NCBI GenBank assembly: GCA_903821335.1 | Contig: CAIJKV010000130.1 | Coordinates: 1-64,000 of the forward strand | Reading direction: 5' to 3' | DNA: 64,000 nucleotides | From: an uncultured beta proteobacterium | GTDB taxonomy: Bacteria > Pseudomonadota > Gammaproteobacteria > Burkholderiales > Burkholderiaceae_B | Shown here: in pieces, positions 1 through 64,000 of the stretch | Layout: each line of letters begins with the position of its first letter | Position numbering within the stretch: the first letter of the stretch is position 1 | The notes under the pieces: model-generated | Seen by the model: the letters and a program-made list of their open reading frames with translations, nothing else | Databases searched by the model: none | Told to the model about the DNA's origin: nothing | Program-made: the position numbers and the translations under genes

Positions 1-539
1 ACCGCGTTGACGCGCGTCACGGGGCCAAGCTCCCGGGCGAGCGAGCGAGTCAGACTGAGCAACGCCCCCTTGGACGCACTGTAGTGCGCGTTATAGAACG
101 CCCCGCGGTGCGCCGCCATCGAACTCAGGTTCACGATGGAACTGTGATCGCGCAAAAACGGGATGGCCCGCTTGATCAGGAAGAACACGCCGTCCAGGTT
201 GATGGATATGGTTTGGCGCCACTGCGCATCGCTCATGTCACGCACTGGCTGAGCCTGGTAGATTCCGGCAGAAGGCACCAGGAAATCAATGCCACCAAAC
301 GTGTCGCCAGCAAGCTCGACGACCCGATCACAATCGGCGGGCGAAGCCGAGTCCATGGCAGCCGACACCACGCGTCCGGGTGCTGGCGCCAACGTTTGGA
401 CGAACCCGTCCAGCCCATTTTTTTCCAGATCCGTCAGCACAAGATTTGCGCCCCTGGCGTAGAAAAGCTTCGCCACTTCACGTCCGATCCCGCCATTGGC
501 GCCCGTCAGCACTAGCGTTCGTCCAGTCCAGTCACTCAT
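1..539 (-). CDS. Short-chain dehydrogenase/reductase, C-terminus cut by window edge
   Basis: NAD(P)-dependent oxidoreductase of the classical SDR family, presumably oxidising or reducing a hydroxyl/keto group of the substrate handled by this operon. The reading frame from ATG at 539 runs open to the left edge (about 179 residues). Near the N-terminus is the Rossmann motif TGANGGIG, followed by SAGIY in place of the usual NAG, and the catalytic pair YSASK. The C-terminal substrate-binding part lies outside the window. It is the last visible gene of the minus-strand catabolic operon, 18 nt after the E2 gene. Family assignment is safe; the substrate is unknown. Confidence 0.85.
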   Translation of the reverse strand, partial: MSDWTGRTLVLTGANGGIGREVAKLFYARGANLVLTDLEKNGLDGFVQTLAPAPGRVVSAAMDSASPADCDRVVELAGDTFGGIDFLVPSAGIYQAQPVRDMSDAQWRQTISINLDGVFFLIKRAIPFLRDHSSIVNLSSMAAHRGAFYNAHYSASKGALLSLTRSLARELGPVTRVNA

Positions 540-557
540 GATGTCAATGTCCCTTCC

Positions 558-1751
558 CTAAATCAGCAACGCGACTGGTGCCTCGACCAGCCGCCTGAAC
601 GCCGCCAGCCATGAAGCGGCCAGCGCACCGTCCACAGCGCGATGGTCGACCGACAGTGTGCACCGCATCACTTGCCCGACCCGAATCTGACCGCCATCGT
701 CGACAACGGGTTGCGCCCGCGAGGCACCCACCGCCAGGATACCCGCCTGAGGCGGATTAATGATGGCCGAAAATTCATCAATGCCTATCATCCCAAGATT
801 GCTGACACTGAAGCTGCCACCCTGAAACTCGTCTGCGCGAAGTTGCCCGTGACGGGCGCGCTCGGCGAGCAGGCGTGCCTCAGCACTGATGGTCAGCAGG
901 CTCTTGTTGCCAGCATCGCGGATAATCGGCGTGATCAACCCTTTGTCGGTGGATACAGCGAGCGCAATATCCACGTCGTGAAATTGCAGCAACGCGGTGT
1001 CTGTCCAGGCAACGTTCACGCCAGGCACCTCACGCAAGGCCAGCGCGGTGGCGCGCAATACAAAATCATTGACCGAAATCTTCTGGCTCTGGTCCGCGTT
1101 CAGCTCTGCGCGCAACGACACCAGGCGGTCGACACGACAGTCAACAGAAAGGTAAAAATGCGGGACAGTGGTTTTGCTCTCAGTCAGCCGTCGTGCGATG
1201 GTTCGACGCATATTGGTGTGAGGAACCTCTGTCCAGTCGCCGGCGGGCTTGCCGCCAGCGTCCAGGGTCAGCACCAGCACGTCATGTTTGACGACTCGCC
1301 CGTTCGGACCCGTGCCGTGTACAGTGGCCAGGTCGATCCCATGCTGACGCGCCAGCAAGCGCGCCACCGGACTGGAAAAAATCCGTCCGGCTCGCGCAGG
1401 CGAACCCACCTGGGACACAGTTGGCTGCGCACCCGCGTTGGACTCGGCAATCACTGCGGGTGGGGCAGCCTGGGCACCGGCCAGCAACCGGTCCGCGTCA
1501 GTCTGGGTCTCACCCACCCCCAGCAGCACGGCAATCGCCGCGCCCACGGGCACCTCGTCACCATTCTTGACCAGCAAGTTGGCGAGCACGCCATCGGCCT
1601 CGGCGTTCAATTCAATGATCGCCTTTTCGGTTTCAATATCCGCCAGACTTTCACCAGTCAAAACCGAGTCGCCTGCCAACTTATTCCAGTGGACCAGCGT
1701 GGCGTGCGTGGCATTTGCCGATATTTCGGGCATTCGCAAGATCGTTGCCAT
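558..1751 (-). CDS. 2-oxoacid dehydrogenase complex E2 (dihydrolipoamide acyltransferase)
   Basis: E2 core of a 2-oxoacid (pyruvate, acetoin or branched-chain) dehydrogenase complex. It transfers the acyl group from E1 to CoA through a lipoyl arm. The 397 residues show one lipoyl domain (1-80) with the lipoylated lysine at K43 in IETEKA, an E3-binding domain around 124-158 (SSPVARLLA... GTGPNGRV), and a catalytic domain from about 175 with the active-site motif DHRAVDG (His370). It lies 11 nt after the fused E1 gene, preceded by AAAGGA. No E3 (dihydrolipoamide dehydrogenase) gene is visible, so the complex probably borrows one from elsewhere or from beyond the left edge. Substrate class cannot be fixed from sequence alone. 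Confidence 0.93.
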   Translation of the reverse strand: MATILRMPEISANATHATLVHWNKLAGDSVLTGESLADIETEKAIIELNAEADGVLANLLVKNGDEVPVGAAIAVLLGVGETQTDADRLLAGAQAAPPAVIAESNAGAQPTVSQVGSPARAGRIFSSPVARLLARQHGIDLATVHGTGPNGRVVKHDVLVLTLDAGGKPAGDWTEVPHTNMRRTIARRLTESKTTVPHFYLSVDCRVDRLVSLRAELNADQSQKISVNDFVLRATALALREVPGVNVAWTDTALLQFHDVDIALAVSTDKGLITPIIRDAGNKSLLTISAEARLLAERARHGQLRADEFQGGSFSVSNLGMIGIDEFSAIINPPQAGILAVGASRAQPVVDDGGQIRVGQVMRCTLSVDHRAVDGALAASWLAAFRRLVEAPVALLI

Positions 1752-1762
1752 GAATCAATCCT

Positions 1763-3952
1763 TTATTGACGACCGCTGTCGCGCATGACGCGACGCAGGC
1801 CTTGGGCGACTTCCTCGGTTCGGGCACACGCTGCGCGTTCCAGTACTTTTGAAATGCTCGGCGAAGCCTCACCACCCGTCACCCGCTGAATTGGCTGATC
1901 CAGCCAGTCGAAATAGCGCCGCTGAATTTCATCGGCCAGCCAGCCCCCATAGGAAGGCCCTAGCGCGCCTTGTTCCACGATCAGCACATTATTTGTTTTC
2001 CGGATGCTCAGTCCGATCGTGTCCCAGTCGATGCTGGCGCGATCCAGCCAGCGCAAGTCAACCACCTCCGCGTCGATCCCGCTCTCCTGGACGGCCTCAA
2101 GCGAATGCCCGACCATCGACAAGTAGGTCAAGATCGTGAGGTCGCGCCCTGCGCGACGCACAGCCGCCTTGCCCGGAGGTATGACAAAGTCCAGGTCGTC
2201 CACGGGTGCTGCACCCGAACTGTTATACAAGTCCACATGCTCGATCACCAGGACCGGGTCTCGACATTGCAGGGCCGCGTTCATCAAGCCGACATAATCG
2301 AACGGGTTGGAGGGCGCCACGATGCGCCAACCGGGACTGGTCGCAAAAATGCCGGCAGGATCCATGGAGTGCTGCGAGCCGTACCCGGTGCCCATCGCGA
2401 CCTTGGTGCGCAAGACAACAGGCACAGGATGATCACCGCCAAACATGTGCCGTGCCTTCCCAATCTGGTTGAAAACCTGGTCGCCTGCGACCCACATGAA
2501 ATCTGGATACATGAATTCAACAACTGGCTTGTAACGTCCGTCCATGGCCAGGCCCCCTCCCAGTCCGGCAAAGGCGGCTTCGCTGATGGGCGTGCCCAGG
2601 ACACGATCGGGAAAACGGTCCTTCAAACCACGCGTCGCACCGTTGGTGCCGCCTTTCAGCCGATGTACATCCTCGCCCATCACGACAATGCCCGGGTCCA
2701 ACTCCATCCGGCGATTCATCACATCGGCCACGACGTCGATGAACTTGCGCGTCTCGCACTTCCCCTTAAACGTTGCCGCCTCTTCGGTGCGCACTGCTGA
2801 AAATTCAGACAAGTCACCACGGATGCCGACGTCACGAAAATCGGGACTTGGCCAGAGTTCTGGACGAATCCTGCGCTTGCCAGGCTTGCCAGCCGGATCC
2901 GGCTCAAGCAAGGACTGCGCGGCCTGCTTCATGACTGCCTGCACATTGGCACGCAAGGCGGCCACCTGTGCAGCGGTAATCAGCTTGCGCTGCTGCATGT
3001 TGCGTGCGAGAAAATCAAGCGGATCACGCTGGCGCCAGACAGCTTCTTCTTCCTTGGTGCGATAGCCGAAGGCGCTTCCCGGGAACGGTCCGTTCTGATG
3101 GAAGTAACGATAGACCCTGGCCTCGATCAAGGTCGGCCCCTTGCCAGCACGCATGTGTGCAAGCGCCTGCGACATCGCCAGGTGCACCGCCAGGGGATCC
3201 ATGCCGTCAACGGTCCAGCTTGGAATATTGAAGGCTTGCCCGCGCGCGGCAAGGCGAGGCTCTCCGGTAGCTTCGTCCACCGTGGTCGACACCGCGTAGC
3301 CGTTATTCTCAACAAAAAAGCACAATGGCAATTTCCATGCCGAGGCCAGATTCATGGTCTCAAGCACCGGGCCGATATTGATCGCGCCATCACCAAAATA
3401 CGTCACAGCCACCGCGTCTGTCGCGGCGTGGCGATTGGCCCAGGCCGAGCCTGCGGCAAGCGGTACACCACCACCGACGATGGCATTGGTGCCAAGCGCG
3501 CCAGCCTCGAGCCACTGCAGGTGCATGGAGCCCCCGCGGCCTTTGCAATAGCCTTGAGCGAGTCCAAGAATCTCGGCGAGCGTGCGTTGCAGCATTGCCT
3601 GCACGTCACTGGCGACAGGCTCGACGGGATCAATACCGTCGGGTGCCAGGTAGCCCAACATTTTCGCGAGGAACTGATGATGACCACGATGGGAACCATT
3701 GACCTGGTCGCGTGCAGTCAAACCCACGATCGATCCGGCGGCACCACCTTCCTGGCCGATGCTTGAGTGCGCCGGACCATGCACCAGTCCTTCACCCGCC
3801 AGTTCAAGCACCGTTTCTTCAAACGCGCGGATGATGTGCATGGTCGACAGCAACGATCCCAGCAGGACGGGGGAGGCACGCTTCCAGTCCTGCTCGGTCG
3901 TGACAAGTTCAACCCACGGAGCGGTCGAATGCAAGGGAATAGATTTGGGCAT
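1763..3952 (-). CDS. Fused 2-oxoacid dehydrogenase E1 alpha/beta subunit
   Basis: Thiamine-diphosphate-dependent decarboxylase component, 729 residues, with the normally separate E1 alpha (about 1-380) and E1 beta (about 420-729) subunits in one chain. The alpha half carries the ThDP/Mg motif GDG (187-189) ending in NN (216-217). The beta half begins around ETRKFIDVV and has the MGEDV segment. I chose ATG 3952 (protein begins MPKSIPLHS), 13 nt after the preceding SDR stop, rather than the upstream ATG at 4009, which overlaps that SDR. Single-chain E1 forms are known for acetoin-dehydrogenase-like and related complexes. Together with the E2 downstream it should convert a 2-oxoacid or acetoin-like diketone precursor to acyl-CoA. 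Confidence 0.92.
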   Translation of the reverse strand: MPKSIPLHSTAPWVELVTTEQDWKRASPVLLGSLLSTMHIIRAFEETVLELAGEGLVHGPAHSSIGQEGGAAGSIVGLTARDQVNGSHRGHHQFLAKMLGYLAPDGIDPVEPVASDVQAMLQRTLAEILGLAQGYCKGRGGSMHLQWLEAGALGTNAIVGGGVPLAAGSAWANRHAATDAVAVTYFGDGAINIGPVLETMNLASAWKLPLCFFVENNGYAVSTTVDEATGEPRLAARGQAFNIPSWTVDGMDPLAVHLAMSQALAHMRAGKGPTLIEARVYRYFHQNGPFPGSAFGYRTKEEEAVWRQRDPLDFLARNMQQRKLITAAQVAALRANVQAVMKQAAQSLLEPDPAGKPGKRRIRPELWPSPDFRDVGIRGDLSEFSAVRTEEAATFKGKCETRKFIDVVADVMNRRMELDPGIVVMGEDVHRLKGGTNGATRGLKDRFPDRVLGTPISEAAFAGLGGGLAMDGRYKPVVEFMYPDFMWVAGDQVFNQIGKARHMFGGDHPVPVVLRTKVAMGTGYGSQHSMDPAGIFATSPGWRIVAPSNPFDYVGLMNAALQCRDPVLVIEHVDLYNSSGAAPVDDLDFVIPPGKAAVRRAGRDLTILTYLSMVGHSLEAVQESGIDAEVVDLRWLDRASIDWDTIGLSIRKTNNVLIVEQGALGPSYGGWLADEIQRRYFDWLDQPIQRVTGGEASPSISKVLERAACARTEEVAQGLRRVMRDSGRQ

Positions 3953-3965
3953 AGTGGTCTCGGTT

Positions 3966-4790
3966 TCAAAATCCGTTTGCGGTAAAGCCACCGTCGGCAA
4001 CCATCGCATGGCCGGTCACGAAGGCGGCGCAGTCCGAGGCCAGGAAAAGTGCCATCTCGGCAACTTCCTGCGGACTGCCCAGGCGGTTCAGCGGCGTGCG
4101 CCGGGTAATCACATCAACATCCAGAGCGCCACGATGGATCAGATCTTCAACCAGCGCCGTCTGGATATAGCCGGGACAAATCGAATTGACGCGAATGTTG
4201 TGCTCGGCCCATTCAACGGCCAGGGTCTTGCAGAGCGAGACCACGGCGGCCTTGGACGCGCAGTACGCCGCCCGCCTGGCTGCAGAAATCAGTCCGAACA
4301 TGGACGCTGTGGTCAGGATCACGCCGCCGCCCTGCGCGACCATGCGTTTTGCCGCGGCCTGTGAACAGTAAAAAACGCCTGACAAATCAATGTCGACCGC
4401 ACGCCGCCATTCAGCAGGCGTCACCTCTAGCGAAGGCTTATTCATCGACACGCCGGCATTGTTCAGCAGCACATCCACGCGCCCGAAACGGGCAACAGCT
4501 GCACTGACTGCTTGCTCGACCGCCAGGTCGTCTGTGATCGAGGCCACCACCGTTTGGACTTCCAGCGTTGGGAACGCGGCGAGCAATTCGACGCGAACCG
4601 CATCGAGACCTTCGGCATCCATGTCCAGCAGCATGAGCCGCGTGCCATGACGCGCAAACGCATGCGACATCGCGCGACCGATCCCCTTGGCAGCCCCCGT
4701 ATTGAATACGACCTTGCCTTGCAAACCAGGATAGGACGCCTGACCAAAGGGCTGCGCACCAGGATGTCCCATTGAAATCGTCACGCTCAT
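3966..4790 (-). CDS. SDR family oxidoreductase
   Basis: Classical short-chain dehydrogenase/reductase of 274 residues, with an N-terminal extension of about 20 residues before the Rossmann fold. Seen: NTGAAKGIG (30-38), NNAGVS, and the catalytic YCASK. Its ATG overlaps the GMC oxidoreductase stop as ATGA, and GGAG lies 7 nt upstream, supporting start 4790; Met7 is an alternative. The position between a GMC alcohol dehydrogenase and a 2-oxoacid dehydrogenase suggests it oxidises a hydroxylated intermediate on the way to a 2-oxoacid. That role is inferred. Confidence 0.88.
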   Translation of the reverse strand: MSVTISMGHPGAQPFGQASYPGLQGKVVFNTGAAKGIGRAMSHAFARHGTRLMLLDMDAEGLDAVRVELLAAFPTLEVQTVVASITDDLAVEQAVSAAVARFGRVDVLLNNAGVSMNKPSLEVTPAEWRRAVDIDLSGVFYCSQAAAKRMVAQGGGVILTTASMFGLISAARRAAYCASKAAVVSLCKTLAVEWAEHNIRVNSICPGYIQTALVEDLIHRGALDVDVITRRTPLNRLGSPQEVAEMALFLASDCAAFVTGHAMVADGGFTANGF

Positions 4791-6397
4791 CCCCGCACTC
4801 CAGCGGCGATTGCATCCTGCAGGATCAGGTCCGCACCGCGCTCGGCCACCATCATCACCGCCGCTTGCGTATTGCCCGACACCATCGCTGGCATCACCGA
4901 GGCATCAACCACGCGCAATCCGGCGATTCCGTTGAACCGCAACCGCGCATCCACCACCGCCTGGGCATCCGTTCCCATCCGACAGGTACCGACCGGGTGA
5001 TAAATGGTCTGACCGTTCTCGCGTGCGAAATTGAGCCACTCCACATCCGTTTGAACGGTATCGCCAGGACTCATCTCACACTCAATATAGTTGGCAAGCG
5101 CGCTGCGGCTGACCAGACGGCGCGCGATTTTCATGCCGTCCACAAGCACCTGTCGGTCGGCTTCGTTTGCCAGGAAATTGGGACGTATGGAGGGGCCCGC
5201 CATCGGGTCAGCGGACTTAATATGAATGCTGCCCTGCGAGGTGGGTCGCAGCCCCGTCACACCGATCGTCATTCCCGGGAAATTGTCGAGCTTGCGAATC
5301 GCCGCGTTGGCATAACTCGCATGCATGAAGAAATACTGCACATCGGGGGTGGCAAGTTCCGCGCGGGTTTTGACAAAACCATGAACCAACCCTGTCCCCA
5401 GCGTCAGGATTCCTGTGTGGCGGGTAAAGTATTCAAGCACCGACTGACCCAGGCGCCAGCCCTGTGCCAGTTCATTCAGTGTCTGGGTATTCCTGACCCG
5501 CCAGTTCAGTCGCGTGGCAAAGTGATCAATGTAGTTTTCACCAACCTGCGGGGCGGCGTGCACGACTGCAATCCCCAGTCTGTGCAGCAATTCTGGGTTG
5601 CCAATACCCGATAACTCCAGAATCTGCGGTGTCTGCACAGCCCCGGCGGCCATGATGACTTCACGCCCGGCAGCCACCGAAACCTCGCGTCCACCCAGGC
5701 GGTAGGTCACGCCCGTGCAACGTCCAGCCTGCACGTTCACCTTCAGTACATGGGCGCCACTGCGAACAGTCAGGTTCTTGCGCTGGCGTGCGGGGTTCAG
5801 GTAGCCATCGACGACGCTCCAGCGTTGCCCACCCTGCTGCGCGACCTGGTAATAGCCAAACCCTTCCTGACGCTCACCGTTGTAGTCATCGTTCAGTTGC
5901 TGCCCATCTTCCACCGCAGCCTGCAACAGCGCGTGAGCAATCGGGTAACGCTCAGCCACCTGTGCGATGCGCATCGGACCCGATTTTCCCCGACGGCTGC
6001 CACCTGCCATATAGCTTTCCATCTTTGTGAAATACGGTGCGACATCATGGGCCGACCAGCCTGTCGCCCCCATGCTGTCCCAGCGATCGTAGTCCTGGGG
6101 CTGACCCTGCACGTAGATCATGCCGTTAATCAGACTGGACCCCCCAAGGCCCTTGCCGCGCGGGATCGCGATCACACGATCGCGCGTGTTGCTTTCGGGT
6201 TCAGTCTCGAAACACCAGTTGTAAACGGGGTCATTCAGCAGTTTGGTAAACCCAGCCGGAATCTTGATCCACATACTGTTGGGCTCGCCGCCCGCCTCAA
6301 GCATCAGGACCGTGTGCTGACCATCGGCAGTCAGGCGATTGGCCAGTACACAGGCTGCAGTACCGCCGCCCACAATGACATAGTCATAGCTTTCCAT
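4787..6397 (-). CDS. GMC family FAD-dependent oxidoreductase (choline/alcohol dehydrogenase-like)
   Basis: Glucose-methanol-choline oxidoreductase of 536 residues that oxidises a primary or secondary alcohol with FAD. The N-terminus starts directly with the ADP-binding beta strand YDYVIVGGGTAA. The C-terminal GMC domain has the catalytic histidine in HPVGTCRMG (His467) and the paired Asn in SGNTQAA (Asn509). No signal peptide is seen, so it is cytoplasmic. I chose ATG 6397 because it overlaps the upstream gene's stop as TAATG; an ORF extended to 6475 would overlap that gene deeply. It resembles choline dehydrogenase or PEG/alkanol dehydrogenases, but no betaine genes are nearby, so choline is an unlikely substrate. 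Confidence 0.92.
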   Translation of the reverse strand: MESYDYVIVGGGTAACVLANRLTADGQHTVLMLEAGGEPNSMWIKIPAGFTKLLNDPVYNWCFETEPESNTRDRVIAIPRGKGLGGSSLINGMIYVQGQPQDYDRWDSMGATGWSAHDVAPYFTKMESYMAGGSRRGKSGPMRIAQVAERYPIAHALLQAAVEDGQQLNDDYNGERQEGFGYYQVAQQGGQRWSVVDGYLNPARQRKNLTVRSGAHVLKVNVQAGRCTGVTYRLGGREVSVAAGREVIMAAGAVQTPQILELSGIGNPELLHRLGIAVVHAAPQVGENYIDHFATRLNWRVRNTQTLNELAQGWRLGQSVLEYFTRHTGILTLGTGLVHGFVKTRAELATPDVQYFFMHASYANAAIRKLDNFPGMTIGVTGLRPTSQGSIHIKSADPMAGPSIRPNFLANEADRQVLVDGMKIARRLVSRSALANYIECEMSPGDTVQTDVEWLNFARENGQTIYHPVGTCRMGTDAQAVVDARLRFNGIAGLRVVDASVMPAMVSGNTQAAVMMVAERGADLILQDAIAAGVRG

Positions 6398-7194
6398 TAT
6401 CTTTCGACGCCCATGAAGGTTGCCATCAATTCCACCTGACATTGCAGCATCGGCAAGCCGTACTGAATTCGGCACCCCTTGTGCTGCGCTGCCGCCAGCA
6501 GTGGGGTCAATTCAGGCTTCATGATGATTTCGGCCACGATCTGGTCGTCGGTCAGCGCCTGGATATCCAGTGGATAGGGATCGCCTGGCGCCATGCCCAG
6601 CGAGGTCGCATTCACGACCAGGTCATGTCCTGCAGGGTTTCTTGTGCCAACCGTCATCCGTACTGCAGGGTAGAGCGTGGACAATCGGGCGATCAGATCT
6701 TCGACCTTGGCGGTCGTGCGGTTGTGAATCGTCAGTTGCGACACGCCAGCCTCGGCCAGTGCAAAGGCAATGGCATTGGCCGCGCCACCCGCTCCCGCCA
6801 GGAATGCTTTTTTGCCCTGGGGCTCAATGCCATGCGCACGCAACCCGCTGACGAACCCTTTGCCATCCAGTATGTCGCCCACCAGGCGGCCGTCAGGTTC
6901 GCGACGAATCACATTGACCGCACCCACCAACGCTGCGGCAGGCGTGACAGCATCACACAATTTGGCAATCGCAGTCTTGTGGGGAACCGTCACCACAATG
7001 CCGCCAAGGTTGATCACCCCGCGCATCGCGGCCATGAATGCCGGCAAGCCGGCTGGTGCCACGTGCATCGGCACCAACACGCCATCTATGCCCCGGCTTT
7101 CAAACAGCTTGTTGATATTCTGTGGCGTCTTGACCTGATGAATCGGATCAGCAACGATGCAATACAGCTTGGTCTTACCTGTGATTTCGATCAT
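6397..7194 (-). CDS. Divergent shikimate/quinate dehydrogenase-like protein
   Basis: AroE-type NAD(P)-dependent dehydrogenase of 265 residues. The N-terminal substrate domain keeps the catalytic lysine in VVTVPHK (Lys73) and the catalytic aspartate (Asp110), and the nucleotide domain has AGAGGAANA near 133-141. Two places differ from housekeeping AroE: the Ser-x-Ser-Pro substrate-carboxylate region reads QVKTPQNIN (20-28), and the usual GDNTDG motif reads GDILDG (107-111 region). ATG 7194 is preceded by GGGGAC, so I reject the longer start at 7239. As the first gene of a catabolic operon it is probably not the biosynthetic AroE; a cyclitol, quinate-like or other hydroxy acid substrate is plausible. 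Confidence 0.85.
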   Translation of the reverse strand: MIEITGKTKLYCIVADPIHQVKTPQNINKLFESRGIDGVLVPMHVAPAGLPAFMAAMRGVINLGGIVVTVPHKTAIAKLCDAVTPAAALVGAVNVIRREPDGRLVGDILDGKGFVSGLRAHGIEPQGKKAFLAGAGGAANAIAFALAEAGVSQLTIHNRTTAKVEDLIARLSTLYPAVRMTVGTRNPAGHDLVVNATSLGMAPGDPYPLDIQALTDDQIVAEIIMKPELTPLLAAAQHKGCRIQYGLPMLQCQVELMATFMGVER

Positions 7195-7283
7195 GTTTGT
7201 CCCCGGACTAAAAATTTTCTTTGAGTCTGTCTGATGCAATGTTGAACCAGTCCATCTCTGGTTCGATCCATTGATACTTGTAG

Positions 7284-7315
7284 TGGTATTACCAGTATAT
7301 ATTCTGGACTGACCA
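7284..7315. promoter_or_regulatory. FadR/GntR-type operator pair upstream of catabolic operon
   Basis: TGGTATTACCA at 7284-7294 is a perfect TGGT-N3-ACCA inverted repeat, the classical half-site geometry of FCD-type GntR regulators such as FadR and PdhR. A weaker copy, TGGACTGACCA, lies exactly 21 bp further on (7305-7315), two helical turns away. The site lies between the divergent regulator (7406) and the catabolic operon (7194) and is followed by an AT-rich TATATATT stretch. The same arrangement recurs at 13669. Inferred to be the binding site of the adjacent GntR protein. Confidence 0.75.
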
Positions 7316-7350
7316 GACCGATCCGGCCTGAGCCATAAATCACCCGTACG

Positions 7351-7363
7351 AGCAATAATTGCT
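7351..7363. promoter_or_regulatory. Small inverted repeat upstream of the GntR gene
   Basis: AGCAAT-A-ATTGCT forms 6-bp arms around a single central base, 43 nt before the regulator start. It could be an accessory operator or simply part of the regulator's promoter; no other copy was noticed. Low confidence. Confidence 0.3.
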
Positions 7364-7405
7364 TATCATTGCAGTATTCAATTTCAAGACTCCAGACCCG
7401 CCCTC

Positions 7406-8116
7406 ATGATTAACAATTCATCAGCGTCAGTCCACCTACCCGATGAAATCGCTAATCAGCTCAGCCATCTCATTCAATCCAAACAACTCTCGCCCGGTGA
7501 TCGCCTGCCCAGCGAGCGAGACCTGTGCGAACAATTCTCCGTCAGTCGCCCCGTCATCCGCGAAGCATTGTCCCGCCTGAAATCCGAAGGACTCGTCTGC
7601 ATCAAACGCGGCGTGGGTGTGTTCGTCACTGAACCTGATCCCCGCGAAGCCTTCAAAATCCAGGACGTCGACATCGACGAAAAAACAACCATCACGCAAG
7701 TGATGGAACTGATCTCGACCGTCGAGGTTGCAGCCACCCGACTCGCCGCCGCGCGTCGGACCGCCGACGACCTGAAACAAATTCGCAGATGCCTGCTCGG
7801 CATGGAATACGCCATCGCGAGCGATCGTCTTGGCGACGAAGAAGACTACGAATTCCATCAGGCCATCGTCGTGGCCACCCACAACCCCTACTTTGATACC
7901 TTAAGCCAGCACCTTGAACACACTGCCCGCCGGATGATCCGTCACCTGCGTAGCCACACCAAAACACGCCACACCAACCTCATCGAAGCCGTACAGGCCG
8001 AACACCAGGCCATCTACAACGCCATCCAGGCCGGCGATCCGGTTGCGGCCGAACGCGCTGCGCGCGACCATCTCGAAAATGCCGAAAAACGCCTGATCAA
8101 ATACATGAAGCCCTGA
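7406..8116 (+). CDS. GntR family transcriptional regulator, FadR/FCD subfamily
   Basis: Transcription factor of 236 residues with an N-terminal winged helix-turn-helix (about 10-78; LPSERDLCEQFSVSRPVIREAL is the recognition region) and a C-terminal all-helical FCD ligand-binding domain (about 85-230, with conserved acidic/His metal-ligand positions such as EFHQAI). FCD regulators usually bind organic acids and act as repressors. It is divergent from the catabolic operon and convergent with the ABC-transporter operon, and both carry matching TGGT-N3-ACCA sites, so it probably controls both and itself. No good SD precedes the ATG; the start is set by the domain. Confidence 0.93.
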   Translation: MINNSSASVHLPDEIANQLSHLIQSKQLSPGDRLPSERDLCEQFSVSRPVIREALSRLKSEGLVCIKRGVGVFVTEPDPREAFKIQDVDIDEKTTITQVMELISTVEVAATRLAAARRTADDLKQIRRCLLGMEYAIASDRLGDEEDYEFHQAIVVATHNPYFDTLSQHLEHTARRMIRHLRSHTKTRHTNLIEAVQAEHQAIYNAIQAGDPVAAERAARDHLENAEKRLIKYMKP

Positions 8117-8122
8117 GTCTGC

Positions 8123-8896
8123 TCAGGTCAACATCCACCCACCCGCAACATCGACCACCTGACCCGTGACAAAACGGCTTTCCGGCGCAGTCAGAAAACA
8201 CGCCATCTCGGCCACTTCCTCGGGCTCGCCCAGCCGGCGCAGCGCCGTTTCCTGAATCACGGCCAGGTTGGTCTCGTTTGACGCCGTACGCATCAAGGGC
8301 GTATTGATGCGCCCCGGAGCGATGGCATTGACCGTAATGCCATGCGGGCCAAGCTCTCCAGCCAGATCGCGCGTCAAGCCTATCAGTGCGGCCTTGGTCG
8401 TACCGTAGTGCGCAGCGGTAAAGGCGATGAACGACTTGCCCGCGACGGAAGACATATTGACGATGCTGCCGAACTGGTTGCGCACCATTGCGGGCGTCAC
8501 CAGTCGCGACCAGTTGAAGGCCCCGTTCAGATTCACGTCCACGACGCGTAACCACTCGGCCGGGTCCATCTCCCAGAAATTGCTGGGCTTGCCGTGTGTC
8601 TTGGGCGAGATACCGGCGTTGTTGATCAGGGTGTCGATGTCCGCCCCGATCTGCCTGCGCAACTGCTCCAGCGCCTGCGCGCACTGTCCGTAGTCCGCCA
8701 CATCCGCCGTCGCCCAGAACAGCCGGCCGGCGTGCGCACCCAAGCTCTGTGCATGCGCGGCGAGTGCCTCGGCATTGAAGTCGACCAGCGCCACGATGGC
8801 GCCCTCCTGTGCATATTGACGCGAGATCGAGGCACCAATGCCGCTGGCCGCACCCGTTACCAACACAACACGTCCTGCATGACGATTTGGATACAT
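8123..8896 (-). CDS. SDR family oxidoreductase
   Basis: Classical SDR of 257 residues: Rossmann motif TGAASGIG near the N-terminus, NNAGIS, catalytic serine in NMSSVAG and the YGTTK pair, ending in a typical GGWMLT tail. It is the last gene of the liv-type transporter operon, 5 nt after livF, and ends 6 nt from the convergent GntR gene. Co-transcription with the importer suggests it performs an early redox step on the imported compound; this is inference. Confidence 0.9.
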   Translation of the reverse strand: MYPNRHAGRVVLVTGAASGIGASISRQYAQEGAIVALVDFNAEALAAHAQSLGAHAGRLFWATADVADYGQCAQALEQLRRQIGADIDTLINNAGISPKTHGKPSNFWEMDPAEWLRVVDVNLNGAFNWSRLVTPAMVRNQFGSIVNMSSVAGKSFIAFTAAHYGTTKAALIGLTRDLAGELGPHGITVNAIAPGRINTPLMRTASNETNLAVIQETALRRLGEPEEVAEMACFLTAPESRFVTGQVVDVAGGWMLT

Positions 8897-8901
8897 AGCG
8901 T

Positions 8902-9606
8902 TCAGATCCCCAGATAAGCTTTCTTGATATGCGGATTGTCCAGCAGCTCGCGGCCAGTTCCCGTCATTGTGATTTCACCGTTTTCAAGCACATACCCGCG
9001 ATCGGCAATTTTCAGAGTGTGCACAATGTTCTGCTCAACAATCAACACTGTCGTTCCCATCTCGACGATCCGGTCGATCACCTCAAAAACCTGCGACACC
9101 AGCAGGGGTGACAGTCCGAGCGAGGGTTCGTCAAACATCAGCAAAGCAGGGTTGGACATGAGTCCGCGCGCGATCGCCACCATTTGCTGTTCACCACCCG
9201 ACAGGCTGCCGCCCATCTGTGTCAACCTTTCACGCAGGCGCGGGAAAATTTCCAGCACTTCCGCCATCCGCTGATTGACTGTGCTGCGGGCGCTGCGCTT
9301 ATAGGCCCCCATCAGCAGGTTGTCCTTGACGGAAATATGGGGAAACAGTTGCCTGCCCTCTGGCACCATGGTGATTCCGGCTGCGACAATTTCGTCCGAA
9401 CGCAGGCCTTCCATCCGGCGACCCTCGAACTCGATCGTGCCCGAGCCCGGTTTGACGATGCCACAGATGGTGCGCAAGGTGGTGGTCTTGCCCGCGCCGT
9501 TGGCACCAACGATGGTGACCACTTCGCCCTTGTTCACCTCAAGCGTGACGTTGCGAATAATTTCTGTGCCGCCATACCCGGCGGAAATGCCTTGCAACTT
9601 AAGCAT
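8902..9606 (-). CDS. livF: ABC transporter ATP-binding protein, LivF type
   Basis: ATPase subunit of a branched-chain-amino-acid-type (HAAT) importer, 234 residues. Walker A GANGAGKTT (34-42), signature LSGGEQQ, Walker B LLMFDEPS are all present. I start it at ATG 9606 because AAGGA lies 8 nt upstream; this makes its first codons overlap the end of the livM-livG fusion by 8 nt. Upstream Met codons at 9612 and 9624 have poorer SD spacing. It pairs with the ATPase half of the fused protein. HAAT systems carry amino acids, amides, urea or aromatic and aliphatic carboxylates, so the symbol describes family only. Confidence 0.93.
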   Translation of the reverse strand: MLKLQGISAGYGGTEIIRNVTLEVNKGEVVTIVGANGAGKTTTLRTICGIVKPGSGTIEFEGRRMEGLRSDEIVAAGITMVPEGRQLFPHISVKDNLLMGAYKRSARSTVNQRMAEVLEIFPRLRERLTQMGGSLSGGEQQMVAIARGLMSNPALLMFDEPSLGLSPLLVSQVFEVIDRIVEMGTTVLIVEQNIVHTLKIADRGYVLENGEITMTGTGRELLDNPHIKKAYLGI

Positions 9607-11386
9607 GTACATAGTCCTTGCCAAGATAGGCTTCGATCACGCGGGGGTCATTGACCACCTCGGCCGGTGTGCCTTCGCGCAGCACGCTTCCGGAATTGAT
9701 CACGACCACGCGGTCAGACAGTTGCATGACCGCCTGCATGATGTGCTCGATCATCAGCACCGACACCCCTGCGTCGCGCACTCTGCGGATAATTTCGATG
9801 GCTTTGACAACATCCGAGGGATTGAGCCCGGCCAACACCTCGTCGAGCAACAGCACCCGTGGTTGCGTGGCAAGGGCGCGCGCCATTTCAAGACGTTTCA
9901 TGCCGCCTACCGTCAAATTGCGGGCACGCGTCTCAAGCAGTCCGGTCAGGTCGGTCAGTGCAGCCACTTTGCGGGCCAGCCGTGCGGCCTCGGCCGGTGA
10001 GTGGGTGTGCATGAAGGCACCCAGCATAATGTTTTCAAGCACCGACAGGTCCGCGAAGGGTTGTGCAATCTGGAACGTGCGACCGATGCCGGCGCGCGCG
10101 AACTCTTCAGGGGTACTGGGCTGCACCCATCGTCCATCGGACAGGCGCACCTTGATCTGGCCGCTATGCGGCCGCAAGAAACCCGACAACTGATTGAACA
10201 CGGTCGTCTTGCCCGCACCATTGGGGCCGATTACACCCAGTATCTCGCCTTGGTTGAGCTGAATCGACACATTGTTGGTCGCATGCAGGCCTCCAAAAAA
10301 CAAATTGAGGTCCGTGGCAATAAGCACCGGCTCATGCTGCCCCCCCGCGGGCGCACTGCGGATCACAACGGCGTCGTTCGCGGGCACCACGGCCTGCGGC
10401 GCGACCGGACGCACACCAGGCAAGCTGTCGACCCATTTCGAAAAGGGCACGCCAAACCGTCCGACCAGGCCCTTGGGAATGGTGAGGACCACGGCCACCA
10501 GCACCACACCATATACCAGGCCATGAAATCCATTGCCAAAGTCACTGAGCCACCCGCGCGCCAGTTCCGCGATTGGTAACACCAGCACGGTACCGACCAA
10601 GGGGCCAAACACAGTGCCCAGACCACCAATCAACGCAAACATGGCGATCTGGATAGACAGGTCAAGCGAAAAGGCAGAACTTGGATCAATGAACGTCAGG
10701 TACATCGCCTGAAAACTGCCGACCAGACTCGTCAGGAAAGCCGACACCATCACAGCGATCAGTTTGACCTTGACCGCGTTGATGCCAACCGCGCGCGCAG
10801 CGTCTTCACGTTCGCGCACGGCGATCAAGTAGTAGCCCAGTCGGGAATGCAGAACTCGCCAGGAGACCGCAAGGGTGAGCAGCAAGAAGCCGAACGCGAT
10901 GATGAGATACACCCACTTTTCGCGGAACATCATCCATTTCAGGCCAATTTTCAACGGAGCGGCCAGGCCACCCGCGCCGCCAGTCAGATCCGTCTGGTGA
11001 ATCGCGACCAGGCGCACCACTTCCAGCACTGCGATTGTGGCCAGTGCGAAAAAGGGGCCGCGCAACCGAAAGCAAGGATAGCTGATGACGACCGACACCA
11101 GTGTCGAGATTGCCGCGCCCACCAGCATGCCCAGCCATGGAGAAATCTGAAAACGCATCAGCAACAAGACGGCCGTGTACGATCCGATACCATAGAACAC
11201 GGCATGGCCGAGCGACAATTGGCCCGCAAAGCCACCGACGATATTCCACGCGGTTGCCAGGGCCGCAAAGCTGCAAAGCAGCACAAAGATGTGATAAAGG
11301 AAGGGCGAGTCCACGCCAAGCGGGATCAGCACCAGCAACGACAGGGCGATGCAGGTCACGTAGACCCTGGGGTTCAGAATATTCAC
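9599..11386 (-). CDS. livM: Fused ABC permease/ATP-binding protein, LivM-LivG type
   Basis: Single chain of 595 residues joining a LivM inner-membrane permease (about 1-325, eight or more hydrophobic segments) to a LivG ATPase (about 350-595). The ATPase half has Walker A GPNGAGKTT and Walker B VLLLDEVLAGLNPSD. Its signature reads LTVGGMKRLEMAR, a variant of LSGGQ. A GTG at 11386 is preceded by AAGGG at 7 nt and lies 10 nt after livH, so I prefer it to the ATG at 11422 that would overlap livH. LivM-LivG fusions are common in Burkholderiales. Confidence 0.92.
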   Translation of the reverse strand: MNILNPRVYVTCIALSLLVLIPLGVDSPFLYHIFVLLCSFAALATAWNIVGGFAGQLSLGHAVFYGIGSYTAVLLLMRFQISPWLGMLVGAAISTLVSVVISYPCFRLRGPFFALATIAVLEVVRLVAIHQTDLTGGAGGLAAPLKIGLKWMMFREKWVYLIIAFGFLLLTLAVSWRVLHSRLGYYLIAVREREDAARAVGINAVKVKLIAVMVSAFLTSLVGSFQAMYLTFIDPSSAFSLDLSIQIAMFALIGGLGTVFGPLVGTVLVLPIAELARGWLSDFGNGFHGLVYGVVLVAVVLTIPKGLVGRFGVPFSKWVDSLPGVRPVAPQAVVPANDAVVIRSAPAGGQHEPVLIATDLNLFFGGLHATNNVSIQLNQGEILGVIGPNGAGKTTVFNQLSGFLRPHSGQIKVRLSDGRWVQPSTPEEFARAGIGRTFQIAQPFADLSVLENIMLGAFMHTHSPAEAARLARKVAALTDLTGLLETRARNLTVGGMKRLEMARALATQPRVLLLDEVLAGLNPSDVVKAIEIIRRVRDAGVSVLMIEHIMQAVMQLSDRVVVINSGSVLREGTPAEVVNDPRVIEAYLGKDYVHA

Positions 11387-11396
11387 GCGCGCACCC

Positions 11397-12272
11397 TTAT
11401 TCGGAACCACGACCCAGGCCAAGCAGGCCTGTGGGACGCAAAATCAGAATCCCGATAAATATCAGGAAATAAACGACTTCTTTCAGGTCGGGGGCAATGT
11501 AGTAGCCCGACAGACTGTCGACCAGTCCGATGATCAGGGATCCGAGGAAAGCACCACTCAAGCTTCCGAGTCCTCCAAGCACCACGATGACGAACGTCGT
11601 CAAGACAAAAAATGTGCCCACCGTGGGGAAAACCGGGTACTGCGGCAACAACAGGCCCGCCGCCAGGCCCAGGCAGGCGCATCCGAGGCCGAAGGCAAAA
11701 ATATAAATACGTTCGACGTTCACGCCCATCAACTGTGCGGCATATCGATGCTGCGCCGTCGCACGCACTGCGCGGCCAAGGAAGGTGCTGTGCAGGAACC
11801 AGTGCAGCCCGGCCATCAGCGCCAGCGAAACGAAGAACGTGATGAGTTGTCCGCTGACAATGGTCAGTGAGCCGAGCCTGATTGTTTTCGAGGTGAAGTC
11901 ATTAAGTTTGACAGGAAACACATCTGCGCCAAACACCAGCAACGCCAGGTTCAACAGCGCGATTGACACACCCACCGTAGCAAAAATCTGAATATGCGGA
12001 TCTGCGTTCAACAGTGGCTGGATCACGAACCGCTGCATCAACGCCCCCCCCGCGAACAGGACGATCATCGCGAAAAAGGCAGCGACATAGGGATGCAGCC
12101 CGAGTTTGGCGTACATGAGATAGACGGCATACATGCCGACCATCAGGAATTCGCCGTGCGCAAAGTTGACCACCCGCACGATACCGAAAATAAGCGTCAA
12201 CCCGATACTGATAATGGCGAGCGTGCCGCCCAGCAACAGTCCGTTGATGACCAGCTGTATAAATATATCCAT
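11397..12272 (-). CDS. livH: ABC transporter permease, LivH type
   Basis: Inner-membrane permease of 291 residues, highly hydrophobic with the LivH N-terminus (NGLLLGGTLAIISIGLTL) and the FAHGEFLMVG motif of this family. Start ATG 12272; a TTG further upstream (12293) is rejected. It sits 63 nt after livK, separated by a hairpin that may reduce read-through, and is followed closely by the livM-livG fusion. Confidence 0.93.
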   Translation of the reverse strand: MDIFIQLVINGLLLGGTLAIISIGLTLIFGIVRVVNFAHGEFLMVGMYAVYLMYAKLGLHPYVAAFFAMIVLFAGGALMQRFVIQPLLNADPHIQIFATVGVSIALLNLALLVFGADVFPVKLNDFTSKTIRLGSLTIVSGQLITFFVSLALMAGLHWFLHSTFLGRAVRATAQHRYAAQLMGVNVERIYIFAFGLGCACLGLAAGLLLPQYPVFPTVGTFFVLTTFVIVVLGGLGSLSGAFLGSLIIGLVDSLSGYYIAPDLKEVVYFLIFIGILILRPTGLLGLGRGSE

Positions 12273-12299
12273 GACAATCCGCAACCTGGACAAAATAAT

Positions 12300-12320
12300 G
12301 GAGGGGCACCGAGCCCCTCC
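12300..12320 (-). terminator. Hairpin between livK and livH (partial terminator/attenuator)
   Basis: GGAGGGGC / GCCCCTCC form a perfect 8-bp stem with a 5-nt loop. On the transcribed minus strand it is followed by ATTATTTTG, a weak U-rich tail. Such hairpins after binding-protein genes often give more periplasmic binding protein than membrane subunits. Confidence 0.6.
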
Positions 12321-12335
12321 ATGTGCACAACCTGC

Positions 12336-13550
12336 TTACTTGCCAACCTTGCCGACGACAGGCGCCGCGACAGCAGCCTCTTTCGGATAAACGGTCGTCA
12401 GTTTGCCGTCGAGCCATTGCATGACCGTCGGCAGGGCGCGAACGTTCTGGCCGGTTTCGTCAAACTTGGCACCCCAGCCGCTGGGGGTTGTCAACAAGGC
12501 AACATCGGTCGCCAGGACTGCAGCACGGATTTTGTCCTTGTCCATCGATCCTGCGCGCTGGATCGCATCAAAGAAAATGTTGGCACCCGTAAAGTTCGCC
12601 AGGCTGTGGCCTGAACGCGGGGCAATGCCATATTTCTTCTTGTAGGCTTCGACAAACGCATTGAGCCCGGGCGCACCCGCTTCGTTGGTCAGATATTGGG
12701 TGAAATCAATATCAAACACACCATGCATGTTGTCTGCACCTGCCGCATTGATGGTGTCCTGAGTCGAGTAGCCTCCGCCGGCACCAATGACGGCCTTAGG
12801 CGCGAAATCGGCTTCTTTCATCTGGCGAAAGAACAGCACGGTGTCATTCTGGTAAGACGTCTGCAAGACCACGTCGACCTTGGCACCCTTGAGACGCAGG
12901 ATCAGCGAGGACAAGTCAACCGCCTTGGCCGAGTACGGCAAGGTTTCGACAATGTTCAGGCCGGCTTTCTTGGCAGCTTCAGTCTGATACTTGGCGACCG
13001 TCGTCCCGTACAGGGCGTCTTCGTGGATGATGGCGATACGCAGATCCGAGGGCTTGACGTTCAGGCCTGGTGCGATGACGTCGTTAATGACATCCATCGT
13101 GCGCAAAGCAAAGTTCTTGGCAGTCGGATTGGTGCGAAACACGTACTGGTAACCGCGCTCGGTGATGGGATCGGAAATGGCACCCAGCTCAAAATATGGC
13201 ACCCCTGCAAGTTCGCTGACCTGCGTGGCGGCAAAGGAAATCGGCGAAGCGTAGCTTCCAAAAATCGCCTGGACGTTTTCAACCGAAGTTAGTTTGCGGG
13301 CGGTACCGACGGCCTGGGTGGCGTCAACGGCGTCACCTTTGACGATCTGGATCTTCTTTCCCAGCAATCCACCGGCTGCATTGCGGTTTTCGACCGCAAG
13401 TTCAAAGCCGCGATAGCTTTCATCACCCAGCAACGCCAGGCCACCACTAAACGGGTAAAGTGCGCCCAGCTTCAGATCCTGCGCGCTCGCAACGCTGGTC
13501 ACTCCAGCCAGCGCCAGCACCAGTGCGCCGAGTGTATTCTTTAGTTTCAT
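12336..13550 (-). CDS. livK: ABC transporter periplasmic substrate-binding protein, LivK type
   Basis: Periplasmic binding protein of 404 residues (type I fold, Peripla_BP_6). The N-terminus is a clear signal peptide: MKLKNTLGALVLALAG... ending SVASA before QDLKLGALYP. ATG 13550 has GGAG 5 nt upstream. It is the first gene of the importer operon and the only one that determines ligand. Together with the dedicated dehydrogenases the ligand is more likely a carboxylate than a branched-chain amino acid. A FadR-type operator lies 119 nt upstream. Confidence 0.93.
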   Translation of the reverse strand: MKLKNTLGALVLALAGVTSVASAQDLKLGALYPFSGGLALLGDESYRGFELAVENRNAAGGLLGKKIQIVKGDAVDATQAVGTARKLTSVENVQAIFGSYASPISFAATQVSELAGVPYFELGAISDPITERGYQYVFRTNPTAKNFALRTMDVINDVIAPGLNVKPSDLRIAIIHEDALYGTTVAKYQTEAAKKAGLNIVETLPYSAKAVDLSSLILRLKGAKVDVVLQTSYQNDTVLFFRQMKEADFAPKAVIGAGGGYSTQDTINAAGADNMHGVFDIDFTQYLTNEAGAPGLNAFVEAYKKKYGIAPRSGHSLANFTGANIFFDAIQRAGSMDKDKIRAAVLATDVALLTTPSGWGAKFDETGQNVRALPTVMQWLDGKLTTVYPKEAAVAAPVVGKVGK

Positions 13551-13668
13551 GTCTTCTCCAGTCAATAAACAGATAGGTTCGCCAGGCGTTGGGACTTTTA
13601 TAATAGTGAGCCTGACGACCGTGGACTCGACCTATCCCGCAAGCTCATCGAGAACGCTCTTGCCACAG

Positions 13669-13700
13669 TGGTCTTACCAGTATAAATAGAAGTCAGACCA
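13669..13700. promoter_or_regulatory. Second FadR/GntR-type operator, upstream of importer and hydrolase
   Basis: TGGTCTTACCA (13669-13679) matches the site at 7284 and shares flanks: both read AGTGG-N3-TACCAGTATA. A second ACCA half-site lies at 13697-13700, exactly the same offset (+28) as in the 7284 copy. On the plus strand the operator lies in the spacer of a possible promoter (TTGCCA at 13660, TATAAA at 13681) for the hydrolase, and it also sits upstream of livK. Confidence 0.72.
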
Positions 13701-13721
13701 AAACTTATAGGGAAATACCCG

Positions 13722-14696
13722 ATGCCAGTCTCCACAATCTCTTGCTTGCGCTGGCTATTCCTGACACTTGGCGTGACGCTCGGTCTGACGACCGCAATCG
13801 CGGCGAACGCCACCGGCACCGTTGCCGGCACAAGCACGGCGATGAAACCCACACAACAAGCAGGATCAGGTGCTGGCGCCGTCACCCAGGTCGTCGGACA
13901 CCACTATTTCACGACATCGGATGGCGTCAAGCTGCATTACCTGGAAGCTGGCCACGGCCCCGACACGCTGGTTTTCATTCCGGGCTGGTTGATGCCCGCC
14001 GCGGTGTTTGAAAAACAAATGCAGGCCTTGTCCAAACAGTTTCGCGTGCTGGCCTTTGATCCGAGGTCTCAGGGGCTGTCTGAGCTGACACGCAAGGCGC
14101 ATCACCCCAAGCGGCGTACGCTGGACATGGACGAATTCCTGAAAGCGGCAAAAGTCGGGGATTTCATCCTGGCGGGGTGGTCGCTCGGTGTGCTCGAGTC
14201 GCTCGACTACATCGCACGCTATCACCCCAAGCACCTGCGAGGACTGATCCTGATCGACAACTCGATTGGCGAGGGCAAGCCGCCTGGCGGGCGAGCCTCA
14301 AATTTCCAGGAAACCATGAACGATCCGGTCAAGCGCGAAGCGTATCTGCGAAAGTTCTGCAAGGACTTGACCAAGCAACCCCAACCACCTGAACTGGCCC
14401 AGGCAGTCGTCGATTCAGCCTTGCGCCCTCCTGCCAACGTAGGCCTCGAACTGATCAACCAGCCCTACCCCCGCACCTACTGGCGCGAAACGGTTGAACA
14501 ACTGGATATTCCCGTGATGTACGCAGTGACCCCGCGTCTGAAAGACCAGGCCGATGCCCTGCGCAAAAAGCGCACAGCGGAACTTGGGACTGTCTTGATC
14601 TTTGAGGGCGTGGGCCACGCGCTGTTTGTGGACGACGCGGCAACATTCAATGCCGCAGTCGTCACTTTTTCAGAGCAGGCATTCAAGCGCCCTTAA
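13722..14696 (+). CDS. Exported alpha/beta hydrolase
   Basis: Serine hydrolase of 324 residues with an N-terminal hydrophobic export signal (about 1-28, CLRWLFLTLGVTLGLTTAIA) and a low-complexity linker to about 55. The nucleophile elbow is GWSLG (Ser154), the oxyanion region is PGWLMP, and the catalytic histidine is in GVGHALF (His299). The expected acid after strand 6 is not obvious. AGGGA precedes the ATG. Divergent from the importer operon and close to the shared operator, it may release the transported acid from an ester or lactone in the periplasm. That role is inference. Confidence 0.85.
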   Translation: MPVSTISCLRWLFLTLGVTLGLTTAIAANATGTVAGTSTAMKPTQQAGSGAGAVTQVVGHHYFTTSDGVKLHYLEAGHGPDTLVFIPGWLMPAAVFEKQMQALSKQFRVLAFDPRSQGLSELTRKAHHPKRRTLDMDEFLKAAKVGDFILAGWSLGVLESLDYIARYHPKHLRGLILIDNSIGEGKPPGGRASNFQETMNDPVKREAYLRKFCKDLTKQPQPPELAQAVVDSALRPPANVGLELINQPYPRTYWRETVEQLDIPVMYAVTPRLKDQADALRKKRTAELGTVLIFEGVGHALFVDDAATFNAAVVTFSEQAFKRP

Positions 14697-14707
14697 AACA
14701 CAATTCT

Positions 14708-15784
14708 TTAAGGCGCCCGACGCACAATCTGCACGCTACGTCGTTCGCTGGTCTTGTTGTAGCTAAACGCAAAGGGCAACGACTTGACGGCTTTGGACTC
14801 TTTGTAGGCGACGGCCAGGGACGCCTGGCGGTTGCGGTTAAAGAGTTCATGCGGATACAGGAACCCGCCATACAGACTCACTTTTCCGATTTTGGCCAGC
14901 AAGCTGTAGTCCAGGCCTGTTTCGTCCTGCACCACCATCGAGGCGTTGGCCGCGATCATGTCACGCATCAATGAAAAACTGGGCATTTGCAACAAATGCG
15001 ATGCCGCCTTGAGCAGAACCGGGTTGTGCGACATGCCATTGAGCCAGGCACGCATGGGTTCATTTTTAGACAGATAGCTGTCTGACAGGTCCACGCTGAC
15101 ATAGTCGAGCGTGACAGGCTTGCCTGCTTTGCTGAGCATCAGGCGCACGGACTTCCAGGGGCCGGTTGTCCGGACAAATTCGCCCGACTGGGGGTCAAGC
15201 GCAATGGGATACACCTCGGTCACGTCGTAGCCGGAATAGAGGGCGAACGCGATCAGTGTCGTGGTGACGCCAATCTGGGCCTGCTGGTCACGCAAGTCAT
15301 CGTTCAGATCGTCAGTTCTGAAAAATGCCAGGCGTGTGAATTTTTTCCATTCACGCAAAAATTTATCCTGAAAACGGGCTCGGCGGGTCTCGCTCATTGT
15401 TGCGATATTGGCGGGCTCGCCGGCAAACTGCAACGCGGCCATGACATAGTGTTCAGCGTTTGGAAAAAGCTGAACCAGTGTCACAAAATCAGGACCGGAA
15501 AATGGATAGAAAACAGTGCCACCGCCGGGATAACGGACTTCGGCCGCTGCCCATTGCGACATCGGTTGACCCATATTCTTTTGGTAGAACTGCCAGGCCT
15601 GGTCGGCTTGCGTCTTTTTATTGCCCTGGAGAAAGGGAATCGCGGACACTGGCTTGTCCGCCGGGGGCAAGTATGTGGCCTGAGCGCTCTGGGCCAAGGC
15701 GCCAGGTGCGAAAAACAGCACCGACACAGCCATGAGCACGCTCGGGACCACACATGAAAAACACCGCATGAACCGATTAATCAT
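14708..15784 (-). CDS. Hypothetical exported protein
   Basis: I do not recognise this family. The 358-residue product has a signal peptide (MINRFMRCFSCVVPSVLMAVSV... cleaved after GALAQ) and then a soluble, mixed alpha/beta-looking chain with no cofactor or catalytic motif that I can name. Notable segments are YPGGGTVFYPFSGPDF near residue 85 and a basic C-terminus. It is probably periplasmic. It converges with the hydrolase gene (11 nt between stops) and is upstream-neighboured by an EamA exporter on the same strand at 155 nt, so an operon is uncertain. Confidence 0.75.
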   Translation of the reverse strand: MINRFMRCFSCVVPSVLMAVSVLFFAPGALAQSAQATYLPPADKPVSAIPFLQGNKKTQADQAWQFYQKNMGQPMSQWAAAEVRYPGGGTVFYPFSGPDFVTLVQLFPNAEHYVMAALQFAGEPANIATMSETRRARFQDKFLREWKKFTRLAFFRTDDLNDDLRDQQAQIGVTTTLIAFALYSGYDVTEVYPIALDPQSGEFVRTTGPWKSVRLMLSKAGKPVTLDYVSVDLSDSYLSKNEPMRAWLNGMSHNPVLLKAASHLLQMPSFSLMRDMIAANASMVVQDETGLDYSLLAKIGKVSLYGGFLYPHELFNRNRQASLAVAYKESKAVKSLPFAFSYNKTSERRSVQIVRRAP

Positions 15785-15939
15785 CTAACACAACCCTCTA
15801 GAGTAGGGAATGGGGCCCAAGCCATGCCGCAGGCAAGCCGGTCCCGTCACAAGAGATGGATTCTCGCACAATCGGTCAACATCCACCGGCAACACGCAAA
15901 AGCCGACCTGAATCGGTTCGAAACGGGCGTCCAGAGACC

Positions 15940-16833
15940 TCAAGTCGCCTTGTTTGCACGATTGGCCAATGCGATGCCTGACACGATCAGAGCCAGTCCG
16001 ACAACGTGGTAGTTTTCTGGAAACTCGCCCAACAGGATCACTGACATGAGTCCCACAAAGACTGGCGTCAGGTTCAGGAAAAACATGGGCAACTGAGAAC
16101 CTGTGCGCACGACCGCCTGTTGCCAGCACAAATACCCCAGCAGGGCAGGAACGATCCCGACGTAGAGCACCAGTCCAAACACCGCCGGCGTCCAGGAAAT
16201 TGGAGCATAGTCACCCCAAACCGTTTCTGCCGCCACCATCGGCACCGCCAGTACCATCCCCCACACCATTTGCATGGTCAGCACCGTATGTGTCGACATC
16301 GTGGGAGGGCGATCACGCAACAGCCAAGTGTAGAGGCTCCAGAGTCCGATCGCCAGCAGCATGAACCAGTCCCCGGCGACAAAGGCAATACGGCTCACAT
16401 TGTTCAGGTCACCCCGCACCAGTACACAGGCGACACCCGCGAGCGACAGCATGGCACCCACCACGGCGGCGCGAGCAATCGGTGCATTGAAAAAGGCGCG
16501 CCCCACCAGCAACGTAAAAATCGGACCCGAGGCGGTAATCAAGGCGATGTTGATCGGGCTTGAAGTAATCAGCGACAAATACTGCAGCGCGTTGTATGTG
16601 GTGATACTTAAAAAGCCGGTGACGGCGAACAAGCGCCAGTGTTTTTTTGCCAGTGGCCAGTCCCGGCGGACACGGCCAATCACAAAGGGCAGGAAAACCA
16701 GCAACGCCACGACCCAGCGCAGGAAATTCAAGGTAATCGGGGGCATGGCTCCGACCGCCAACCGCCCGACAATGGCGTTGCTCGCCCACACCAAAGGGGG
16801 GAGCACCAAGAAGCTGAGGGTAGACAATCGCAT
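15940..16833 (-). CDS. EamA/DMT family transporter
   Basis: Drug/metabolite-superfamily inner-membrane exporter of 297 residues with two tandem EamA repeats and about ten hydrophobic helices. Typical landmarks are FLRWVVALLVF in the first repeat and the C-terminal segment ILLGEFPENYHVVGLALIVSGI. Members export amino acids, metabolites or drugs; nothing in the context defines the substrate. Confidence 0.88.
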   Translation of the reverse strand: MRLSTLSFLVLPPLVWASNAIVGRLAVGAMPPITLNFLRWVVALLVFLPFVIGRVRRDWPLAKKHWRLFAVTGFLSITTYNALQYLSLITSSPINIALITASGPIFTLLVGRAFFNAPIARAAVVGAMLSLAGVACVLVRGDLNNVSRIAFVAGDWFMLLAIGLWSLYTWLLRDRPPTMSTHTVLTMQMVWGMVLAVPMVAAETVWGDYAPISWTPAVFGLVLYVGIVPALLGYLCWQQAVVRTGSQLPMFFLNLTPVFVGLMSVILLGEFPENYHVVGLALIVSGIALANRANKAT

Positions 16834-17018
16834 GCGGCCTGCTTGTCGTATGTGGAGGAAAGAACCGGCATTTTATGCGTTGGATGACATGAAATGCGCT
16901 GAAACAACTGTGCTACGTCAAATAGCCCCGGATGCTGCAATTTGACTGAGACGTTCTTAAAATAGTCTGCATGGAATTCAAAAACCGCCACGGGGCGCGA
17001 TTCCAGACGGAGATCATC

Positions 17019-17390
17019 ATGAAAAAGATTCTGCTCGTTGCAACCACTGTGTGCGGCCTGACGCTTGCCGGGGTCGCCACAGCGGGGGTCAGTGTTGGCA
17101 TCGCCGTGGGCGTTCCCGGTGTCGTGATGGCTCCGTACTATCCGGCCCCGGTCATGGTGTCGCCCGGGCCGGTGTATTACGCCCCCCCGCCACCCGTTGT
17201 CATGGCCCCACCCATTGTGGTTGCACGGCCGGTCGTGGTGGGCCCACCGATCGTCTATGCACCAGGACCGGTGATTGTACGTGGCGGGCCAGTCTATTAC
17301 GGGGGCTACGGCCCCGGATACCGGCCCTATTACCGGGGTCATGATCATAACCATGGCCCCTACCGCGATGGGTATTACGGGCCGCGCTGA
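17019..17390 (+). CDS. Small exported Val/Pro/Gly/Tyr-rich protein
   Basis: Exported protein of 123 residues. GGAG lies 6 nt before ATG 17019, followed by a signal peptide (MKKILLVATTVCGLTLAG... to about 23). The mature part is low complexity: alternating valine/proline blocks (PAPVMVSPGPVYY, PPPVVMAPP), then Gly/Tyr-rich sequence and a His-rich end (HDHNHGPYRDGYYGPR). Similar short proteins occur widely in proteobacteria without known function. The cluster of histidines near the C-terminus could bind metal. Confidence 0.78.
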   Translation: MKKILLVATTVCGLTLAGVATAGVSVGIAVGVPGVVMAPYYPAPVMVSPGPVYYAPPPPVVMAPPIVVARPVVVGPPIVYAPGPVIVRGGPVYYGGYGPGYRPYYRGHDHNHGPYRDGYYGPR

Positions 17391-17448
17391 GCCAGGCAAC
17401 CGACTGGTTTAACCACCGGCCGGATTCTCGCGTTGGCGGTCCGCCCAT

Positions 17449-18840
<1,392 letters not shown>

Positions 18841-18960
18841 TCAAGCCCTGATCAGGAACCGCAGCAGCCAGGCCACGATGCCGAGTGCGGCGACACTGGC
18901 CACCCACAAGACGACAAACCAGGCCAGGCGCCGAAGGCGCGCAGGCTCAGTGATAGCCAC
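18841..18960 (-). CDS. DUF2474-like small membrane partner of cytochrome bd oxidase
   Basis: A 39-residue ORF below usual size cut-offs. It starts with GTG 18960 inside the last codons of cydB (14-nt overlap) and ends at 18841. The peptide is a short basic N-terminus (MAITEPARLRRLA) followed by one transmembrane helix (WFVVLWVASVAALGIVAWLL) and RFLIRA. This matches the layout of the tiny proteins (CydX, DUF2474) that follow cydAB and stabilise the oxidase. Evidence is position, overlap and single-TM pattern; no strong SD is visible, so translation is probably coupled to cydB. Confidence 0.72.
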   Translation of the reverse strand: MAITEPARLRRLAWFVVLWVASVAALGIVAWLLRFLIRA

Positions 18961-19951
18961 TCGTTTCGCCAACTTTGCCCCGGAACACCCAGTAAGCGTA
19001 GGCTGTATAGGACAAAATAATCGGGATCAGGAACGCCGCGCCCACCAACAGAAACTTAAGGCTGTTATCCGGGGCGGCGGCATCCCACAAGGTCACGGCA
19101 GACGGGACGATATACGGGAAGAAACTGATGACCAGTCCAATATACGACAAGATAAACAGTCCCATCGCTGACAGGAAGGGTGCCAGCGCCTGCCCGCGGG
19201 ACAACCCCCTGAAGAGCGACACCGCGCAAAGCAGCACCAGCAAGGGCACAGGTGCCACAAACAGCATCGCTGGCCAGGCGAACCACTTTGCCATGAAGTG
19301 ACTGTGCAGGAACGGGGTCCACAGGCTGACTGCCCCGATCATGCACAGCATCAGCACAGCCGTGACGCGGGCAAACCGGTAGGCGCGCTGCTGCAGCCCC
19401 CCTTCAGTCTTGAGAATCAGCCAGGTCGAACCCAGCAACGCATAGCCGATCACCAACGCCACACCGGTCAGGAAACTGAACGGTGACAGCCAGTCCCACC
19501 AGCCGCCGGAATACGCGCGACCCACCACCGGAATGCCCTGCACCAGTGCGCCGAGCGCAACACCCTGGGCAAAGGTGGCTACGGTGGAGCCCCCCGCGAA
19601 GGCCCAGTCCCAGAGACACTTCCTGGCATGACTTTTCCAGCGGAACTCGAAGGCTACGCCACGAAATACCAGCGCCAGCAACATGATGAAAATCGGTGCG
19701 TACAACGCGGGCATGATGATTGCATAGGCCAGCGGGAACACGGCGAACAGACCACCTCCGCCCAGCACCAGCCATGTTTCGTTGCCGTCCCAGACCGGCG
19801 CCACGGTATTCATCATCTGGTCGCGGTTGGCTTCACCCTGGACGTAAGGGAAAAGAATGCCAACACCCAGATCAAAGCCGTCAAGGACGACATAAGCCAG
19901 TACGGCGAAGGCAATCAGTCCAGCCCAGATCAGCGCGTAGTCGAGCGTCAT
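18947..19951 (-). CDS. cydB: Cytochrome bd-type quinol oxidase subunit II
   Basis: Integral membrane subunit of 334 residues with eight or nine hydrophobic helices. The family hallmarks YVVLDGFDLGVGILFP and WDGNETWLVLGGGGLFAVFP are near the N-terminus. It pairs with CydA as a quinol:O2 oxidoreductase that generates proton motive force at low oxygen. Its ATG overlaps the cydA stop (ATGA), so the two are co-translated. At 334 residues it fits the short, cyanide-insensitive (CioB-like) group. Confidence 0.96.
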   Translation of the reverse strand: MTLDYALIWAGLIAFAVLAYVVLDGFDLGVGILFPYVQGEANRDQMMNTVAPVWDGNETWLVLGGGGLFAVFPLAYAIIMPALYAPIFIMLLALVFRGVAFEFRWKSHARKCLWDWAFAGGSTVATFAQGVALGALVQGIPVVGRAYSGGWWDWLSPFSFLTGVALVIGYALLGSTWLILKTEGGLQQRAYRFARVTAVLMLCMIGAVSLWTPFLHSHFMAKWFAWPAMLFVAPVPLLVLLCAVSLFRGLSRGQALAPFLSAMGLFILSYIGLVISFFPYIVPSAVTLWDAAAPDNSLKFLLVGAAFLIPIILSYTAYAYWVFRGKVGETSGYH

Positions 19952-21390
19952 GGACGGCTCCCGATATTTTCCGACAGGACCGGGCCGGGCACGAAGCCCG
20001 CCGCACGCACGGGTTCGTTTGCTGGCAGTGGTGCCTGACCGGTTTCAGGCGGCTTGGACATCAACCGCAGGATGTAGTAAACCCCCGCACCAAAGAGGGT
20101 GAAGTACACCAGGATAAAAGCCATCAAGGAGCCGCCAACTGCTGCAGCGTCAATCGGCGAGGCAGATTGCGCAGTCGTCAGCAAGTTGTAGACCGTATAG
20201 GGCTGGCGCCCGACTTCGGTGACAATCCAGCCAGCAAGCACGGCCACAAACCCCGCAGGACCCATGAACAGCGCGGCGCGATGCATCAGGGGCGCATCGT
20301 ACAACCGCCCTTTCCAGCGCAGCCAGAGGCTCCAGGCACCGAGAGTCAGCATCAGCATGCCGATGCCCACCATGACGCGGAATGCGTAAAAAACAATGCC
20401 CATCGGCGGGCGCTCAGAGGGCGGCCACGCCTTCATGCCCTGAATCACGCCATCGGTTGTATGGGTCAGGATCAAGCTACCCAGCACTGGAATTTCCAGC
20501 ACATAGTTCATTTTCTCTTGGGCAGAGTCCGGAATCCCGAACAAGATCAGGGGCGCACGCGCTTGCGTTTCAAAATGCCCCTCGATGGCTGCGATCTTGC
20601 GTGGCTGGTACTCAACCGTGTTCAGACCATGCTGGTCACCTGCCAGGATCTGCAGAGGCGCGACAATCGCTGCCATCCACATCGCCATCGAGAACATGGT
20701 GCGTGCCGCGTCGAGCGTGGCACGCGGCGTAGCCCCGTCCGTCCTGGCTCGCAAACGTGCGCCAAGCAGGTGAAACGCCCCGACACCCCCCACGACGAAA
20801 GCGGTCGTCAGGTAGGCCGCCAGAACCATGTGCACGAGACGGTATGGCAGCGAAGGGCTGAAAATGACGTCCAGCCAGCTTTTAACGACGAACTGCCCCA
20901 CGTCGTTATAGGCGAACCCCGTAGGGGTCTGCATCCAGCTATTGACAGAGAGAATCCAGAAGGCGGACATGAACGTGCCGGCCGCCACCATGAGTGTTGC
21001 GAAAAAATGCAGATTCTGGCCGACCCGTTTGCGACCGAACAACATGACGCCCAGAAAGCCTGCCTCAAGGAAGAAGGCGGACATCACCTCGTAGCCCATC
21101 AGCGGACCAATCACTGGCCCGGTCTTGTCGGCGAAGACACTCCAGTTCGTTCCGAATTGATAGCTCATCACGATGCCCGAGACCACGCCCATGCCAAAGG
21201 CGATCGCGAAGATTTTTTTCCAGTAGGTAAACAGCGTCTGGTAGACCGCTTTGCCTGTTACCAGGTGCAGGCCATTGAGCACAGCCAGATAACTGGCCAG
21301 TCCGATTGAAAATGAGGGGAAAATAATGTGGAAACTGACCGTGAACGCGAACTGCATGCGTGCCAGGGTATGAGCATCTAGCCATTCCAT
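19948..21390 (-). CDS. cydA: Cytochrome bd-type quinol oxidase subunit I (CIO-like)
   Basis: Haem-bearing subunit of 480 residues. The N-terminus has the family segment with the haem b595 ligand (His21 in VSFHIIFPSFSIGLASYL) and the conserved GTNWSVFADKTGPVIGPLMGYEV stretch, and a further HM pair (LVHMVLAAY) for the b558 site. The quinol-binding loop is short, as in CioA rather than E. coli CydA. First gene of cydA-cydB-small protein. A bd/CIO oxidase gives respiration under microaerobic or cyanide/sulfide stress, which could matter alongside the sulfur chemistry at 51-55 kb. Confidence 0.95.
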   Translation of the reverse strand: MEWLDAHTLARMQFAFTVSFHIIFPSFSIGLASYLAVLNGLHLVTGKAVYQTLFTYWKKIFAIAFGMGVVSGIVMSYQFGTNWSVFADKTGPVIGPLMGYEVMSAFFLEAGFLGVMLFGRKRVGQNLHFFATLMVAAGTFMSAFWILSVNSWMQTPTGFAYNDVGQFVVKSWLDVIFSPSLPYRLVHMVLAAYLTTAFVVGGVGAFHLLGARLRARTDGATPRATLDAARTMFSMAMWMAAIVAPLQILAGDQHGLNTVEYQPRKIAAIEGHFETQARAPLILFGIPDSAQEKMNYVLEIPVLGSLILTHTTDGVIQGMKAWPPSERPPMGIVFYAFRVMVGIGMLMLTLGAWSLWLRWKGRLYDAPLMHRAALFMGPAGFVAVLAGWIVTEVGRQPYTVYNLLTTAQSASPIDAAAVGGSLMAFILVYFTLFGAGVYYILRLMSKPPETGQAPLPANEPVRAAGFVPGPVLSENIGSRP

Positions 21391-21546
21391 CAGAGATCAC
21401 CGCGCTGAGCAAATTAACGGGCGAATTGGCACCGTATACGCACATGTTAACCAGTTCGAAAACCATCCGGCGGATAAACACGGCTGGCGTCATGGTCGCC
21501 GCCCATTACATGTTCATGACCTTCACGACAGGAAGCCGACGCACCA

Positions 21547-22866
21547 CTATTTCTTGTTGCGCGCCTGGCGTGCCTCGCGATCAAGGTCCGACAGGTCGCG
21601 CAGTTTGTCGGCGATTTTGGTTTCCAGACCTCGCCCGACTGGCCGATACCAGCCTGGTTCGTTCATGCCGTCTGGCAAGTAGGTCTCACCCGCCGCGTAG
21701 GCATTGGGCTCGTCATGCGCATAACGATAGGCGTGGCCGTAGCCCAGTTCCTTCATCAGTTTGGTCGGCGCATTGCGCAGGTGGGCTGGCACGGGTTGCG
21801 ACTGGTCTTTCTTGACGAACGCCACGGCCTGGTTATAAGCCATGTACCCGGCGTTGCTCTTGGCCGCGATCGACAGATAGATCACCGCCTGCGCAAGTGC
21901 CAGTTCACCTTCGGGCGACCCCAGGCGTTCATAGGTCAGGGCCGCATCGTTGGCGATTTGCATGGCACGCGGATCGGCCAGGCCGATGTCTTCCCAGGCC
22001 ATCCTGACGATCCGGCGGGAAAGGTATTTAGGATCAGCGCCGCCATCCAGCATGCGAGTCAGCCAGTACAGCGCCGCGTCAGGATGTGAACCGCGCACCG
22101 ACTTGTGCAGAGCCGAGATCTGGTCGTAGAAATTGTCGCCGCCCTTGTCGAACCGCCGGGCATTCATGCTGAGCGCGTTTTCAACAAACTTGGAATCGAC
22201 CTGCGTCACGCCCATTGCCCCGGCGGCGGTGGCGGCCTGTTCAAGCAGATTCAGGAAACGCCGTGCATCCCCGTCTGCGTAGCCAATCAGTGTATCGAGC
22301 GCAGCCTCTTCAAAGGGTAGATCCTTCAATACCGACTTCTGCGCACGTGCAAACAGTTCATGCATTTCGTCCTCGTTGAACGACTCGAGCACATACACCT
22401 GCGCGCGCGACAACAAGGCGGAATTCACTTCGAAAGACGGGTTCTCGGTCGTCGCGCCAATGAACGTGACCAGGCCCGATTCAACAAAGGGCAACAGTGC
22501 GTCTTGCTGCGCCTTGTTGAAGCGGTGTATTTCATCCACAAACAACAAGGTCCGGCGATGGTGCTGGTCAAGCGTGAACTGGGCCTCTTCCATGGCAGCC
22601 CGGATTTCCTTGACGCCGGCAAACACGGCCGACATGGCAATAAAGGAACAATCAAACGCACGTGCGGTGAGCCGGGCCAGCGTGGTCTTACCCACGCCGG
22701 GCGGCCCCCAGAGAATCATGGAATGTGGGCGGCCCGACTCAAAAGCCAGGCGCAGCGGCTTGCCCGGCCCGAGCAGATGACGCTGACCAATCACGTCATC
22801 AAGCGTGGCCGGGCGCAAAGCCTCGGCCAGTGGAGCAATGGGTGCGGTGTTGAACAGATCAGCCAT
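21547..22866 (-). CDS. rarA: Replication-associated recombination protein A
   Basis: AAA+ ATPase (MgsA/RarA) of 439 residues acting at stalled replication forks. Walker A GPPGVGKTT (54-62), Walker B LLFVDEIHRF, and the C-terminal tetramerisation part with GYGHAYRYAHDEPNAY...YLPD are all present. It lies 6 nt after lolA in an ftsK-lolA-rarA operon, a common betaproteobacterial arrangement. Confidence 0.97.
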   Translation of the reverse strand: MADLFNTAPIAPLAEALRPATLDDVIGQRHLLGPGKPLRLAFESGRPHSMILWGPPGVGKTTLARLTARAFDCSFIAMSAVFAGVKEIRAAMEEAQFTLDQHHRRTLLFVDEIHRFNKAQQDALLPFVESGLVTFIGATTENPSFEVNSALLSRAQVYVLESFNEDEMHELFARAQKSVLKDLPFEEAALDTLIGYADGDARRFLNLLEQAATAAGAMGVTQVDSKFVENALSMNARRFDKGGDNFYDQISALHKSVRGSHPDAALYWLTRMLDGGADPKYLSRRIVRMAWEDIGLADPRAMQIANDAALTYERLGSPEGELALAQAVIYLSIAAKSNAGYMAYNQAVAFVKKDQSQPVPAHLRNAPTKLMKELGYGHAYRYAHDEPNAYAAGETYLPDGMNEPGWYRPVGRGLETKIADKLRDLSDLDREARQARNKK

Positions 22867-22872
22867 GCGCGA

Positions 22873-23514
22873 TCATTCCATGCGCACGACATCCGCGCCA
22901 GCGGGCGAGGCGAATTGAAACGTACTGGCTGGCAAGGGTGGGTTGCGCTGCAAGCCAGACAGTTCGACGCGCGTAGTCTGCCCAAAAGCATCCAGCAACA
23001 CAATCCGGGCGGGTAACCCGTCACGAAAACCAAGATCGACGTGTACAAAGCCCGCCTCACCGTCGCGGGGTTTGGCACGCAACCATGCCAGTTCGTCACG
23101 GTCGGGCAGCGGACTGACGATAAACGCCTGCTCAAGCGAGCCAGAACCGAACAGAATTGCGGCGGGAGACGACCCGATGGCCTGGTCGACACGACGGACA
23201 GTGACCTGATTCAGGTCTGGGTCAAATTGAAACACCTGCTTGCCGTCGGAAACAATCAGTTGGGCGTAAGGCTGGATCACATCCCACTTGAAACGACCGG
23301 GACGCTCAAAGGAAAAACGGCCGCTTTGTGCCGGGCGCGTCTGGCCCTGAGGCCCCACGGTGTACTGGGAAAAATTGCCGCTCGCCGCACGCACGTCCGT
23401 GACAAAGGACTTGAGCTGGTCCTGGGCGCCGGCAGCCAGTACCTGGCCTGCCAGCAACAGCCCACTACAGGCCAGGCCCAGCCACCATTTTTTCATCCTG
23501 CGGGAACGCTGCAT
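22873..23514 (-). CDS. lolA: Outer-membrane lipoprotein carrier protein LolA
   Basis: Periplasmic chaperone that carries lipoproteins from LolCDE to LolB. With ATG 23514 it is 213 residues: signal peptide [18 protein letters not shown]... cleaved after VLA, then the LolA beta-barrel with [30 protein letters not shown]. Start alternatives are GTG 23523 (overlapping the ftsK stop as GTGA) and ATG 23496; none has a convincing SD, so translation may be coupled to ftsK. Confidence 0.95.
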
Positions 23515-23519
23515 CGGTA

Positions 23520-27546
<4,027 letters not shown>

Positions 27547-27560
<14 letters not shown>

Positions 27561-27658
27561 TCAGGCCACCTTACTCAGGCTGTCTTAGTCTGGTCATCTT
27601 AGTCTGGTCGCCTTACTCAGGCCGTCTTAGTCTGGTCGTCTTAGTCAGGCTGCCTTAA
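27547..27658. repeat. Eight tandem 14-bp repeats between convergent genes
   Basis: Eight uninterrupted 14-bp units with consensus TCWGGYYRYCTTAR: 27547, 27561, 27575, 27589, 27603, 27617, 27631 and 27645. The first unit encodes the last residues and TAA of the Smr gene. The last two encode, on the other strand, the C-terminal residues and TAA (27641-27643) of the symporter. CTTA ends nearly every unit, so each unit supplies TAA on the minus strand in one frame. No long inverted repeat is present, so it is not an obvious terminator. Confidence 0.92.
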
Positions 27659-29701
27659 AAAGTCGACCAGTTGATCCGTTGCCGTATCGGGGGGCGGCGT
27701 CAGCAAAGACATCAACACGATGACGACGAACGCCACTGGCGCGCCAAACACGCCGGCTGCAATGGGCTGTATGCCCCACCATAAGTCAACCGGGGCACTG
27801 CGCGACACGCCATACAGCAATTCGCGCAGCCACGGCTGGGTGTGTGCCATGTAGGCGAACGTCGCTCCCAGACCTGCCAGCATGCCCAGGGTGGCCCCCC
27901 AACGATTGGCGCGTCGCCAGAAAATGCCCATGACCAGAACCGGAAAGAACGATGACGCGGCAAACGAAAAGGCGGCCCCCACCAGGAACAGGATATCGGC
28001 GGGCGTGCGTGTCGCGACCCATGCCGCGGCAAAGGCAACCACCAGCAACAGCACCTTGGACAGGATCACGCGGCGCCCCGGCCCCATGTGGGGCGAGACA
28101 ATCCTGAACAGCATGTCGTGGGAAAGCGCATTCGACAGCGTCAGCAACAAACCATCCGCAGTCGACAGCGCTGCGGCCAGTGCACCAGCGGCCACCAGGC
28201 CCGAGATGACGTAGGGCAGCCCACCGATCTCCGGGCCGGCCAGCACCACGACGTCCGCACCGATATGGATTTCCGACAGCTGGACAATGCCATCCTGGTT
28301 GACATCCAGAATGTCGATCAACGATCGGTCTACCGCTGTCCAGGCATGCACCCAGGAGGGAAGATCGGCGAACCGCATGCCAACCAGGTTGGTATAAATC
28401 TCATTCTTGACCAGAATCGCCAACGCAGGCGCGGTCAAGTAGAGCACCAGGATGAACAGGAGCGACCAGAACACCGACCGGCGCGCCTCGCTGACCGAGG
28501 AAGTGGTGTAGGAGCGCATCAATATATGGGGCAACCCCGCGGTGCCAAGCATCAGGCATAGCACCAGTGCCAGGAAATTGTTGCGTGCCGCGTCGCGCGC
28601 CTCTTGTGTCTTGCCCGCGAAGGGTTCAGCGTGCGAAACGGGGGGCGAGGCCCTTGCTGCAAAGTCGTCTCGGGCCTTTGACCACGCCGTGCGCGCGCCT
28701 TCAACCGAAGCGGGATATGTCTCGACCTCGCGTTCAAGCGAGCGGATATCGACCATGGACGCATCGTTGGCGCGTGCCCGCAACAGTTGCAGACGCAAAC
28801 GCTGGTTTTCAGTGGTCCATGAACCTGGCAGACCTGAGATCCGTTCCTGCATGGACTCGGCGCGCCGCTGCCACACCAGGCGGACGTCACGCTCTTTGAC
28901 ATCGTAGGTCAACTCTCGTTCGCGTTCCGTCACCTGCTGCAGTACTGCGCTGGCAGCGATCTGGGGCACCGGATCGCCCGTTTGCTTGACTGCCAGCCAG
29001 ATCACGGGCACCAGGTACGCGATCATCAGGATGATGTACTGGCCCACCTGTGTCCAGGTCACCGCACGCATGCCGCCCAGGAATGAGCAGACCAGCATGC
29101 TGCCAAGCGCCACGAAAACCCCCAGTTCGAAGGAGATACCCGTCATGCGTGTCGTAATGATACCTACGCCGTAGATCTGTGCGACCAGATAGGTAAATGA
29201 ACACAACACCGCGCAGAAAACGCCAACCAGTCGCGGCAAATTGCCGCCAAAGCGCGCGCCCAGGAAGTCAGGAATCGTGTAGCGGCCAAACTTGCGCAGG
29301 TAAGGCGCCAGCAAGAACGCCACCAGCACGTAGCCCCCGGTCCAGCCCAGGATGTAGGCCAGGCCGTTATACCCAGACAGGTACAGGGTGCCTGCCACAC
29401 CAATGAAGGAGGCCACCGACATCCAGTCGGCGGCCGTCGCCATGCCGTTATAGATGGCGGGCACACGGCGCCCTGCCACGTAGTACTCAACCGGATCAGA
29501 GGTCCGGCACACGATGCCGATCCCGGCATACAAGGCTACGGTTGTCAGCAAGAAAACATACCCAATCCACTGGCGGGGCATTCCCACGACTTCGAGCAGT
29601 GCCAAGATCAGGATCAACAGCGCGAAACCGAACGCATAAAGCACGTAGCCTCGCCACAACCGGGACTTGAATTCTGTTTGTATTTTTTCGCCAGTCAGCA
29701 T
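27641..29701 (-). CDS. Sodium:solute symporter, VC_2705-like subfamily
   Basis: SSS-family transporter of 686 residues, related to acetate permease ActP. N-terminal core: ADWMSVASFIGVAGTLYLSGYNG. It differs from ordinary ActP by a soluble, charged insert at about 240-375 and a second extramembrane stretch holding an EF-hand-like loop (466-477, DVNQDGIVQLSE). The downstream core GLVAAGALAAALSTADGLLLTLSNAL is intact. Such proteins occur with a small DUF4212 membrane partner, which here precedes it directly (TAGATG junction). Probable substrate is acetate or a related short carboxylate, by family only. Confidence 0.93.
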   Translation of the reverse strand: MLTGEKIQTEFKSRLWRGYVLYAFGFALLILILALLEVVGMPRQWIGYVFLLTTVALYAGIGIVCRTSDPVEYYVAGRRVPAIYNGMATAADWMSVASFIGVAGTLYLSGYNGLAYILGWTGGYVLVAFLLAPYLRKFGRYTIPDFLGARFGGNLPRLVGVFCAVLCSFTYLVAQIYGVGIITTRMTGISFELGVFVALGSMLVCSFLGGMRAVTWTQVGQYIILMIAYLVPVIWLAVKQTGDPVPQIAASAVLQQVTERERELTYDVKERDVRLVWQRRAESMQERISGLPGSWTTENQRLRLQLLRARANDASMVDIRSLEREVETYPASVEGARTAWSKARDDFAARASPPVSHAEPFAGKTQEARDAARNNFLALVLCLMLGTAGLPHILMRSYTTSSVSEARRSVFWSLLFILVLYLTAPALAILVKNEIYTNLVGMRFADLPSWVHAWTAVDRSLIDILDVNQDGIVQLSEIHIGADVVVLAGPEIGGLPYVISGLVAAGALAAALSTADGLLLTLSNALSHDMLFRIVSPHMGPGRRVILSKVLLLVVAFAAAWVATRTPADILFLVGAAFSFAASSFFPVLVMGIFWRRANRWGATLGMLAGLGATFAYMAHTQPWLRELLYGVSRSAPVDLWWGIQPIAAGVFGAPVAFVVIVLMSLLTPPPDTATDQLVDFLRQPD

Positions 29702-30088
29702 CTAGGCGTCCACGTCAGGGCGACGCAGTCGTGCATCCTTCCTGTTCATGTGCCAGGCATAAAACCCCACCATCGCCAGGTAGGCCGAAGGCGCCCCGAA
29801 CGCCGCCACCCAGAACGAAAAAGGCCAGCCGAACAGGAACACTTCAGACAGATTGCGGGCAAAATAGGCCGGCACGAAGGTGACCAGCCACCACACAGTC
29901 AATAGCAAGGCAATCACAATCAGATTGCCTCGCCAGTAACGCAGAAATCGTGGTGCCTGAGATCGAATGGCGGGTTCCTGCGCGCGAAAGGGATGTTGAA
30001 AGCGACAACGGCCGACACGTGAGTGCCAGCCGTTGCGCGATTTGCTTTTATTTAGAGCCACTGCCTGTTTATTATTATTGCCGAACAT
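29702..30088 (-). CDS. DUF4212 small membrane partner of the sodium:solute symporter
   Basis: Small protein of 128 residues whose C-terminal part matches the DUF4212 pattern: helix 1 NLIVIALLLTVWWLVTFVP, then YFARNLSEVFLFGWPFSFWVAAFG and helix 2 APSAYLAMVGFYAW ending in charged residues. The first 45 residues are polar and basic. ATG 30088 has AAAGGA at 9 nt; GTG 30163 and ATG 30151 lack an SD. Its stop abuts the symporter start, consistent with a two-gene transporter unit. Confidence 0.88.
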   Translation of the reverse strand: MFGNNNKQAVALNKSKSRNGWHSRVGRCRFQHPFRAQEPAIRSQAPRFLRYWRGNLIVIALLLTVWWLVTFVPAYFARNLSEVFLFGWPFSFWVAAFGAPSAYLAMVGFYAWHMNRKDARLRRPDVDA

Positions 30089-30208
30089 GCCGGCTTGTCC
30101 TTTTCGGACATTGTCTCCCTCACCTGCATGAACCGAATTCTGCACCAGCATCGTGATATACACATCAGGGAATGCCCTAGTTCAGGGCAAATAAGACGAA
30201 TATTTACT

Positions 30209-30227
30209 TATTAATGCGAATGATTAC
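30209..30227. promoter_or_regulatory. Possible Fur box upstream of the symporter operon
   Basis: The 19-mer centred on TTAATGCGAATGATTA matches 12 of 19 positions of the GATAATGATAATCATTATC consensus and resembles Fur boxes of related bacteria (GCGAATGATT core). It lies 121 nt upstream of the DUF4212 start, in the only region that can hold the promoter. A fur gene is at 47637. Weak to moderate evidence. Confidence 0.35.
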
Positions 30228-30291
30228 TCGGCCTGACCCGGTCACTTGCACCAAAATGAATCAACCGGAAGAGGCCTTGCCTCCACCCATG

Positions 30292-31560
30292 TCAGTCATC
30301 GCTGGACATATTTTCAATCATCGCCCGACCAAAACCTGAGCACGACACTTGCTCGGCACCTTCGAGCAGGCGAGCAAAGTCATACGTGACCTTTCCCGAC
30401 AGAATGGTCTTTTCCATGCTGGTGATAATCAGATCGGCGGCCTCGGTCCAGCCCATGTGACGCAACATCATGCCGGCCGACAGCAACTCTGAACCAGGAT
30501 TGACGTAATCCTTACCCGCGTACTTGGCCGAAGCAGCGTTGAGCGCCTCGAACATCGCGATCGAGTCGGACAGGTTGGCCCCCGGAGAAATAAACACCCC
30601 ACCCACCTGTGCCGACAGGGCGTCAGACAGATAATCACCGTTCAGGTTAAGGGTCACGATGACGTCGTACTCAGTGGGTCGCAGCAACATCTGCTGCAGG
30701 AAAGTATCGGTATAGACGTCCTTGAGAATAATTTCACGGCCAGTCTTGGGATTCTTGAATTTCCACATCGGTCCGCCATCGATCTGCTGGGCGCCGAACT
30801 CATTCTTGGCCAAGGAATAGGCCCAGTCGCGGAAGCTGCCCTCCGTGAACTTCATGATGTTGCCTTTATGCACGATCGTGCACGACTCTCTGTCATTGTC
30901 GATGGCGTATTGCAGCGCCTTGCGCACCAGACGCTCGGTGCCTTCTCGTGACACGGGCTTGATCCCAATGCCTGACGTCACGGGAAAGCGCAGTTCCGTG
31001 ACACCCAGGTTGTTTTGCAGGAACCCGATCAATGCCTTGGCCTGTTCCGATTCCGCTTCAAATTCGATTCCAGCGTAAATATCCTCGGAGTTTTCACGGA
31101 AAATGATCATGTCAGTCTTTTCCGGCGCACGCAGGGGCGACGGCACACCCATGATGTAGCGCACCGGGCGCAGGCAGACATACAGATCAAGTTGCTGGCG
31201 CAACGCCACATTCAGTGAACGGATGCCGCCTGTGGTTGGCGCGTCCAGCGGCCCCTTGATCGACACCACGAACTCTTTGATCGCTGCCAGGGTTTCATCA
31301 GGCATCCAGACATCGGGGCCATAGAGCTTGGTGGCCTTCTCACCCGCAAATATTTCCATCCAGTGAATATTGCGCTTGCCAGCGTACGCCATGGTGACCG
31401 CAGCATCGACCACCTGGATCATCACGGGCGTGATGTCCACGCCCGTCCCGTCACCTTCAATGAAGGGGATGATGGGTTCGTCAGGCACGTTAATGGAAAA
31501 ATCCGCGTTAACGGTGATTTTCTGACCCTCGGTCGGGACCTTGATGTGCTGGTAGGGCAT
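30292..31560 (-). CDS. icd: NADP-dependent isocitrate dehydrogenase
   Basis: TCA-cycle enzyme converting isocitrate to 2-oxoglutarate, CO2 and NADPH. With ATG 31560 (GGAG 6 nt upstream) it is 422 residues, close to E. coli Icd. Seen: N-terminal [14 protein letters not shown], the substrate-serine loop [12 protein letters not shown] (the serine phosphorylated by AceK in E. coli), and [21 protein letters not shown] longer ORF to 31782 is an artefact of open frame. Divergent from a DUF1841 gene. Confidence 0.97.
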
Positions 31561-31787
31561 GACGTGCTCCGGTGACGGTGTAGACGATGACGAGATCTCA
31601 GGTTCGACCTGAGTTTCAGTGGCGAACCCGCAGGCACAGCATCTCATATTATCCTGCATGTTTGATTTTGCTTCCTGCGACGACGATTGCCACGTCCGGG
31701 ACTGGCGCATCGTTGACATGTCGCAGGTAAAATCGAATTTGTCAGCCACGCACCCACAAATCCACCTCACCCGTCCAGGCACCCCGC

Positions 31788-32216
31788 ATGTTTAATCCTT
31801 CGCGCGATCAGGTGCGCCAGTTTTTTGTCGAGACCTGGCGCAAGCACCGCGCACACGAGGTGCTCACCCCCCTGGAAGCCATGGCGCTCGGCTGGCTTGA
31901 ACAGCACCCGGAATACCACGCCGACATGGAACATCCCGAAGTTCTGACACAGGAGTTCAGCGTGGAAGACGGGCGAACCAATCCTTTCTTGCACCTGTCG
32001 ATGCATCTTGCGATCGCCGAACAGCTATCCATTGACCACCCGCGCGGGATTCGGCAAGCCTACGAAACCCTCGCCTCGCGGACCGACCCGCATCAAGCCG
32101 TGCACGAAATTATGGAATGCCTGGGTCAGGTTGTTTGGGAGTCACAGCGCCTGGGGACACCGCTCGACAGCGACGCTTACATTGAACTGATCAGGCAGCG
32201 CGCCAGCCGCGACTAA
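31788..32216 (+). CDS. DUF1841 family protein
   Basis: Soluble protein of 142 residues of the proteobacterial DUF1841 family, function unknown. Characteristic features are the N-terminal SRDQVRQFF, the HPEYHADME motif, [12 protein letters not shown], and the central [10 protein letters not shown]-like segment (here [10 protein letters not shown]). Several conserved histidines might bind metal. It is usually near icd and small cytochromes in Burkholderiales, as here. Confidence 0.9.
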
Positions 32217-32250
32217 GGACTCGGGCGCGATGTGGTTGCATTCACTCATG

Positions 32251-32300
32251 AAAAACACCCCAAAGGTTGGATTGGTGTCCAACTTTTGGGGTGCAGTTCA
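32251..32300 (-). terminator. Dispersed hairpin element, copy 1 (probable terminator of the cytochrome operon)
   Basis: Arms CACCCCAAAGGTTGGA (32256-32271) and TCCAACTTTTGGGGTG (32278-32293) pair over 16 positions with one mismatch/GU. Read on the minus strand it is followed directly by TTTTT (32251-32255), 69 nt after the cytochrome c stop. A second near-identical copy is at 38795. The outer end, read as TGAACTGCACCCC..., resembles the ends of IS150-group IS3 elements, so it may be IS-derived. Confidence 0.75.
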
Positions 32301-32361
32301 CTATGCGGGTTTTTTCTTGGGTGACTGCAACCAGGCCTCGGAACCCGGGCAGGTTTGCGGC

Positions 32362-32724
32362 TTACTTGCGAACGGCCAGCGGGCCAGGTTGCGCGGACAG
32401 CCAGGCCGCCACGTTTTCGATGTCCTGCTTGGACAACTGGGTGGCAAAAGCACCCATGACCGCGTTTTTGCGACCATTAGCCTGCACAGGCGCGCCGCTG
32501 GCGCCGCGCTGGTAGGCTGTCAGTGCGTGCATCAGGTAGTCCGCATGCTGACCAGCCAGGATCGGATAGGCGGGCGCGACAGGAGACTTGGCGTCAGGAC
32601 CATGGCACGAGGCACAATTGACTTTTTCCCAGACAGCCTTGCCAGCCGCCAGGTCGGCAGCGTGGGTCAGACCGGCGGACAGTGCGAACGTTGCGCCGAC
32701 GAGGGCGAGCGAAAGATGTTTCAT
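32362..32724 (-). CDS. Class I c-type cytochrome
   Basis: Periplasmic monohaem cytochrome of 120 residues: signal peptide MKHLSLALVGATFALSAGLTHA, haem site C37-A-S-C40-H41 and a likely distal Met in AVMGAF. It resembles small cytochrome c5/c4-half electron carriers that link bc1 or other donors to terminal oxidases. It lies 12 nt after a second cytochrome c gene; the pair looks co-transcribed and ends at the hairpin element. Confidence 0.93.
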   Translation of the reverse strand: MKHLSLALVGATFALSAGLTHAADLAAGKAVWEKVNCASCHGPDAKSPVAPAYPILAGQHADYLMHALTAYQRGASGAPVQANGRKNAVMGAFATQLSKQDIENVAAWLSAQPGPLAVRK

Positions 32725-32736
32725 ATGGCCCCCTGA

Positions 32737-33114
32737 TTATTTTAGGTTGGAGTAATAAGCCGACAGATCAGCAATATCCTGATCCGACAAGCTTTGAGCG
32801 ATCGCGTCCATCGTGGGATGGGTACGTTCGCCGGTGGCGTAGGCACGCAACGCGGCCTGGATGTAATCGGGGTTCTGGCCAGCGATCATCGGCACCGAGT
32901 AGACCTCAGGGAAACTGGCACGGTAACCAGGGATGCCATGGCAACCAATACACATGGACACCTTACTGGCTTTGGCGTTCTCGGCATTACCCACCAGCGC
33001 ATCGGCCGCGAACGCCGAGGTGGCGACCACACAGGAGACCACGAAGGCCAAGGCGGGAAGGGTGCTCGACAGCAAACGGCCGGGGCTGATGCTGTGGATC
33101 TTGAAGTTGGACAT
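32737..33114 (-). CDS. Class I c-type cytochrome
   Basis: Monohaem cytochrome c, 125 residues from ATG 33114. A long hydrophobic signal (ALAFVVSCVVATSAFA) precedes ADALVGNAENAKASKVS; the haem site is C55-I-G-C58-H59 and a distal Met may be in VPMIAGQNPDYIQ or HPTMDAI. ATG 33132 and an upstream TTG (33183) are alternative starts; none has a clear SD. First gene of the two-cytochrome operon, divergent from the MoxR gene. Confidence 0.9.
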   Translation of the reverse strand: MSNFKIHSISPGRLLSSTLPALAFVVSCVVATSAFAADALVGNAENAKASKVSMCIGCHGIPGYRASFPEVYSVPMIAGQNPDYIQAALRAYATGERTHPTMDAIAQSLSDQDIADLSAYYSNLK

Positions 33115-33268
33115 ATTGATCGGCGACTTCATCAAAGGGTTCTTGGTCTGACAGTTGAGGTTCCGGGATGCACCCGGCCGCAAAACGATGGGATTGTACG
33201 ATAATCGAAGAGATTAGACTCTTACAATCTGTTTTCACCTGCGACCCCCCCCACCTTCACGGCAACCG

Positions 33269-34150
33269 ATGACCTCTTCCACCCCGACCCCTACCCTGCC
33301 ACAGCGTTTTGACGGCACCGACCGCTACGTGGCGACCAACGACCTGAAACTGGCCGTGAATGCAGCCCTGACGCTGCAACGGCCCATCCTGATCAAGGGC
33401 GAACCCGGCACGGGTAAAACCATGCTGGCCGAAGAAGTCGCGCGTGCGCTCGGGCGCCCACTGATGCAATGGCACATCAAGTCGACCACCAAAGCTCACC
33501 AGGGGCTATACGAATACGACGCCGTGTCGCGCCTGCGCGATTCGCAACTGGGCGACGAGAAAGTCCGGGACATCCGCAACTACATCCTCAAGGGTGTGCT
33601 CTGGCAAGCCTTTGAATCGGACGAACCGGTGGTGCTGCTGATCGACGAGATCGACAAAGCGGACATTGAGTTCCCCAACGACCTGTTGCGTGAACTCGAC
33701 CAGATGGAGTTTCACGTCTACGAAACACGCGAAACGATCCGTGCCGTCCACCGTCCGCTGGTGATCATCACGTCCAACAATGAAAAAGACCTGCCGGATG
33801 CCTTCCTGCGTCGCTGTTTCTTTCATTACATCCGTTTCCCCGATCGCGACACCCTGCGCAGCATCGTGGATGTGCACTTCCCGAATCTGGCCGCCGATGT
33901 CCTGCGCGCAGCACTCGACACTTTTTTTGCCCTGCGTGACGCACCCGGCCTGAAGAAAAAGCCTTCGACCTCCGAGTTCCTGGACTGGCTGCGACTGCTG
34001 ATCGCCGAGGACGTCAGCGCCGCCCAGATCGACGCCCACGCCGCCACGTCAATCCCGATGCTGGCTGGTGCCCTGCTCAAAAACGAGCAGGACCTGCAAC
34101 TTCTTGAGCGTCTGGCTGCCGTCACACGCGGCACCACACGCCGAACCTAA
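33269..34150 (+). CDS. MoxR-family AAA+ ATPase
   Basis: AAA+ chaperone-like ATPase of 293 residues. Walker A GEPGTGKT (44-51), Walker B VVLLIDEIDKAD, sensor I ITSNNEKDLPDAFLRRC. MoxR/CbbQ-type ATPases act with a VWA protein to activate or insert cofactors into metalloenzymes. Such a VWA gene lies two genes downstream (34771), with an acetyltransferase between them. The client is unknown; nearby cytochromes are candidates. Confidence 0.93.
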   Translation: MTSSTPTPTLPQRFDGTDRYVATNDLKLAVNAALTLQRPILIKGEPGTGKTMLAEEVARALGRPLMQWHIKSTTKAHQGLYEYDAVSRLRDSQLGDEKVRDIRNYILKGVLWQAFESDEPVVLLIDEIDKADIEFPNDLLRELDQMEFHVYETRETIRAVHRPLVIITSNNEKDLPDAFLRRCFFHYIRFPDRDTLRSIVDVHFPNLAADVLRAALDTFFALRDAPGLKKKPSTSEFLDWLRLLIAEDVSAAQIDAHAATSIPMLAGALLKNEQDLQLLERLAAVTRGTTRRT

Positions 34151-34163
34151 GGACACATTCCTC

Positions 34164-34781
34164 ATGGCAACCGATCAGGGTTTCACGTCTCCGCCCGTAC
34201 GCTGCACGCTGAGTGGGCACGGTGTACGGCTCGAGCCTCTCAATCAGACCCACGCAACCGGCATCAGTGCCGCCGCGCGCGATGGCGACCTATGGAATCT
34301 GCGCGTGACCTCGGTGCCCACGCCAGCAGACACCACGGCCTATATCCAGGCTGCAATGGACGGCTACGTCGCCGGTCACATGCTTGCCTTTGCCGTGCTT
34401 GATGTGGTGTCGGGCAAGGTCATCGGCACGACGCGCTATCACGACATTCTCGCCTCGGTCGCCCGTCTCGAAATTGGCTACACCTGGTATGGAAAAAGCT
34501 GGCAGCGCACACATGTCAACACCGCCTGCAAGCTGCTGTTGATGTCGCACGCTTTTGACGAACTCGGTGCCGCAGTGGTGGGCTGGCGCACTGACAATTT
34601 CAACTATGCCTCGCAGCGCGCGATCGAACGCCTCGGCGCCAAACGCGACGGCGTATTGCGCCACCATGCCATGCGCCGCGACGGCACCGTGCGCGACACG
34701 GTGATGTACAGCGTGATCGCGGGTGAATGGCCCGAGGTCCGCGACCACCTGACTTATCAGCTCAATCGCCATGCTGATTGA
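34164..34781 (+). CDS. GNAT family N-acetyltransferase (RimJ/RimL type)
   Basis: Acetyltransferase of 205 residues, resembling the ribosomal-protein or small-molecule GNATs of the RimJ/RimL branch: VRLEPLNQTHATG at the N-terminus, AFAVLDVVSGKVIGTTRYHDI in the core and NYASQRAIERLGAKRDGVLRHHAMRRDG at the C-terminus. ATG 34164 has AAGGACA upstream. Its final 11 nt overlap the VWA gene, so all three genes (MoxR, GNAT, VWA) are probably one transcript. Confidence 0.9.
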   Translation: MATDQGFTSPPVRCTLSGHGVRLEPLNQTHATGISAAARDGDLWNLRVTSVPTPADTTAYIQAAMDGYVAGHMLAFAVLDVVSGKVIGTTRYHDILASVARLEIGYTWYGKSWQRTHVNTACKLLLMSHAFDELGAAVVGWRTDNFNYASQRAIERLGAKRDGVLRHHAMRRDGTVRDTVMYSVIAGEWPEVRDHLTYQLNRHAD

Positions 34782-35943
34782 TTTCTTCTACCACCTCCGT
34801 TCACAAAAGCTGTTGGTTTCCGTCAAGGAATACCTGACGCTTCTCGAGGCGCTTTCCACGCCCCTGATGCCGCCGTCGCTTGAAGATTTTTATTTCCTGG
34901 CGCGCACCACACTGGTCAAGGACGAAACCCTGTTTGACCGCTTCGACAGGGCTTTTTCCAGTTATTACAAAAGTCTCGAACAGAAATTGCCGCCAGGCAA
35001 GAAGATTCCCCTGGACTGGCTGGTCAAGGAATTTGAAAAGCGCCTGACCCCCGAGCAAAAAGCCGAACTTGAAAAGCACGGCTGGGACAAGCTCATGGAA
35101 ATGTTCAAGGAACGTCTCGAAGAACAAAAAGAGCGACATGCCGGCGGCAGCAAATGGATTGGTACCGGTGGCACTTCCCCGTTCGGCAATGGTGGCTACC
35201 ACCCCGAGGGGGTTCGCGTAGGCGGCAAATCAGCCGGCAACCGAACCGCCATTAAGGTCTGGGACGAGCGCCAGTTCCGTGATTACGACGACACGATTGA
35301 GCTTGGCACGCGTAACTTCAAGGTTGCGCTGCGGCGCCTGCGGCGTTTTGCCCGCCAGGGCGCGGAACTTGAACTGGATCTGGATGACACGATCACCAGC
35401 ACCGCGCGCAATGCGGGGTACCTGGACATCAAACTGGTGCCTGAACGGCACAACAGCGTCAAGGTCCTGATGCTGCTCGATGTGGGTGGCAGCATGGACG
35501 ACCACATCGCCCGCGTGGAAGAATTATTTTCCGCAGCCAGCAGCGAGTTCCGCAACCTTGAGGTTTACTACTTCCACAATTGCCCTTACGAGCACCTGTG
35601 GAAGTCCAACCGCCGCCGGCAGATGGAACGTTTCGAAACCTGGGACGTCCTGCGCAAATTCAACGCTGACTGGCGCTTGATTTTCGTCGGCGACGCCACC
35701 ATGAGCCCCTACGAAATCCTGCAACCCGGCGGTTCGGTCGAGCACTACAACAAGGAACCCGGTGCTGAGTGGTTGCAACGCATGGTGCACACCTGGCCAA
35801 AATCGGTCTGGCTCAACCCGGAACCGCAAGCCTCCTGGCAGTACCGGCAATCGATCTCACTGATTCGCAACATTATCGGTGACAAGATGTTCCCGGTGAC
35901 CGTCTCGGGCATCGAACAGGCAATGCGTCTGCTATCCAAGTGA
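34771..35943 (+). CDS. VWA domain protein, CoxE-like
   Basis: Protein of 390 residues with a helical N-terminal half (to about 225; rich in Lys/Glu between 85 and 125) and a C-terminal von Willebrand A domain. The MIDAS motif reads DVGGSMD (237-243), DxGxS rather than the usual DxSxS. Works with MoxR-type ATPases in complex maturation, for example CoxD/CoxE for CO dehydrogenase. The co-located MoxR gene supports such a pair here; the client is not defined. Confidence 0.9.
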   Translation: MLIDFFYHLRSQKLLVSVKEYLTLLEALSTPLMPPSLEDFYFLARTTLVKDETLFDRFDRAFSSYYKSLEQKLPPGKKIPLDWLVKEFEKRLTPEQKAELEKHGWDKLMEMFKERLEEQKERHAGGSKWIGTGGTSPFGNGGYHPEGVRVGGKSAGNRTAIKVWDERQFRDYDDTIELGTRNFKVALRRLRRFARQGAELELDLDDTITSTARNAGYLDIKLVPERHNSVKVLMLLDVGGSMDDHIARVEELFSAASSEFRNLEVYYFHNCPYEHLWKSNRRRQMERFETWDVLRKFNADWRLIFVGDATMSPYEILQPGGSVEHYNKEPGAEWLQRMVHTWPKSVWLNPEPQASWQYRQSISLIRNIIGDKMFPVTVSGIEQAMRLLSK

Positions 35944-36021
35944 ACCAAATCGGGTGGGCAGGCTCCAACCGGTTCACGTCCGCACTTTCTCTCCTATTTT
36001 CTCTTTTTCAGGATATTCCCC

Positions 36022-38772
36022 ATGCGTTTGTTCACTGACGCCCTGAAACGCGCCGTACTCGGTGCCGCGCTCTCTTTTGTCGCACTGCATGGCTGGGCCC
36101 AGACCCTGCCGGCTGGCATCACTGAAGTCACCAAGGTCGAAGGCATCACTGAATACCGGCTCGACAGCAACGGCTTGCGCGTGCTGCTTGCCCCGGACGA
36201 TTCCAAGCCGACCACCACCGTCAATATGACCTATCTTGTGGGCTCACGCCATGAGAATTACGGCGAAACCGGGATGGCGCATTTGCTCGAACACATGCTG
36301 TTCAAGGGCACCCCTACCACGCCGAACGCCTTGGGTGAATTTTCCAGGCGTGGTCTGCAGGCCAACGGTTCGACCTCCATGGACCGCACGAATTACTACG
36401 CCAGTTTTGCCGCCAGCCCCGACACGCTCGCCTGGTACCTGAGCTGGCAGGCCGACGCAATGATCAACTCAACGATCAGGCGCGAAGATCTCGACACCGA
36501 AATGACGGTGGTACGCAACGAAATGGAAAGCGGCGAAAACAACCCCTTCCAGATGTTGTGGCAAAAAATGCTTGGGGTCGCGTTCCAGTGGCATAACTAC
36601 GGAAAAACCACCATCGGCGCACGCTCTGACGTTGAAAACGTCGATATCGCTCAACTCCAGGCCTTTTACCGGGCGCACTACCAACCCGACAATGCGGTCC
36701 TGATTGTCGCAGGCAAGTTTGATCCGCAAGACGCCTTGAAGGACATTGCGCAGTCGTTTGGCAAAATTGCTAAGCCCACGCGCAAATTGCCGCCTGAGTA
36801 CACCGTTGAAACCGTCCAGGATGGCGAACGCAGCGTGACGCTGCGTCGCGTAGGCGGGTCGCCCATCGTCGCGGCCATGTATCACGTGCCAGCGGCTACC
36901 CACAAAGATTTCGCCGCGCTCGACCTGGCCAGCATGATCGTGGCCGACACGCCCTCCGGTCGTCTGTACAAGGCTCTGGTCCCGACCAAGCTGGCTGCCA
37001 GCGTGCTGGGTTTCACCATGGATGAGTTCGCGCCCGGCATCGTCATGTTCGGTGCCACCCTCCAACCCGGCATGGATCAGCCCAAGTCGCTCAATACACT
37101 GACTACGACGATTGAAGCGATCTCGAAAGAGCCTTTCACGCAGGAAGAACTTGATCGCGTACGCAGTCAGTGGCTAAAAGGCTGGGACCAGATGTTTAGC
37201 GATGCCCAGCAGATCGGCGTGGGCTTGTCAGAGGCCATCGCGATCGGTGACTGGCGCATGCTGTTCGTGGAACGCGACCGTATCCGTGCCGTCACGCTGG
37301 CCGATGTGCAACGCGTTGGCCAGGAATACCTGACGCAGTCCAACCGCACCGAAGGTCAGTACATCCCGACTGAAAAGCCCGTACGCGCACCACTCCCCGC
37401 CAGTCCCGACCTGCAAAAGGATCTGACTGGCTATGCGGGCGACGCCAACATCAAGCAGGCGCAAGCCTTTGACTCGTCACCGGCCAATATCGATGCCCGC
37501 ACACAGCGCAAGGATGTCAAGCTTGCAAACGGCAGTCTGAAGCTTGCGCTGTTGCCCAAGGAATCGCGTGGTGATCGCGTACGTGCCACGATGGACATCC
37601 AGAATGGCAGTGTCGACTCACTTAAGGGGCAACGTGTCAACACGATCGCCACGGCAGACCTGTTGCTCAAGGGGACCAGCCGGCTCACGCGTCAACAGAT
37701 CAGTGACCGCATCGATGCGCTGAACGCAGAGGTCAGCGTGACCGGCTCGGGTACCGACCTGACCATCAGCATGTCGACCACCCGGGCCAACATTGATGCT
37801 CTGATCAGTCTGATGCTCGAGGTCGTGCGCGACGCCAATTTCCCGCAAGACCAGGTCGACGAATACACCAGCAAACTGGTCACGAGCATAAAAAGCTCGA
37901 TGACCGAACCCACCGCGATTGCCTCACGCATGCTGGCCCGTCACGACAGCCCCTGGGCCAAAGACGACATCCGCTACATGCCGACTTTTGACGAATCGAT
38001 TGCCGCAGTGGAAGGGCTCAAGCGCGAGGCGCTAGTGAGTTTTCACGATACGTTTTACGGTGCTGGCAATGTATCGCTTTCTGCCGTCGGCAATTTTGAC
38101 CCGGTCACGCTTGAGCAGACAATCGTCAAGGGCCTGAACGACTGGAAAGCGGGCATGCCTTACACGCGCATCCCCAGTCCGTACCACAGCATCAAACCAG
38201 AACAGATGCAGGCACTGACACCCGACAAAGCCAATGCGTTTTATGTCGCCAAGATGCCCCTTAAGCTCCAGGACACCGATCCCGACTACCCCGCACTGTC
38301 TCTGGCAAACTTTCTGCTCGGCACCTCGGAAACCTCGCGCCTCTGGAACCGTGTCCGTGAAAAAGAAGGCCTGTCCTATAACGTGCGCAGCAGCCTGGCC
38401 GCCTCGGCTTTCGAGCCAAGCGGTTCGTGGTCGGCCTACGCAATCTTTGCCCCCGAGAATCGAACCCGGGTTGTGAAAGCGATCCAGGAAGAACTCGATC
38501 GGCTGGTGAACGACGGCTTTGACCCGGCGGAAGTCCAGGATGGCATCACCGCACTGCTGAACTATCGCAAGCTTTCGCGCGCGCAGGATGGCACGCTGGC
38601 TGCCACCTGGCTGAGCAATCTGGAAACGGGCCGCAGCTTCGCCTGGGCTGCAGACATGGACAAGAAGATCGCCGCCCTGACCCCGGAACAGCTCAACACC
38701 GCGGTACGCAAGTACCTCAAACCCACAGCGTTCAGCAGCGTGGCTGCAGGGGATTTTGAAAAGAAAAAATAA
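36022..38772 (+). CDS. Two-domain M16 family zinc metallopeptidase (pitrilysin-like)
   Basis: Exported peptidase of 916 residues, about twice the length of the single-domain processing peptidases. A signal peptide (1-26, ending HGWAQ) is followed by an active M16 unit with inverted zinc motif H87-LLE-H91 and the distal glutamate in VVRNEMESGENNP. The second M16 unit (about 490-916) lacks HxxEH and should be the structural half. AGGATA lies 7 nt before ATG. Probably degrades oligopeptides in the periplasm. Ends at the hairpin element near 38795. Confidence 0.94.
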   Translation: MRLFTDALKRAVLGAALSFVALHGWAQTLPAGITEVTKVEGITEYRLDSNGLRVLLAPDDSKPTTTVNMTYLVGSRHENYGETGMAHLLEHMLFKGTPTTPNALGEFSRRGLQANGSTSMDRTNYYASFAASPDTLAWYLSWQADAMINSTIRREDLDTEMTVVRNEMESGENNPFQMLWQKMLGVAFQWHNYGKTTIGARSDVENVDIAQLQAFYRAHYQPDNAVLIVAGKFDPQDALKDIAQSFGKIAKPTRKLPPEYTVETVQDGERSVTLRRVGGSPIVAAMYHVPAATHKDFAALDLASMIVADTPSGRLYKALVPTKLAASVLGFTMDEFAPGIVMFGATLQPGMDQPKSLNTLTTTIEAISKEPFTQEELDRVRSQWLKGWDQMFSDAQQIGVGLSEAIAIGDWRMLFVERDRIRAVTLADVQRVGQEYLTQSNRTEGQYIPTEKPVRAPLPASPDLQKDLTGYAGDANIKQAQAFDSSPANIDARTQRKDVKLANGSLKLALLPKESRGDRVRATMDIQNGSVDSLKGQRVNTIATADLLLKGTSRLTRQQISDRIDALNAEVSVTGSGTDLTISMSTTRANIDALISLMLEVVRDANFPQDQVDEYTSKLVTSIKSSMTEPTAIASRMLARHDSPWAKDDIRYMPTFDESIAAVEGLKREALVSFHDTFYGAGNVSLSAVGNFDPVTLEQTIVKGLNDWKAGMPYTRIPSPYHSIKPEQMQALTPDKANAFYVAKMPLKLQDTDPDYPALSLANFLLGTSETSRLWNRVREKEGLSYNVRSSLAASAFEPSGSWSAYAIFAPENRTRVVKAIQEELDRLVNDGFDPAEVQDGITALLNYRKLSRAQDGTLAATWLSNLETGRSFAWAADMDKKIAALTPEQLNTAVRKYLKPTAFSSVAAGDFEKKK

Positions 38773-38794
38773 TCGATGATGTACATGCTGCAAT

Positions 38795-38845
38795 AAAAAG
38801 CACCCCAAAGGTTGGATTGACGTCCAACTTTTGGGGTGCAGTTCA
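38795..38845 (-). terminator. Dispersed hairpin element, copy 2 (probable dnaJ terminator)
   Basis: Arms 38801-38816 and 38823-38838 are base-for-base the same as in copy 1 at 32256; only loop bases (TTGACG here, TTGGTG there) and the flanks differ. On the minus strand the stem is followed by C then TTTTT (38795-38799), 69 nt after the dnaJ stop, the same spacing as copy 1 has from its gene. It also separates dnaJ from the convergent M16 gene. Confidence 0.75.
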
Positions 38846-38907
38846 TAACGCAGCCCTTTTTTTTGTCGGAACAAAGTCGCCCACAAGGTTGACTCTGCAC
38901 AAACCTA

Positions 38908-40023
38908 TCAGGAAAAGAACTCTTTTACCCGATCGGTCCAGGACTTGCTCTGCGGTGAGTGGCGCTCGCCGCCATCGCTCAGCGATGCCTCGAACTGACG
39001 CAGGATATCTTTTTGCGCATCACTCAGGCGTACAGGCGTTTCGACCACCACGTGACAGTACAGGTCGCCCGGATACGCACCACGCACCCCTTTGATGCCC
39101 TTGCTACGCAAGCGGAAGGTCTTGCCCGACTGCGTACCCTCGGGGATGCTGATCTCGGCCTTGCCATTCAGGGTCGGAACCTGGATGTCGCCACCCAGCG
39201 CTGCCGTCGTAAACGGTATGGTCAGTTCACAGTGCAGATCATCCGTGTCGCGCTGGAAAATCTTGTGTTCCTTGATGTGAATCTCAACGAACAGATCGCC
39301 TGACGGCCCGCCATTAATACCAGGCTCGCCGTTGCCAGACGACCGAATACGCATGCCATCATCAATCCCCGCAGGGATCTTGACCTGCAGGGTCTTGTTG
39401 CGACGGATACGTCCGACGCCATCACACGACACGCAGGGGTCGGTGACCTCTTTACCGTTGCCGTGACAGGTGGGGCAGGTCTGCTGCACACTGAAAAAGC
39501 CCTGCTGCATGCGCACGGCGCCCGAACCGCCACAGGTGTGACAGGTCTTGGGGGTGGTACCAGGCTTGGCACCGCTGCCCTTGCATACCTCGCAGTTTTC
39601 CCAGCTCGGCACGCGGATTTCAGTATCAAAACCGTTAGCCGCTTGCTCAAGGGTGATTTCCATCGAATATTTGAGGTCGGCGCCACGATAGACCTGCGGG
39701 CCACCGCCACCGCGTCGCGCGCCACCAAATATTTCACCAAATATGTCACCAAACGCATCGCCAAACCCGGCACCGCCAGCCATGCCAGCAGCGTTGGGAT
39801 CAACACCTGCGTGACCGTAGCGGTCGTACGCTGCCCGTTTGCTTTCATCGGACAGCATTTCGTAGGCCTCTTTGGCCTGCTTGAATTTTTCTTCGGACTG
39901 CTTGTCACCCGGGTTGCGATCGGGGTGGAACTTCATGGCCAACTTGCGATAAGCCTTTTTCAGGTCTTCTTCTGACGCATTTTTGGCAACACCAAGAATT
40001 TCGTAATAGTCGCGCTTTGCCAT
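38908..40023 (-). CDS. dnaJ: Chaperone protein DnaJ
   Basis: Hsp40 co-chaperone of 371 residues that stimulates DnaK ATPase. J domain (1-70) with HPD in [11 protein letters not shown], Gly/Phe-rich linker ([19 protein letters not shown]), four CxxCxGxG zinc repeats ([32 protein letters not shown]), and the substrate-binding C-terminal domain. Full length. It follows dnaK after an intrinsic terminator, so its expression may be partly uncoupled. Confidence 0.99.
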
Positions 40024-40051
40024 GGTCTGAGGCTCTGGGAATAAATCAAAT

Positions 40052-40092
40052 CAAAAAAACTCGCCCGGAAAGCTCTTTTGGAGCCCCGGGCG
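40052..40092 (-). terminator. Intrinsic terminator between dnaK and dnaJ
   Basis: CGCCCGG (40062-40068) pairs with CCGGGCG (40086-40092), with further inner pairing of GGCTC and GAGCT on the minus strand. The stem is followed by AG and a seven-T run on the minus strand (40053-40059). It should reduce dnaJ expression relative to dnaK, or fully separate them. Confidence 0.82.
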
Positions 40093-40113
40093 GTGGAGTC
40101 TTACTTCAACTGA

Positions 40114-42060
40114 TCACGAGTGATCGCGCTTGACTTCTTTGAAGTCAGCATCGACCACATTGTCATCCGCCGGCTTGGCGCCTGCCTGGCCTGCCCCACC
40201 GGGTGCTGCCTGCTGGGCTGCACCCTGCTGTGCCTGCATGTCGGCGTACATCTTTTCACCGAGTTTCTGTGAGGCCGTCGACAGTGCTTCAACCTTGGCA
40301 TCGATTGCAGCCTTGTCGGCTTCGCTCTTGAGCAGTTCCTCAACGTCGGCAATAGCAGCCTCGATCGCCTTTTTATCGGCTTCCTCGAGCTTTTCACCAT
40401 ACTCGGTCAACGACTTGCGCGTCGAGTGAACCAGAGCGTCCGCGCCATTGCGGGCCAACGCCAACTCGGCGATACGGTGGTCTTCCTCGGCGTTGGCCTC
40501 GGCATCTTTGACCATGCGCTCGATTTCGTCTTCCGTCAGGCCAGAATTCGCCTTGATGGTGATCTTGTTTTCTTTGCCAGTGCCCTTGTCCTTGGCCGAC
40601 ACGTGCACGATACCGTTGGCGTCGATGTCAAACGTGACTTCGATCTGTGGCGTGCCGCGTGATGCTGGCGGGATGCCCTCGAGATTGAACTCACCCAACG
40701 TCTTGTTGCCGGCTGCGATTTCACGTTCGCCCTGGAATACCTTGATCGTCACGGCCGGCTGATTGTCGTCAGCCGTCGAGAACACCTGCGAAAAGCGGGT
40801 GGGAATCGTCGTGTTCTTGGCGATCATCTTGGTCATCACGCCGCCAAGCGTTTCAATGCCAAGCGAAAGCGGGGTCACGTCAAGCAGCAGCACGTCCTTG
40901 CGGTCGCCAGACAACACCGAACCCTGGATAGCTGCGCCTGCGGCAACAGCTTCGTCGGGGTTGACGTCTTTACGCGGTTCGCGGCCGAAAAATTCTTTGA
41001 CCTTTTCCTGCACCTTAGGCATGCGGGTCATGCCGCCTACCAGGATCACGTCATCAATATCGCCTACCTTGACACCTGAGTCCTTGATCGCAATGCGGCA
41101 AGGCTCGATCGTGCGTTCGATCAGTTCTTCAACCAGCGACTCGAGCTTTGCACGGGTCATTTTCAGATTCAAGTGCTTGGGGCCGGACGCATCCGCCGTA
41201 ATGTAAGGCAGGTTGATGTCAGTCTGCTGGGCAGATGAAAGTTCAATCTTGGCCTTTTCGGCGGCATCTTTCAGGCGCTGCAGTGCGAGCACGTCTTTCG
41301 ACAGGTCAACGCCCTGCTCTTTCTTGAACTCGGCAATCACGTATTCGATGATGCGCTGGTCAAAGTCCTCGCCACCCAGGAAGGTATCGCCGTTGGTCGA
41401 CAGCACTTCAAACTGTTTTTCACCGTCAACGTCGGCGATCTCAATGATCGAGATGTCGAACGTACCACCGCCCAAGTCATATACCGCGATCTTGCGATCA
41501 CCTTTTTCAGACTTGTCCATACCGAAAGCCAGTGCTGCGGCGGTCGGCTCGTTGATGATGCGTTTGACGTCGAGGCCGGCAATACGACCAGCGTCCTTGG
41601 TTGCCTGGCGCTGGCTGTCGTTGAAGTACGCGGGCACGGTAATGACAGCCTCGGTCACTTCTTCGCCCAAAAAGTCTTCAGCGGTCTTTTTCATTTTGCG
41701 CAGAATGTCGGCCGACACCTGTGAAGGTGCCAACTTCTTGTTCTGGGCTTCAACCCATGCGTCACCGTTGTCAGCTTTGACAATCTTGTAAGGCATCAGT
41801 TTGATGTCTTTCTGTACAGCGTCTTCCGAGTACTTGCGGCCAATCAGGCGCTTGACAGCGTAGAGGGTATTGGTCGGGTTGGTGACGGCCTGGCGTTTAG
41901 CAGGTGCGCCAACCAGCGTCTCGCCGTCTTCCATATAGGCGACGATCGAAGGCGTGGTGCGCGTGCCTTCCGCGTTTTCGAGGATCCTGACCTTGCCGCC
42001 GTCCATCACTGCCACGCAGCTGTTGGTCGTGCCGAGGTCGATACCGATAATCTTGCTCAT
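40114..42060 (-). CDS. dnaK: Chaperone protein DnaK (Hsp70)
   Basis: Hsp70 chaperone of 648 residues. N-terminal phosphate loop [13 protein letters not shown], ATPase-domain signatures [12 protein letters not shown] and [14 protein letters not shown], linker [14 protein letters not shown], then the peptide-binding domain and lid ending in an Ala/Gln/Gly-rich tail and [12 protein letters not shown]. Complete. A sigma-32 promoter match lies upstream (42118-42143). Order on the minus strand is grpE-dnaK-dnaJ. Confidence 0.99.
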
Positions 42061-42117
42061 GATGGGGTTACCTTATTTGGGAATCAGAATGGGGTGAAAA
42101 TCTTTGATGGGTAATAA

Positions 42118-42143
42118 CTGGGGCGCAATTCGATGATTTCAAG
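42118..42143 (-). promoter_or_regulatory. Sigma-32 (RpoH) heat-shock promoter of dnaK
   Basis: On the minus strand CTTGAAA (42143-42137), a 13-nt spacer, then CCCCAG (42123-42118): an exact -35 and near-exact -10 for the heat-shock sigma factor (CTTGAAA-N13/14-CCCCAT). It lies about 57 nt upstream of the dnaK ATG. Confidence 0.85.
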
Positions 42144-42233
42144 CCTGAAAAATATGTTTTTGTCCTGAAAACAGTCAAAAACCTACATTTTTTACACCAT
42201 TCAGGCAAGAACCAACGACCGCGCACCGGGGCA

Positions 42234-42782
42234 TCACGCGGCTACGGTCACCAGCGCGGGACGCAGGACGCGGTCGGCGATCAGGTAGCCCTTCTGGAGC
42301 GTCTGCACGACCGTGTTGGGTTCCTGCTGGGCAGGAATGGTGGCAATAGCCTGGTGCTGATGTGGATCAAATTTTTCGCCAGGCTGGGGGGCAATTTCCT
42401 TGAGATGATTGCGATCAAACGCCGCGACCAACTGCTTGAGCGTCATTTCAATGCCGGCACGCATGTCGGCAGCGCTTTGCTCAGTCTGGGCCAGTGCGGC
42501 TTCCAGACTGTCTTTAACCGGCACCAGCCCTTCGGCGAACGATTCAATTCCGAATTTGCGGGCTTTCGAGACCTCGTCCTGGGCGCGGCGACGCACGTTT
42601 TCCATTTCGGCGTGGGCACGCAACGTCTGGTCGCGGTGCTCGGCCGCCTGGGCCTGAACCGTCGCCAGTTCTGCCTGCAACTGGGCAACAGGATCGAGCG
42701 CTGCGTCGGTTGCGGGCTCTGCACCGATAGCGCTGGGATTGACGTCAGGGTGTGCATCAGCCGAATCATGGGTCGCGGTCAT
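42234..42782 (-). CDS. grpE: Nucleotide exchange factor GrpE
   Basis: DnaK nucleotide-exchange factor of 182 residues: acidic/Ala-rich N-terminal tail, long coiled coil ([34 protein letters not shown]), then the compact beta head with [27 protein letters not shown]-like ending. GGAGAAG precedes ATG 42782. It has its own sigma-32 promoter match. Confidence 0.97.
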
Positions 42783-42819
42783 GGAACTTCTCCAGGAAAA
42801 ATAATTTGTTGCCCACCAT

Positions 42820-42845
42820 CTGGGGGCGAAAGCCAGCGGTTCAAG
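42820..42845 (-). promoter_or_regulatory. Sigma-32 (RpoH) heat-shock promoter of grpE
   Basis: On the minus strand CTTGAAC (42845-42839), 13-nt spacer, CCCCAG (42825-42820). Spacing and -10 are the same as at dnaK; one base differs in the -35. It lies 38 nt upstream of the grpE ATG. Confidence 0.8.
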
Positions 42846-42896
42846 GGCAGTCGGTCCCGAACGTCGCCGGGTGAGCCTGGAACCACCAAAAAGGAA

Positions 42897-43985
42897 TCAC
42901 CCTGTTCGCCGGGTTGGCCAGCCCTGCAGATGCTGCTCGACCATTGTGGCGAGCGAGGCGATCCACAGTGGGTTGTCATTCAGTGCGGGAATATACCGAA
43001 ACTGTTTGCCGCCGGCGTGAATAAACGCCTCGCGGCACTCATCGCTGATTTCCTCAAGGGTTTCCAGGCAGTCAGCCAGGAATCCTGGGCAAACGATGTC
43101 GACTGCCGTCACCCCATGCCGCGCCAGGTCGACAAGGGTCGGCTCGGTATAGGGTTCCAGCCACTTGGCAGGGCCAAACCGACTCTGAAAGGTCACCAGG
43201 TAGTCTTGGTCGGACAGTTTCAGATAGGCGGCCAGTGCCCGGGCGGTTTCGTAGCAGTCGCGGCAATAGGGGTCTCCCATGTCGACACATTGCCTGGGTA
43301 ACCCGTGGAAACTCATGACCAGCTTCTGGGGGCGCCCGTGCGTTTCCCAGAAGCGCGCAATCTGGTCCCCAAGTGGCACGATAAAGGCCGCATCAGTGTG
43401 AAACCGCTTAATAAAGCGCATGGCGGGCTGGTTGCGCAAGTGACTGGCCACGCGGGTGACCTCGTCGATCACGGTCGCCGTGGTACTCGATGCATACTGG
43501 GGATAGAGTGGCACGACCAGGATATGTTCGCAGCCCTTATCACGCAAGGCCAGCATGGCACGCTCGATCGAGGGCTCACCGTAGCGCATTGCGGTCTCGA
43601 CCTCGACCACATGCCCCCGCGCCGTCAGTGCGGCCGCCACGCCTTCGGTCTGGCGCCGGGTGTACACCATCAGGGGGGAACCCCCTTGCATCCAGATACT
43701 TTGATAGCGCGGTGCCAGTTTGCGCGGACGCGCCATCAGGATCGGGCCATTGAGAATCGGCCACCAGAGCAGCTTCGGGATTTCGATGACCCTGGGATCA
43801 GACAGGAACTCGCGCAGGTAGCGTCGAATGGCCTGCGGTGTGGGCGCGTCGGGCGTGCCCAGGTTGACGAGGACGACCCCAACCTGACCTGGCCGGGCGG
43901 GCTCGGGCCAGCTCACCAACCGCGAGTCTCGCTGGGGTTCAGGCCAAAACCGCTTTTGAAACAGTGACTTGAAAAAACTGGACAA
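42897..43985 (-). CDS. hemH: Ferrochelatase
   Basis: Inserts Fe2+ into protoporphyrin IX, the last step of haem synthesis. Seen: GVVLVNLGTPDAPTPQAIRRYLREFLSD at the N-terminus, the catalytic histidine in VMSFHGLPRQ, and the VDIVCPGFLADCLETLEEI segment with the conserved glutamate. No ATG fits well: AAAGG is followed after 9 nt by TTG at 43985, giving 362 residues and a short lead (MSSFFKSLF). An upstream start at 44066 would overlap hrcA by 59 nt. Probably co-transcribed with hrcA. Confidence 0.95.
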   Translation of the reverse strand: MSSFFKSLFQKRFWPEPQRDSRLVSWPEPARPGQVGVVLVNLGTPDAPTPQAIRRYLREFLSDPRVIEIPKLLWWPILNGPILMARPRKLAPRYQSIWMQGGSPLMVYTRRQTEGVAAALTARGHVVEVETAMRYGEPSIERAMLALRDKGCEHILVVPLYPQYASSTTATVIDEVTRVASHLRNQPAMRFIKRFHTDAAFIVPLGDQIARFWETHGRPQKLVMSFHGLPRQCVDMGDPYCRDCYETARALAAYLKLSDQDYLVTFQSRFGPAKWLEPYTEPTLVDLARHGVTAVDIVCPGFLADCLETLEEISDECREAFIHAGGKQFRYIPALNDNPLWIASLATMVEQHLQGWPTRRTG

Positions 43986-44007
43986 GATAATGTACCTTTC
44001 AGGCGCG

Positions 44008-45030
44008 CTAGCGCTCGGAACTGTAATGGCTAAGCGCGTTGGACAACATACGTGCGGTGATATCAACGATCGGAATCACCCGTTCGTAGGCCATGCGCGT
44101 CGGGCCGATGACCCCAAGCGTGCCCACGATACGCCCGTCGACCCCGTAGGGCGCGGTAATGACCGTCAGGTCTTCGGTCGGCACCAACTGGGAATCGCCA
44201 CCGATATAAATCTGCACGCCCTGTGCACGGCTGGAAATATCCAGCAAATGCAGCAGGTCGGTTTTTTTCTCAAACATTGAAAACGTCTTGCGCAGGCGAT
44301 CCATGTCGCCGGCCAGGTCATTAATTTCGAGAAGTTTGCGTTCACCGGAAATTACCACGGTGTCGACTTCATCGGCCGCCCGCGCGCCCACCTCGACGGC
44401 CGCCTGCATAAGACGCGAAATATCTTCCTGCAAGCGAGCCAGATCGCCCGCGAGTGTGCGGCGCACCTCGGCAAACGATTTGCCGGCAAAATTATGATTG
44501 AAAAAATTGGCCGCTTCGATGAGGGTAATAGCCGGGTAATCACGCGGCATCTGCAAAATGCGGTTCTGAACATCGCCGTCAGGCGTCACGATGATCAGCA
44601 GAATGCGCTTTTCCGACAACCGGATGAATTCGATCTGCCTGAAAACCTGCGAGCGCCGGGGCGTCAGGACCACACCGGCGAACTGCGTCAGGTTAGACAG
44701 GAGAGCCGCTGCGGCGTTGACCGCACGCGAAGGATCGGCCGCCGTGGGCATCAGGTCGCGCACATCGGTCGCCGGCATGAGCTCAAAAGGCTGCGCCGTC
44801 AGCATGGTGTCGACAAACAGTCGATACCCGCGTGGCGTGGGCACGCGGCCCGCCGAGGTATGGGGGCTGTGGATCAACCCCATTTCTTCGAGATCAGCCA
44901 TGACATTTCGTATGGTGGCGGGCGACAGGTCAAACAGCTTTGAAAGCGTGCGCGACCCGACCGGCTGGCCATCATCAATATATCGTTCAATCAGCGCTTT
45001 GAGCAGCGCGCGCGCACGGTCATCCATCAT
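44008..45030 (-). CDS. hrcA: Heat-inducible transcription repressor HrcA
   Basis: Repressor of 340 residues that binds CIRCE operators at heat-shock genes and senses free GroEL. The N-terminal winged helix ([43 protein letters not shown]) and HTSAGRVPT are characteristic, followed by the GAF-like dimerisation domain. No CIRCE repeat was found in this window; dnaK and grpE instead have sigma-32 sites, so HrcA probably acts on groESL elsewhere. Divergent from nadK. Confidence 0.97.
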
Positions 45031-45090
45031 GCGACCATTTTACCTGTACCACCCCTATAATCGGTTAGTTTTTCTCTGACAGAGCTTCCC

Positions 45091-45993
45091 ATGCACTTTC
45101 CTACCATTGCGCTGGTTGGCCGTTATCAGGACTCGGGCCTGCACACACCGCTGCGCGCGCTGGCCGGGCTGCTGACCCAGGCCGGCCGTGCGGTGCTGAT
45201 TGAGTCAGACACCGCCAGCCACACGGGCGTGACTGAATACCCAAGCGCCACCTTTGCGGAAATAGGCCATCGCGCCAGCCTGGCCGTTGTCATGGGTGGC
45301 GACGGCACGATGCTGGGGGCCGCGCGTCACTTGGCACCGTTCGACGTGCCTGTCGTGGGAATCAACCACGGTCGTGTCGGTTTCATCACCGATATCCCCG
45401 TGCAAGATGCCGCGGCGGCGGTGACTTCCCTGCTGCAGGGTCGCTACGAAACCGAAAAGCGCATGCTGCTCGCGGGCAGCGTCTGGCGCGGCGATGTCGG
45501 GATGTTCGCCGCCACGGCCCTCAATGATGTCGTGCTCAGCCGCGCCGGTCGGGGCGGAATGATCGAAGTCCGGGTCGAGATTGGCGACACCTTCATGTAC
45601 ACCCAGCGCGCCGACGGTCTGATCGTGGCCACGCCCACCGGTTCGACCGCCTACGCGCTGTCAGCGTCGGGCCCCATCCTGCACCCGGAAGCCGATGCCA
45701 TGGTCATCGTGCCGGTGGCCCCACAGACGCTGTCGAACCGCCCCATCGTGGTTCCAGCCAACGCAACGCTTAACATGACCCTCACGGCGATGGCCCGCGT
45801 GGGTGCGGGCGCCAGTGTGCACTTTGACATGCAGACCTGGTCCGACCTCCAGCCTGGTGACCGTATCGTCGTGCGGCGCGCGCCGCACACCATCCGTTTC
45901 CTGCATCCGACTGGCTACAGCTTCTTTTCCACCTTGCGCCGCAAACTGGACTGGAACCGCCTGCCGCGTGGTGACGACGACCACGGGGAATAA
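45091..45993 (+). CDS. nadK: NAD kinase
   Basis: ATP-dependent kinase of 300 residues making NADP from NAD. Active-site motif GGDGT (69-73), followed by NHGRVGFITD, and the conserved ATPTGSTAYALSASGPILHP. Full length. It lies 3 nt upstream of recN; hrcA/nadK/recN/fur order is typical for Bordetella-like genomes. Confidence 0.98.
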   Translation: MHFPTIALVGRYQDSGLHTPLRALAGLLTQAGRAVLIESDTASHTGVTEYPSATFAEIGHRASLAVVMGGDGTMLGAARHLAPFDVPVVGINHGRVGFITDIPVQDAAAAVTSLLQGRYETEKRMLLAGSVWRGDVGMFAATALNDVVLSRAGRGGMIEVRVEIGDTFMYTQRADGLIVATPTGSTAYALSASGPILHPEADAMVIVPVAPQTLSNRPIVVPANATLNMTLTAMARVGAGASVHFDMQTWSDLQPGDRIVVRRAPHTIRFLHPTGYSFFSTLRRKLDWNRLPRGDDDHGE

Positions 45994-45996
45994 CGC

Positions 45997-47640
45997 ATGC
46001 TGCGCGCACTTCATATCCGCGACTTTGTCATCGTTGCCCAAGCCGACATCACCTTTGACCAGGGCTTCACTGTTTTTTCGGGTGAAACCGGTGCCGGCAA
46101 ATCGATACTGATTGATGCCCTGGCGCTCACACTAGGCGAACGCGCCGATTCGACCGTCCTGCGTCAGGGTGCAGCGCGCGCTGAAATCAGCGCGGTCTTT
46201 GACGCGCCAGCCTCGCTTTGCGACTGGTTGACCGAGCACGATTTGCAGGCCGGCAATGAACTCATCCTGCGCCGCGTCGTCGACGCGCAGGGGCGCAGCC
46301 GGGCGTACGTCAACGGATCGGTGGTCACCGTCACGCAATTGCGCGAGATCGGCGAGCACCTGGTTGACATTCACGGTCAGCATGCGCACCAGAGCCTGCT
46401 GCGCAGTGAAAATCAGCGCGATCTGCTCGACGCCCACGGTGGTCACCAGGCCCTGCGCCAACGCGTCACTCAGGCCTGGAAGGCCTGGCGCACCGTTGAA
46501 CGCCAGTTGGCGCTGTCCGAGCAAGATGCCAGCGCTCTCACGCTCGCACGCGAAAAACTTGAGTGGCAAACTTCCGAACTTGACAGACTGGCCCTGCAGT
46601 CAGGCGAATGGCAAGAAATTTCGGCCGAACACACTCGCCTGGCCCATGGTCAGTCGCTGCTCGACGGCGCCGCGCAGACGCTGACGGCACTGGATGAAGA
46701 CGACGACTCGGTCAATCACCGCCTATCGCAGTCCGTGCAACGCATCAACCAGTTGCTGCGCCACGACCCGGGGCTGCAAACCGTGCACGATGCGCTCGAA
46801 TCTGCGCAGATCGTCGTGGGCGAAGCCATCTCTGATCTCAACGCCTACCTGTCACGGGTCGAAATTGACCCTGAACGCCTGGCAATGGTTGAAGACCGCA
46901 TGCGGGTCGTGTTTGACACCGCTCGCAAGTTCAAGGCCGAACCCGATGCCCTGTTCGCGCTCCATGAAAGCCTGCGAGCCGAGCGCGAGGCCTTGCAGGC
47001 TACCGCTGACATCGATGCCCTGCGGGCACAGGCCACCAGGCTACAGGCCGCATACAGGCAGGCTGCTGACACACTCTCTCAGGTGCGCGCCCTGGCGGCA
47101 ACCGACCTGGGTACCCTGGTGACCCAGGCCATGCAGGCACTGGCCATGCAGGGCGGGAAATTCCAGGTCGCCCTTGAGCCCGCTCAGGCTTCGGCCCACG
47201 GCCAGGAACAGGTCGAGTTCCTGGTCGCCGGCCATGCGGGCACGATCCCGCGTGCGCTGTCCAAAGTTGCGTCAGGGGGTGAACTGGCACGGATTTCCCT
47301 GGCGCTGTCGGTCATTGCCAGCCGCGCGGCGCGTGTCCCGACCTTGATTTTTGACGAAGTCGACAGCGGCATCGGTGGCGCAGTGGCCGAAGTCGTCGGC
47401 AACCTCTTGCGCGAACTCGGTGCACGGCACCAGGTGCTATGCGTGACGCATCTGCCACAGGTTGCCGCGCGTGGCCAGCATCACTTCCAGGTCAGCAAGC
47501 ATCACGCCGACGGCACCACGCAGTCATGCATCGAACAGCTCGACGCCCCAGGGCGCATTGAGGAAGTCGCCCGCATGCTGGGCGGCGTCAGGATTACCGC
47601 CACGACACGCCAGCATGCGCGCGAGCTCATGGAACCCTAG
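45997..47640 (+). CDS. recN: DNA repair protein RecN
   Basis: SMC-like ATPase of 547 residues acting early in double-strand break repair. Walker A GETGAGKS (29-36), long coiled-coil middle (about 150-370), ABC signature [15 protein letters not shown], Walker [14 protein letters not shown]. The stop codon overlaps that of the convergent fur gene in a shared CTAG. Confidence 0.98.
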
Positions 47641-48068
47641 CGCGCGGCGCTGGAACAGGCAGCACACACGCCGTAGAGCACCATGGCGTGGCTCTCGAGC
47701 CTAAACCCGTTGTCGCGCGCGACCTTGTGCTGACGTTTTTCGATATCGGCATCGGAAAATTCCGCAACCCGGCCGCAGTGGGTACAAATGAGGTGATCGT
47801 GGTGTTCACCATCGTTGAGTTCAAAGATGGACTTCCCGCCATCAAACTGGCTGCGTGCCAGAATGCCGGCTTGTTCAAATTGCGTCAGCACCCTATACAC
47901 GGTGGCCAGTCCGATTTCGACGCTTTCACCAATCAACACCCGATAAACATCCTCGGCGCTCAGGTGGCGCTGGCCAGATTTGTGGAAGATATCCAGGATC
48001 TTCAAGCGCGGAAACGTGGCCTTCAGGCCCACGTTCTTGAGGTCGCTCTGATCATTTTCGGTTTGCAA
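47637..48068 (-). CDS. fur: Ferric uptake regulator Fur
   Basis: Iron-responsive repressor of 143 residues. N-terminal winged helix ([31 protein letters not shown]) and the metal-binding [16 protein letters not shown], with C-terminal CAAC that would be part of a structural zinc site. Divergent from bamE, as in Bordetella. A putative target is the site at 30209. Confidence 0.97.
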
Positions 48069-48212
48069 GGCTTATCCCCTGATGCGGGCCGCAACCCCGT
48101 CTGGACGAAAACAAATCGCCGGTTCTGGGCAGCATTCGAAACACAGCCAACGTCAGACCGTGTAAACCTTTATGATAACGTCTTTGGTAGTTTATCCAAT
48201 AGGGGCCCGGCA

Positions 48213-48794
48213 GTGTCCAAGTTTCCTCAGTTTGCTTCGCGCCTGCGCGTCGGCCTGGCGGCAGTCGCCATTATTACAGCCCTGACCGGCTGCACAACCT
48301 CCCGCTGGGGGTTCCCTTACCGTGCGGGTGTCCAGCAGGGCAACTGGATCACCAAAGATCAGGTCGCGAACTTGCGCCCGGAGATGACGGCTGACCAGGT
48401 GCGCTTCGCGCTTGGCACCCCCATGCTGGCCAGTGCGCTGCACGCCAACCGCTGGGACTATCCCTATTTCTATCGCAATGGCAACGGCGTGGTTGAAGAA
48501 CGCACTCTGACGGTGTTTTTTGACGAAAACAAGAAATTGCTGCGCTGGAAAGGTGATGAGCAGCCAGAGCTGCAGCCCTTCCAACTCGCCCGCGAAGAGG
48601 TCGGGATATCCAAACGAGAAGATGCCCAGCTTAAGCTGGACAATACACGTGCCATCAATGACGACGGTGCCTTGCCCATTCAAGTCATCCCGGGCATGTC
48701 GCTCGAGCAAGACAGCAACCTTATGGGCAATTCAATTTCCGATCCGTCCGCGTTGCCGGGCGCACCGGATGACGCACCTGTCTCACTTGACTAA
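48213..48794 (+). CDS. bamE: Outer membrane assembly lipoprotein BamE
   Basis: Lipoprotein of the BAM beta-barrel assembly machine, 193 residues from GTG 48213 (AGGGG 7 nt upstream). Signal peptide with lipobox LTGC (Cys27), then the SmpA/OmlA fold: YRAGVQQGNWITKDQVANLRPEMTADQVRFALGTPM. It is longer than the 113-residue E. coli protein because of a C-terminal polar extension seen also in related betaproteobacteria. Divergent from fur and upstream of dapB. Confidence 0.95.
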   Translation: MSKFPQFASRLRVGLAAVAIITALTGCTTSRWGFPYRAGVQQGNWITKDQVANLRPEMTADQVRFALGTPMLASALHANRWDYPYFYRNGNGVVEERTLTVFFDENKKLLRWKGDEQPELQPFQLAREEVGISKREDAQLKLDNTRAINDDGALPIQVIPGMSLEQDSNLMGNSISDPSALPGAPDDAPVSLD

Positions 48795-48818
48795 CCCATC
48801 GCCAGAAAGAGTGTTGTC

Positions 48819-49613
48819 ATGATGCGAATCGCAATTGCCGGGGCCAGCGGCCGCATGGGTCGCATGCTGATCGAGTCGGTTTCTCAATCAACCGATCTTG
48901 AACTGACCGTCGCGCTGGACCAGGTCGGCAGTCCGATGATCGGGCAGGACGCCTGCGCGTTCCTCGGCAAACCCTCCGGCGTCCTGATCACAGACCAGTT
49001 GTCGGCGTTGGCGCAGGCAGACTGCCTGATCGACTTCACGCGGCCCGAAGGCTCCTTGCTTCATCTCGACGCCTGCGTGCGTCACCACGTCAACATGGTC
49101 ATCGGCACGACTGGCTTTGACGACGCTGGCAAGGCCGCGATCGCCCAGGCTGCCGAAACGATAGGCGTGGTGTTCGCCCCCAACATGAGCGTCGGTGTCA
49201 ATGCGACACTCAAGCTGCTGGACATGGCGGCGCGCATTCTGAACGCCGGCTATGACGTCGAGGTCTTCGAAGCCCACCACCACCACAAAGTCGATGCCCC
49301 CTCGGGCACTGCACTGAAGATGGGCGAAACCGTGGCCAACGCCTGGGGCAAACCGCTGGATGAAATCGCCACCTGGGCGCGCCACGGCCACACCGGTCCG
49401 CGCGAAGCCGGCACGATCGGCTTCTCGGTCGTACGCGGCGGGGACATTGTCGGCGACCATACGGTTTATTTCTGTGGCACCGGCGAGCGCATTGAAATCA
49501 CGCACCGGTCGAGCAGCCGCGCGGGCTACGCCGAAGGCAGCCTGCGCGCCGCGCGCTTCCTGCAAGACAAACACACCGGGCTCTTCGACATGCAGAGGGT
49601 ACTGGGCCTCTGA
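48819..49613 (+). CDS. dapB: 4-hydroxy-tetrahydrodipicolinate reductase
   Basis: Lysine/diaminopimelate biosynthesis enzyme, 264 residues. N-terminal dinucleotide motif GASGRMGRM, catalytic [15 protein letters not shown] and the C-terminal [12 protein letters not shown]-like segment. ATG 48819 or 48822 may start it. It follows bamE by 24 nt and converges with murB. Confidence 0.98.
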
Positions 49614-49631
49614 ACCTTGCCCGGGCGACCC

Positions 49632-50699
49632 TCAGGCCGCGGGCACGACCACCGGCTCGATCTCGAGTGCGACGCCAAACCGACGCTGCACGCTCTGCAC
49701 GACCTCGCTGGCCAGCGCCAGCAGTTGCACCGCACTGGCACCACCATAATTCACCAGAACCAACGCCTGACGGGCATGGACACCCACGGGCCCGACTTGC
49801 CGCCCTTTCCAGCCGCATTGCTCAATGAGCCAGCCTGCAGCAAGCTTGAAGTTGCCGTCCGGCTGTGGGTAGGACACCAGGCCGTCGAACTGTTCACGCA
49901 GCAACGCGTGTTGTGCGCCACCAATAATCGGGTTCTTGAAAAAACTGCCCGCATTGCCAAGTACCGCTGGATCAGGCAACTTGGCCAGACGCACCGCGCA
50001 GACTGCATCAAAAATATGACGCGCGGTCAGCTGAGCCACCGGCACCTTTTCCAAAGCCAACTGTTTCAGCAAATCAGGATAATCAATCACCGGTGTCCAC
50101 GGTCGTGGCAACACAAACCGCACTGAGGTGATGATCCAGGTGCCAGGTGCCGCGCGCTTGAACAGACTGTCGCGGTAACGAAACCCACAGGCAGTCGCAT
50201 CAAGTGTCATCATTTTTGCCTGCGGCACATTCCAGGCCTGCACAGACTCGATGCGACTCGCGATTTCGACCCCGTAGGCACCAATATTCTGGACTGGCGC
50301 GGCACCCACCGTGCCGGGGATCAGCGCCAGGTTTTCAAGACCATCCCAGCCGCAGTCTACTGCCCGGGACACCCACTCTTGCCAGTTTTCGCCGCCCGCG
50401 ACGTCCACGACCCAGGCATCGGGACGGGCCTCTGCCAGGCTGACCCCTTTCAGTTGCACATGCACCACCAGCGCCGCCAAGTGGGCGGGCAAGATCACGT
50501 TGCTGCCCCCACCGAGCACCCACGCACCGCCTGCGACGGCCGCCAAGTCCGAGATCTGCGGCAACTGCGCCACCTGCGTCAGCGTCACGACACGCTGAGC
50601 CTGACACGCCAGCCCCAGGGTGTTGAATGCCTCAAGATTTTGCGCGGCCGGGACGCCAAGTTCGGTGACAGAAAGAGAAGAATGTGACGGAATTGACAT
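49632..50699 (-). CDS. murB: UDP-N-acetylenolpyruvoylglucosamine reductase
   Basis: FAD-dependent reductase forming UDP-N-acetylmuramate in peptidoglycan synthesis. With ATG 50699 it is 355 residues, type I (E. coli-like): [38 protein letters not shown], and [12 protein letters not shown] with the catalytic serine. The SD is weak; the longer ORF to 50819 adds a non-conserved extension. Confidence 0.96.
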
Positions 50700-50811
50700 A
50701 CGATAGGGATTGTTGCTATAGTTGCGTTCTTCGCTAATAGTACTTGAACTGAATAGCGCGAAAGATACGGCAACGGCCACGAAAGCTTCCCTTTCAACCA
50801 ATGTCACATCC

Positions 50812-50850
50812 TTCTGCAATGCGCTCCAGATTTTTGTACAATTCGCGTCG
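50812..50850 (+). promoter_or_regulatory. Probable promoter of the tRNA-Gly/tRNA-Cys unit
   Basis: TACAAT at 50837-50842 followed by a G/C-rich GCGTCG discriminator (50844-50849), typical of stringently controlled stable-RNA promoters, 16 nt before tRNA-Gly. The -35 is unclear (TTCTGC at 50812, spacer 19). Confidence 0.45.
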
Positions 50851-50857
50851 TGTTTAA

Positions 50858-50933
50858 GCGGGAGTAGCTCAGTTGGTAGAGCGCAACCTTGCCAAGGTTG
50901 AGGTCGAGAGTTCGAGACTCTTCTCCCGCTCCA
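50858..50933 (+). tRNA. tRNA-Gly, anticodon GCC
   Basis: 76-nt cloverleaf: acceptor GCGGGAG / CTCCCGC, D-arm GCTC...GAGC, anticodon loop with GCC between CAACCTT and AAGGTTG arms, T-loop TTCGAGA, discriminator T and encoded CCA. Reads GGC/GGT codons. Confidence 0.97.
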
Positions 50934-50941
50934 GGTTCCTA

Positions 50942-50967
50942 GGGGGAAGCATTTAATTGCTTCCCCC
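50942..50967 (+). terminator. Strong hairpin between the two tRNA genes
   Basis: GGGGGAAGCA pairs with TGCTTCCCCC: a perfect 10-bp stem with a 6-nt loop, followed by only TTTC. It may partly terminate transcription or be a processing site between tRNA-Gly and tRNA-Cys, since the latter has no evident promoter of its own in the 14-nt remaining gap. Confidence 0.55.
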
Positions 50968-50981
50968 TTTCAGTTCGTACT

Positions 50982-51055
50982 GGCGCAATGGCAGAGTGGT
51001 TATGTTGCGGATTGCAAATCCGCCTACCTCGGTTCGATTCCGGGTTGCGCCTCCA
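50982..51055 (+). tRNA. tRNA-Cys, anticodon GCA
   Basis: 74-nt cloverleaf: acceptor GGCGCAA / TTGCGCC, anticodon GCA in the loop TTGCAAA between GCGGA and TCCGC arms, T-arm CGG TTCGATT CCG, discriminator T, encoded CCA. Only 11 nt separate its 3' end from the convergent soxA stop. Confidence 0.97.
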
Positions 51056-51066
51056 AAAAAATCAAA

Positions 51067-51855
51067 TCAAGGGCGCACCCCTGGGGTTTCCATCGGCATC
51101 CCCTGCGCCCGCCAATTCAAAAACAGCTCCAGTTCCAGCAATTCCTTTGCGCCAAACGCATAGGGTTCGGCACGCACACCTGCAAGACAATTGCGCAGGC
51201 GCCGCTGCAGTGACCCAACAGACTGCCATTCAAGCCGGTAAATGGGATACCCCGTCGGGTGCCCTTGCGGAATGAGGTTGCCCGCCAGTTTCTCTCCCGC
51301 TCGTTGCGCGTGACACTGCGCACATGACAAGTTGAGCTGTCCGATCCGTTGATAGAACGCCGTGCGACCCGCCTCAAGGTGGTCTTGTATTGCGGGGCTT
51401 TGCTCCACGACGATGGGCATCCCCCTGGATTGCGCGCCGACATAGACCGCAAGGGACAGCAAGGGCTTGCTCTCATACGGGAAGGCTGGTGCCTGCTGCT
51501 GGATGGTCCTGCACAGATTGAGGCGACCGTCCAGATTGGTCAGCTTACCCTCGACCATCCTGGGATAACGGGCGGCCACCCCTTTCATCGACGTCGCCGC
51601 GTCGCCGTGACAGTCCGCGCACGACAGGTTTTTAGGGCCTGCCTTGTCCTGCCACAGCACCTGGCCATCCAGCAGCCAGAAGGTGGCGGGATTCAGGCTT
51701 GGATCATCCTGCATGGCCTGCGTCGCGGGCGACATGTGCGCGTAACCGGACTGGCGCGCCGAGCCGACCTCATCCGCAGCGGCTTCATGGCCCATACCGC
51801 TCAGCAGCAAGAGGACCGTCAGTCGTGCAAGGAGCGTCGGTAGCCTGATTCGCAC
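51067..51855 (-). CDS. soxA: Sulfur-oxidation c-type cytochrome SoxA (dihaem form)
   Basis: With SoxX, SoxA oxidatively links a sulfur substrate to the Cys of the SoxYZ carrier. 262 residues from GTG 51855 (GAGG 5 nt upstream): signal peptide to about 27, two haem sites C79-A-D-C82-H83 and C178-A-Q-C181-H182, Cys115 in LNLCRT, and the active-site/haem-ligand Cys223 in RNCLAGVRAEP. Everything needed for catalysis is visible. It is the last gene of the iorA-iorB-soxXYZA operon; an ORF to 51939 overlaps soxZ and is not the start I prefer. Confidence 0.93.
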   Translation of the reverse strand: MRIRLPTLLARLTVLLLLSGMGHEAAADEVGSARQSGYAHMSPATQAMQDDPSLNPATFWLLDGQVLWQDKAGPKNLSCADCHGDAATSMKGVAARYPRMVEGKLTNLDGRLNLCRTIQQQAPAFPYESKPLLSLAVYVGAQSRGMPIVVEQSPAIQDHLEAGRTAFYQRIGQLNLSCAQCHAQRAGEKLAGNLIPQGHPTGYPIYRLEWQSVGSLQRRLRNCLAGVRAEPYAFGAKELLELELFLNWRAQGMPMETPGVRP

Positions 51856-51862
51856 TCCGGCC

Positions 51863-52192
51863 TCACGAAACTGAAAGCTGGCTCTTGGTGACGGCCAGGT
51901 AGTCGTCGTCGCCGGTCCACGTGAATTCGAGTGTGCCACTCTCGGTGGCGATGGTCGTGAAGGTAATCAGTGGGTTCGCGCCGGTCCCGGGGTGTAAATC
52001 CGCCCTGAACACTTCTTCACCGCTATAGGTGCAGACAAAAGTGCGAATGATGTCACGCGCGATGCGCTCACCTTGTTCGGAATGCCGAAAACCTGTCTCC
52101 ATATCGTGCTGGGCGATTGCGGTGATCTCGACAATGTCGCCTTGACGCGCCTGTTGCGCCATCCTGACAATGGTGCGGGACGTTTTGCTCAT
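51863..52192 (-). CDS. soxZ: Thiosulfate-oxidation carrier subunit SoxZ
   Basis: Immunoglobulin-like partner of SoxY, 109 residues, no signal peptide (it is normally exported with SoxY). ATG 52192 overlaps the soxY stop as ATGA and has GGAG 8 nt upstream. The typical SoxZ features are EITAIAQHDMETGFR near the N-terminus and the Phe-Arg-Ala/Leu stretch VFRADLHPGTGANP before the C-terminal strand FTWTGDDDYLAV. Confidence 0.93.
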   Translation of the reverse strand: MSKTSRTIVRMAQQARQGDIVEITAIAQHDMETGFRHSEQGERIARDIIRTFVCTYSGEEVFRADLHPGTGANPLITFTTIATESGTLEFTWTGDDDYLAVTKSQLSVS

Positions 52193-52638
52193 GACAGATT
52201 CTCCGTGCATGCGGAGGCTGTCACCAGTGTCTCGGCATAGCCCTGGAAGAATAAGCCATTGCTCATGTGCGCCACGGCCCAGATACGTTGTGAATCGCCG
52301 AGTCGTACTCGCGTGGTGATGTCGGCACGCCCGCAGCGTGGTCCCAGGTAAAAACTGATCACATTCGGAAGCGGGTTGCCCTCTGCCACAATGTGAATCG
52401 CCTTGACATAGTCCTCGGGCGTCATCGGGCTGTCGACCGTGACCTTGAGCACAACCAGATTGCCGTTTTCAACCAACGGCGGGATCTGCAGCGTCACCCG
52501 CCCGTTTTTAATCAGGGATGACCCGGCGATCTGCCTGATGGCCTGCGCGGCCTCGTCAGGTGTGGCACTGGACGGCTCCCATGGCGCCAGTCCGAGGGCG
52601 GCGGTCCAGGCAATGAACGCGCGTCGTTTGATCTTCAT
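52189..52638 (-). CDS. soxY: Sox carrier protein SoxY with atypical C-terminus
   Basis: Covalent substrate carrier of the Sox pathway, 149 residues. Twin-arginine signal peptide (KRRAFIAWTAALGLAP), then the SoxY fold: VENGNLVVLKVTVDSPMT, VKAIHIVAEGNPLPNVISFYLGPRCGRADITTRVRL. The canonical tail GGCGG, whose cysteine carries the substrate, is absent. The chain ends VTASACTENLS, so a cysteine (Cys144) is kept but is followed by five residues and lacks the flexible glycines. Other frames of the same DNA do not encode GGCGG, so this is not a simple frameshift. Overlaps soxX and soxZ by ATGA junctions. Confidence 0.88.
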   Translation of the reverse strand: MKIKRRAFIAWTAALGLAPWEPSSATPDEAAQAIRQIAGSSLIKNGRVTLQIPPLVENGNLVVLKVTVDSPMTPEDYVKAIHIVAEGNPLPNVISFYLGPRCGRADITTRVRLGDSQRIWAVAHMSNGLFFQGYAETLVTASACTENLS

Positions 52639-53096
52639 GATTTGAAACTCGATAAGAATGCCACGACATCCTCGATCTCTTGCGCGCTGAGAATCGTCTT
52701 GCCGGCAAACTGCGGCGCAACGTGGGTCAGATGATCGATTCGGTAGTAAGAAGGCATGATGACCCCCGGGTTGAATCGATCAGCGTCGACGATGCGCGCC
52801 CGGAGTTGTCCTGTGGAAAGTGTTGCCGCGATGGCAATCAGATCGGGTGCCAGACTTCCCTGAAAGCGTTCTTCCGGAAAAGGGACGCTGTGACAAAGAA
52901 TACATAAACCGGTTTGCCGGCTGAGGACGATCTTGCGGCCTGCCGCGGGGTCTGCGGGAACCCCGGAGAGCGATTCGAGAATCGCATCGCCCGTATACGT
53001 AACCGTTTGCGTAGCCGTTTGCGTAACCAATTGCGCAAAAAGCACCTCGGGGCCAGCCAGCCACAAACAACAAGACAGGATGGCCCCGATGCGCAT
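52635..53096 (-). CDS. soxX: Sulfur-oxidation c-type cytochrome SoxX
   Basis: Monohaem partner of SoxA, 153 residues. Signal peptide (to about 21, VLFAQ), haem site C65-I-L-C68-H69, and family sequence HSVPFPEERFQGSLAPDL and PGVIMPSYYRIDHLTHVAPQF with the distal Met. A Thr/Gln/Val-rich stretch after the signal is encoded by a 12-bp tandem repeat. ATG 53096 lies 4 nt after the molybdopterin-subunit stop with no SD, so it should be translationally coupled to that gene. Confidence 0.92.
   Translation of the reverse strand: MRIGAILSCCLWLAGPEVLFAQLVTQTATQTVTYTGDAILESLSGVPADPAAGRKIVLSRQTGLCILCHSVPFPEERFQGSLAPDLIAIAATLSTGQLRARIVDADRFNPGVIMPSYYRIDHLTHVAPQFAGKTILSAQEIEDVVAFLSSFKS
52999..53034. repeat. 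Three 12-bp tandem repeats inside soxX
   Basis: GTAACCGTTTGC, GTAGCCGTTTGC and GTAACCAATTGC follow each other without gaps. In the soxX frame they encode a four-residue repeat (TQTA/TQTV type) just after the signal peptide. Copy-number changes would stay in frame. Confidence 0.8.
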
Positions 53097-53100
53097 TTTT

Positions 53101-55293
53101 TTACACAAGCGTGATGTCGCTGTTCTTGAGCGGAACAGTACGTATTCGCTTGCCCGTCGCCCGATAAAACGCGTTCAACACTGCAGGTGCCGCCACGCAG
53201 ATGGTTGGTTCACCCACGCCGCCCCACTCCTTACCGCCACCCTGGATAATGAGGGCTTCGACCTTGGGCATCTGCGCGATCCGCATGGACGGAAAATCGT
53301 GGAAATTGGTCTGTTCGATACGTCCATCCTTGACCGTGCACTCTTCCATGAAGAGCGCAGACAAACCATAGACGAAGGAACCGGCGACCTGGCGCTTGAT
53401 TTGCGCTGGATTGACGGCGTAGCCAGGATCTGTCGCCGCCACGATCCGGTGCACCTTGACCTCTTTGCCGTCCTTGACGGAAATCTCGCAGGCTGCGGCC
53501 ACGTAACTCCCAAAGGCCTTCATTTGCGCCACGCCACGGAAGACTCCCGGCGGCGCGGGCTTGGTCCAGCCAATTCCTTGCGCCACGGCATCGAGCACGG
53601 CCAGATTACGCGGCGACTCAGCCAGGAATTTGCGACGGAACTCGACTGGATCCACCCCGGCAGCATCCGCCAGTTCATCCATGAAGCTTTCGATGAAGAC
53701 CGCGTTCTGGTTGACGTTCACACCGCGCCAGAACCCGGGCGGAATGTGTGTGTTGCGCATGGCATGGTCGATCAGCAAATTCGGGAAGGTGTAGCCAAAA
53801 CCGTGCTCGCCCCCATCAAACACGCCCTGGAACACCAGGGGATCACGTCCCTTCTGTTGCTCGACGACTGCGGGGCGCACCGAAGCGAGAATGGATTGGC
53901 CCGACAGACGCATGTGCACACCCGTCAGGTTTTTCTTGTCATCAAACGTGCCCGTCAGTTTGCACATCATGATCGGGTGGTACCGGCCCTGCGTCATGTC
54001 TTCTTCGCGCGTCCAGATCAGCTTGATCGGCACACCCGGCATTTGTTTGGCGATGTTGACTGCCTGCGTGGTGTAGTCCTGGAACGCGCCGCGACGGCCA
54101 AAACCGCCGCCCAGATTGACTTTGTATACATCGCACTTCTCGCCAGGCAGGCCCGATGCCGCAATCACAGCCGCCAGGGAAGCCTCGCCATCCTGCGTCG
54201 GCACCCAGGCCTCACAGCGCTCTGGTGTCCATTTCGCCGTGGCGTTCATGGGTTCCATTGGCGCATGGTTCAGGAATGGATAGAAATACACCGACTCCAG
54301 CTTGCTTGCCGCGTTCTTCTGGGCGGCCACGATGTCGCCCCGCTGGTTACCAACGAAGGCCTGCTGGGCCGTCAGACCCTCTTCGAGCATCGCCTTGATC
54401 GAGGCGCTCGATACCTTGGCATTCGGGCCCTCGTCCCAGACGATCGCCACCTTGTCCATCGCAGACTTGGCTTGCCAAAAGGTGTCGGCCACCACCGCAA
54501 CGGCACTGTCGCCAACTTGCACGACCTTCCTGACACCTTTCATGCCAGCGGCCTGGGTGGGATCAAAACTCTTGACCTTGCCGCCAAATACGGGGCATTC
54601 CCGGATATTGGCAATCAACATGCCGGGCAGTTTGAGATCGATGGCATAGACCTGCTTGCCCGTGACCTTATCGGCCACGCCGTCAATCCGGTCCAGTGGT
54701 TGACCGATGACTTTCCAGTCTTTCGGATCTTTCAGGGGGATCTCGGTAGGAACCGTCAATTTGGATGCGGCGACCGACATCTTGCCAAAGGTGGTCGTGC
54801 GCCCGCTGGGAGCATGGGTAATCACGCTATTGGCTGCCACGCATTGCGCGACAGGCACGCCCCACTGGTCTGCCGCAGCCTGCAACAGCATCATGCGGGC
54901 CGCTGCGCCACCTTTGCGCACATAGAGTTCGGAGGTACGGATGCCGCGGCTGCCACCGGTCGAAAACTCACCCCAGACACGATTGCGCCTGACGCTTTCG
55001 CCCGGGGTTGGGTACTCGGTCCTGACCTTCTTCCAGTCGCATTCAAGCTCCTCGGCGACCAGCTGCGCCAGGCCGGTGATGGTGCCCTGCCCCATTTCAG
55101 AGCGCACCACACGGACCACGACGGTGTCGTCGGGTTCAATCACCACCCAGGCACCAATCTCTGGCGCGGTGGTCGCGGCCTCGGCCGCATGCATGAACAG
55201 GGGAAATTGCAGGCCAAGTGCCAGGCCCGTACCCACTGCTGTCGTGCCAACAATGAACTGTCGACGTGAAGGATTGGAAACGCGTGCATTCAT
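53101..55293 (-). CDS. Xanthine dehydrogenase-family molybdopterin subunit, IorB-like, Tat-exported
   Basis: Large subunit of a molybdenum hydroxylase resembling isoquinoline 1-oxidoreductase beta chain and periplasmic aldehyde dehydrogenases, 730 residues. ATG 55293 has GAGGTGA 5-6 nt upstream; a twin-arginine signal follows (SRRQFIVGTTAVGTGLALG). Seen: VRSEMGQGTITGLAQL, LGGGFGRRGAFQDY (MoCo-binding), and the C-terminal GGVGEPT with the expected catalytic glutamate (Glu695). The enzyme hydroxylates or oxidises a heterocycle or aldehyde with water as oxygen donor. It is co-transcribed with a 2Fe-2S subunit and soxXYZA, an unusual partnership. Electrons may go to SoxXA or other cytochromes. 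Confidence 0.92.
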   Translation of the reverse strand: MNARVSNPSRRQFIVGTTAVGTGLALGLQFPLFMHAAEAATTAPEIGAWVVIEPDDTVVVRVVRSEMGQGTITGLAQLVAEELECDWKKVRTEYPTPGESVRRNRVWGEFSTGGSRGIRTSELYVRKGGAAARMMLLQAAADQWGVPVAQCVAANSVITHAPSGRTTTFGKMSVAASKLTVPTEIPLKDPKDWKVIGQPLDRIDGVADKVTGKQVYAIDLKLPGMLIANIRECPVFGGKVKSFDPTQAAGMKGVRKVVQVGDSAVAVVADTFWQAKSAMDKVAIVWDEGPNAKVSSASIKAMLEEGLTAQQAFVGNQRGDIVAAQKNAASKLESVYFYPFLNHAPMEPMNATAKWTPERCEAWVPTQDGEASLAAVIAASGLPGEKCDVYKVNLGGGFGRRGAFQDYTTQAVNIAKQMPGVPIKLIWTREEDMTQGRYHPIMMCKLTGTFDDKKNLTGVHMRLSGQSILASVRPAVVEQQKGRDPLVFQGVFDGGEHGFGYTFPNLLIDHAMRNTHIPPGFWRGVNVNQNAVFIESFMDELADAAGVDPVEFRRKFLAESPRNLAVLDAVAQGIGWTKPAPPGVFRGVAQMKAFGSYVAAACEISVKDGKEVKVHRIVAATDPGYAVNPAQIKRQVAGSFVYGLSALFMEECTVKDGRIEQTNFHDFPSMRIAQMPKVEALIIQGGGKEWGGVGEPTICVAAPAVLNAFYRATGKRIRTVPLKNSDITLV

Positions 55294-55303
55294 CTTTTTC
55301 ACC

Positions 55304-55753
55304 TCAGGCAATGGCGACGGAGTGAATGGCGGCGCGAACTTCCTGGAAAGATCCGCACCGACAAATATTGGTGATAGCCGAGTCGATGTCGGCATCGGTT
55401 GGCACCGGCTTTTCACGCAACAACGCAGTCGTCGCCATCACCATGCCACACTGGCAATAGCCACACTGCGGCACCTGGTTGTCGACCCAGGCCTGCTGGA
55501 TCTTGGTCAGCTGTCCGTCCGTGGCCAGGCCTTCGATCGTCTCGATCTTTTTGCCCGCGACCTCACTGACGGGTAGTGAACAGGATCGAATGGCCTGCCC
55601 GTCGATCAGCACCGTACAGGCGCCACAGACCGCAATGCCGCAACCGTACTTGGTTCCGGTCAAGCCAAGTTGCTCGCGAATCACCCAAAGCAAGGGTGTG
55701 GTCGGGTCAACATCGACATCGTGCGCTTTGCCGTTGACGGTAATCTGAGTCAT
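55304..55753 (-). CDS. 2Fe-2S small subunit of molybdenum hydroxylase, IorA-like
   Basis: Electron-transfer subunit of 149 residues with two [2Fe-2S] domains. The N-terminal ferredoxin-like cluster has CGIAVCGACTVLIDGQAIRSC, and the C-terminal helical cluster has CGYCQCGM and NICRCGSF. No signal peptide is seen; such subunits are exported bound to the Tat-targeted large subunit. ATG 55753 has AGGGAG 7 nt upstream. First gene of the operon, 10 nt before the large subunit. The usual FAD subunit of cytoplasmic xanthine dehydrogenases is absent, fitting a cytochrome acceptor. Confidence 0.93.
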   Translation of the reverse strand: MTQITVNGKAHDVDVDPTTPLLWVIREQLGLTGTKYGCGIAVCGACTVLIDGQAIRSCSLPVSEVAGKKIETIEGLATDGQLTKIQQAWVDNQVPQCGYCQCGMVMATTALLREKPVPTDADIDSAITNICRCGSFQEVRAAIHSVAIA

Positions 55754-55807
55754 GCGTGGGCTCCCTGTGTGCCGTAGAATTTGCTGCGGATCATTATGCA
55801 TGGTTGT

Positions 55808-55824
55808 TGTAATGTTGAGTTACA
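55808..55824. promoter_or_regulatory. Inverted repeat in the iorA / MFS intergenic region
   Basis: TGTAA-N7-TTACA, perfect 5-bp arms, between the divergent molybdenum hydroxylase operon (55753) and the MFS gene (55943). Position suits an operator for one or both promoters. No regulator gene lies next to it. Low to moderate confidence. Confidence 0.35.
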
Positions 55825-55942
55825 TTTACCCTCCTGCAGTCATGGCATTGATCACAAGGGTTTTCCCGTATTTGCCTGCGAACTGGGTGCGCCGTACCCG
55901 ACTGAGCATCGCCGCATCGACCCGCGCATTGCCTGACCTTTC

Positions 55943-57199
55943 ATGTCGAACACACACCCTGCCCAGCCAATGTCACCCGGTATTCCACGCAGCACCGCAG
56001 TGCGCATTTTCCTGAGTTTCGCCGGTGCCTATTTCCTTTCCTATGCGCTGCGCTCGGTCAACGCTGCACTCGCACCGCTGCTTGCCAGCGACTTGAATCT
56101 CTCAGCGGGTGAACTTGGCTGGCTGTCGTCGGCCTATTTCCTGGCCTTCGCCATGATGCAACTGCCGCTTGGCATCTCGCTTGATCGCCATGGTGCGCGT
56201 CGCACGGAATCGGCCCTGTTGCTGGTGGCGGCTGTGGGTGCGCTGATTGTCTCGCTTGGCCATTCCCTCTGGGTGCTGTCTGTCGGACGCATCCTGATTG
56301 GCATGGGGGTGGCATCGTGCCTGATGGCGCCCTACGCCTATTACCGGCGCTGCTTTCCGGCCAGGAGGCAACCTCAACTGGCAATGTGGATGCTGGTGGC
56401 GGGGACAACCGGTGCGCTGGTCGCCACCGAGCCCGCGCTGGCGCTCGCCGAGTGGATCGGATGGCGCTCCTTTTTCCTGCTGGCTGCCGTGTTGCTGGCC
56501 ATGGCCGCAGTGGCCATTTTCCTCTGGGCAGGTGACCACGACCGCCAGCCGGCGCCGTCCTCAAGCGGGCCGCAGGCCACCAGCTTTATTTCACTGATTT
56601 CGCATCCAGCCATGGTTCGCGTCATTCCCACGACGATCTTTTTATCAGGAGCGTTCGGCGCCTTGCAGTCCCTGTGGGCAGGCCCCTGGATGACCGAGGT
56701 CCTGTTGATGACACCCGAGCAAGCCGGTCGGACTCTGCTGGTTTTCAATGCCGCCTTGCTGGTGAGCTACGTCACCATGAGTGTGGTCAGCCCGTGGCTG
56801 GAAAAGCGCGGCGTGTCGCTGGCACGGCAGTCCATGGTGGCGTTCCTGTGGTTTACGGCTTGCATGCTCCTGATGATTCTCTGGCATACCCCGGGCTCCT
56901 GGGTTCTGTGGCTGGTTCTGGCACCCTGTGTGCCCGCGGTCATCCTGGTGCAGACCCAGACCGCTCTCGCCTTCCCCAGGGAGATCGCCGGGCGTATCCT
57001 GACGACATTCAACCTGGTCATGTTTACAGGAGCCTTCAGTATCCAGTGGGGGATCGGCTTGCTGGTCGATTTATTCCAGTCGACAGGCATTGCCCGCGGC
57101 CATTCCCTGATGCTTGCTTTCCTTTGTCTGGTTGTCATGCAGGTTTTCAGCCTCCTCTGGTTTTTTATCCGACGACCCGTCGTGGTCGAGAAGGACTAA
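55943..57199 (+). CDS. Major facilitator superfamily transporter
   Basis: Inner-membrane transporter of 418 residues with about twelve hydrophobic helices. The loop 2-3 motif reads GISLDRHGARR, matching the MFS signature GxxxDRxGxRR. Helices 1 and 2 (FLSFAGAYFLSYALRSVNAAL, LGWLSSAYFLAFAMMQLPLG) resemble nitrate/oligosaccharide/sugar-phosphate type MFS porters. Divergent from the molybdenum hydroxylase-sox operon, it could move that system's substrate or product. Substrate unknown. Confidence 0.9.
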   Translation: MSNTHPAQPMSPGIPRSTAVRIFLSFAGAYFLSYALRSVNAALAPLLASDLNLSAGELGWLSSAYFLAFAMMQLPLGISLDRHGARRTESALLLVAAVGALIVSLGHSLWVLSVGRILIGMGVASCLMAPYAYYRRCFPARRQPQLAMWMLVAGTTGALVATEPALALAEWIGWRSFFLLAAVLLAMAAVAIFLWAGDHDRQPAPSSSGPQATSFISLISHPAMVRVIPTTIFLSGAFGALQSLWAGPWMTEVLLMTPEQAGRTLLVFNAALLVSYVTMSVVSPWLEKRGVSLARQSMVAFLWFTACMLLMILWHTPGSWVLWLVLAPCVPAVILVQTQTALAFPREIAGRILTTFNLVMFTGAFSIQWGIGLLVDLFQSTGIARGHSLMLAFLCLVVMQVFSLLWFFIRRPVVVEKD

Positions 57200-57204
57200 C
57201 GCGC

Positions 57205-57873
57205 ATGGATCCATCCGTACTCAACGCCCTGGAGCGCTGGCCAGAGGTGCCGGCAGTTTACGGATGGCTGTCGCTTAGCGCGCGTGGCGACTGGCGCCTG
57301 CACCCACTGGGCGACGCGAACCAGGGCGGTCCGGGCACCGGCATCACCAACACGCAAATTCTTGGCTTTATCGGGCGCAACTATGACCGCGAACCTGACG
57401 GTGCCTGGTACTTTCAGAACGGTCCGCAACGGGTCTATGTCCGTCTGGATGCAGCCCCCTTCGTGCTCCATGTGATGCCCTCGACAGGCGCCTTGATCAC
57501 ACATAACAATTTGACCGTGCAGCGCATTGACGCCTGGTTTGCCGATGACGCGGGCCAACTGTATGCGCAGACCGAATTGGGTGCCGGACGCATTGATGAT
57601 CGTGACCTGCAGATTCTTGCCGAGGTACTGGTCACCGCCGACGGCCAGTCGCTCATCGAGGTGCTGGATAACCTAACCCCGCTGACACCGCACGCAGCGA
57701 TCAGGGTGTTTGATTTACAGGCACGCTACGCCGCGTTGCAATCGCCTGCCTCACTTCAGGTCGTCGCCTGCGCCGATATCCCTGCGCGGATGGGGTTCAT
57801 CGCCCGGCCTCACAAACAGGAACTTGCCACCACGTCGGTCGTCTCGCCACCGGCCGAGCGGGCGCATGACTAA
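57205..57873 (+). CDS. Uncharacterised betaproteobacterial protein (DUF type)
   Basis: Soluble protein of 222 residues without signal peptide or membrane helix. The N-terminal half (LNALERWPEVPAVYGWLSLSARGDWRLHPLG, ILGFIGRNY, WYFQNGPQRVYVRLDAAPFVL) matches my memory of a Burkholderiales-specific family of unknown function; I cannot give its number. ATG 57205 lies 5 nt after the first MFS gene, and its end overlaps the second MFS gene by 8 nt, so the three are one transcript. No function is proposed. Confidence 0.78.
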   Translation: MDPSVLNALERWPEVPAVYGWLSLSARGDWRLHPLGDANQGGPGTGITNTQILGFIGRNYDREPDGAWYFQNGPQRVYVRLDAAPFVLHVMPSTGALITHNNLTVQRIDAWFADDAGQLYAQTELGAGRIDDRDLQILAEVLVTADGQSLIEVLDNLTPLTPHAAIRVFDLQARYAALQSPASLQVVACADIPARMGFIARPHKQELATTSVVSPPAERAHD

Positions 57874-59077
57874 CACGACGCGTCAGTTACACCCCGTGCT
57901 GATCGCCATGGCGCTCTCGCTCGGCGCTGCAGTGGCGCTTGGCATCACACGGTTTTCCTATGGCTTGCTGCTGCCGCCCATGCGCGCCGACCTGGGTTGG
58001 TCCTACGCCACGGCTGGCGGCATGAATACCGCCAACGCGATGGGCTATTTTATCGGGGCACTGCTGACGCCCTGGCTGTTCAGGCGCTGCAGCCCCTACG
58101 CCGCCCTGATGGCCGGCGTGCTGACTTCGGCTTTGTTCATGACCCTGTCCGGACTGGTCACCGATACCGGCCTCTTGATGATCCAGCGTTTACTGGCAGG
58201 CATCAGCAGTTCGTGGACCTTTGTGGCAGGCAGCCTGCTGGCGGCGCGCCTGGGCGCACGACATCCGGGGCAGGCGGGATGGTTGCTTGGCATTTATTAC
58301 GGTGGCTGCGGCCTGGGTATCGTCGTGTCCGCGATCAGCATTCCCCTATGCATGGACTGGGCCGAACGGGCGGCCATGCCCCATCCATGGCAGGCCGTGT
58401 GGATCACGCTCGGCGCACTGTGCCTGCTGGCAGCTTGGCTCATGCGGGCTGCGCGCCACATCCCGGCAAGCGGCAACACGCAAGGGCCGACCACCGACAT
58501 TGCGCTGGGCAGATTCACGCCGGCGCTTGCCGGCTACCTGATGTTTGGCATGGGCTACATCGGCTACATGACCTTTGTCGTGGCGTGGCTCAAGGAACTG
58601 GGCCTGGCTGCGGCCACGATCACGGCCTTTTACTCGCTGCTTGGACTGGGCGTGATGGCCTCGTCACGCCTGTGGGCCGGCATGCTGAATCATTTCAAGG
58701 GTGGACAGTCGCTGGCGATACTGACGGCGCTATGCGGGCTGGCGACGCTGCTGCCGGCGATATTGCCCCCGGGCCCGATCGGTCTGGCAGGCGTGTTTAT
58801 CTCCGGCTTGCTGTTCGGCGGTGTCTTCCTGTCGGTTGTCGCGTCAACCACCATGCTGGTGCGCCACAATCTTCCCGTGCAAGCCTGGCCAGCCGGCATC
58901 GCAGCCTTCACCACGCTTTTTGCCATTGGACAAGTGGTGGGTCCTGCCATGGTGGGGTGGATTGCCGACAACGCGGGCGGGCTGCGCGCAGGGTTGCTGT
59001 TATCGGCGTCGGTCTTGCTGTTGGGTGCCCTGATCGCCTCGCGACAGCAATCTTTTGCCGTGTCACATTCTGTTTAG
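57866..59077 (+). CDS. YbfB/YjiJ family MFS transporter
   Basis: MFS permease of 403 residues with twelve predicted helices. The N-terminus ALSLGAAVALGITRFSYGLLLPPMRADLGWSYATAGGMNTANAMGYFIGAL is the hallmark of the YbfB/YjiJ group. ATG 57866 lies inside the end of the previous gene. Substrate unknown for the family. End of the three-gene unit. Confidence 0.92.
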   Translation: MTNTTRQLHPVLIAMALSLGAAVALGITRFSYGLLLPPMRADLGWSYATAGGMNTANAMGYFIGALLTPWLFRRCSPYAALMAGVLTSALFMTLSGLVTDTGLLMIQRLLAGISSSWTFVAGSLLAARLGARHPGQAGWLLGIYYGGCGLGIVVSAISIPLCMDWAERAAMPHPWQAVWITLGALCLLAAWLMRAARHIPASGNTQGPTTDIALGRFTPALAGYLMFGMGYIGYMTFVVAWLKELGLAAATITAFYSLLGLGVMASSRLWAGMLNHFKGGQSLAILTALCGLATLLPAILPPGPIGLAGVFISGLLFGGVFLSVVASTTMLVRHNLPVQAWPAGIAAFTTLFAIGQVVGPAMVGWIADNAGGLRAGLLLSASVLLLGALIASRQQSFAVSHSV

Positions 59078-59122
59078 GTGACAGACTGCGGCCAGCATAC
59101 AAATAGCCTTAAAATAGTCCTC

Positions 59123-59710
59123 ATGAACAACGATCCGGATTTTTTCTTTCCCGCGCCACGTCTGCAAAATTTTTGTGGTCAGTGCGGCACGCCCATTTCC
59201 CGACGCGTACCACCCGGCGACAACCGCGAGCGCGACCTGTGCGAACATTGCGGCGCGGTGCATTATCAAAATCCCCGCATGGTGGTGGGCACTCTCCCGG
59301 TCTGGGAAAACAAGGTGTTGCTGTGTCTGCGCGCGATCGAACCCCGCGCCAACACCTGGACGTTGCCAGCCGGTTTTATGGAACTTGCTGAAACCCTGTC
59401 CGAAGGCGCAGAACGCGAAACCCAGGAAGAAGCCGGTGTGCGCATAGAACTGGGACATCTTTACACGGTGATTGACCTGCCCCAGGTCGATCAAGTGCAT
59501 GTCTACTTCCTGGCCCAGGCGCTCGGGCCCGAACTTGACCCAGGACCGGAAACTCTCGAGGCGCGCTGGTACGGACTCGATGAAATCCCCTGGGACAACC
59601 TGTCGTTTCGTTCCGTCTCGACCACGCTCAAGCACTATTTGCATGACCTGACAACGGGCAAGTTCGGACCGCACCATTACTCACTCGCCGTGCCACACCA
59701 CCATCACTGA
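59123..59710 (+). CDS. NUDIX hydrolase with N-terminal zinc ribbon
   Basis: Pyrophosphohydrolase of 195 residues. A zinc ribbon (C18-x2-C21 ... C40-x2-C43) precedes a NUDIX domain whose 23-residue box spans 84-106 (starts GFMELAE, contains REtqEE and ends AGV), all catalytic Glu present. This layout resembles NADH pyrophosphatase-like ADP-ribose/NADH hydrolases. The chain ends in HHHH. A longer ORF from 59078 is less likely. Confidence 0.92.
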
Positions 59711-59733
59711 CCCTGGTCCTGGGCGACACTTCC

Positions 59734-60474
59734 GTGCGACTACCCTGGCTTCTAGCTGACACCCCTTTTCCGCCCGTCGAGCAAGCATTCGCAGAGCCGC
59801 CCGGGCTGTTGGCCGCAGGTGCGGATCTGTCGATTTCGCGCCTGCGCTGTGCCTATTCACAGGGTATTTTCCCGTGGTATTCCACAGGCGACCCGATATT
59901 GTGGTGGGCCCCTCATCCGCGCATGGTGCTTGCGTGCGACGCATTTCACGTCTCGCACACCTTGCGCAAACGTCTGCGGCAAATCGCCCGTTCGCAGCAG
60001 GCCGGCAACTTCGAGGTCGTCGTGCGTGTTGACTCGGCGTTCCAGTCGGTGCTGCAAGGATGCGCCCGCAGTGCATCACCCGGGGCACCGGGCACCTGGA
60101 TTACGCCGGAAATGCAACGCGCCTACGAAGCCTGGCATCTGGCAGGCGACGCACACAGCATCGAAACCTGGGTAAACGGCCAACTGGCAGGCGGCCTGTA
60201 TGGCGTCTGTCTGGGGCAAATGTTTTTTGGAGAATCGATGTTCTCCCAGGCAACGGACGCCTCAAAAATCGCACTGGCCCATCTCGTGCGTTTTCTTGGA
60301 CGTCAGGGCGTGCGCTGGATCGACTGCCAGATGGAAACAGACCATTTGGCTAGCCTGGGCGCGGCACCCGTTGGCCGCGAGGCGTTCGCGGCGCACGTGC
60401 GCCAGGCCGTCACGGGGCCCGCTGTTGGCTGGTCGACTGGATGGCTCGACCACGAAGGCGTGCTGCGGACGTGA
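59734..60474 (+). CDS. aat: Leucyl/phenylalanyl-tRNA-protein transferase
   Basis: Transfers Leu or Phe to N-terminal Lys/Arg of proteins, marking them for ClpAP through the N-end rule. 246 residues from GTG 59734. Seen: [41 protein letters not shown], the central [30 protein letters not shown], and [15 protein letters not shown]. Full length. Confidence 0.97.
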
Positions 60475-60569
60475 ACCTTCTTCCTTGCCCATCCCATAAA
60501 AACTAAAATGTTGTTGCTTTCACCGATGGTGTGCTCAACCTGCAGTACTACCCCAAGGAGTGTGCGCAT

Positions 60570-61040
60570 ATGTTAGGAAAGCGTGGTGAGCTTTACGTGG
60601 TCATCCAGGGCTTGCTGTTCGCGCTTGTCCTTTTCGGACCGGCGTCGGTCGCCGGAATACCTGCGTGGCCATTGGGGCTCACGATGTTATTCAGTTTTTC
60701 AGGTATTGTGCTGATCGCTTTCGGGTTCGTCGTGGCAGTGCTCGCCGCCTGGAATTTGGGCCGCAGTCTTACACCACTGCCATATCCCAAAAAAAATGCT
60801 GAACTGGTGACGACAGGTCTGTTTGGCTATGTGCGACATCCAATCTATTTCGGCGTCATTCTTCTGGCGTTCGGATGGAGCCTCTACACGCAAGGGACCT
60901 TGACGCTTTGTTACTCCCTCGTTCTCGCCCTGTTCCTGGACATAAAATCCAGGCAAGAGGAAATATGGCTTTGCCAAAAATTCGCCGATTATCGGCAATA
61001 TCAGATGACGACAAGCAAACTGATCCCTTATGTCTATTAG
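60570..61040 (+). CDS. Isoprenylcysteine carboxyl methyltransferase (ICMT)-like membrane protein
   Basis: Small integral membrane protein of 156 residues with about five hydrophobic helices and the ICMT/PEMT-family C-terminal motif GLFGYVRHPIYFGVILLAFGWSL followed by KSRQEEIWLCQKF (SAM-binding region). Bacterial homologues have mostly undefined small-molecule or lipid substrates. ATG 60570 has AAGGAG 9 nt upstream; a GTG at 60531 would extend it but has no SD. Confidence 0.85.
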   Translation: MLGKRGELYVVIQGLLFALVLFGPASVAGIPAWPLGLTMLFSFSGIVLIAFGFVVAVLAAWNLGRSLTPLPYPKKNAELVTTGLFGYVRHPIYFGVILLAFGWSLYTQGTLTLCYSLVLALFLDIKSRQEEIWLCQKFADYRQYQMTTSKLIPYVY

Positions 61041-61200
61041 TCAAATATTTGATGCCAGAACCATCCCTGTTGGCGATGGCGGAATTTTTGGTCCTTTTGT
61101 CCGCTTCTCATTCACCCTCTGCCGGTCGACCGCGTCGTCCGGTACGGCAAGCGGTGAAGAGTCTGCTGGCTTCTGGCCATAGAGGATTGCAGTCATTCGT

Positions 61201-61218
61201 GATGATTTTCGAATCATC
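61201..61218. promoter_or_regulatory. Inverted repeat upstream of the Old Yellow Enzyme gene
   Basis: GATGATT-TTCG-AATCATC, perfect 7-bp arms, 39 nt before the ATG at 61257. It could be an operator (OYE genes are often repressed by TetR-type regulators) or a hairpin with a UUCG loop. The remaining 216-nt gap after the ICMT-like gene shows no gene. Confidence 0.4.
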
Positions 61219-61256
61219 GAATAAGATAAAAAAATAATAAACCATGGGGAGTCAGT

Positions 61257-62426
61257 ATGTCCGCTATTCAGAGCGCGTTGTTCAGTCCATTCAAAATCCG
61301 AGGTGTGACCTTTCCTAACCGGATTGTTCTTGCTCCGATGATGCAATGCAAAGCCATCAATGGTGATGCGTCTGACTGGCATCTGGTTCATTATGGGAAG
61401 TTCGCACTCGGAGGCTTTGGCACGGTCCTGACTGAAGCGGTCGCCGTTGAGCCAAACGGCTGCATCACAACGGGCTGTCTTGGCCTATGGTCTGATGACC
61501 AGATACCGATGCTGCGCAGGATCACCGACTATATCCACGCGCAAGGGTCGCTGGCTGCAATCCAGCTGGCACATGCCGGGCGCAAGGCGGCCACGCATCG
61601 GCCCTGGGAGGGCTACGGCCCCTTGACGGCTGAGGACGCGTCGCGCGGCGAAGCACCCTGGCCGATTGTCGGGCCTTCAACACTATCCATAGGCGAGGGT
61701 CATGCTACGCCGCATGCACTGACCATTGACGAGATCCAAGAGGTCGTCAAACGCTTTGGCGAGGCCGCCAGGCGGGCGGATGCCGCTGGCTTTGACATGA
61801 TTGAAATCCATGGCGCCCACGGTTATCTGATTGCCAGTTTTCTCACGCCGCTTGTGAATGACCGCCAGGACGCCTATGGCATCGACCGTGACGGGCGCAT
61901 GCGGTTTGCACTCGAGGTGACCGCGGAAATACGGGCCAACTGGCCGGCCGACAAACCATTGTTTTTCCGTGTTTCCTCTGAAGATGGTGGAGGCCCGGGG
62001 GGCTGGGACGTTGAAGACTCCGTGGTGCTCGCGCTCAAGTTGCATCAAGCTGGCGTCGATGTCGTGGACTGTTCATCCGGGGGGCTGCGTCTGTCCGCGG
62101 TGCTGCAGAACCAAGGCCGCGATGTGGGCTTTCAGGTGCCTTATGCCGACCGGATCAAACACAGTGCCAACATGCCGACCATGGCTGTCGGGCTGATCCT
62201 CGACGGACCACAGGCCGAAGCGATCATTCGTGAGGACAAGGCAGATTTTGTCGCGATTGGCCGACAGGCAATGTATGACCCGTTCTGGCCTCACCATGTG
62301 GCCCAGCAGTTGCATGCCAATCAAGACTTTAAAAAATGGGACTTGTCCGCCGGGTGGTGGCTGCAAAAACGCGCCGGTGCCCTGGATATGATTGGCTACG
62401 ACCCGACTGGGGTACGTAAAAATTAG
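61257..62426 (+). CDS. NADH:flavin oxidoreductase / Old Yellow Enzyme family
   Basis: FMN-dependent ene-reductase of 389 residues, TIM-barrel fold, closest in layout to YqjM/XenA-type enzymes. Seen: FSPFKIRGVTFPNRIVLAPMMQ, the active-site QLAHAGRKA (histidine pair region), EIHGAHGYLIASFLTPLVNDRQDAYG, and the FMN-phosphate segment near ADFVAIGRQAMYDPFWP. GGGGAG 5 nt before ATG. Reduces activated C=C bonds or detoxifies electrophiles; in-vivo substrate unknown. Confidence 0.93.
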   Translation: MSAIQSALFSPFKIRGVTFPNRIVLAPMMQCKAINGDASDWHLVHYGKFALGGFGTVLTEAVAVEPNGCITTGCLGLWSDDQIPMLRRITDYIHAQGSLAAIQLAHAGRKAATHRPWEGYGPLTAEDASRGEAPWPIVGPSTLSIGEGHATPHALTIDEIQEVVKRFGEAARRADAAGFDMIEIHGAHGYLIASFLTPLVNDRQDAYGIDRDGRMRFALEVTAEIRANWPADKPLFFRVSSEDGGGPGGWDVEDSVVLALKLHQAGVDVVDCSSGGLRLSAVLQNQGRDVGFQVPYADRIKHSANMPTMAVGLILDGPQAEAIIREDKADFVAIGRQAMYDPFWPHHVAQQLHANQDFKKWDLSAGWWLQKRAGALDMIGYDPTGVRKN

Positions 62427-62943
62427 ACGTCCAGAAATAGCATTGCGCACAAGCGAAAATCTATCAGGAGCTGAATCCACATAAAGACATCCGGCCAGCT
62501 GAACTTTGTCTTCACCACGTCCAGCAGCAGAACCCTACTGGACGAGTGCCGGCCATAACAGAAAAACTCCAGGTCCCTGGTATCAGTCTGAACGCGACGT
62601 TGCCCTGTCCCGATATGGCGGCTACGCAGCGCAAGCTGCCGTTGGCCTAAATGACATCGACTTCCGGCGACCTGTTGCCGCTGTTCATATTTTCGCTTAA
62701 TGTGTCGAAAGTGCCGCAAAATCAGATGTTGGCCAGAACGCCGTACTTGTCCTTTGTTTGCCTAAGGTCAAAATAGCGGACAGGGTATTGACTGCTGACA
62801 AGCCAGAGCAGAGGTACAGTACTTATTCGTCGGCTGTTCTAAGCCATCGGAGGGATTAACGACATTTGTGAGCTTGAATGCGCAGCGTCAGGCTCACGCT
62901 GGCTTCATATCGTATTCAACGCGATGCGTCTGGGTCAACCGTC
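62427..62943. other. 517-bp region without a recognisable gene
   Basis: Between the OYE gene and the sensor gene. Short open frames exist on both strands (for example 62506-62700 plus, 62423-62719 minus), but none has an SD, a recognisable motif or plausible composition. GGAGGG at 62849 precedes a GTG at 62868 that is out of frame with the sensor. The base composition appears less GC-rich than upstream genes, which may indicate decayed or transferred DNA. Confidence 0.6.
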
Positions 62944-64000
62944 ATGAAACTGGGCAGGTTCGATTGGTACTCGTTGAGGACTCGGATTTTGGCCTTAACT
63001 GTCGCCGCGTTTGTGTTTGGCGTCTGGTCGCTATCGTACTATGCAAGTCGGCTGTTGCGCGACGACCTTATCCAGTTGATTGGCGGTCAGCAGTCTGCCA
63101 CAGTTTCAGCCGTGGCAGCGGAAATTAATGCCAACATGGAGGAACGGCTTAAGGCGTTGGAATTCGTCGCCGTTGGTATTAATCTTCCCATGCTCGAACA
63201 GCCTGCAATCCTACAGGTCTACCTTGATCAGCGCCCCCTAATTACGCTACTTTTTAATGCCGGCGCTTTTATAACGCGCCTTGATGGCGTTGCAGTAGCC
63301 GAGGTGCCCAGAATTGGACGCACGGGTATAAATTACCTGGATCGAGATCACGTTGCCGCGGCGCTCAGGGATGGCAAGGCCTCGGTTGGCAAGGCCGTCA
63401 TTGGCAAAAAAGTGGCTAGCCCGAGTTTTGCCATGACGGTGCCCATTCGGGACACCCAGGGCAACGTGATCGGCGCACTGACGGGTGCAACCGATTTAAG
63501 CGTCACCAACTTTCTGGACAACTTCGTTGCGAGCCGCTACGGACTAAGTGGCGGATACCTCATCGTCGATCCGGTTAATAAACTGTTTGTGACGACGACA
63601 TCAAACGCCAACTACGAAAAGCTGGTGATGCAACCGATCCCGGCACCCGGAGTTAACCCCGTACTGGATCGCCGCCTTGAAGGGTTCGATGGGGCCGCTG
63701 TCAACGTAAGCTCGCTTGGTATTGAAGTACTGACTTCATCCGCCCGGATCCCTTTCCCCAACTGGTTCCTGATCGCATCCTTGCCAACGCAGGAGGCATT
63801 TACACCGGTTAGTTCGTTGCAAAGACAACTCGCGCTAGTAACGATTTTTCTTACGCTCATCATGGGCAGTCTGATCTGGTGGCTTATGTCGAGGCATCTG
63901 AGGCAGCAATTCGCACCCATGCTGGCTGCCACTGAAGCGCTCAACAACTCACTGGAAATCGACGCCACACCAAATCTGCTGCCAATCAATAATCGTGGCG
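62944..64000 (+). CDS. Membrane sensor with extracytoplasmic Cache domain, C-terminus cut by window edge
   Basis: N-terminal 352 residues of a membrane-anchored sensor; the frame is open to the right edge. Layout: first transmembrane helix at about 12-32 (TRILALTVAAFVFGVWSL), a periplasmic double-Cache-like domain (about 35-290; VPIRDTQGNVIGALTGATDLS, GLSGGYLIVDPVNK), second helix near 293-313 (LALVTIFLTLIMGSLIWWLM), then the start of a cytoplasmic part. The output domain (HAMP, PAS, GGDEF, kinase or MCP) is outside the window, so the type of sensor cannot be stated. ATG 62878 in the same frame is an alternative start. Confidence 0.82.
   Translation, partial: MKLGRFDWYSLRTRILALTVAAFVFGVWSLSYYASRLLRDDLIQLIGGQQSATVSAVAAEINANMEERLKALEFVAVGINLPMLEQPAILQVYLDQRPLITLLFNAGAFITRLDGVAVAEVPRIGRTGINYLDRDHVAAALRDGKASVGKAVIGKKVASPSFAMTVPIRDTQGNVIGALTGATDLSVTNFLDNFVASRYGLSGGYLIVDPVNKLFVTTTSNANYEKLVMQPIPAPGVNPVLDRRLEGFDGAAVNVSSLGIEVLTSSARIPFPNWFLIASLPTQEAFTPVSSLQRQLALVTIFLTLIMGSLIWWLMSRHLRQQFAPMLAATEALNNSLEIDATPNLLPINNRG

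Follow-up and report, generated by a model that had tools for sequence, protein, structure and literature searches.

A conserved operon joining a xanthine dehydrogenase-family molybdenum hydroxylase to soxXYZA: a possible second Sox-type carrier pathway

Gene organization and the molybdenum hydroxylase

SoxYZ is the textbook carrier of inorganic sulfur, and the operon described here raises the question of which substrate such a carrier serves when its genes stand beside those of a xanthine dehydrogenase-family molybdenum hydroxylase and apart from soxB and soxCD. The operon lies on the minus strand at 51067-55753 of the window (the whole stretch of DNA analysed, 64,000 nucleotides from an uncultured beta proteobacterium), and its genes are arranged in the order iorA-iorB-soxX-soxY-soxZ-soxA. 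Re-reading of the sequence and the open reading frame list confirmed the six-gene order and every junction given in the original prediction, with gaps of 10 nt (iorA/iorB), 4 nt (iorB/soxX) and 7 nt (soxZ/soxA) and ATGA overlaps at both soxX/soxY and soxY/soxZ.

The gene iorA (55304..55753, minus strand, as are all six) encodes the [2Fe-2S] subunit of the hydroxylase (Fer2 and Fer2_2 over cut-off). Its two cluster motifs contain eight cysteines, of which seven are invariant, and C38 nearly so, in 33 module relatives. The adjoining iorB (53101..55293) encodes a predicted Tat-exported molybdopterin subunit (MoCoBD_1 and MoCoBD_2 over cut-off) with a Tat-type SRRQF signal recognized by eye. GGGFGR and E695 of GVGEP, which we take to be Mo-site motifs, are invariant in 33 module relatives. 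With a 2Fe-2S subunit and a MoCoBD subunit carrying these motifs, IorAB belongs to the IorAB-type xanthine dehydrogenase family, and the equivalog models (XdhA, PaoC and the others listed) all scored far below cut-off for the Mo enzyme proteins of the window. The best PDB match of IorB, by both sequence and fold, was chain C of a Gluconobacter aldehyde dehydrogenase (8gy3; TM 0.84), which likewise combines 2Fe-2S and Mo subunits. The two systems differ in that the identity is only 27%, and the window operon has no cytochrome gene of its own and is linked to Sox proteins.

This match bears on an alternative that we consider unlikely, namely that IorAB is a conventional aldehyde- or heterocycle-oxidizing enzyme of the periplasm, with SoxXA serving mainly as its electron acceptor and SoxYZ kept for some other purpose, for instance to scavenge sulfur species. 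The Gluconobacter membrane-bound enzyme is presumably cytochrome-linked, and SoxXA would stand in for the cytochrome c of IorB relatives. Relatives 58-63% identical to the window IorB exist without any sox gene nearby; on three Sinorhizobium plasmids an IorB relative follows a c-type cytochrome gene and iorA, and in Methylosinus one adjoins a multihaem cytochrome gene, which keeps this alternative alive. However, it leaves unexplained the conserved SoxYZ with its invariant arm cysteine, the iorAB-soxYZ units without adjoining soxXA, and FccAB (see below), and plain electron transfer would not require an invariant cysteine at the active-site place of SoxA.

SoxXA and the SoxY'Z carrier

The 153-residue monohaem cytochrome of SoxXA, encoded by soxX (52635..53096), scored 69.7 bits with TIGR04485 (cut-off 61) and matched SoxX in the PDB (9.7e-19); its C65, C68, H69 and M114 are invariant in 35 module relatives. 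The dihaem SoxA of 262 residues (51067..51855, GTG start) scored 215.3 bits with TIGR04484 (cut-off 110) and matched PDB SoxA 1h31 (3.2e-41). Both of its CXXCH motifs (C79/C82/H83 and C178/C181/H182) are invariant in 35 relatives, as are C115 and C223. A cysteine is present at the active-site place. Judged from sequence, SoxXA looks fully competent, and the catalytic residues examined in SoxXA and IorAB are kept.

The product of soxY' (52189..52638) is a SoxY-related AACIE-arm carrier. It exceeded the cut-off of TIGR04487 (SoxY_para_1; 182.3 bits, cut-off 172) and scored 86.8 bits with the SoxY Pfam model (cut-off 28.4). With TIGR04488, the model of true SoxY, it stayed below the cut-off (85.7 bits, cut-off 125), and its arm is not GGCGG but reads ...SACTENLS and contains Cys144, invariant in 35 relatives. 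The carrier partner SoxZ (51863..52192) scored 78.7 bits with PF08770 (cut-off 25) and fell just under the cut-off of TIGR04490 (70.6 bits, cut-off 76). Both proteins were far from the cut-off of 140 bits for TIGR04557, the quinoprotein dehydrogenase-associated SoxYZ-like carrier (SoxY', 52.8 bits; SoxZ, 28.1 bits).

In a survey of SoxY arms, the arm type tracked the neighbouring gene: all 109 SoxY proteins adjoining iorB had a non-GGCGG arm, and all 10 adjoining soxB had GGCGG. SoxY' is a member of TIGR04487 by score, whereas the name of that family says nothing of a linked Mo enzyme or of flavocytochrome c sulfide dehydrogenase (FCSD). As far as we found, the family is named and uncharacterized in the literature searched; a literature search for "AACIE arm protein" returned no papers, and copies from Neorhizobium and Methylobacterium are already labelled SoxY-related AACIE arm protein in database records. 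Bradyrhizobium diazoefficiens has two soxY genes, and the portion of the report cited here describes soxY1 alone as essential for thiosulfate oxidation (PMC5748708). On the assumption that soxY2 belongs to TIGR04487, its dispensability in that account would count in favor of the separate pathway proposed below.

Distribution of the gene module

Among genus relatives carrying SoxY' over cut-off, iorB-soxX-Y-Z occurs in the same order in 24 of 24, and soxA follows in 23, the 24th being clipped by a contig end. At 80 named loci, the stretch contains iorB in 76 cases and soxA in 79; one of the four loci without iorB is clipped by a contig end, and the other three have soxXYZA without adjoining iorAB. 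In a hand-chosen set of 40 distant loci, iorB was present at 29. Because the order is kept in all 24 genus relatives and iorB is found at 76 of the 80 named loci, the gene arrangement is not a product of chance. The original prediction had allowed for an arrangement found in no other genome; the survey for a conserved iorAB-soxXYZA order instead found the unit recurring far beyond the source genome. Its hosts include Polynucleobacter, Zwartia, Comamonadaceae and alphaproteobacterial plasmids, and the module is widespread, occurring in many freshwater and soil bacteria. No description of a linked iorAB-sox module was found in the literature searched.

The two halves of the module are not always contiguous. 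At four loci (L135, L136, L154 and L246) soxXYZA persists without adjoining iorAB, and some units consist of iorAB-soxYZ without adjoining soxXA. An iorB relative was found elsewhere in all 4 examined genomes with soxXYZA apart from iorAB, and soxA was found elsewhere in all 8 examined genomes with iorAB-soxYZ but no adjoining soxXA. The four loci agree with the idea, very unlikely in our estimate, that only regulation is shared, with IorAB producing or consuming an unrelated metabolite when the second Sox set is in use; a passage of PMC11237559 argues that unrelated co-regulated genes can share an operon. Against this idea stand the iorAB/sox pairing, which persists across beta- and alphaproteobacteria, the retention of both halves in the split genomes examined, and the SoxY arm type, which follows the iorB or soxB neighbour.

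The direct adjacency of SoxYZ and iorAB in the iorAB-soxYZ units could also indicate that the role of SoxXA and SoxYZ is to service the Mo enzyme, either by periplasmic supply or repair of its Mo=S ligand from a SoxY' persulfide or by shielding it from reactive sulfur. The xanthine dehydrogenase enzyme family requires a labile sulfido (Mo=S) ligand, and IorB has an export signal. We nevertheless regard such a service as highly improbable: XdhC-type proteins supply the Mo=S ligand in the cytoplasm, their genes adjoin the module at L215-L218 and also adjoin sox-free IorB relatives, and FccAB would be left unexplained. As to shielding, a protective role for SoxYZ near methanol dehydrogenase is proposed in the part of PMC11237559 cited here.

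Canonical sox genes and flavocytochrome c sulfide dehydrogenase

The absence of soxB and soxCD that was originally predicted holds for the operon but not for the genome, where canonical sox genes were found on other contigs. One contig of the source genome (C210) carries soxX-soxB, with soxB at 890.7 bits (cut-off 550) and soxX over cut-off, and another (C228) carries soxC, a dihaem cytochrome gene in the place of soxD, soxY with a GGCGG arm, soxZ and soxA, in that order; this soxC is clipped by the contig end, yet over cut-off. Within the genus, soxB is present in 17 of the 25 operon-bearing genomes, with a soxB fragment in one more. No soxB over cut-off was found in the other 7, so that the operon and soxB are uncoupled. 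Two of these 7 genomes belong to isolates in culture, Sheuella amnicola and Jezberella montanilacus. For the named loci, soxB occurs in 46 of 50 genomes, and no match to it appeared within the fetched stretch, which extended up to 9 kb to either side, at any of the 80 loci.

FCSD genes follow soxA at 17 of the 80 named loci and between iorB and soxX at others. Five flavoproteins from iorB-bearing loci exceeded the FCSD family cut-offs, and PDB matches to FccB were also obtained; in the FccB of L251, both cysteines, presumably the redox pair, were seen in one alignment. Through the FCSD found in many copies, the module is linked to sulfur chemistry. The window operon itself has no FCSD, and none was found in the source genome (assembly 94.7% complete) or in the fetched stretch at 63 of the 80 named loci. 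Canonical sox sites also carry FCSD genes.

Since the set equals Sox except for SoxB and the Mo enzyme, IorAB might replace SoxCD and oxidize an inorganic sulfane (SoxY'-S-SH) loaded by SoxXA from thiosulfate or sulfide. The FCSD genes adjoining both the module and canonical clusters, together with a SoxXA of seemingly full competence, are consistent with this replacement, but we find it quite unlikely. Without soxB (7 of 25 genomes), sulfate on the carrier has no known release route; genomes owning soxC, including the source genome, would have no need of a substitute; and the sulfur atom is, to our knowledge, outside the known targets of the xanthine dehydrogenase Mo family.

Proposed pathway

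The window operon encodes a complete SoxXA, a SoxYZ with one arm cysteine in a non-GGCGG arm, and both subunits of a complete Mo hydroxylase that bears an export signal, and these parts are conserved together; from them we infer the substrate and the carrier-bound chemistry. Our preferred but tentative reading, to which we give somewhat less than an even chance, is that the operon provides a second Sox-type carrier pathway, parallel to and separate from thiosulfate oxidation, in which SoxXA would load SoxYZ with a sulfur substrate other than thiosulfate, probably an organic one, and IorAB would oxidize it. It is favored by the conservation of the module, the dichotomy of the arms, the independence from soxB, the invariance of the key residues, the joining of FCSD at two different positions and the retention of both halves in split genomes. 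Counting against it are the close IorB relatives free of sox genes, the presence of soxB in most operon-bearing genomes, where the carrier may after all supply the ordinary Sox system, and the distribution of FCSD, both its gaps and its occurrence at canonical sites.

A non-thiosulfate sulfur substrate is plausible because the carrier arm differs and the FCSD flavoprotein joins many loci, and the conserved set points to an undescribed oxidation route for another, probably organic, sulfur compound. The original interpretation as a whole is thus partly supported: the conserved unit, the altered arm and the lack of soxB over cut-off in some genomes agree with a sulfur substrate other than thiosulfate, while the organism itself has soxB and soxC and most relatives have soxB.

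A specific scheme, which we put forward as doubtful, is that SoxXA loads organic thiols on SoxY'Z, the xanthine dehydrogenase-family enzyme hydroxylates the bound carbon and thereby breaks the C-S bond, and FccAB removes the sulfur. In the preferred reading above, SoxXA would oxidatively couple a sulfur substrate, most likely a small organic thiol (RCH2-SH), to SoxY', forming a mixed disulfide with Cys144, and IorAB would then oxidize the bound group at the carbon adjoining the sulfur, with oxygen from water. The carbonyl product would depart, and the sulfane remaining on SoxY' would be taken off by FccAB or by the ordinary Sox enzymes of the cell. The electrons of all steps would pass to c-type cytochromes, and the altered arm of SoxY' may keep the carrier apart from SoxB and SoxCD. 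We know of no demonstration that an enzyme of the xanthine dehydrogenase family hydroxylates a carbon beside sulfur on a protein-bound group.

Comparison with known systems

Canonical Sox (SoxXA, SoxYZ, SoxB and SoxCD) shares with the module SoxXA, SoxYZ and the logic of a covalent carrier with one arm cysteine, sometimes with FCSD nearby. The SoxXA haem motifs and active-site cysteine of that system were found in the operon, whereas SoxB and the GGCGG arm were not. The module also differs in having no SoxCD, an ACTE-like arm and a Mo enzyme of the xanthine dehydrogenase family, and in occurring in certain genomes where no soxB exceeds the cut-off.

TIGR04557 and the SoxYZ-S2/S4 types resemble the module as SoxY-type carriers tied to a carbon-compound dehydrogenase. 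As described in the section of PMC11237559 cited here, SoxYZ-S2/S4 are fused SoxYZ proteins beside PQQ alcohol/methanol dehydrogenase, whereas the module has separate SoxY and SoxZ with a Mo hydroxylase and SoxXA. In SAR324, FCSD is flanked by SoxY and SoxZ with no other sox genes (PMC4782131), which is similar in its combination of SoxYZ and FCSD within an incomplete sox set; unlike the module, no adjoining Mo hydroxylase is mentioned in the part of that report concerned, which mentions an isoquinoline 1-oxidoreductase separately.

The distinct arm, the dedicated SoxXA, the Mo enzyme of another family and the occurrence in genomes free of soxB over cut-off suggest that the principle of the carrier has been adopted for a different substrate. 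If the organosulfur scheme is true, such a pathway would be widely found among freshwater bacterioplankton (Polynucleobacter, Zwartia and Comamonadaceae) and also present in several alphaproteobacterial families. Reading soxXYZA in metagenomes as thiosulfate oxidation could mislead for operon-bearing genomes without soxB over cut-off, and the cultured strains of this type make the question directly testable. The sox genes of Polynucleobacter have been interpreted as indicating inorganic sulfur oxidation: the relevant part of PMC3308952 describes the four-gene SOX cluster Pnuc_1154-1157 of P. asymbioticus QLW-P1DMWA-1 in this way, with the trait unconfirmed in the strain studied, and, unlike our description of the module, leaves a Mo enzyme unmentioned. 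Pnuc_1154-1157 is probably the sox part of the module in Polynucleobacter.

Gene organization of the operon

The six genes are packed on the minus strand at 51067-55753 in the order iorA (55304-55753), iorB (53101-55293), soxX (52635-53096), soxY (52189-52638), soxZ (51863-52192), and soxA (51067-51855), and each was identified as an open reading frame with a family match. The junctions from iorA to soxA are 10 nt, 4 nt, ATGA, ATGA, and 7 nt; the junctions and the family assignments agree with the original prediction. Genes for tRNA-Cys and tRNA-Gly lie directly beyond soxA. A divergent MFS transporter gene (55943-57199) precedes iorA, and a related locus (L050) has a transporter 64% identical to that of the window in the same position. 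The transporter could have a role in the same pathway as the operon.

SoxY type and its relation to the partner gene

The operon protein initially called SoxY is of the SoxY type but does not score as a true SoxY. Its profile score is above the cut-off of TIGR04487 (SoxY-related AACIE arm protein, hereafter special SoxY) and below that of true SoxY, and the protein has a SACTENLS tail. Contig C228 of the same genome encodes the canonical SoxY, which has a GGCGG end and scores as true SoxY. The arms of 125 SoxY proteins were surveyed (the window, 80 loci from named genomes that were the best 80 of 144, 40 distant regions, and four plasmid loci); this set was collected with the special SoxY as the query, and its counts are not population frequencies. 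An iorB gene was located within 4 kb of 109 of the 125, none of which has a GGCGG end, while soxB was located within 4 kb of 10, all with a GGCGG end. Five others, none GGCGG, have soxA as the sole such neighbour, and the GGCGG-type SoxY of one distant region (L228) has no iorB, soxB, or soxA neighbour. The arm type tracks the partner gene, iorB versus soxB, and the split is clean. Intermediate arms (tails such as TGCG and AGCGL) were found in five units without neighbouring soxXA, whose genomes have canonical-like sox sets elsewhere. The SoxY on the Roseomonas plasmid scores slightly below the TIGR04487 cut-off (155.5 vs 172).

Conservation of catalytic residues

Residues were surveyed in 35 special-type loci, comprising 33 complete IorA and IorB sequences and 35 each of SoxX, SoxY, SoxZ, and SoxA; L246, which lacks an adjoining iorB, is included. 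The iron-sulfur cysteines of IorA are invariant or nearly so. Full invariance holds for SoxY Cys144 and SoxA Cys223, for the haem motifs of both cytochromes (SoxX and SoxA), and, in IorB, for GGGFGR and the glutamate of GVGEP. Counted on the alignment, SoxA Cys223 corresponds to residue 222 of chain A of 1h31, the active-site cysteine. The predicted model of IorB (mean pLDDT of 85) best matched a Gluconobacter aldehyde dehydrogenase with a TM score of 0.84. Use of SoxXA as an electron sink by the Mo enzyme, an alternative raised earlier, was rejected as the sole explanation because it leaves the conserved SoxYZ and the arm cysteine unexplained.

Distribution of the module

The arrangement recurs in genus relatives, in named genomes, and in samples of the order and phylum, and an accident of one genome was rejected. 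Special SoxY exceeded the cut-off in 25 of 32 genomes of the genus, 0 of 236 genomes from other genera of the same family, 25 of 399 sampled genomes of the order, and 15 of 398 of the phylum, the last two counts including the window's genome. One scan gave 144 relatives in named genomes, and the best 80 of 144 were kept. The iorAB-soxXYZA unit is conserved in them: iorB is present in 76 of the 80 stretches, soxX and soxZ in all 80, and soxA in 79. In three (L135, L136, and L154) soxXYZA has no adjoining iorAB, and L093 ends at a contig end with iorB unseen there. Hosts among the best 80 of 144 are Polynucleobacter, Zwartia, Sheuella, Jezberella, Comamonadaceae, and other betaproteobacteria, many of lake origin as judged by name or isolate code. 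Two loci (L079 and L112) are in records titled Bordetella parapertussis; these titles look mislabelled, and the records are likely environmental MAGs. Matches in two pieces, for iorA and soxA of L133 and for iorB of L250, suggest a frameshift or an assembly error.

Forty distant regions were picked from phylum and order matches both above and below the cut-off. Twenty-nine contain iorB (21 with soxA and eight without), and L246 has soxXYZA alone. GGCGG-type SoxY was found in 10 of the 40, with soxB adjoining in nine of the ten. Plasmid copies of the module occur in Neorhizobium galegae, Methylobacterium sp. NMS14P, and Roseomonas marmotae.

Units that are split at one locus can have the missing part elsewhere. 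In the genomes with soxXYZA and no adjoining iorAB, an iorB relative (51-58% identical) was present elsewhere in 4 of 4 checked, and in those with iorAB-soxYZ and no adjoining soxXA, soxA exceeded the cut-off elsewhere in 8 of 8; three of these eight carry one of their soxA copies in an additional, special-type soxXYZA set. An iorA-like stretch of 99 bases (8300-8398) lies just before soxX in L135, the Polynucleobacter locus lacking iorAB, and is possibly a relic of deletion.

A second iorAB pair is directly upstream of the operon in 8 of 24 genus relatives and in 7 of the 80 named loci (best 80 of 144). Contig C315 of the window's own genome carries another iorA-iorB pair from this family (locus L018, 8107-10838), with no sox match within the 13 kb stretch; the counterpart of this pair is directly upstream of the operon in several relatives. 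Such additional pairs suggest that one carrier may serve more than one Mo enzyme. About 2 kb from the C315 pair, a cytochrome b561-type gene is followed by a sulfite-oxidase-fold Mo gene (Oxidored_molyb, MsrP-like) at 4580-5943 of L018.

Relation to soxB and the canonical sox genes

The original prediction noted the lack of soxB and soxCD, which holds for the operon but fails for the organism: the genome carries soxB and soxC in a canonical sox set on two other, short contigs (loci L005 and L017). The gene order is soxX-soxB-DsrE-like-metallohydrolase (SoxH-like) on C210; on C228 it is soxC (truncated at the contig end)-dihaem cytochrome at the soxD position-soxY-soxZ-soxA. The operon is thus a second, separate Sox set. 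Among the 25 operon-bearing genomes of the genus, soxB exceeded the cut-off in 17, G259 has only a fragment (256.5 bits vs the cut-off of 550), and no soxB above the cut-off was found in seven (G237, G239, G253, G256, G260, G261, and G265). Weak matches of 54 to 72 bits in three of the seven are of a kind that also appears in 10 of 14 control genomes. The listed completeness of the seven is 83 to 100%, and individual absences may reflect assembly gaps; G237 and G239, listed as 98 and 100% complete, appear to be assemblies of Sheuella amnicola (L075, G268) and Jezberella montanilacus (L114, G272). Seven genus genomes lack the operon; soxB is present in six of them and likewise absent from the other. 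The fetched stretches of the 80 named loci (best 80 of 144) showed no soxB, and 46 of 50 genomes checked among theirs have soxB above the cut-off, which counts against reading the module as uncoupled from soxB. Taken together, these distributions suggest that the module does not seem to need soxB, yet usually shares a genome with it.

Flavocytochrome and XdhC neighbours

A gene for flavocytochrome c sulfide dehydrogenase (FCSD), often accompanied by a small cytochrome c gene, occurs at two positions. It separates iorB from soxX in ten distant loci (L210-L218 and L231) and also in the plasmids of Neorhizobium and Methylobacterium; it follows soxA in 17 of the 80 named loci (best 80 of 144), in L230, and in Roseomonas. 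All five flavoproteins scanned from iorB-bearing loci (L212, L215, L231, L251, and L254) exceeded the FCSD cut-offs. That of L251 matched the flavin subunit of a sulfide dehydrogenase in the PDB at 8.4e-129, and both cysteines of the redox pair are kept in the alignment. FCSD genes also occur at 5 of the 10 GGCGG sites among the 40 distant regions (L220, L221, L222, L227, and L228). The window operon lacks FCSD, and a search of the window's own genome gave none; all 31 other genus genomes have the gene somewhere. XdhC-type genes adjoin the unit in L215-L218.

IorB relatives without sox genes

Plasmids of Methylosinus and of rhizobia encode IorB proteins 58-63% identical to that of the window with no sox gene nearby; the neighbours there are genes for XdhC, cytochrome c, or a multihaem cytochrome. 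One such locus, the unannotated L261, gave no sox match. On a Methylosinus trichosporium plasmid (L259, 2233-9160), arylsulfatase, multihaem cytochrome c, iorA, and iorB genes occur without sox genes. A single clean clade of sox-linked IorB was rejected on the tree including these plasmid rows, with a p-AU of 2.9e-7 that leans on one poor row (L263, a gene with nine stops and a very long branch). This tree implies three or more changes in sox linkage; a single change suffices when the five sox-free plasmid rows are left out. The sox-free relatives and the lack of one linked clade indicate that the IorB enzyme family is broader than the sox-linked module.

Proposed function

Based on the conserved full SoxXA, the special carrier, the Mo hydroxylase, the repeated FccAB, and the uncoupling from soxB, the module is best interpreted as a second pathway of the carrier type, which would act on a sulfur substrate other than thiosulfate. 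The xanthine-dehydrogenase-type Mo family acts mostly on carbon. IorAB would hydroxylate the carbon next to sulfur, and the product would be released without SoxB; for these two reasons an organic thiol is favoured as the substrate.

The literature searched gave no description of the linked iorAB-soxXYZA module among the matches listed, with subscription papers mostly outside its scope. Bradyrhizobium diazoefficiens has two soxY genes, only one of which is reported to be required for the oxidation of thiosulfate (PMC5748708). PMC11237559 discusses SoxY proteins of divergent type that are associated with alcohol and methanol dehydrogenases, and its main text has no occurrence of xanthine, isoquinoline, or molybd-. 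A four-gene SOX cluster of Polynucleobacter is listed in PMC3308952. PMC4782131 (SoxY and SoxZ flanking FCSD in SAR324) and PMC5336275 provide related sulfur-gene literature and general Sox background only, respectively.

On the Methylobacterium plasmid locus L251, mddA (methanethiol S-methyltransferase, 21413-22147) lies at a distance of about 8 kb from the module, close to two genes for glutathione S-transferases, and is a possible hint to the substrate.
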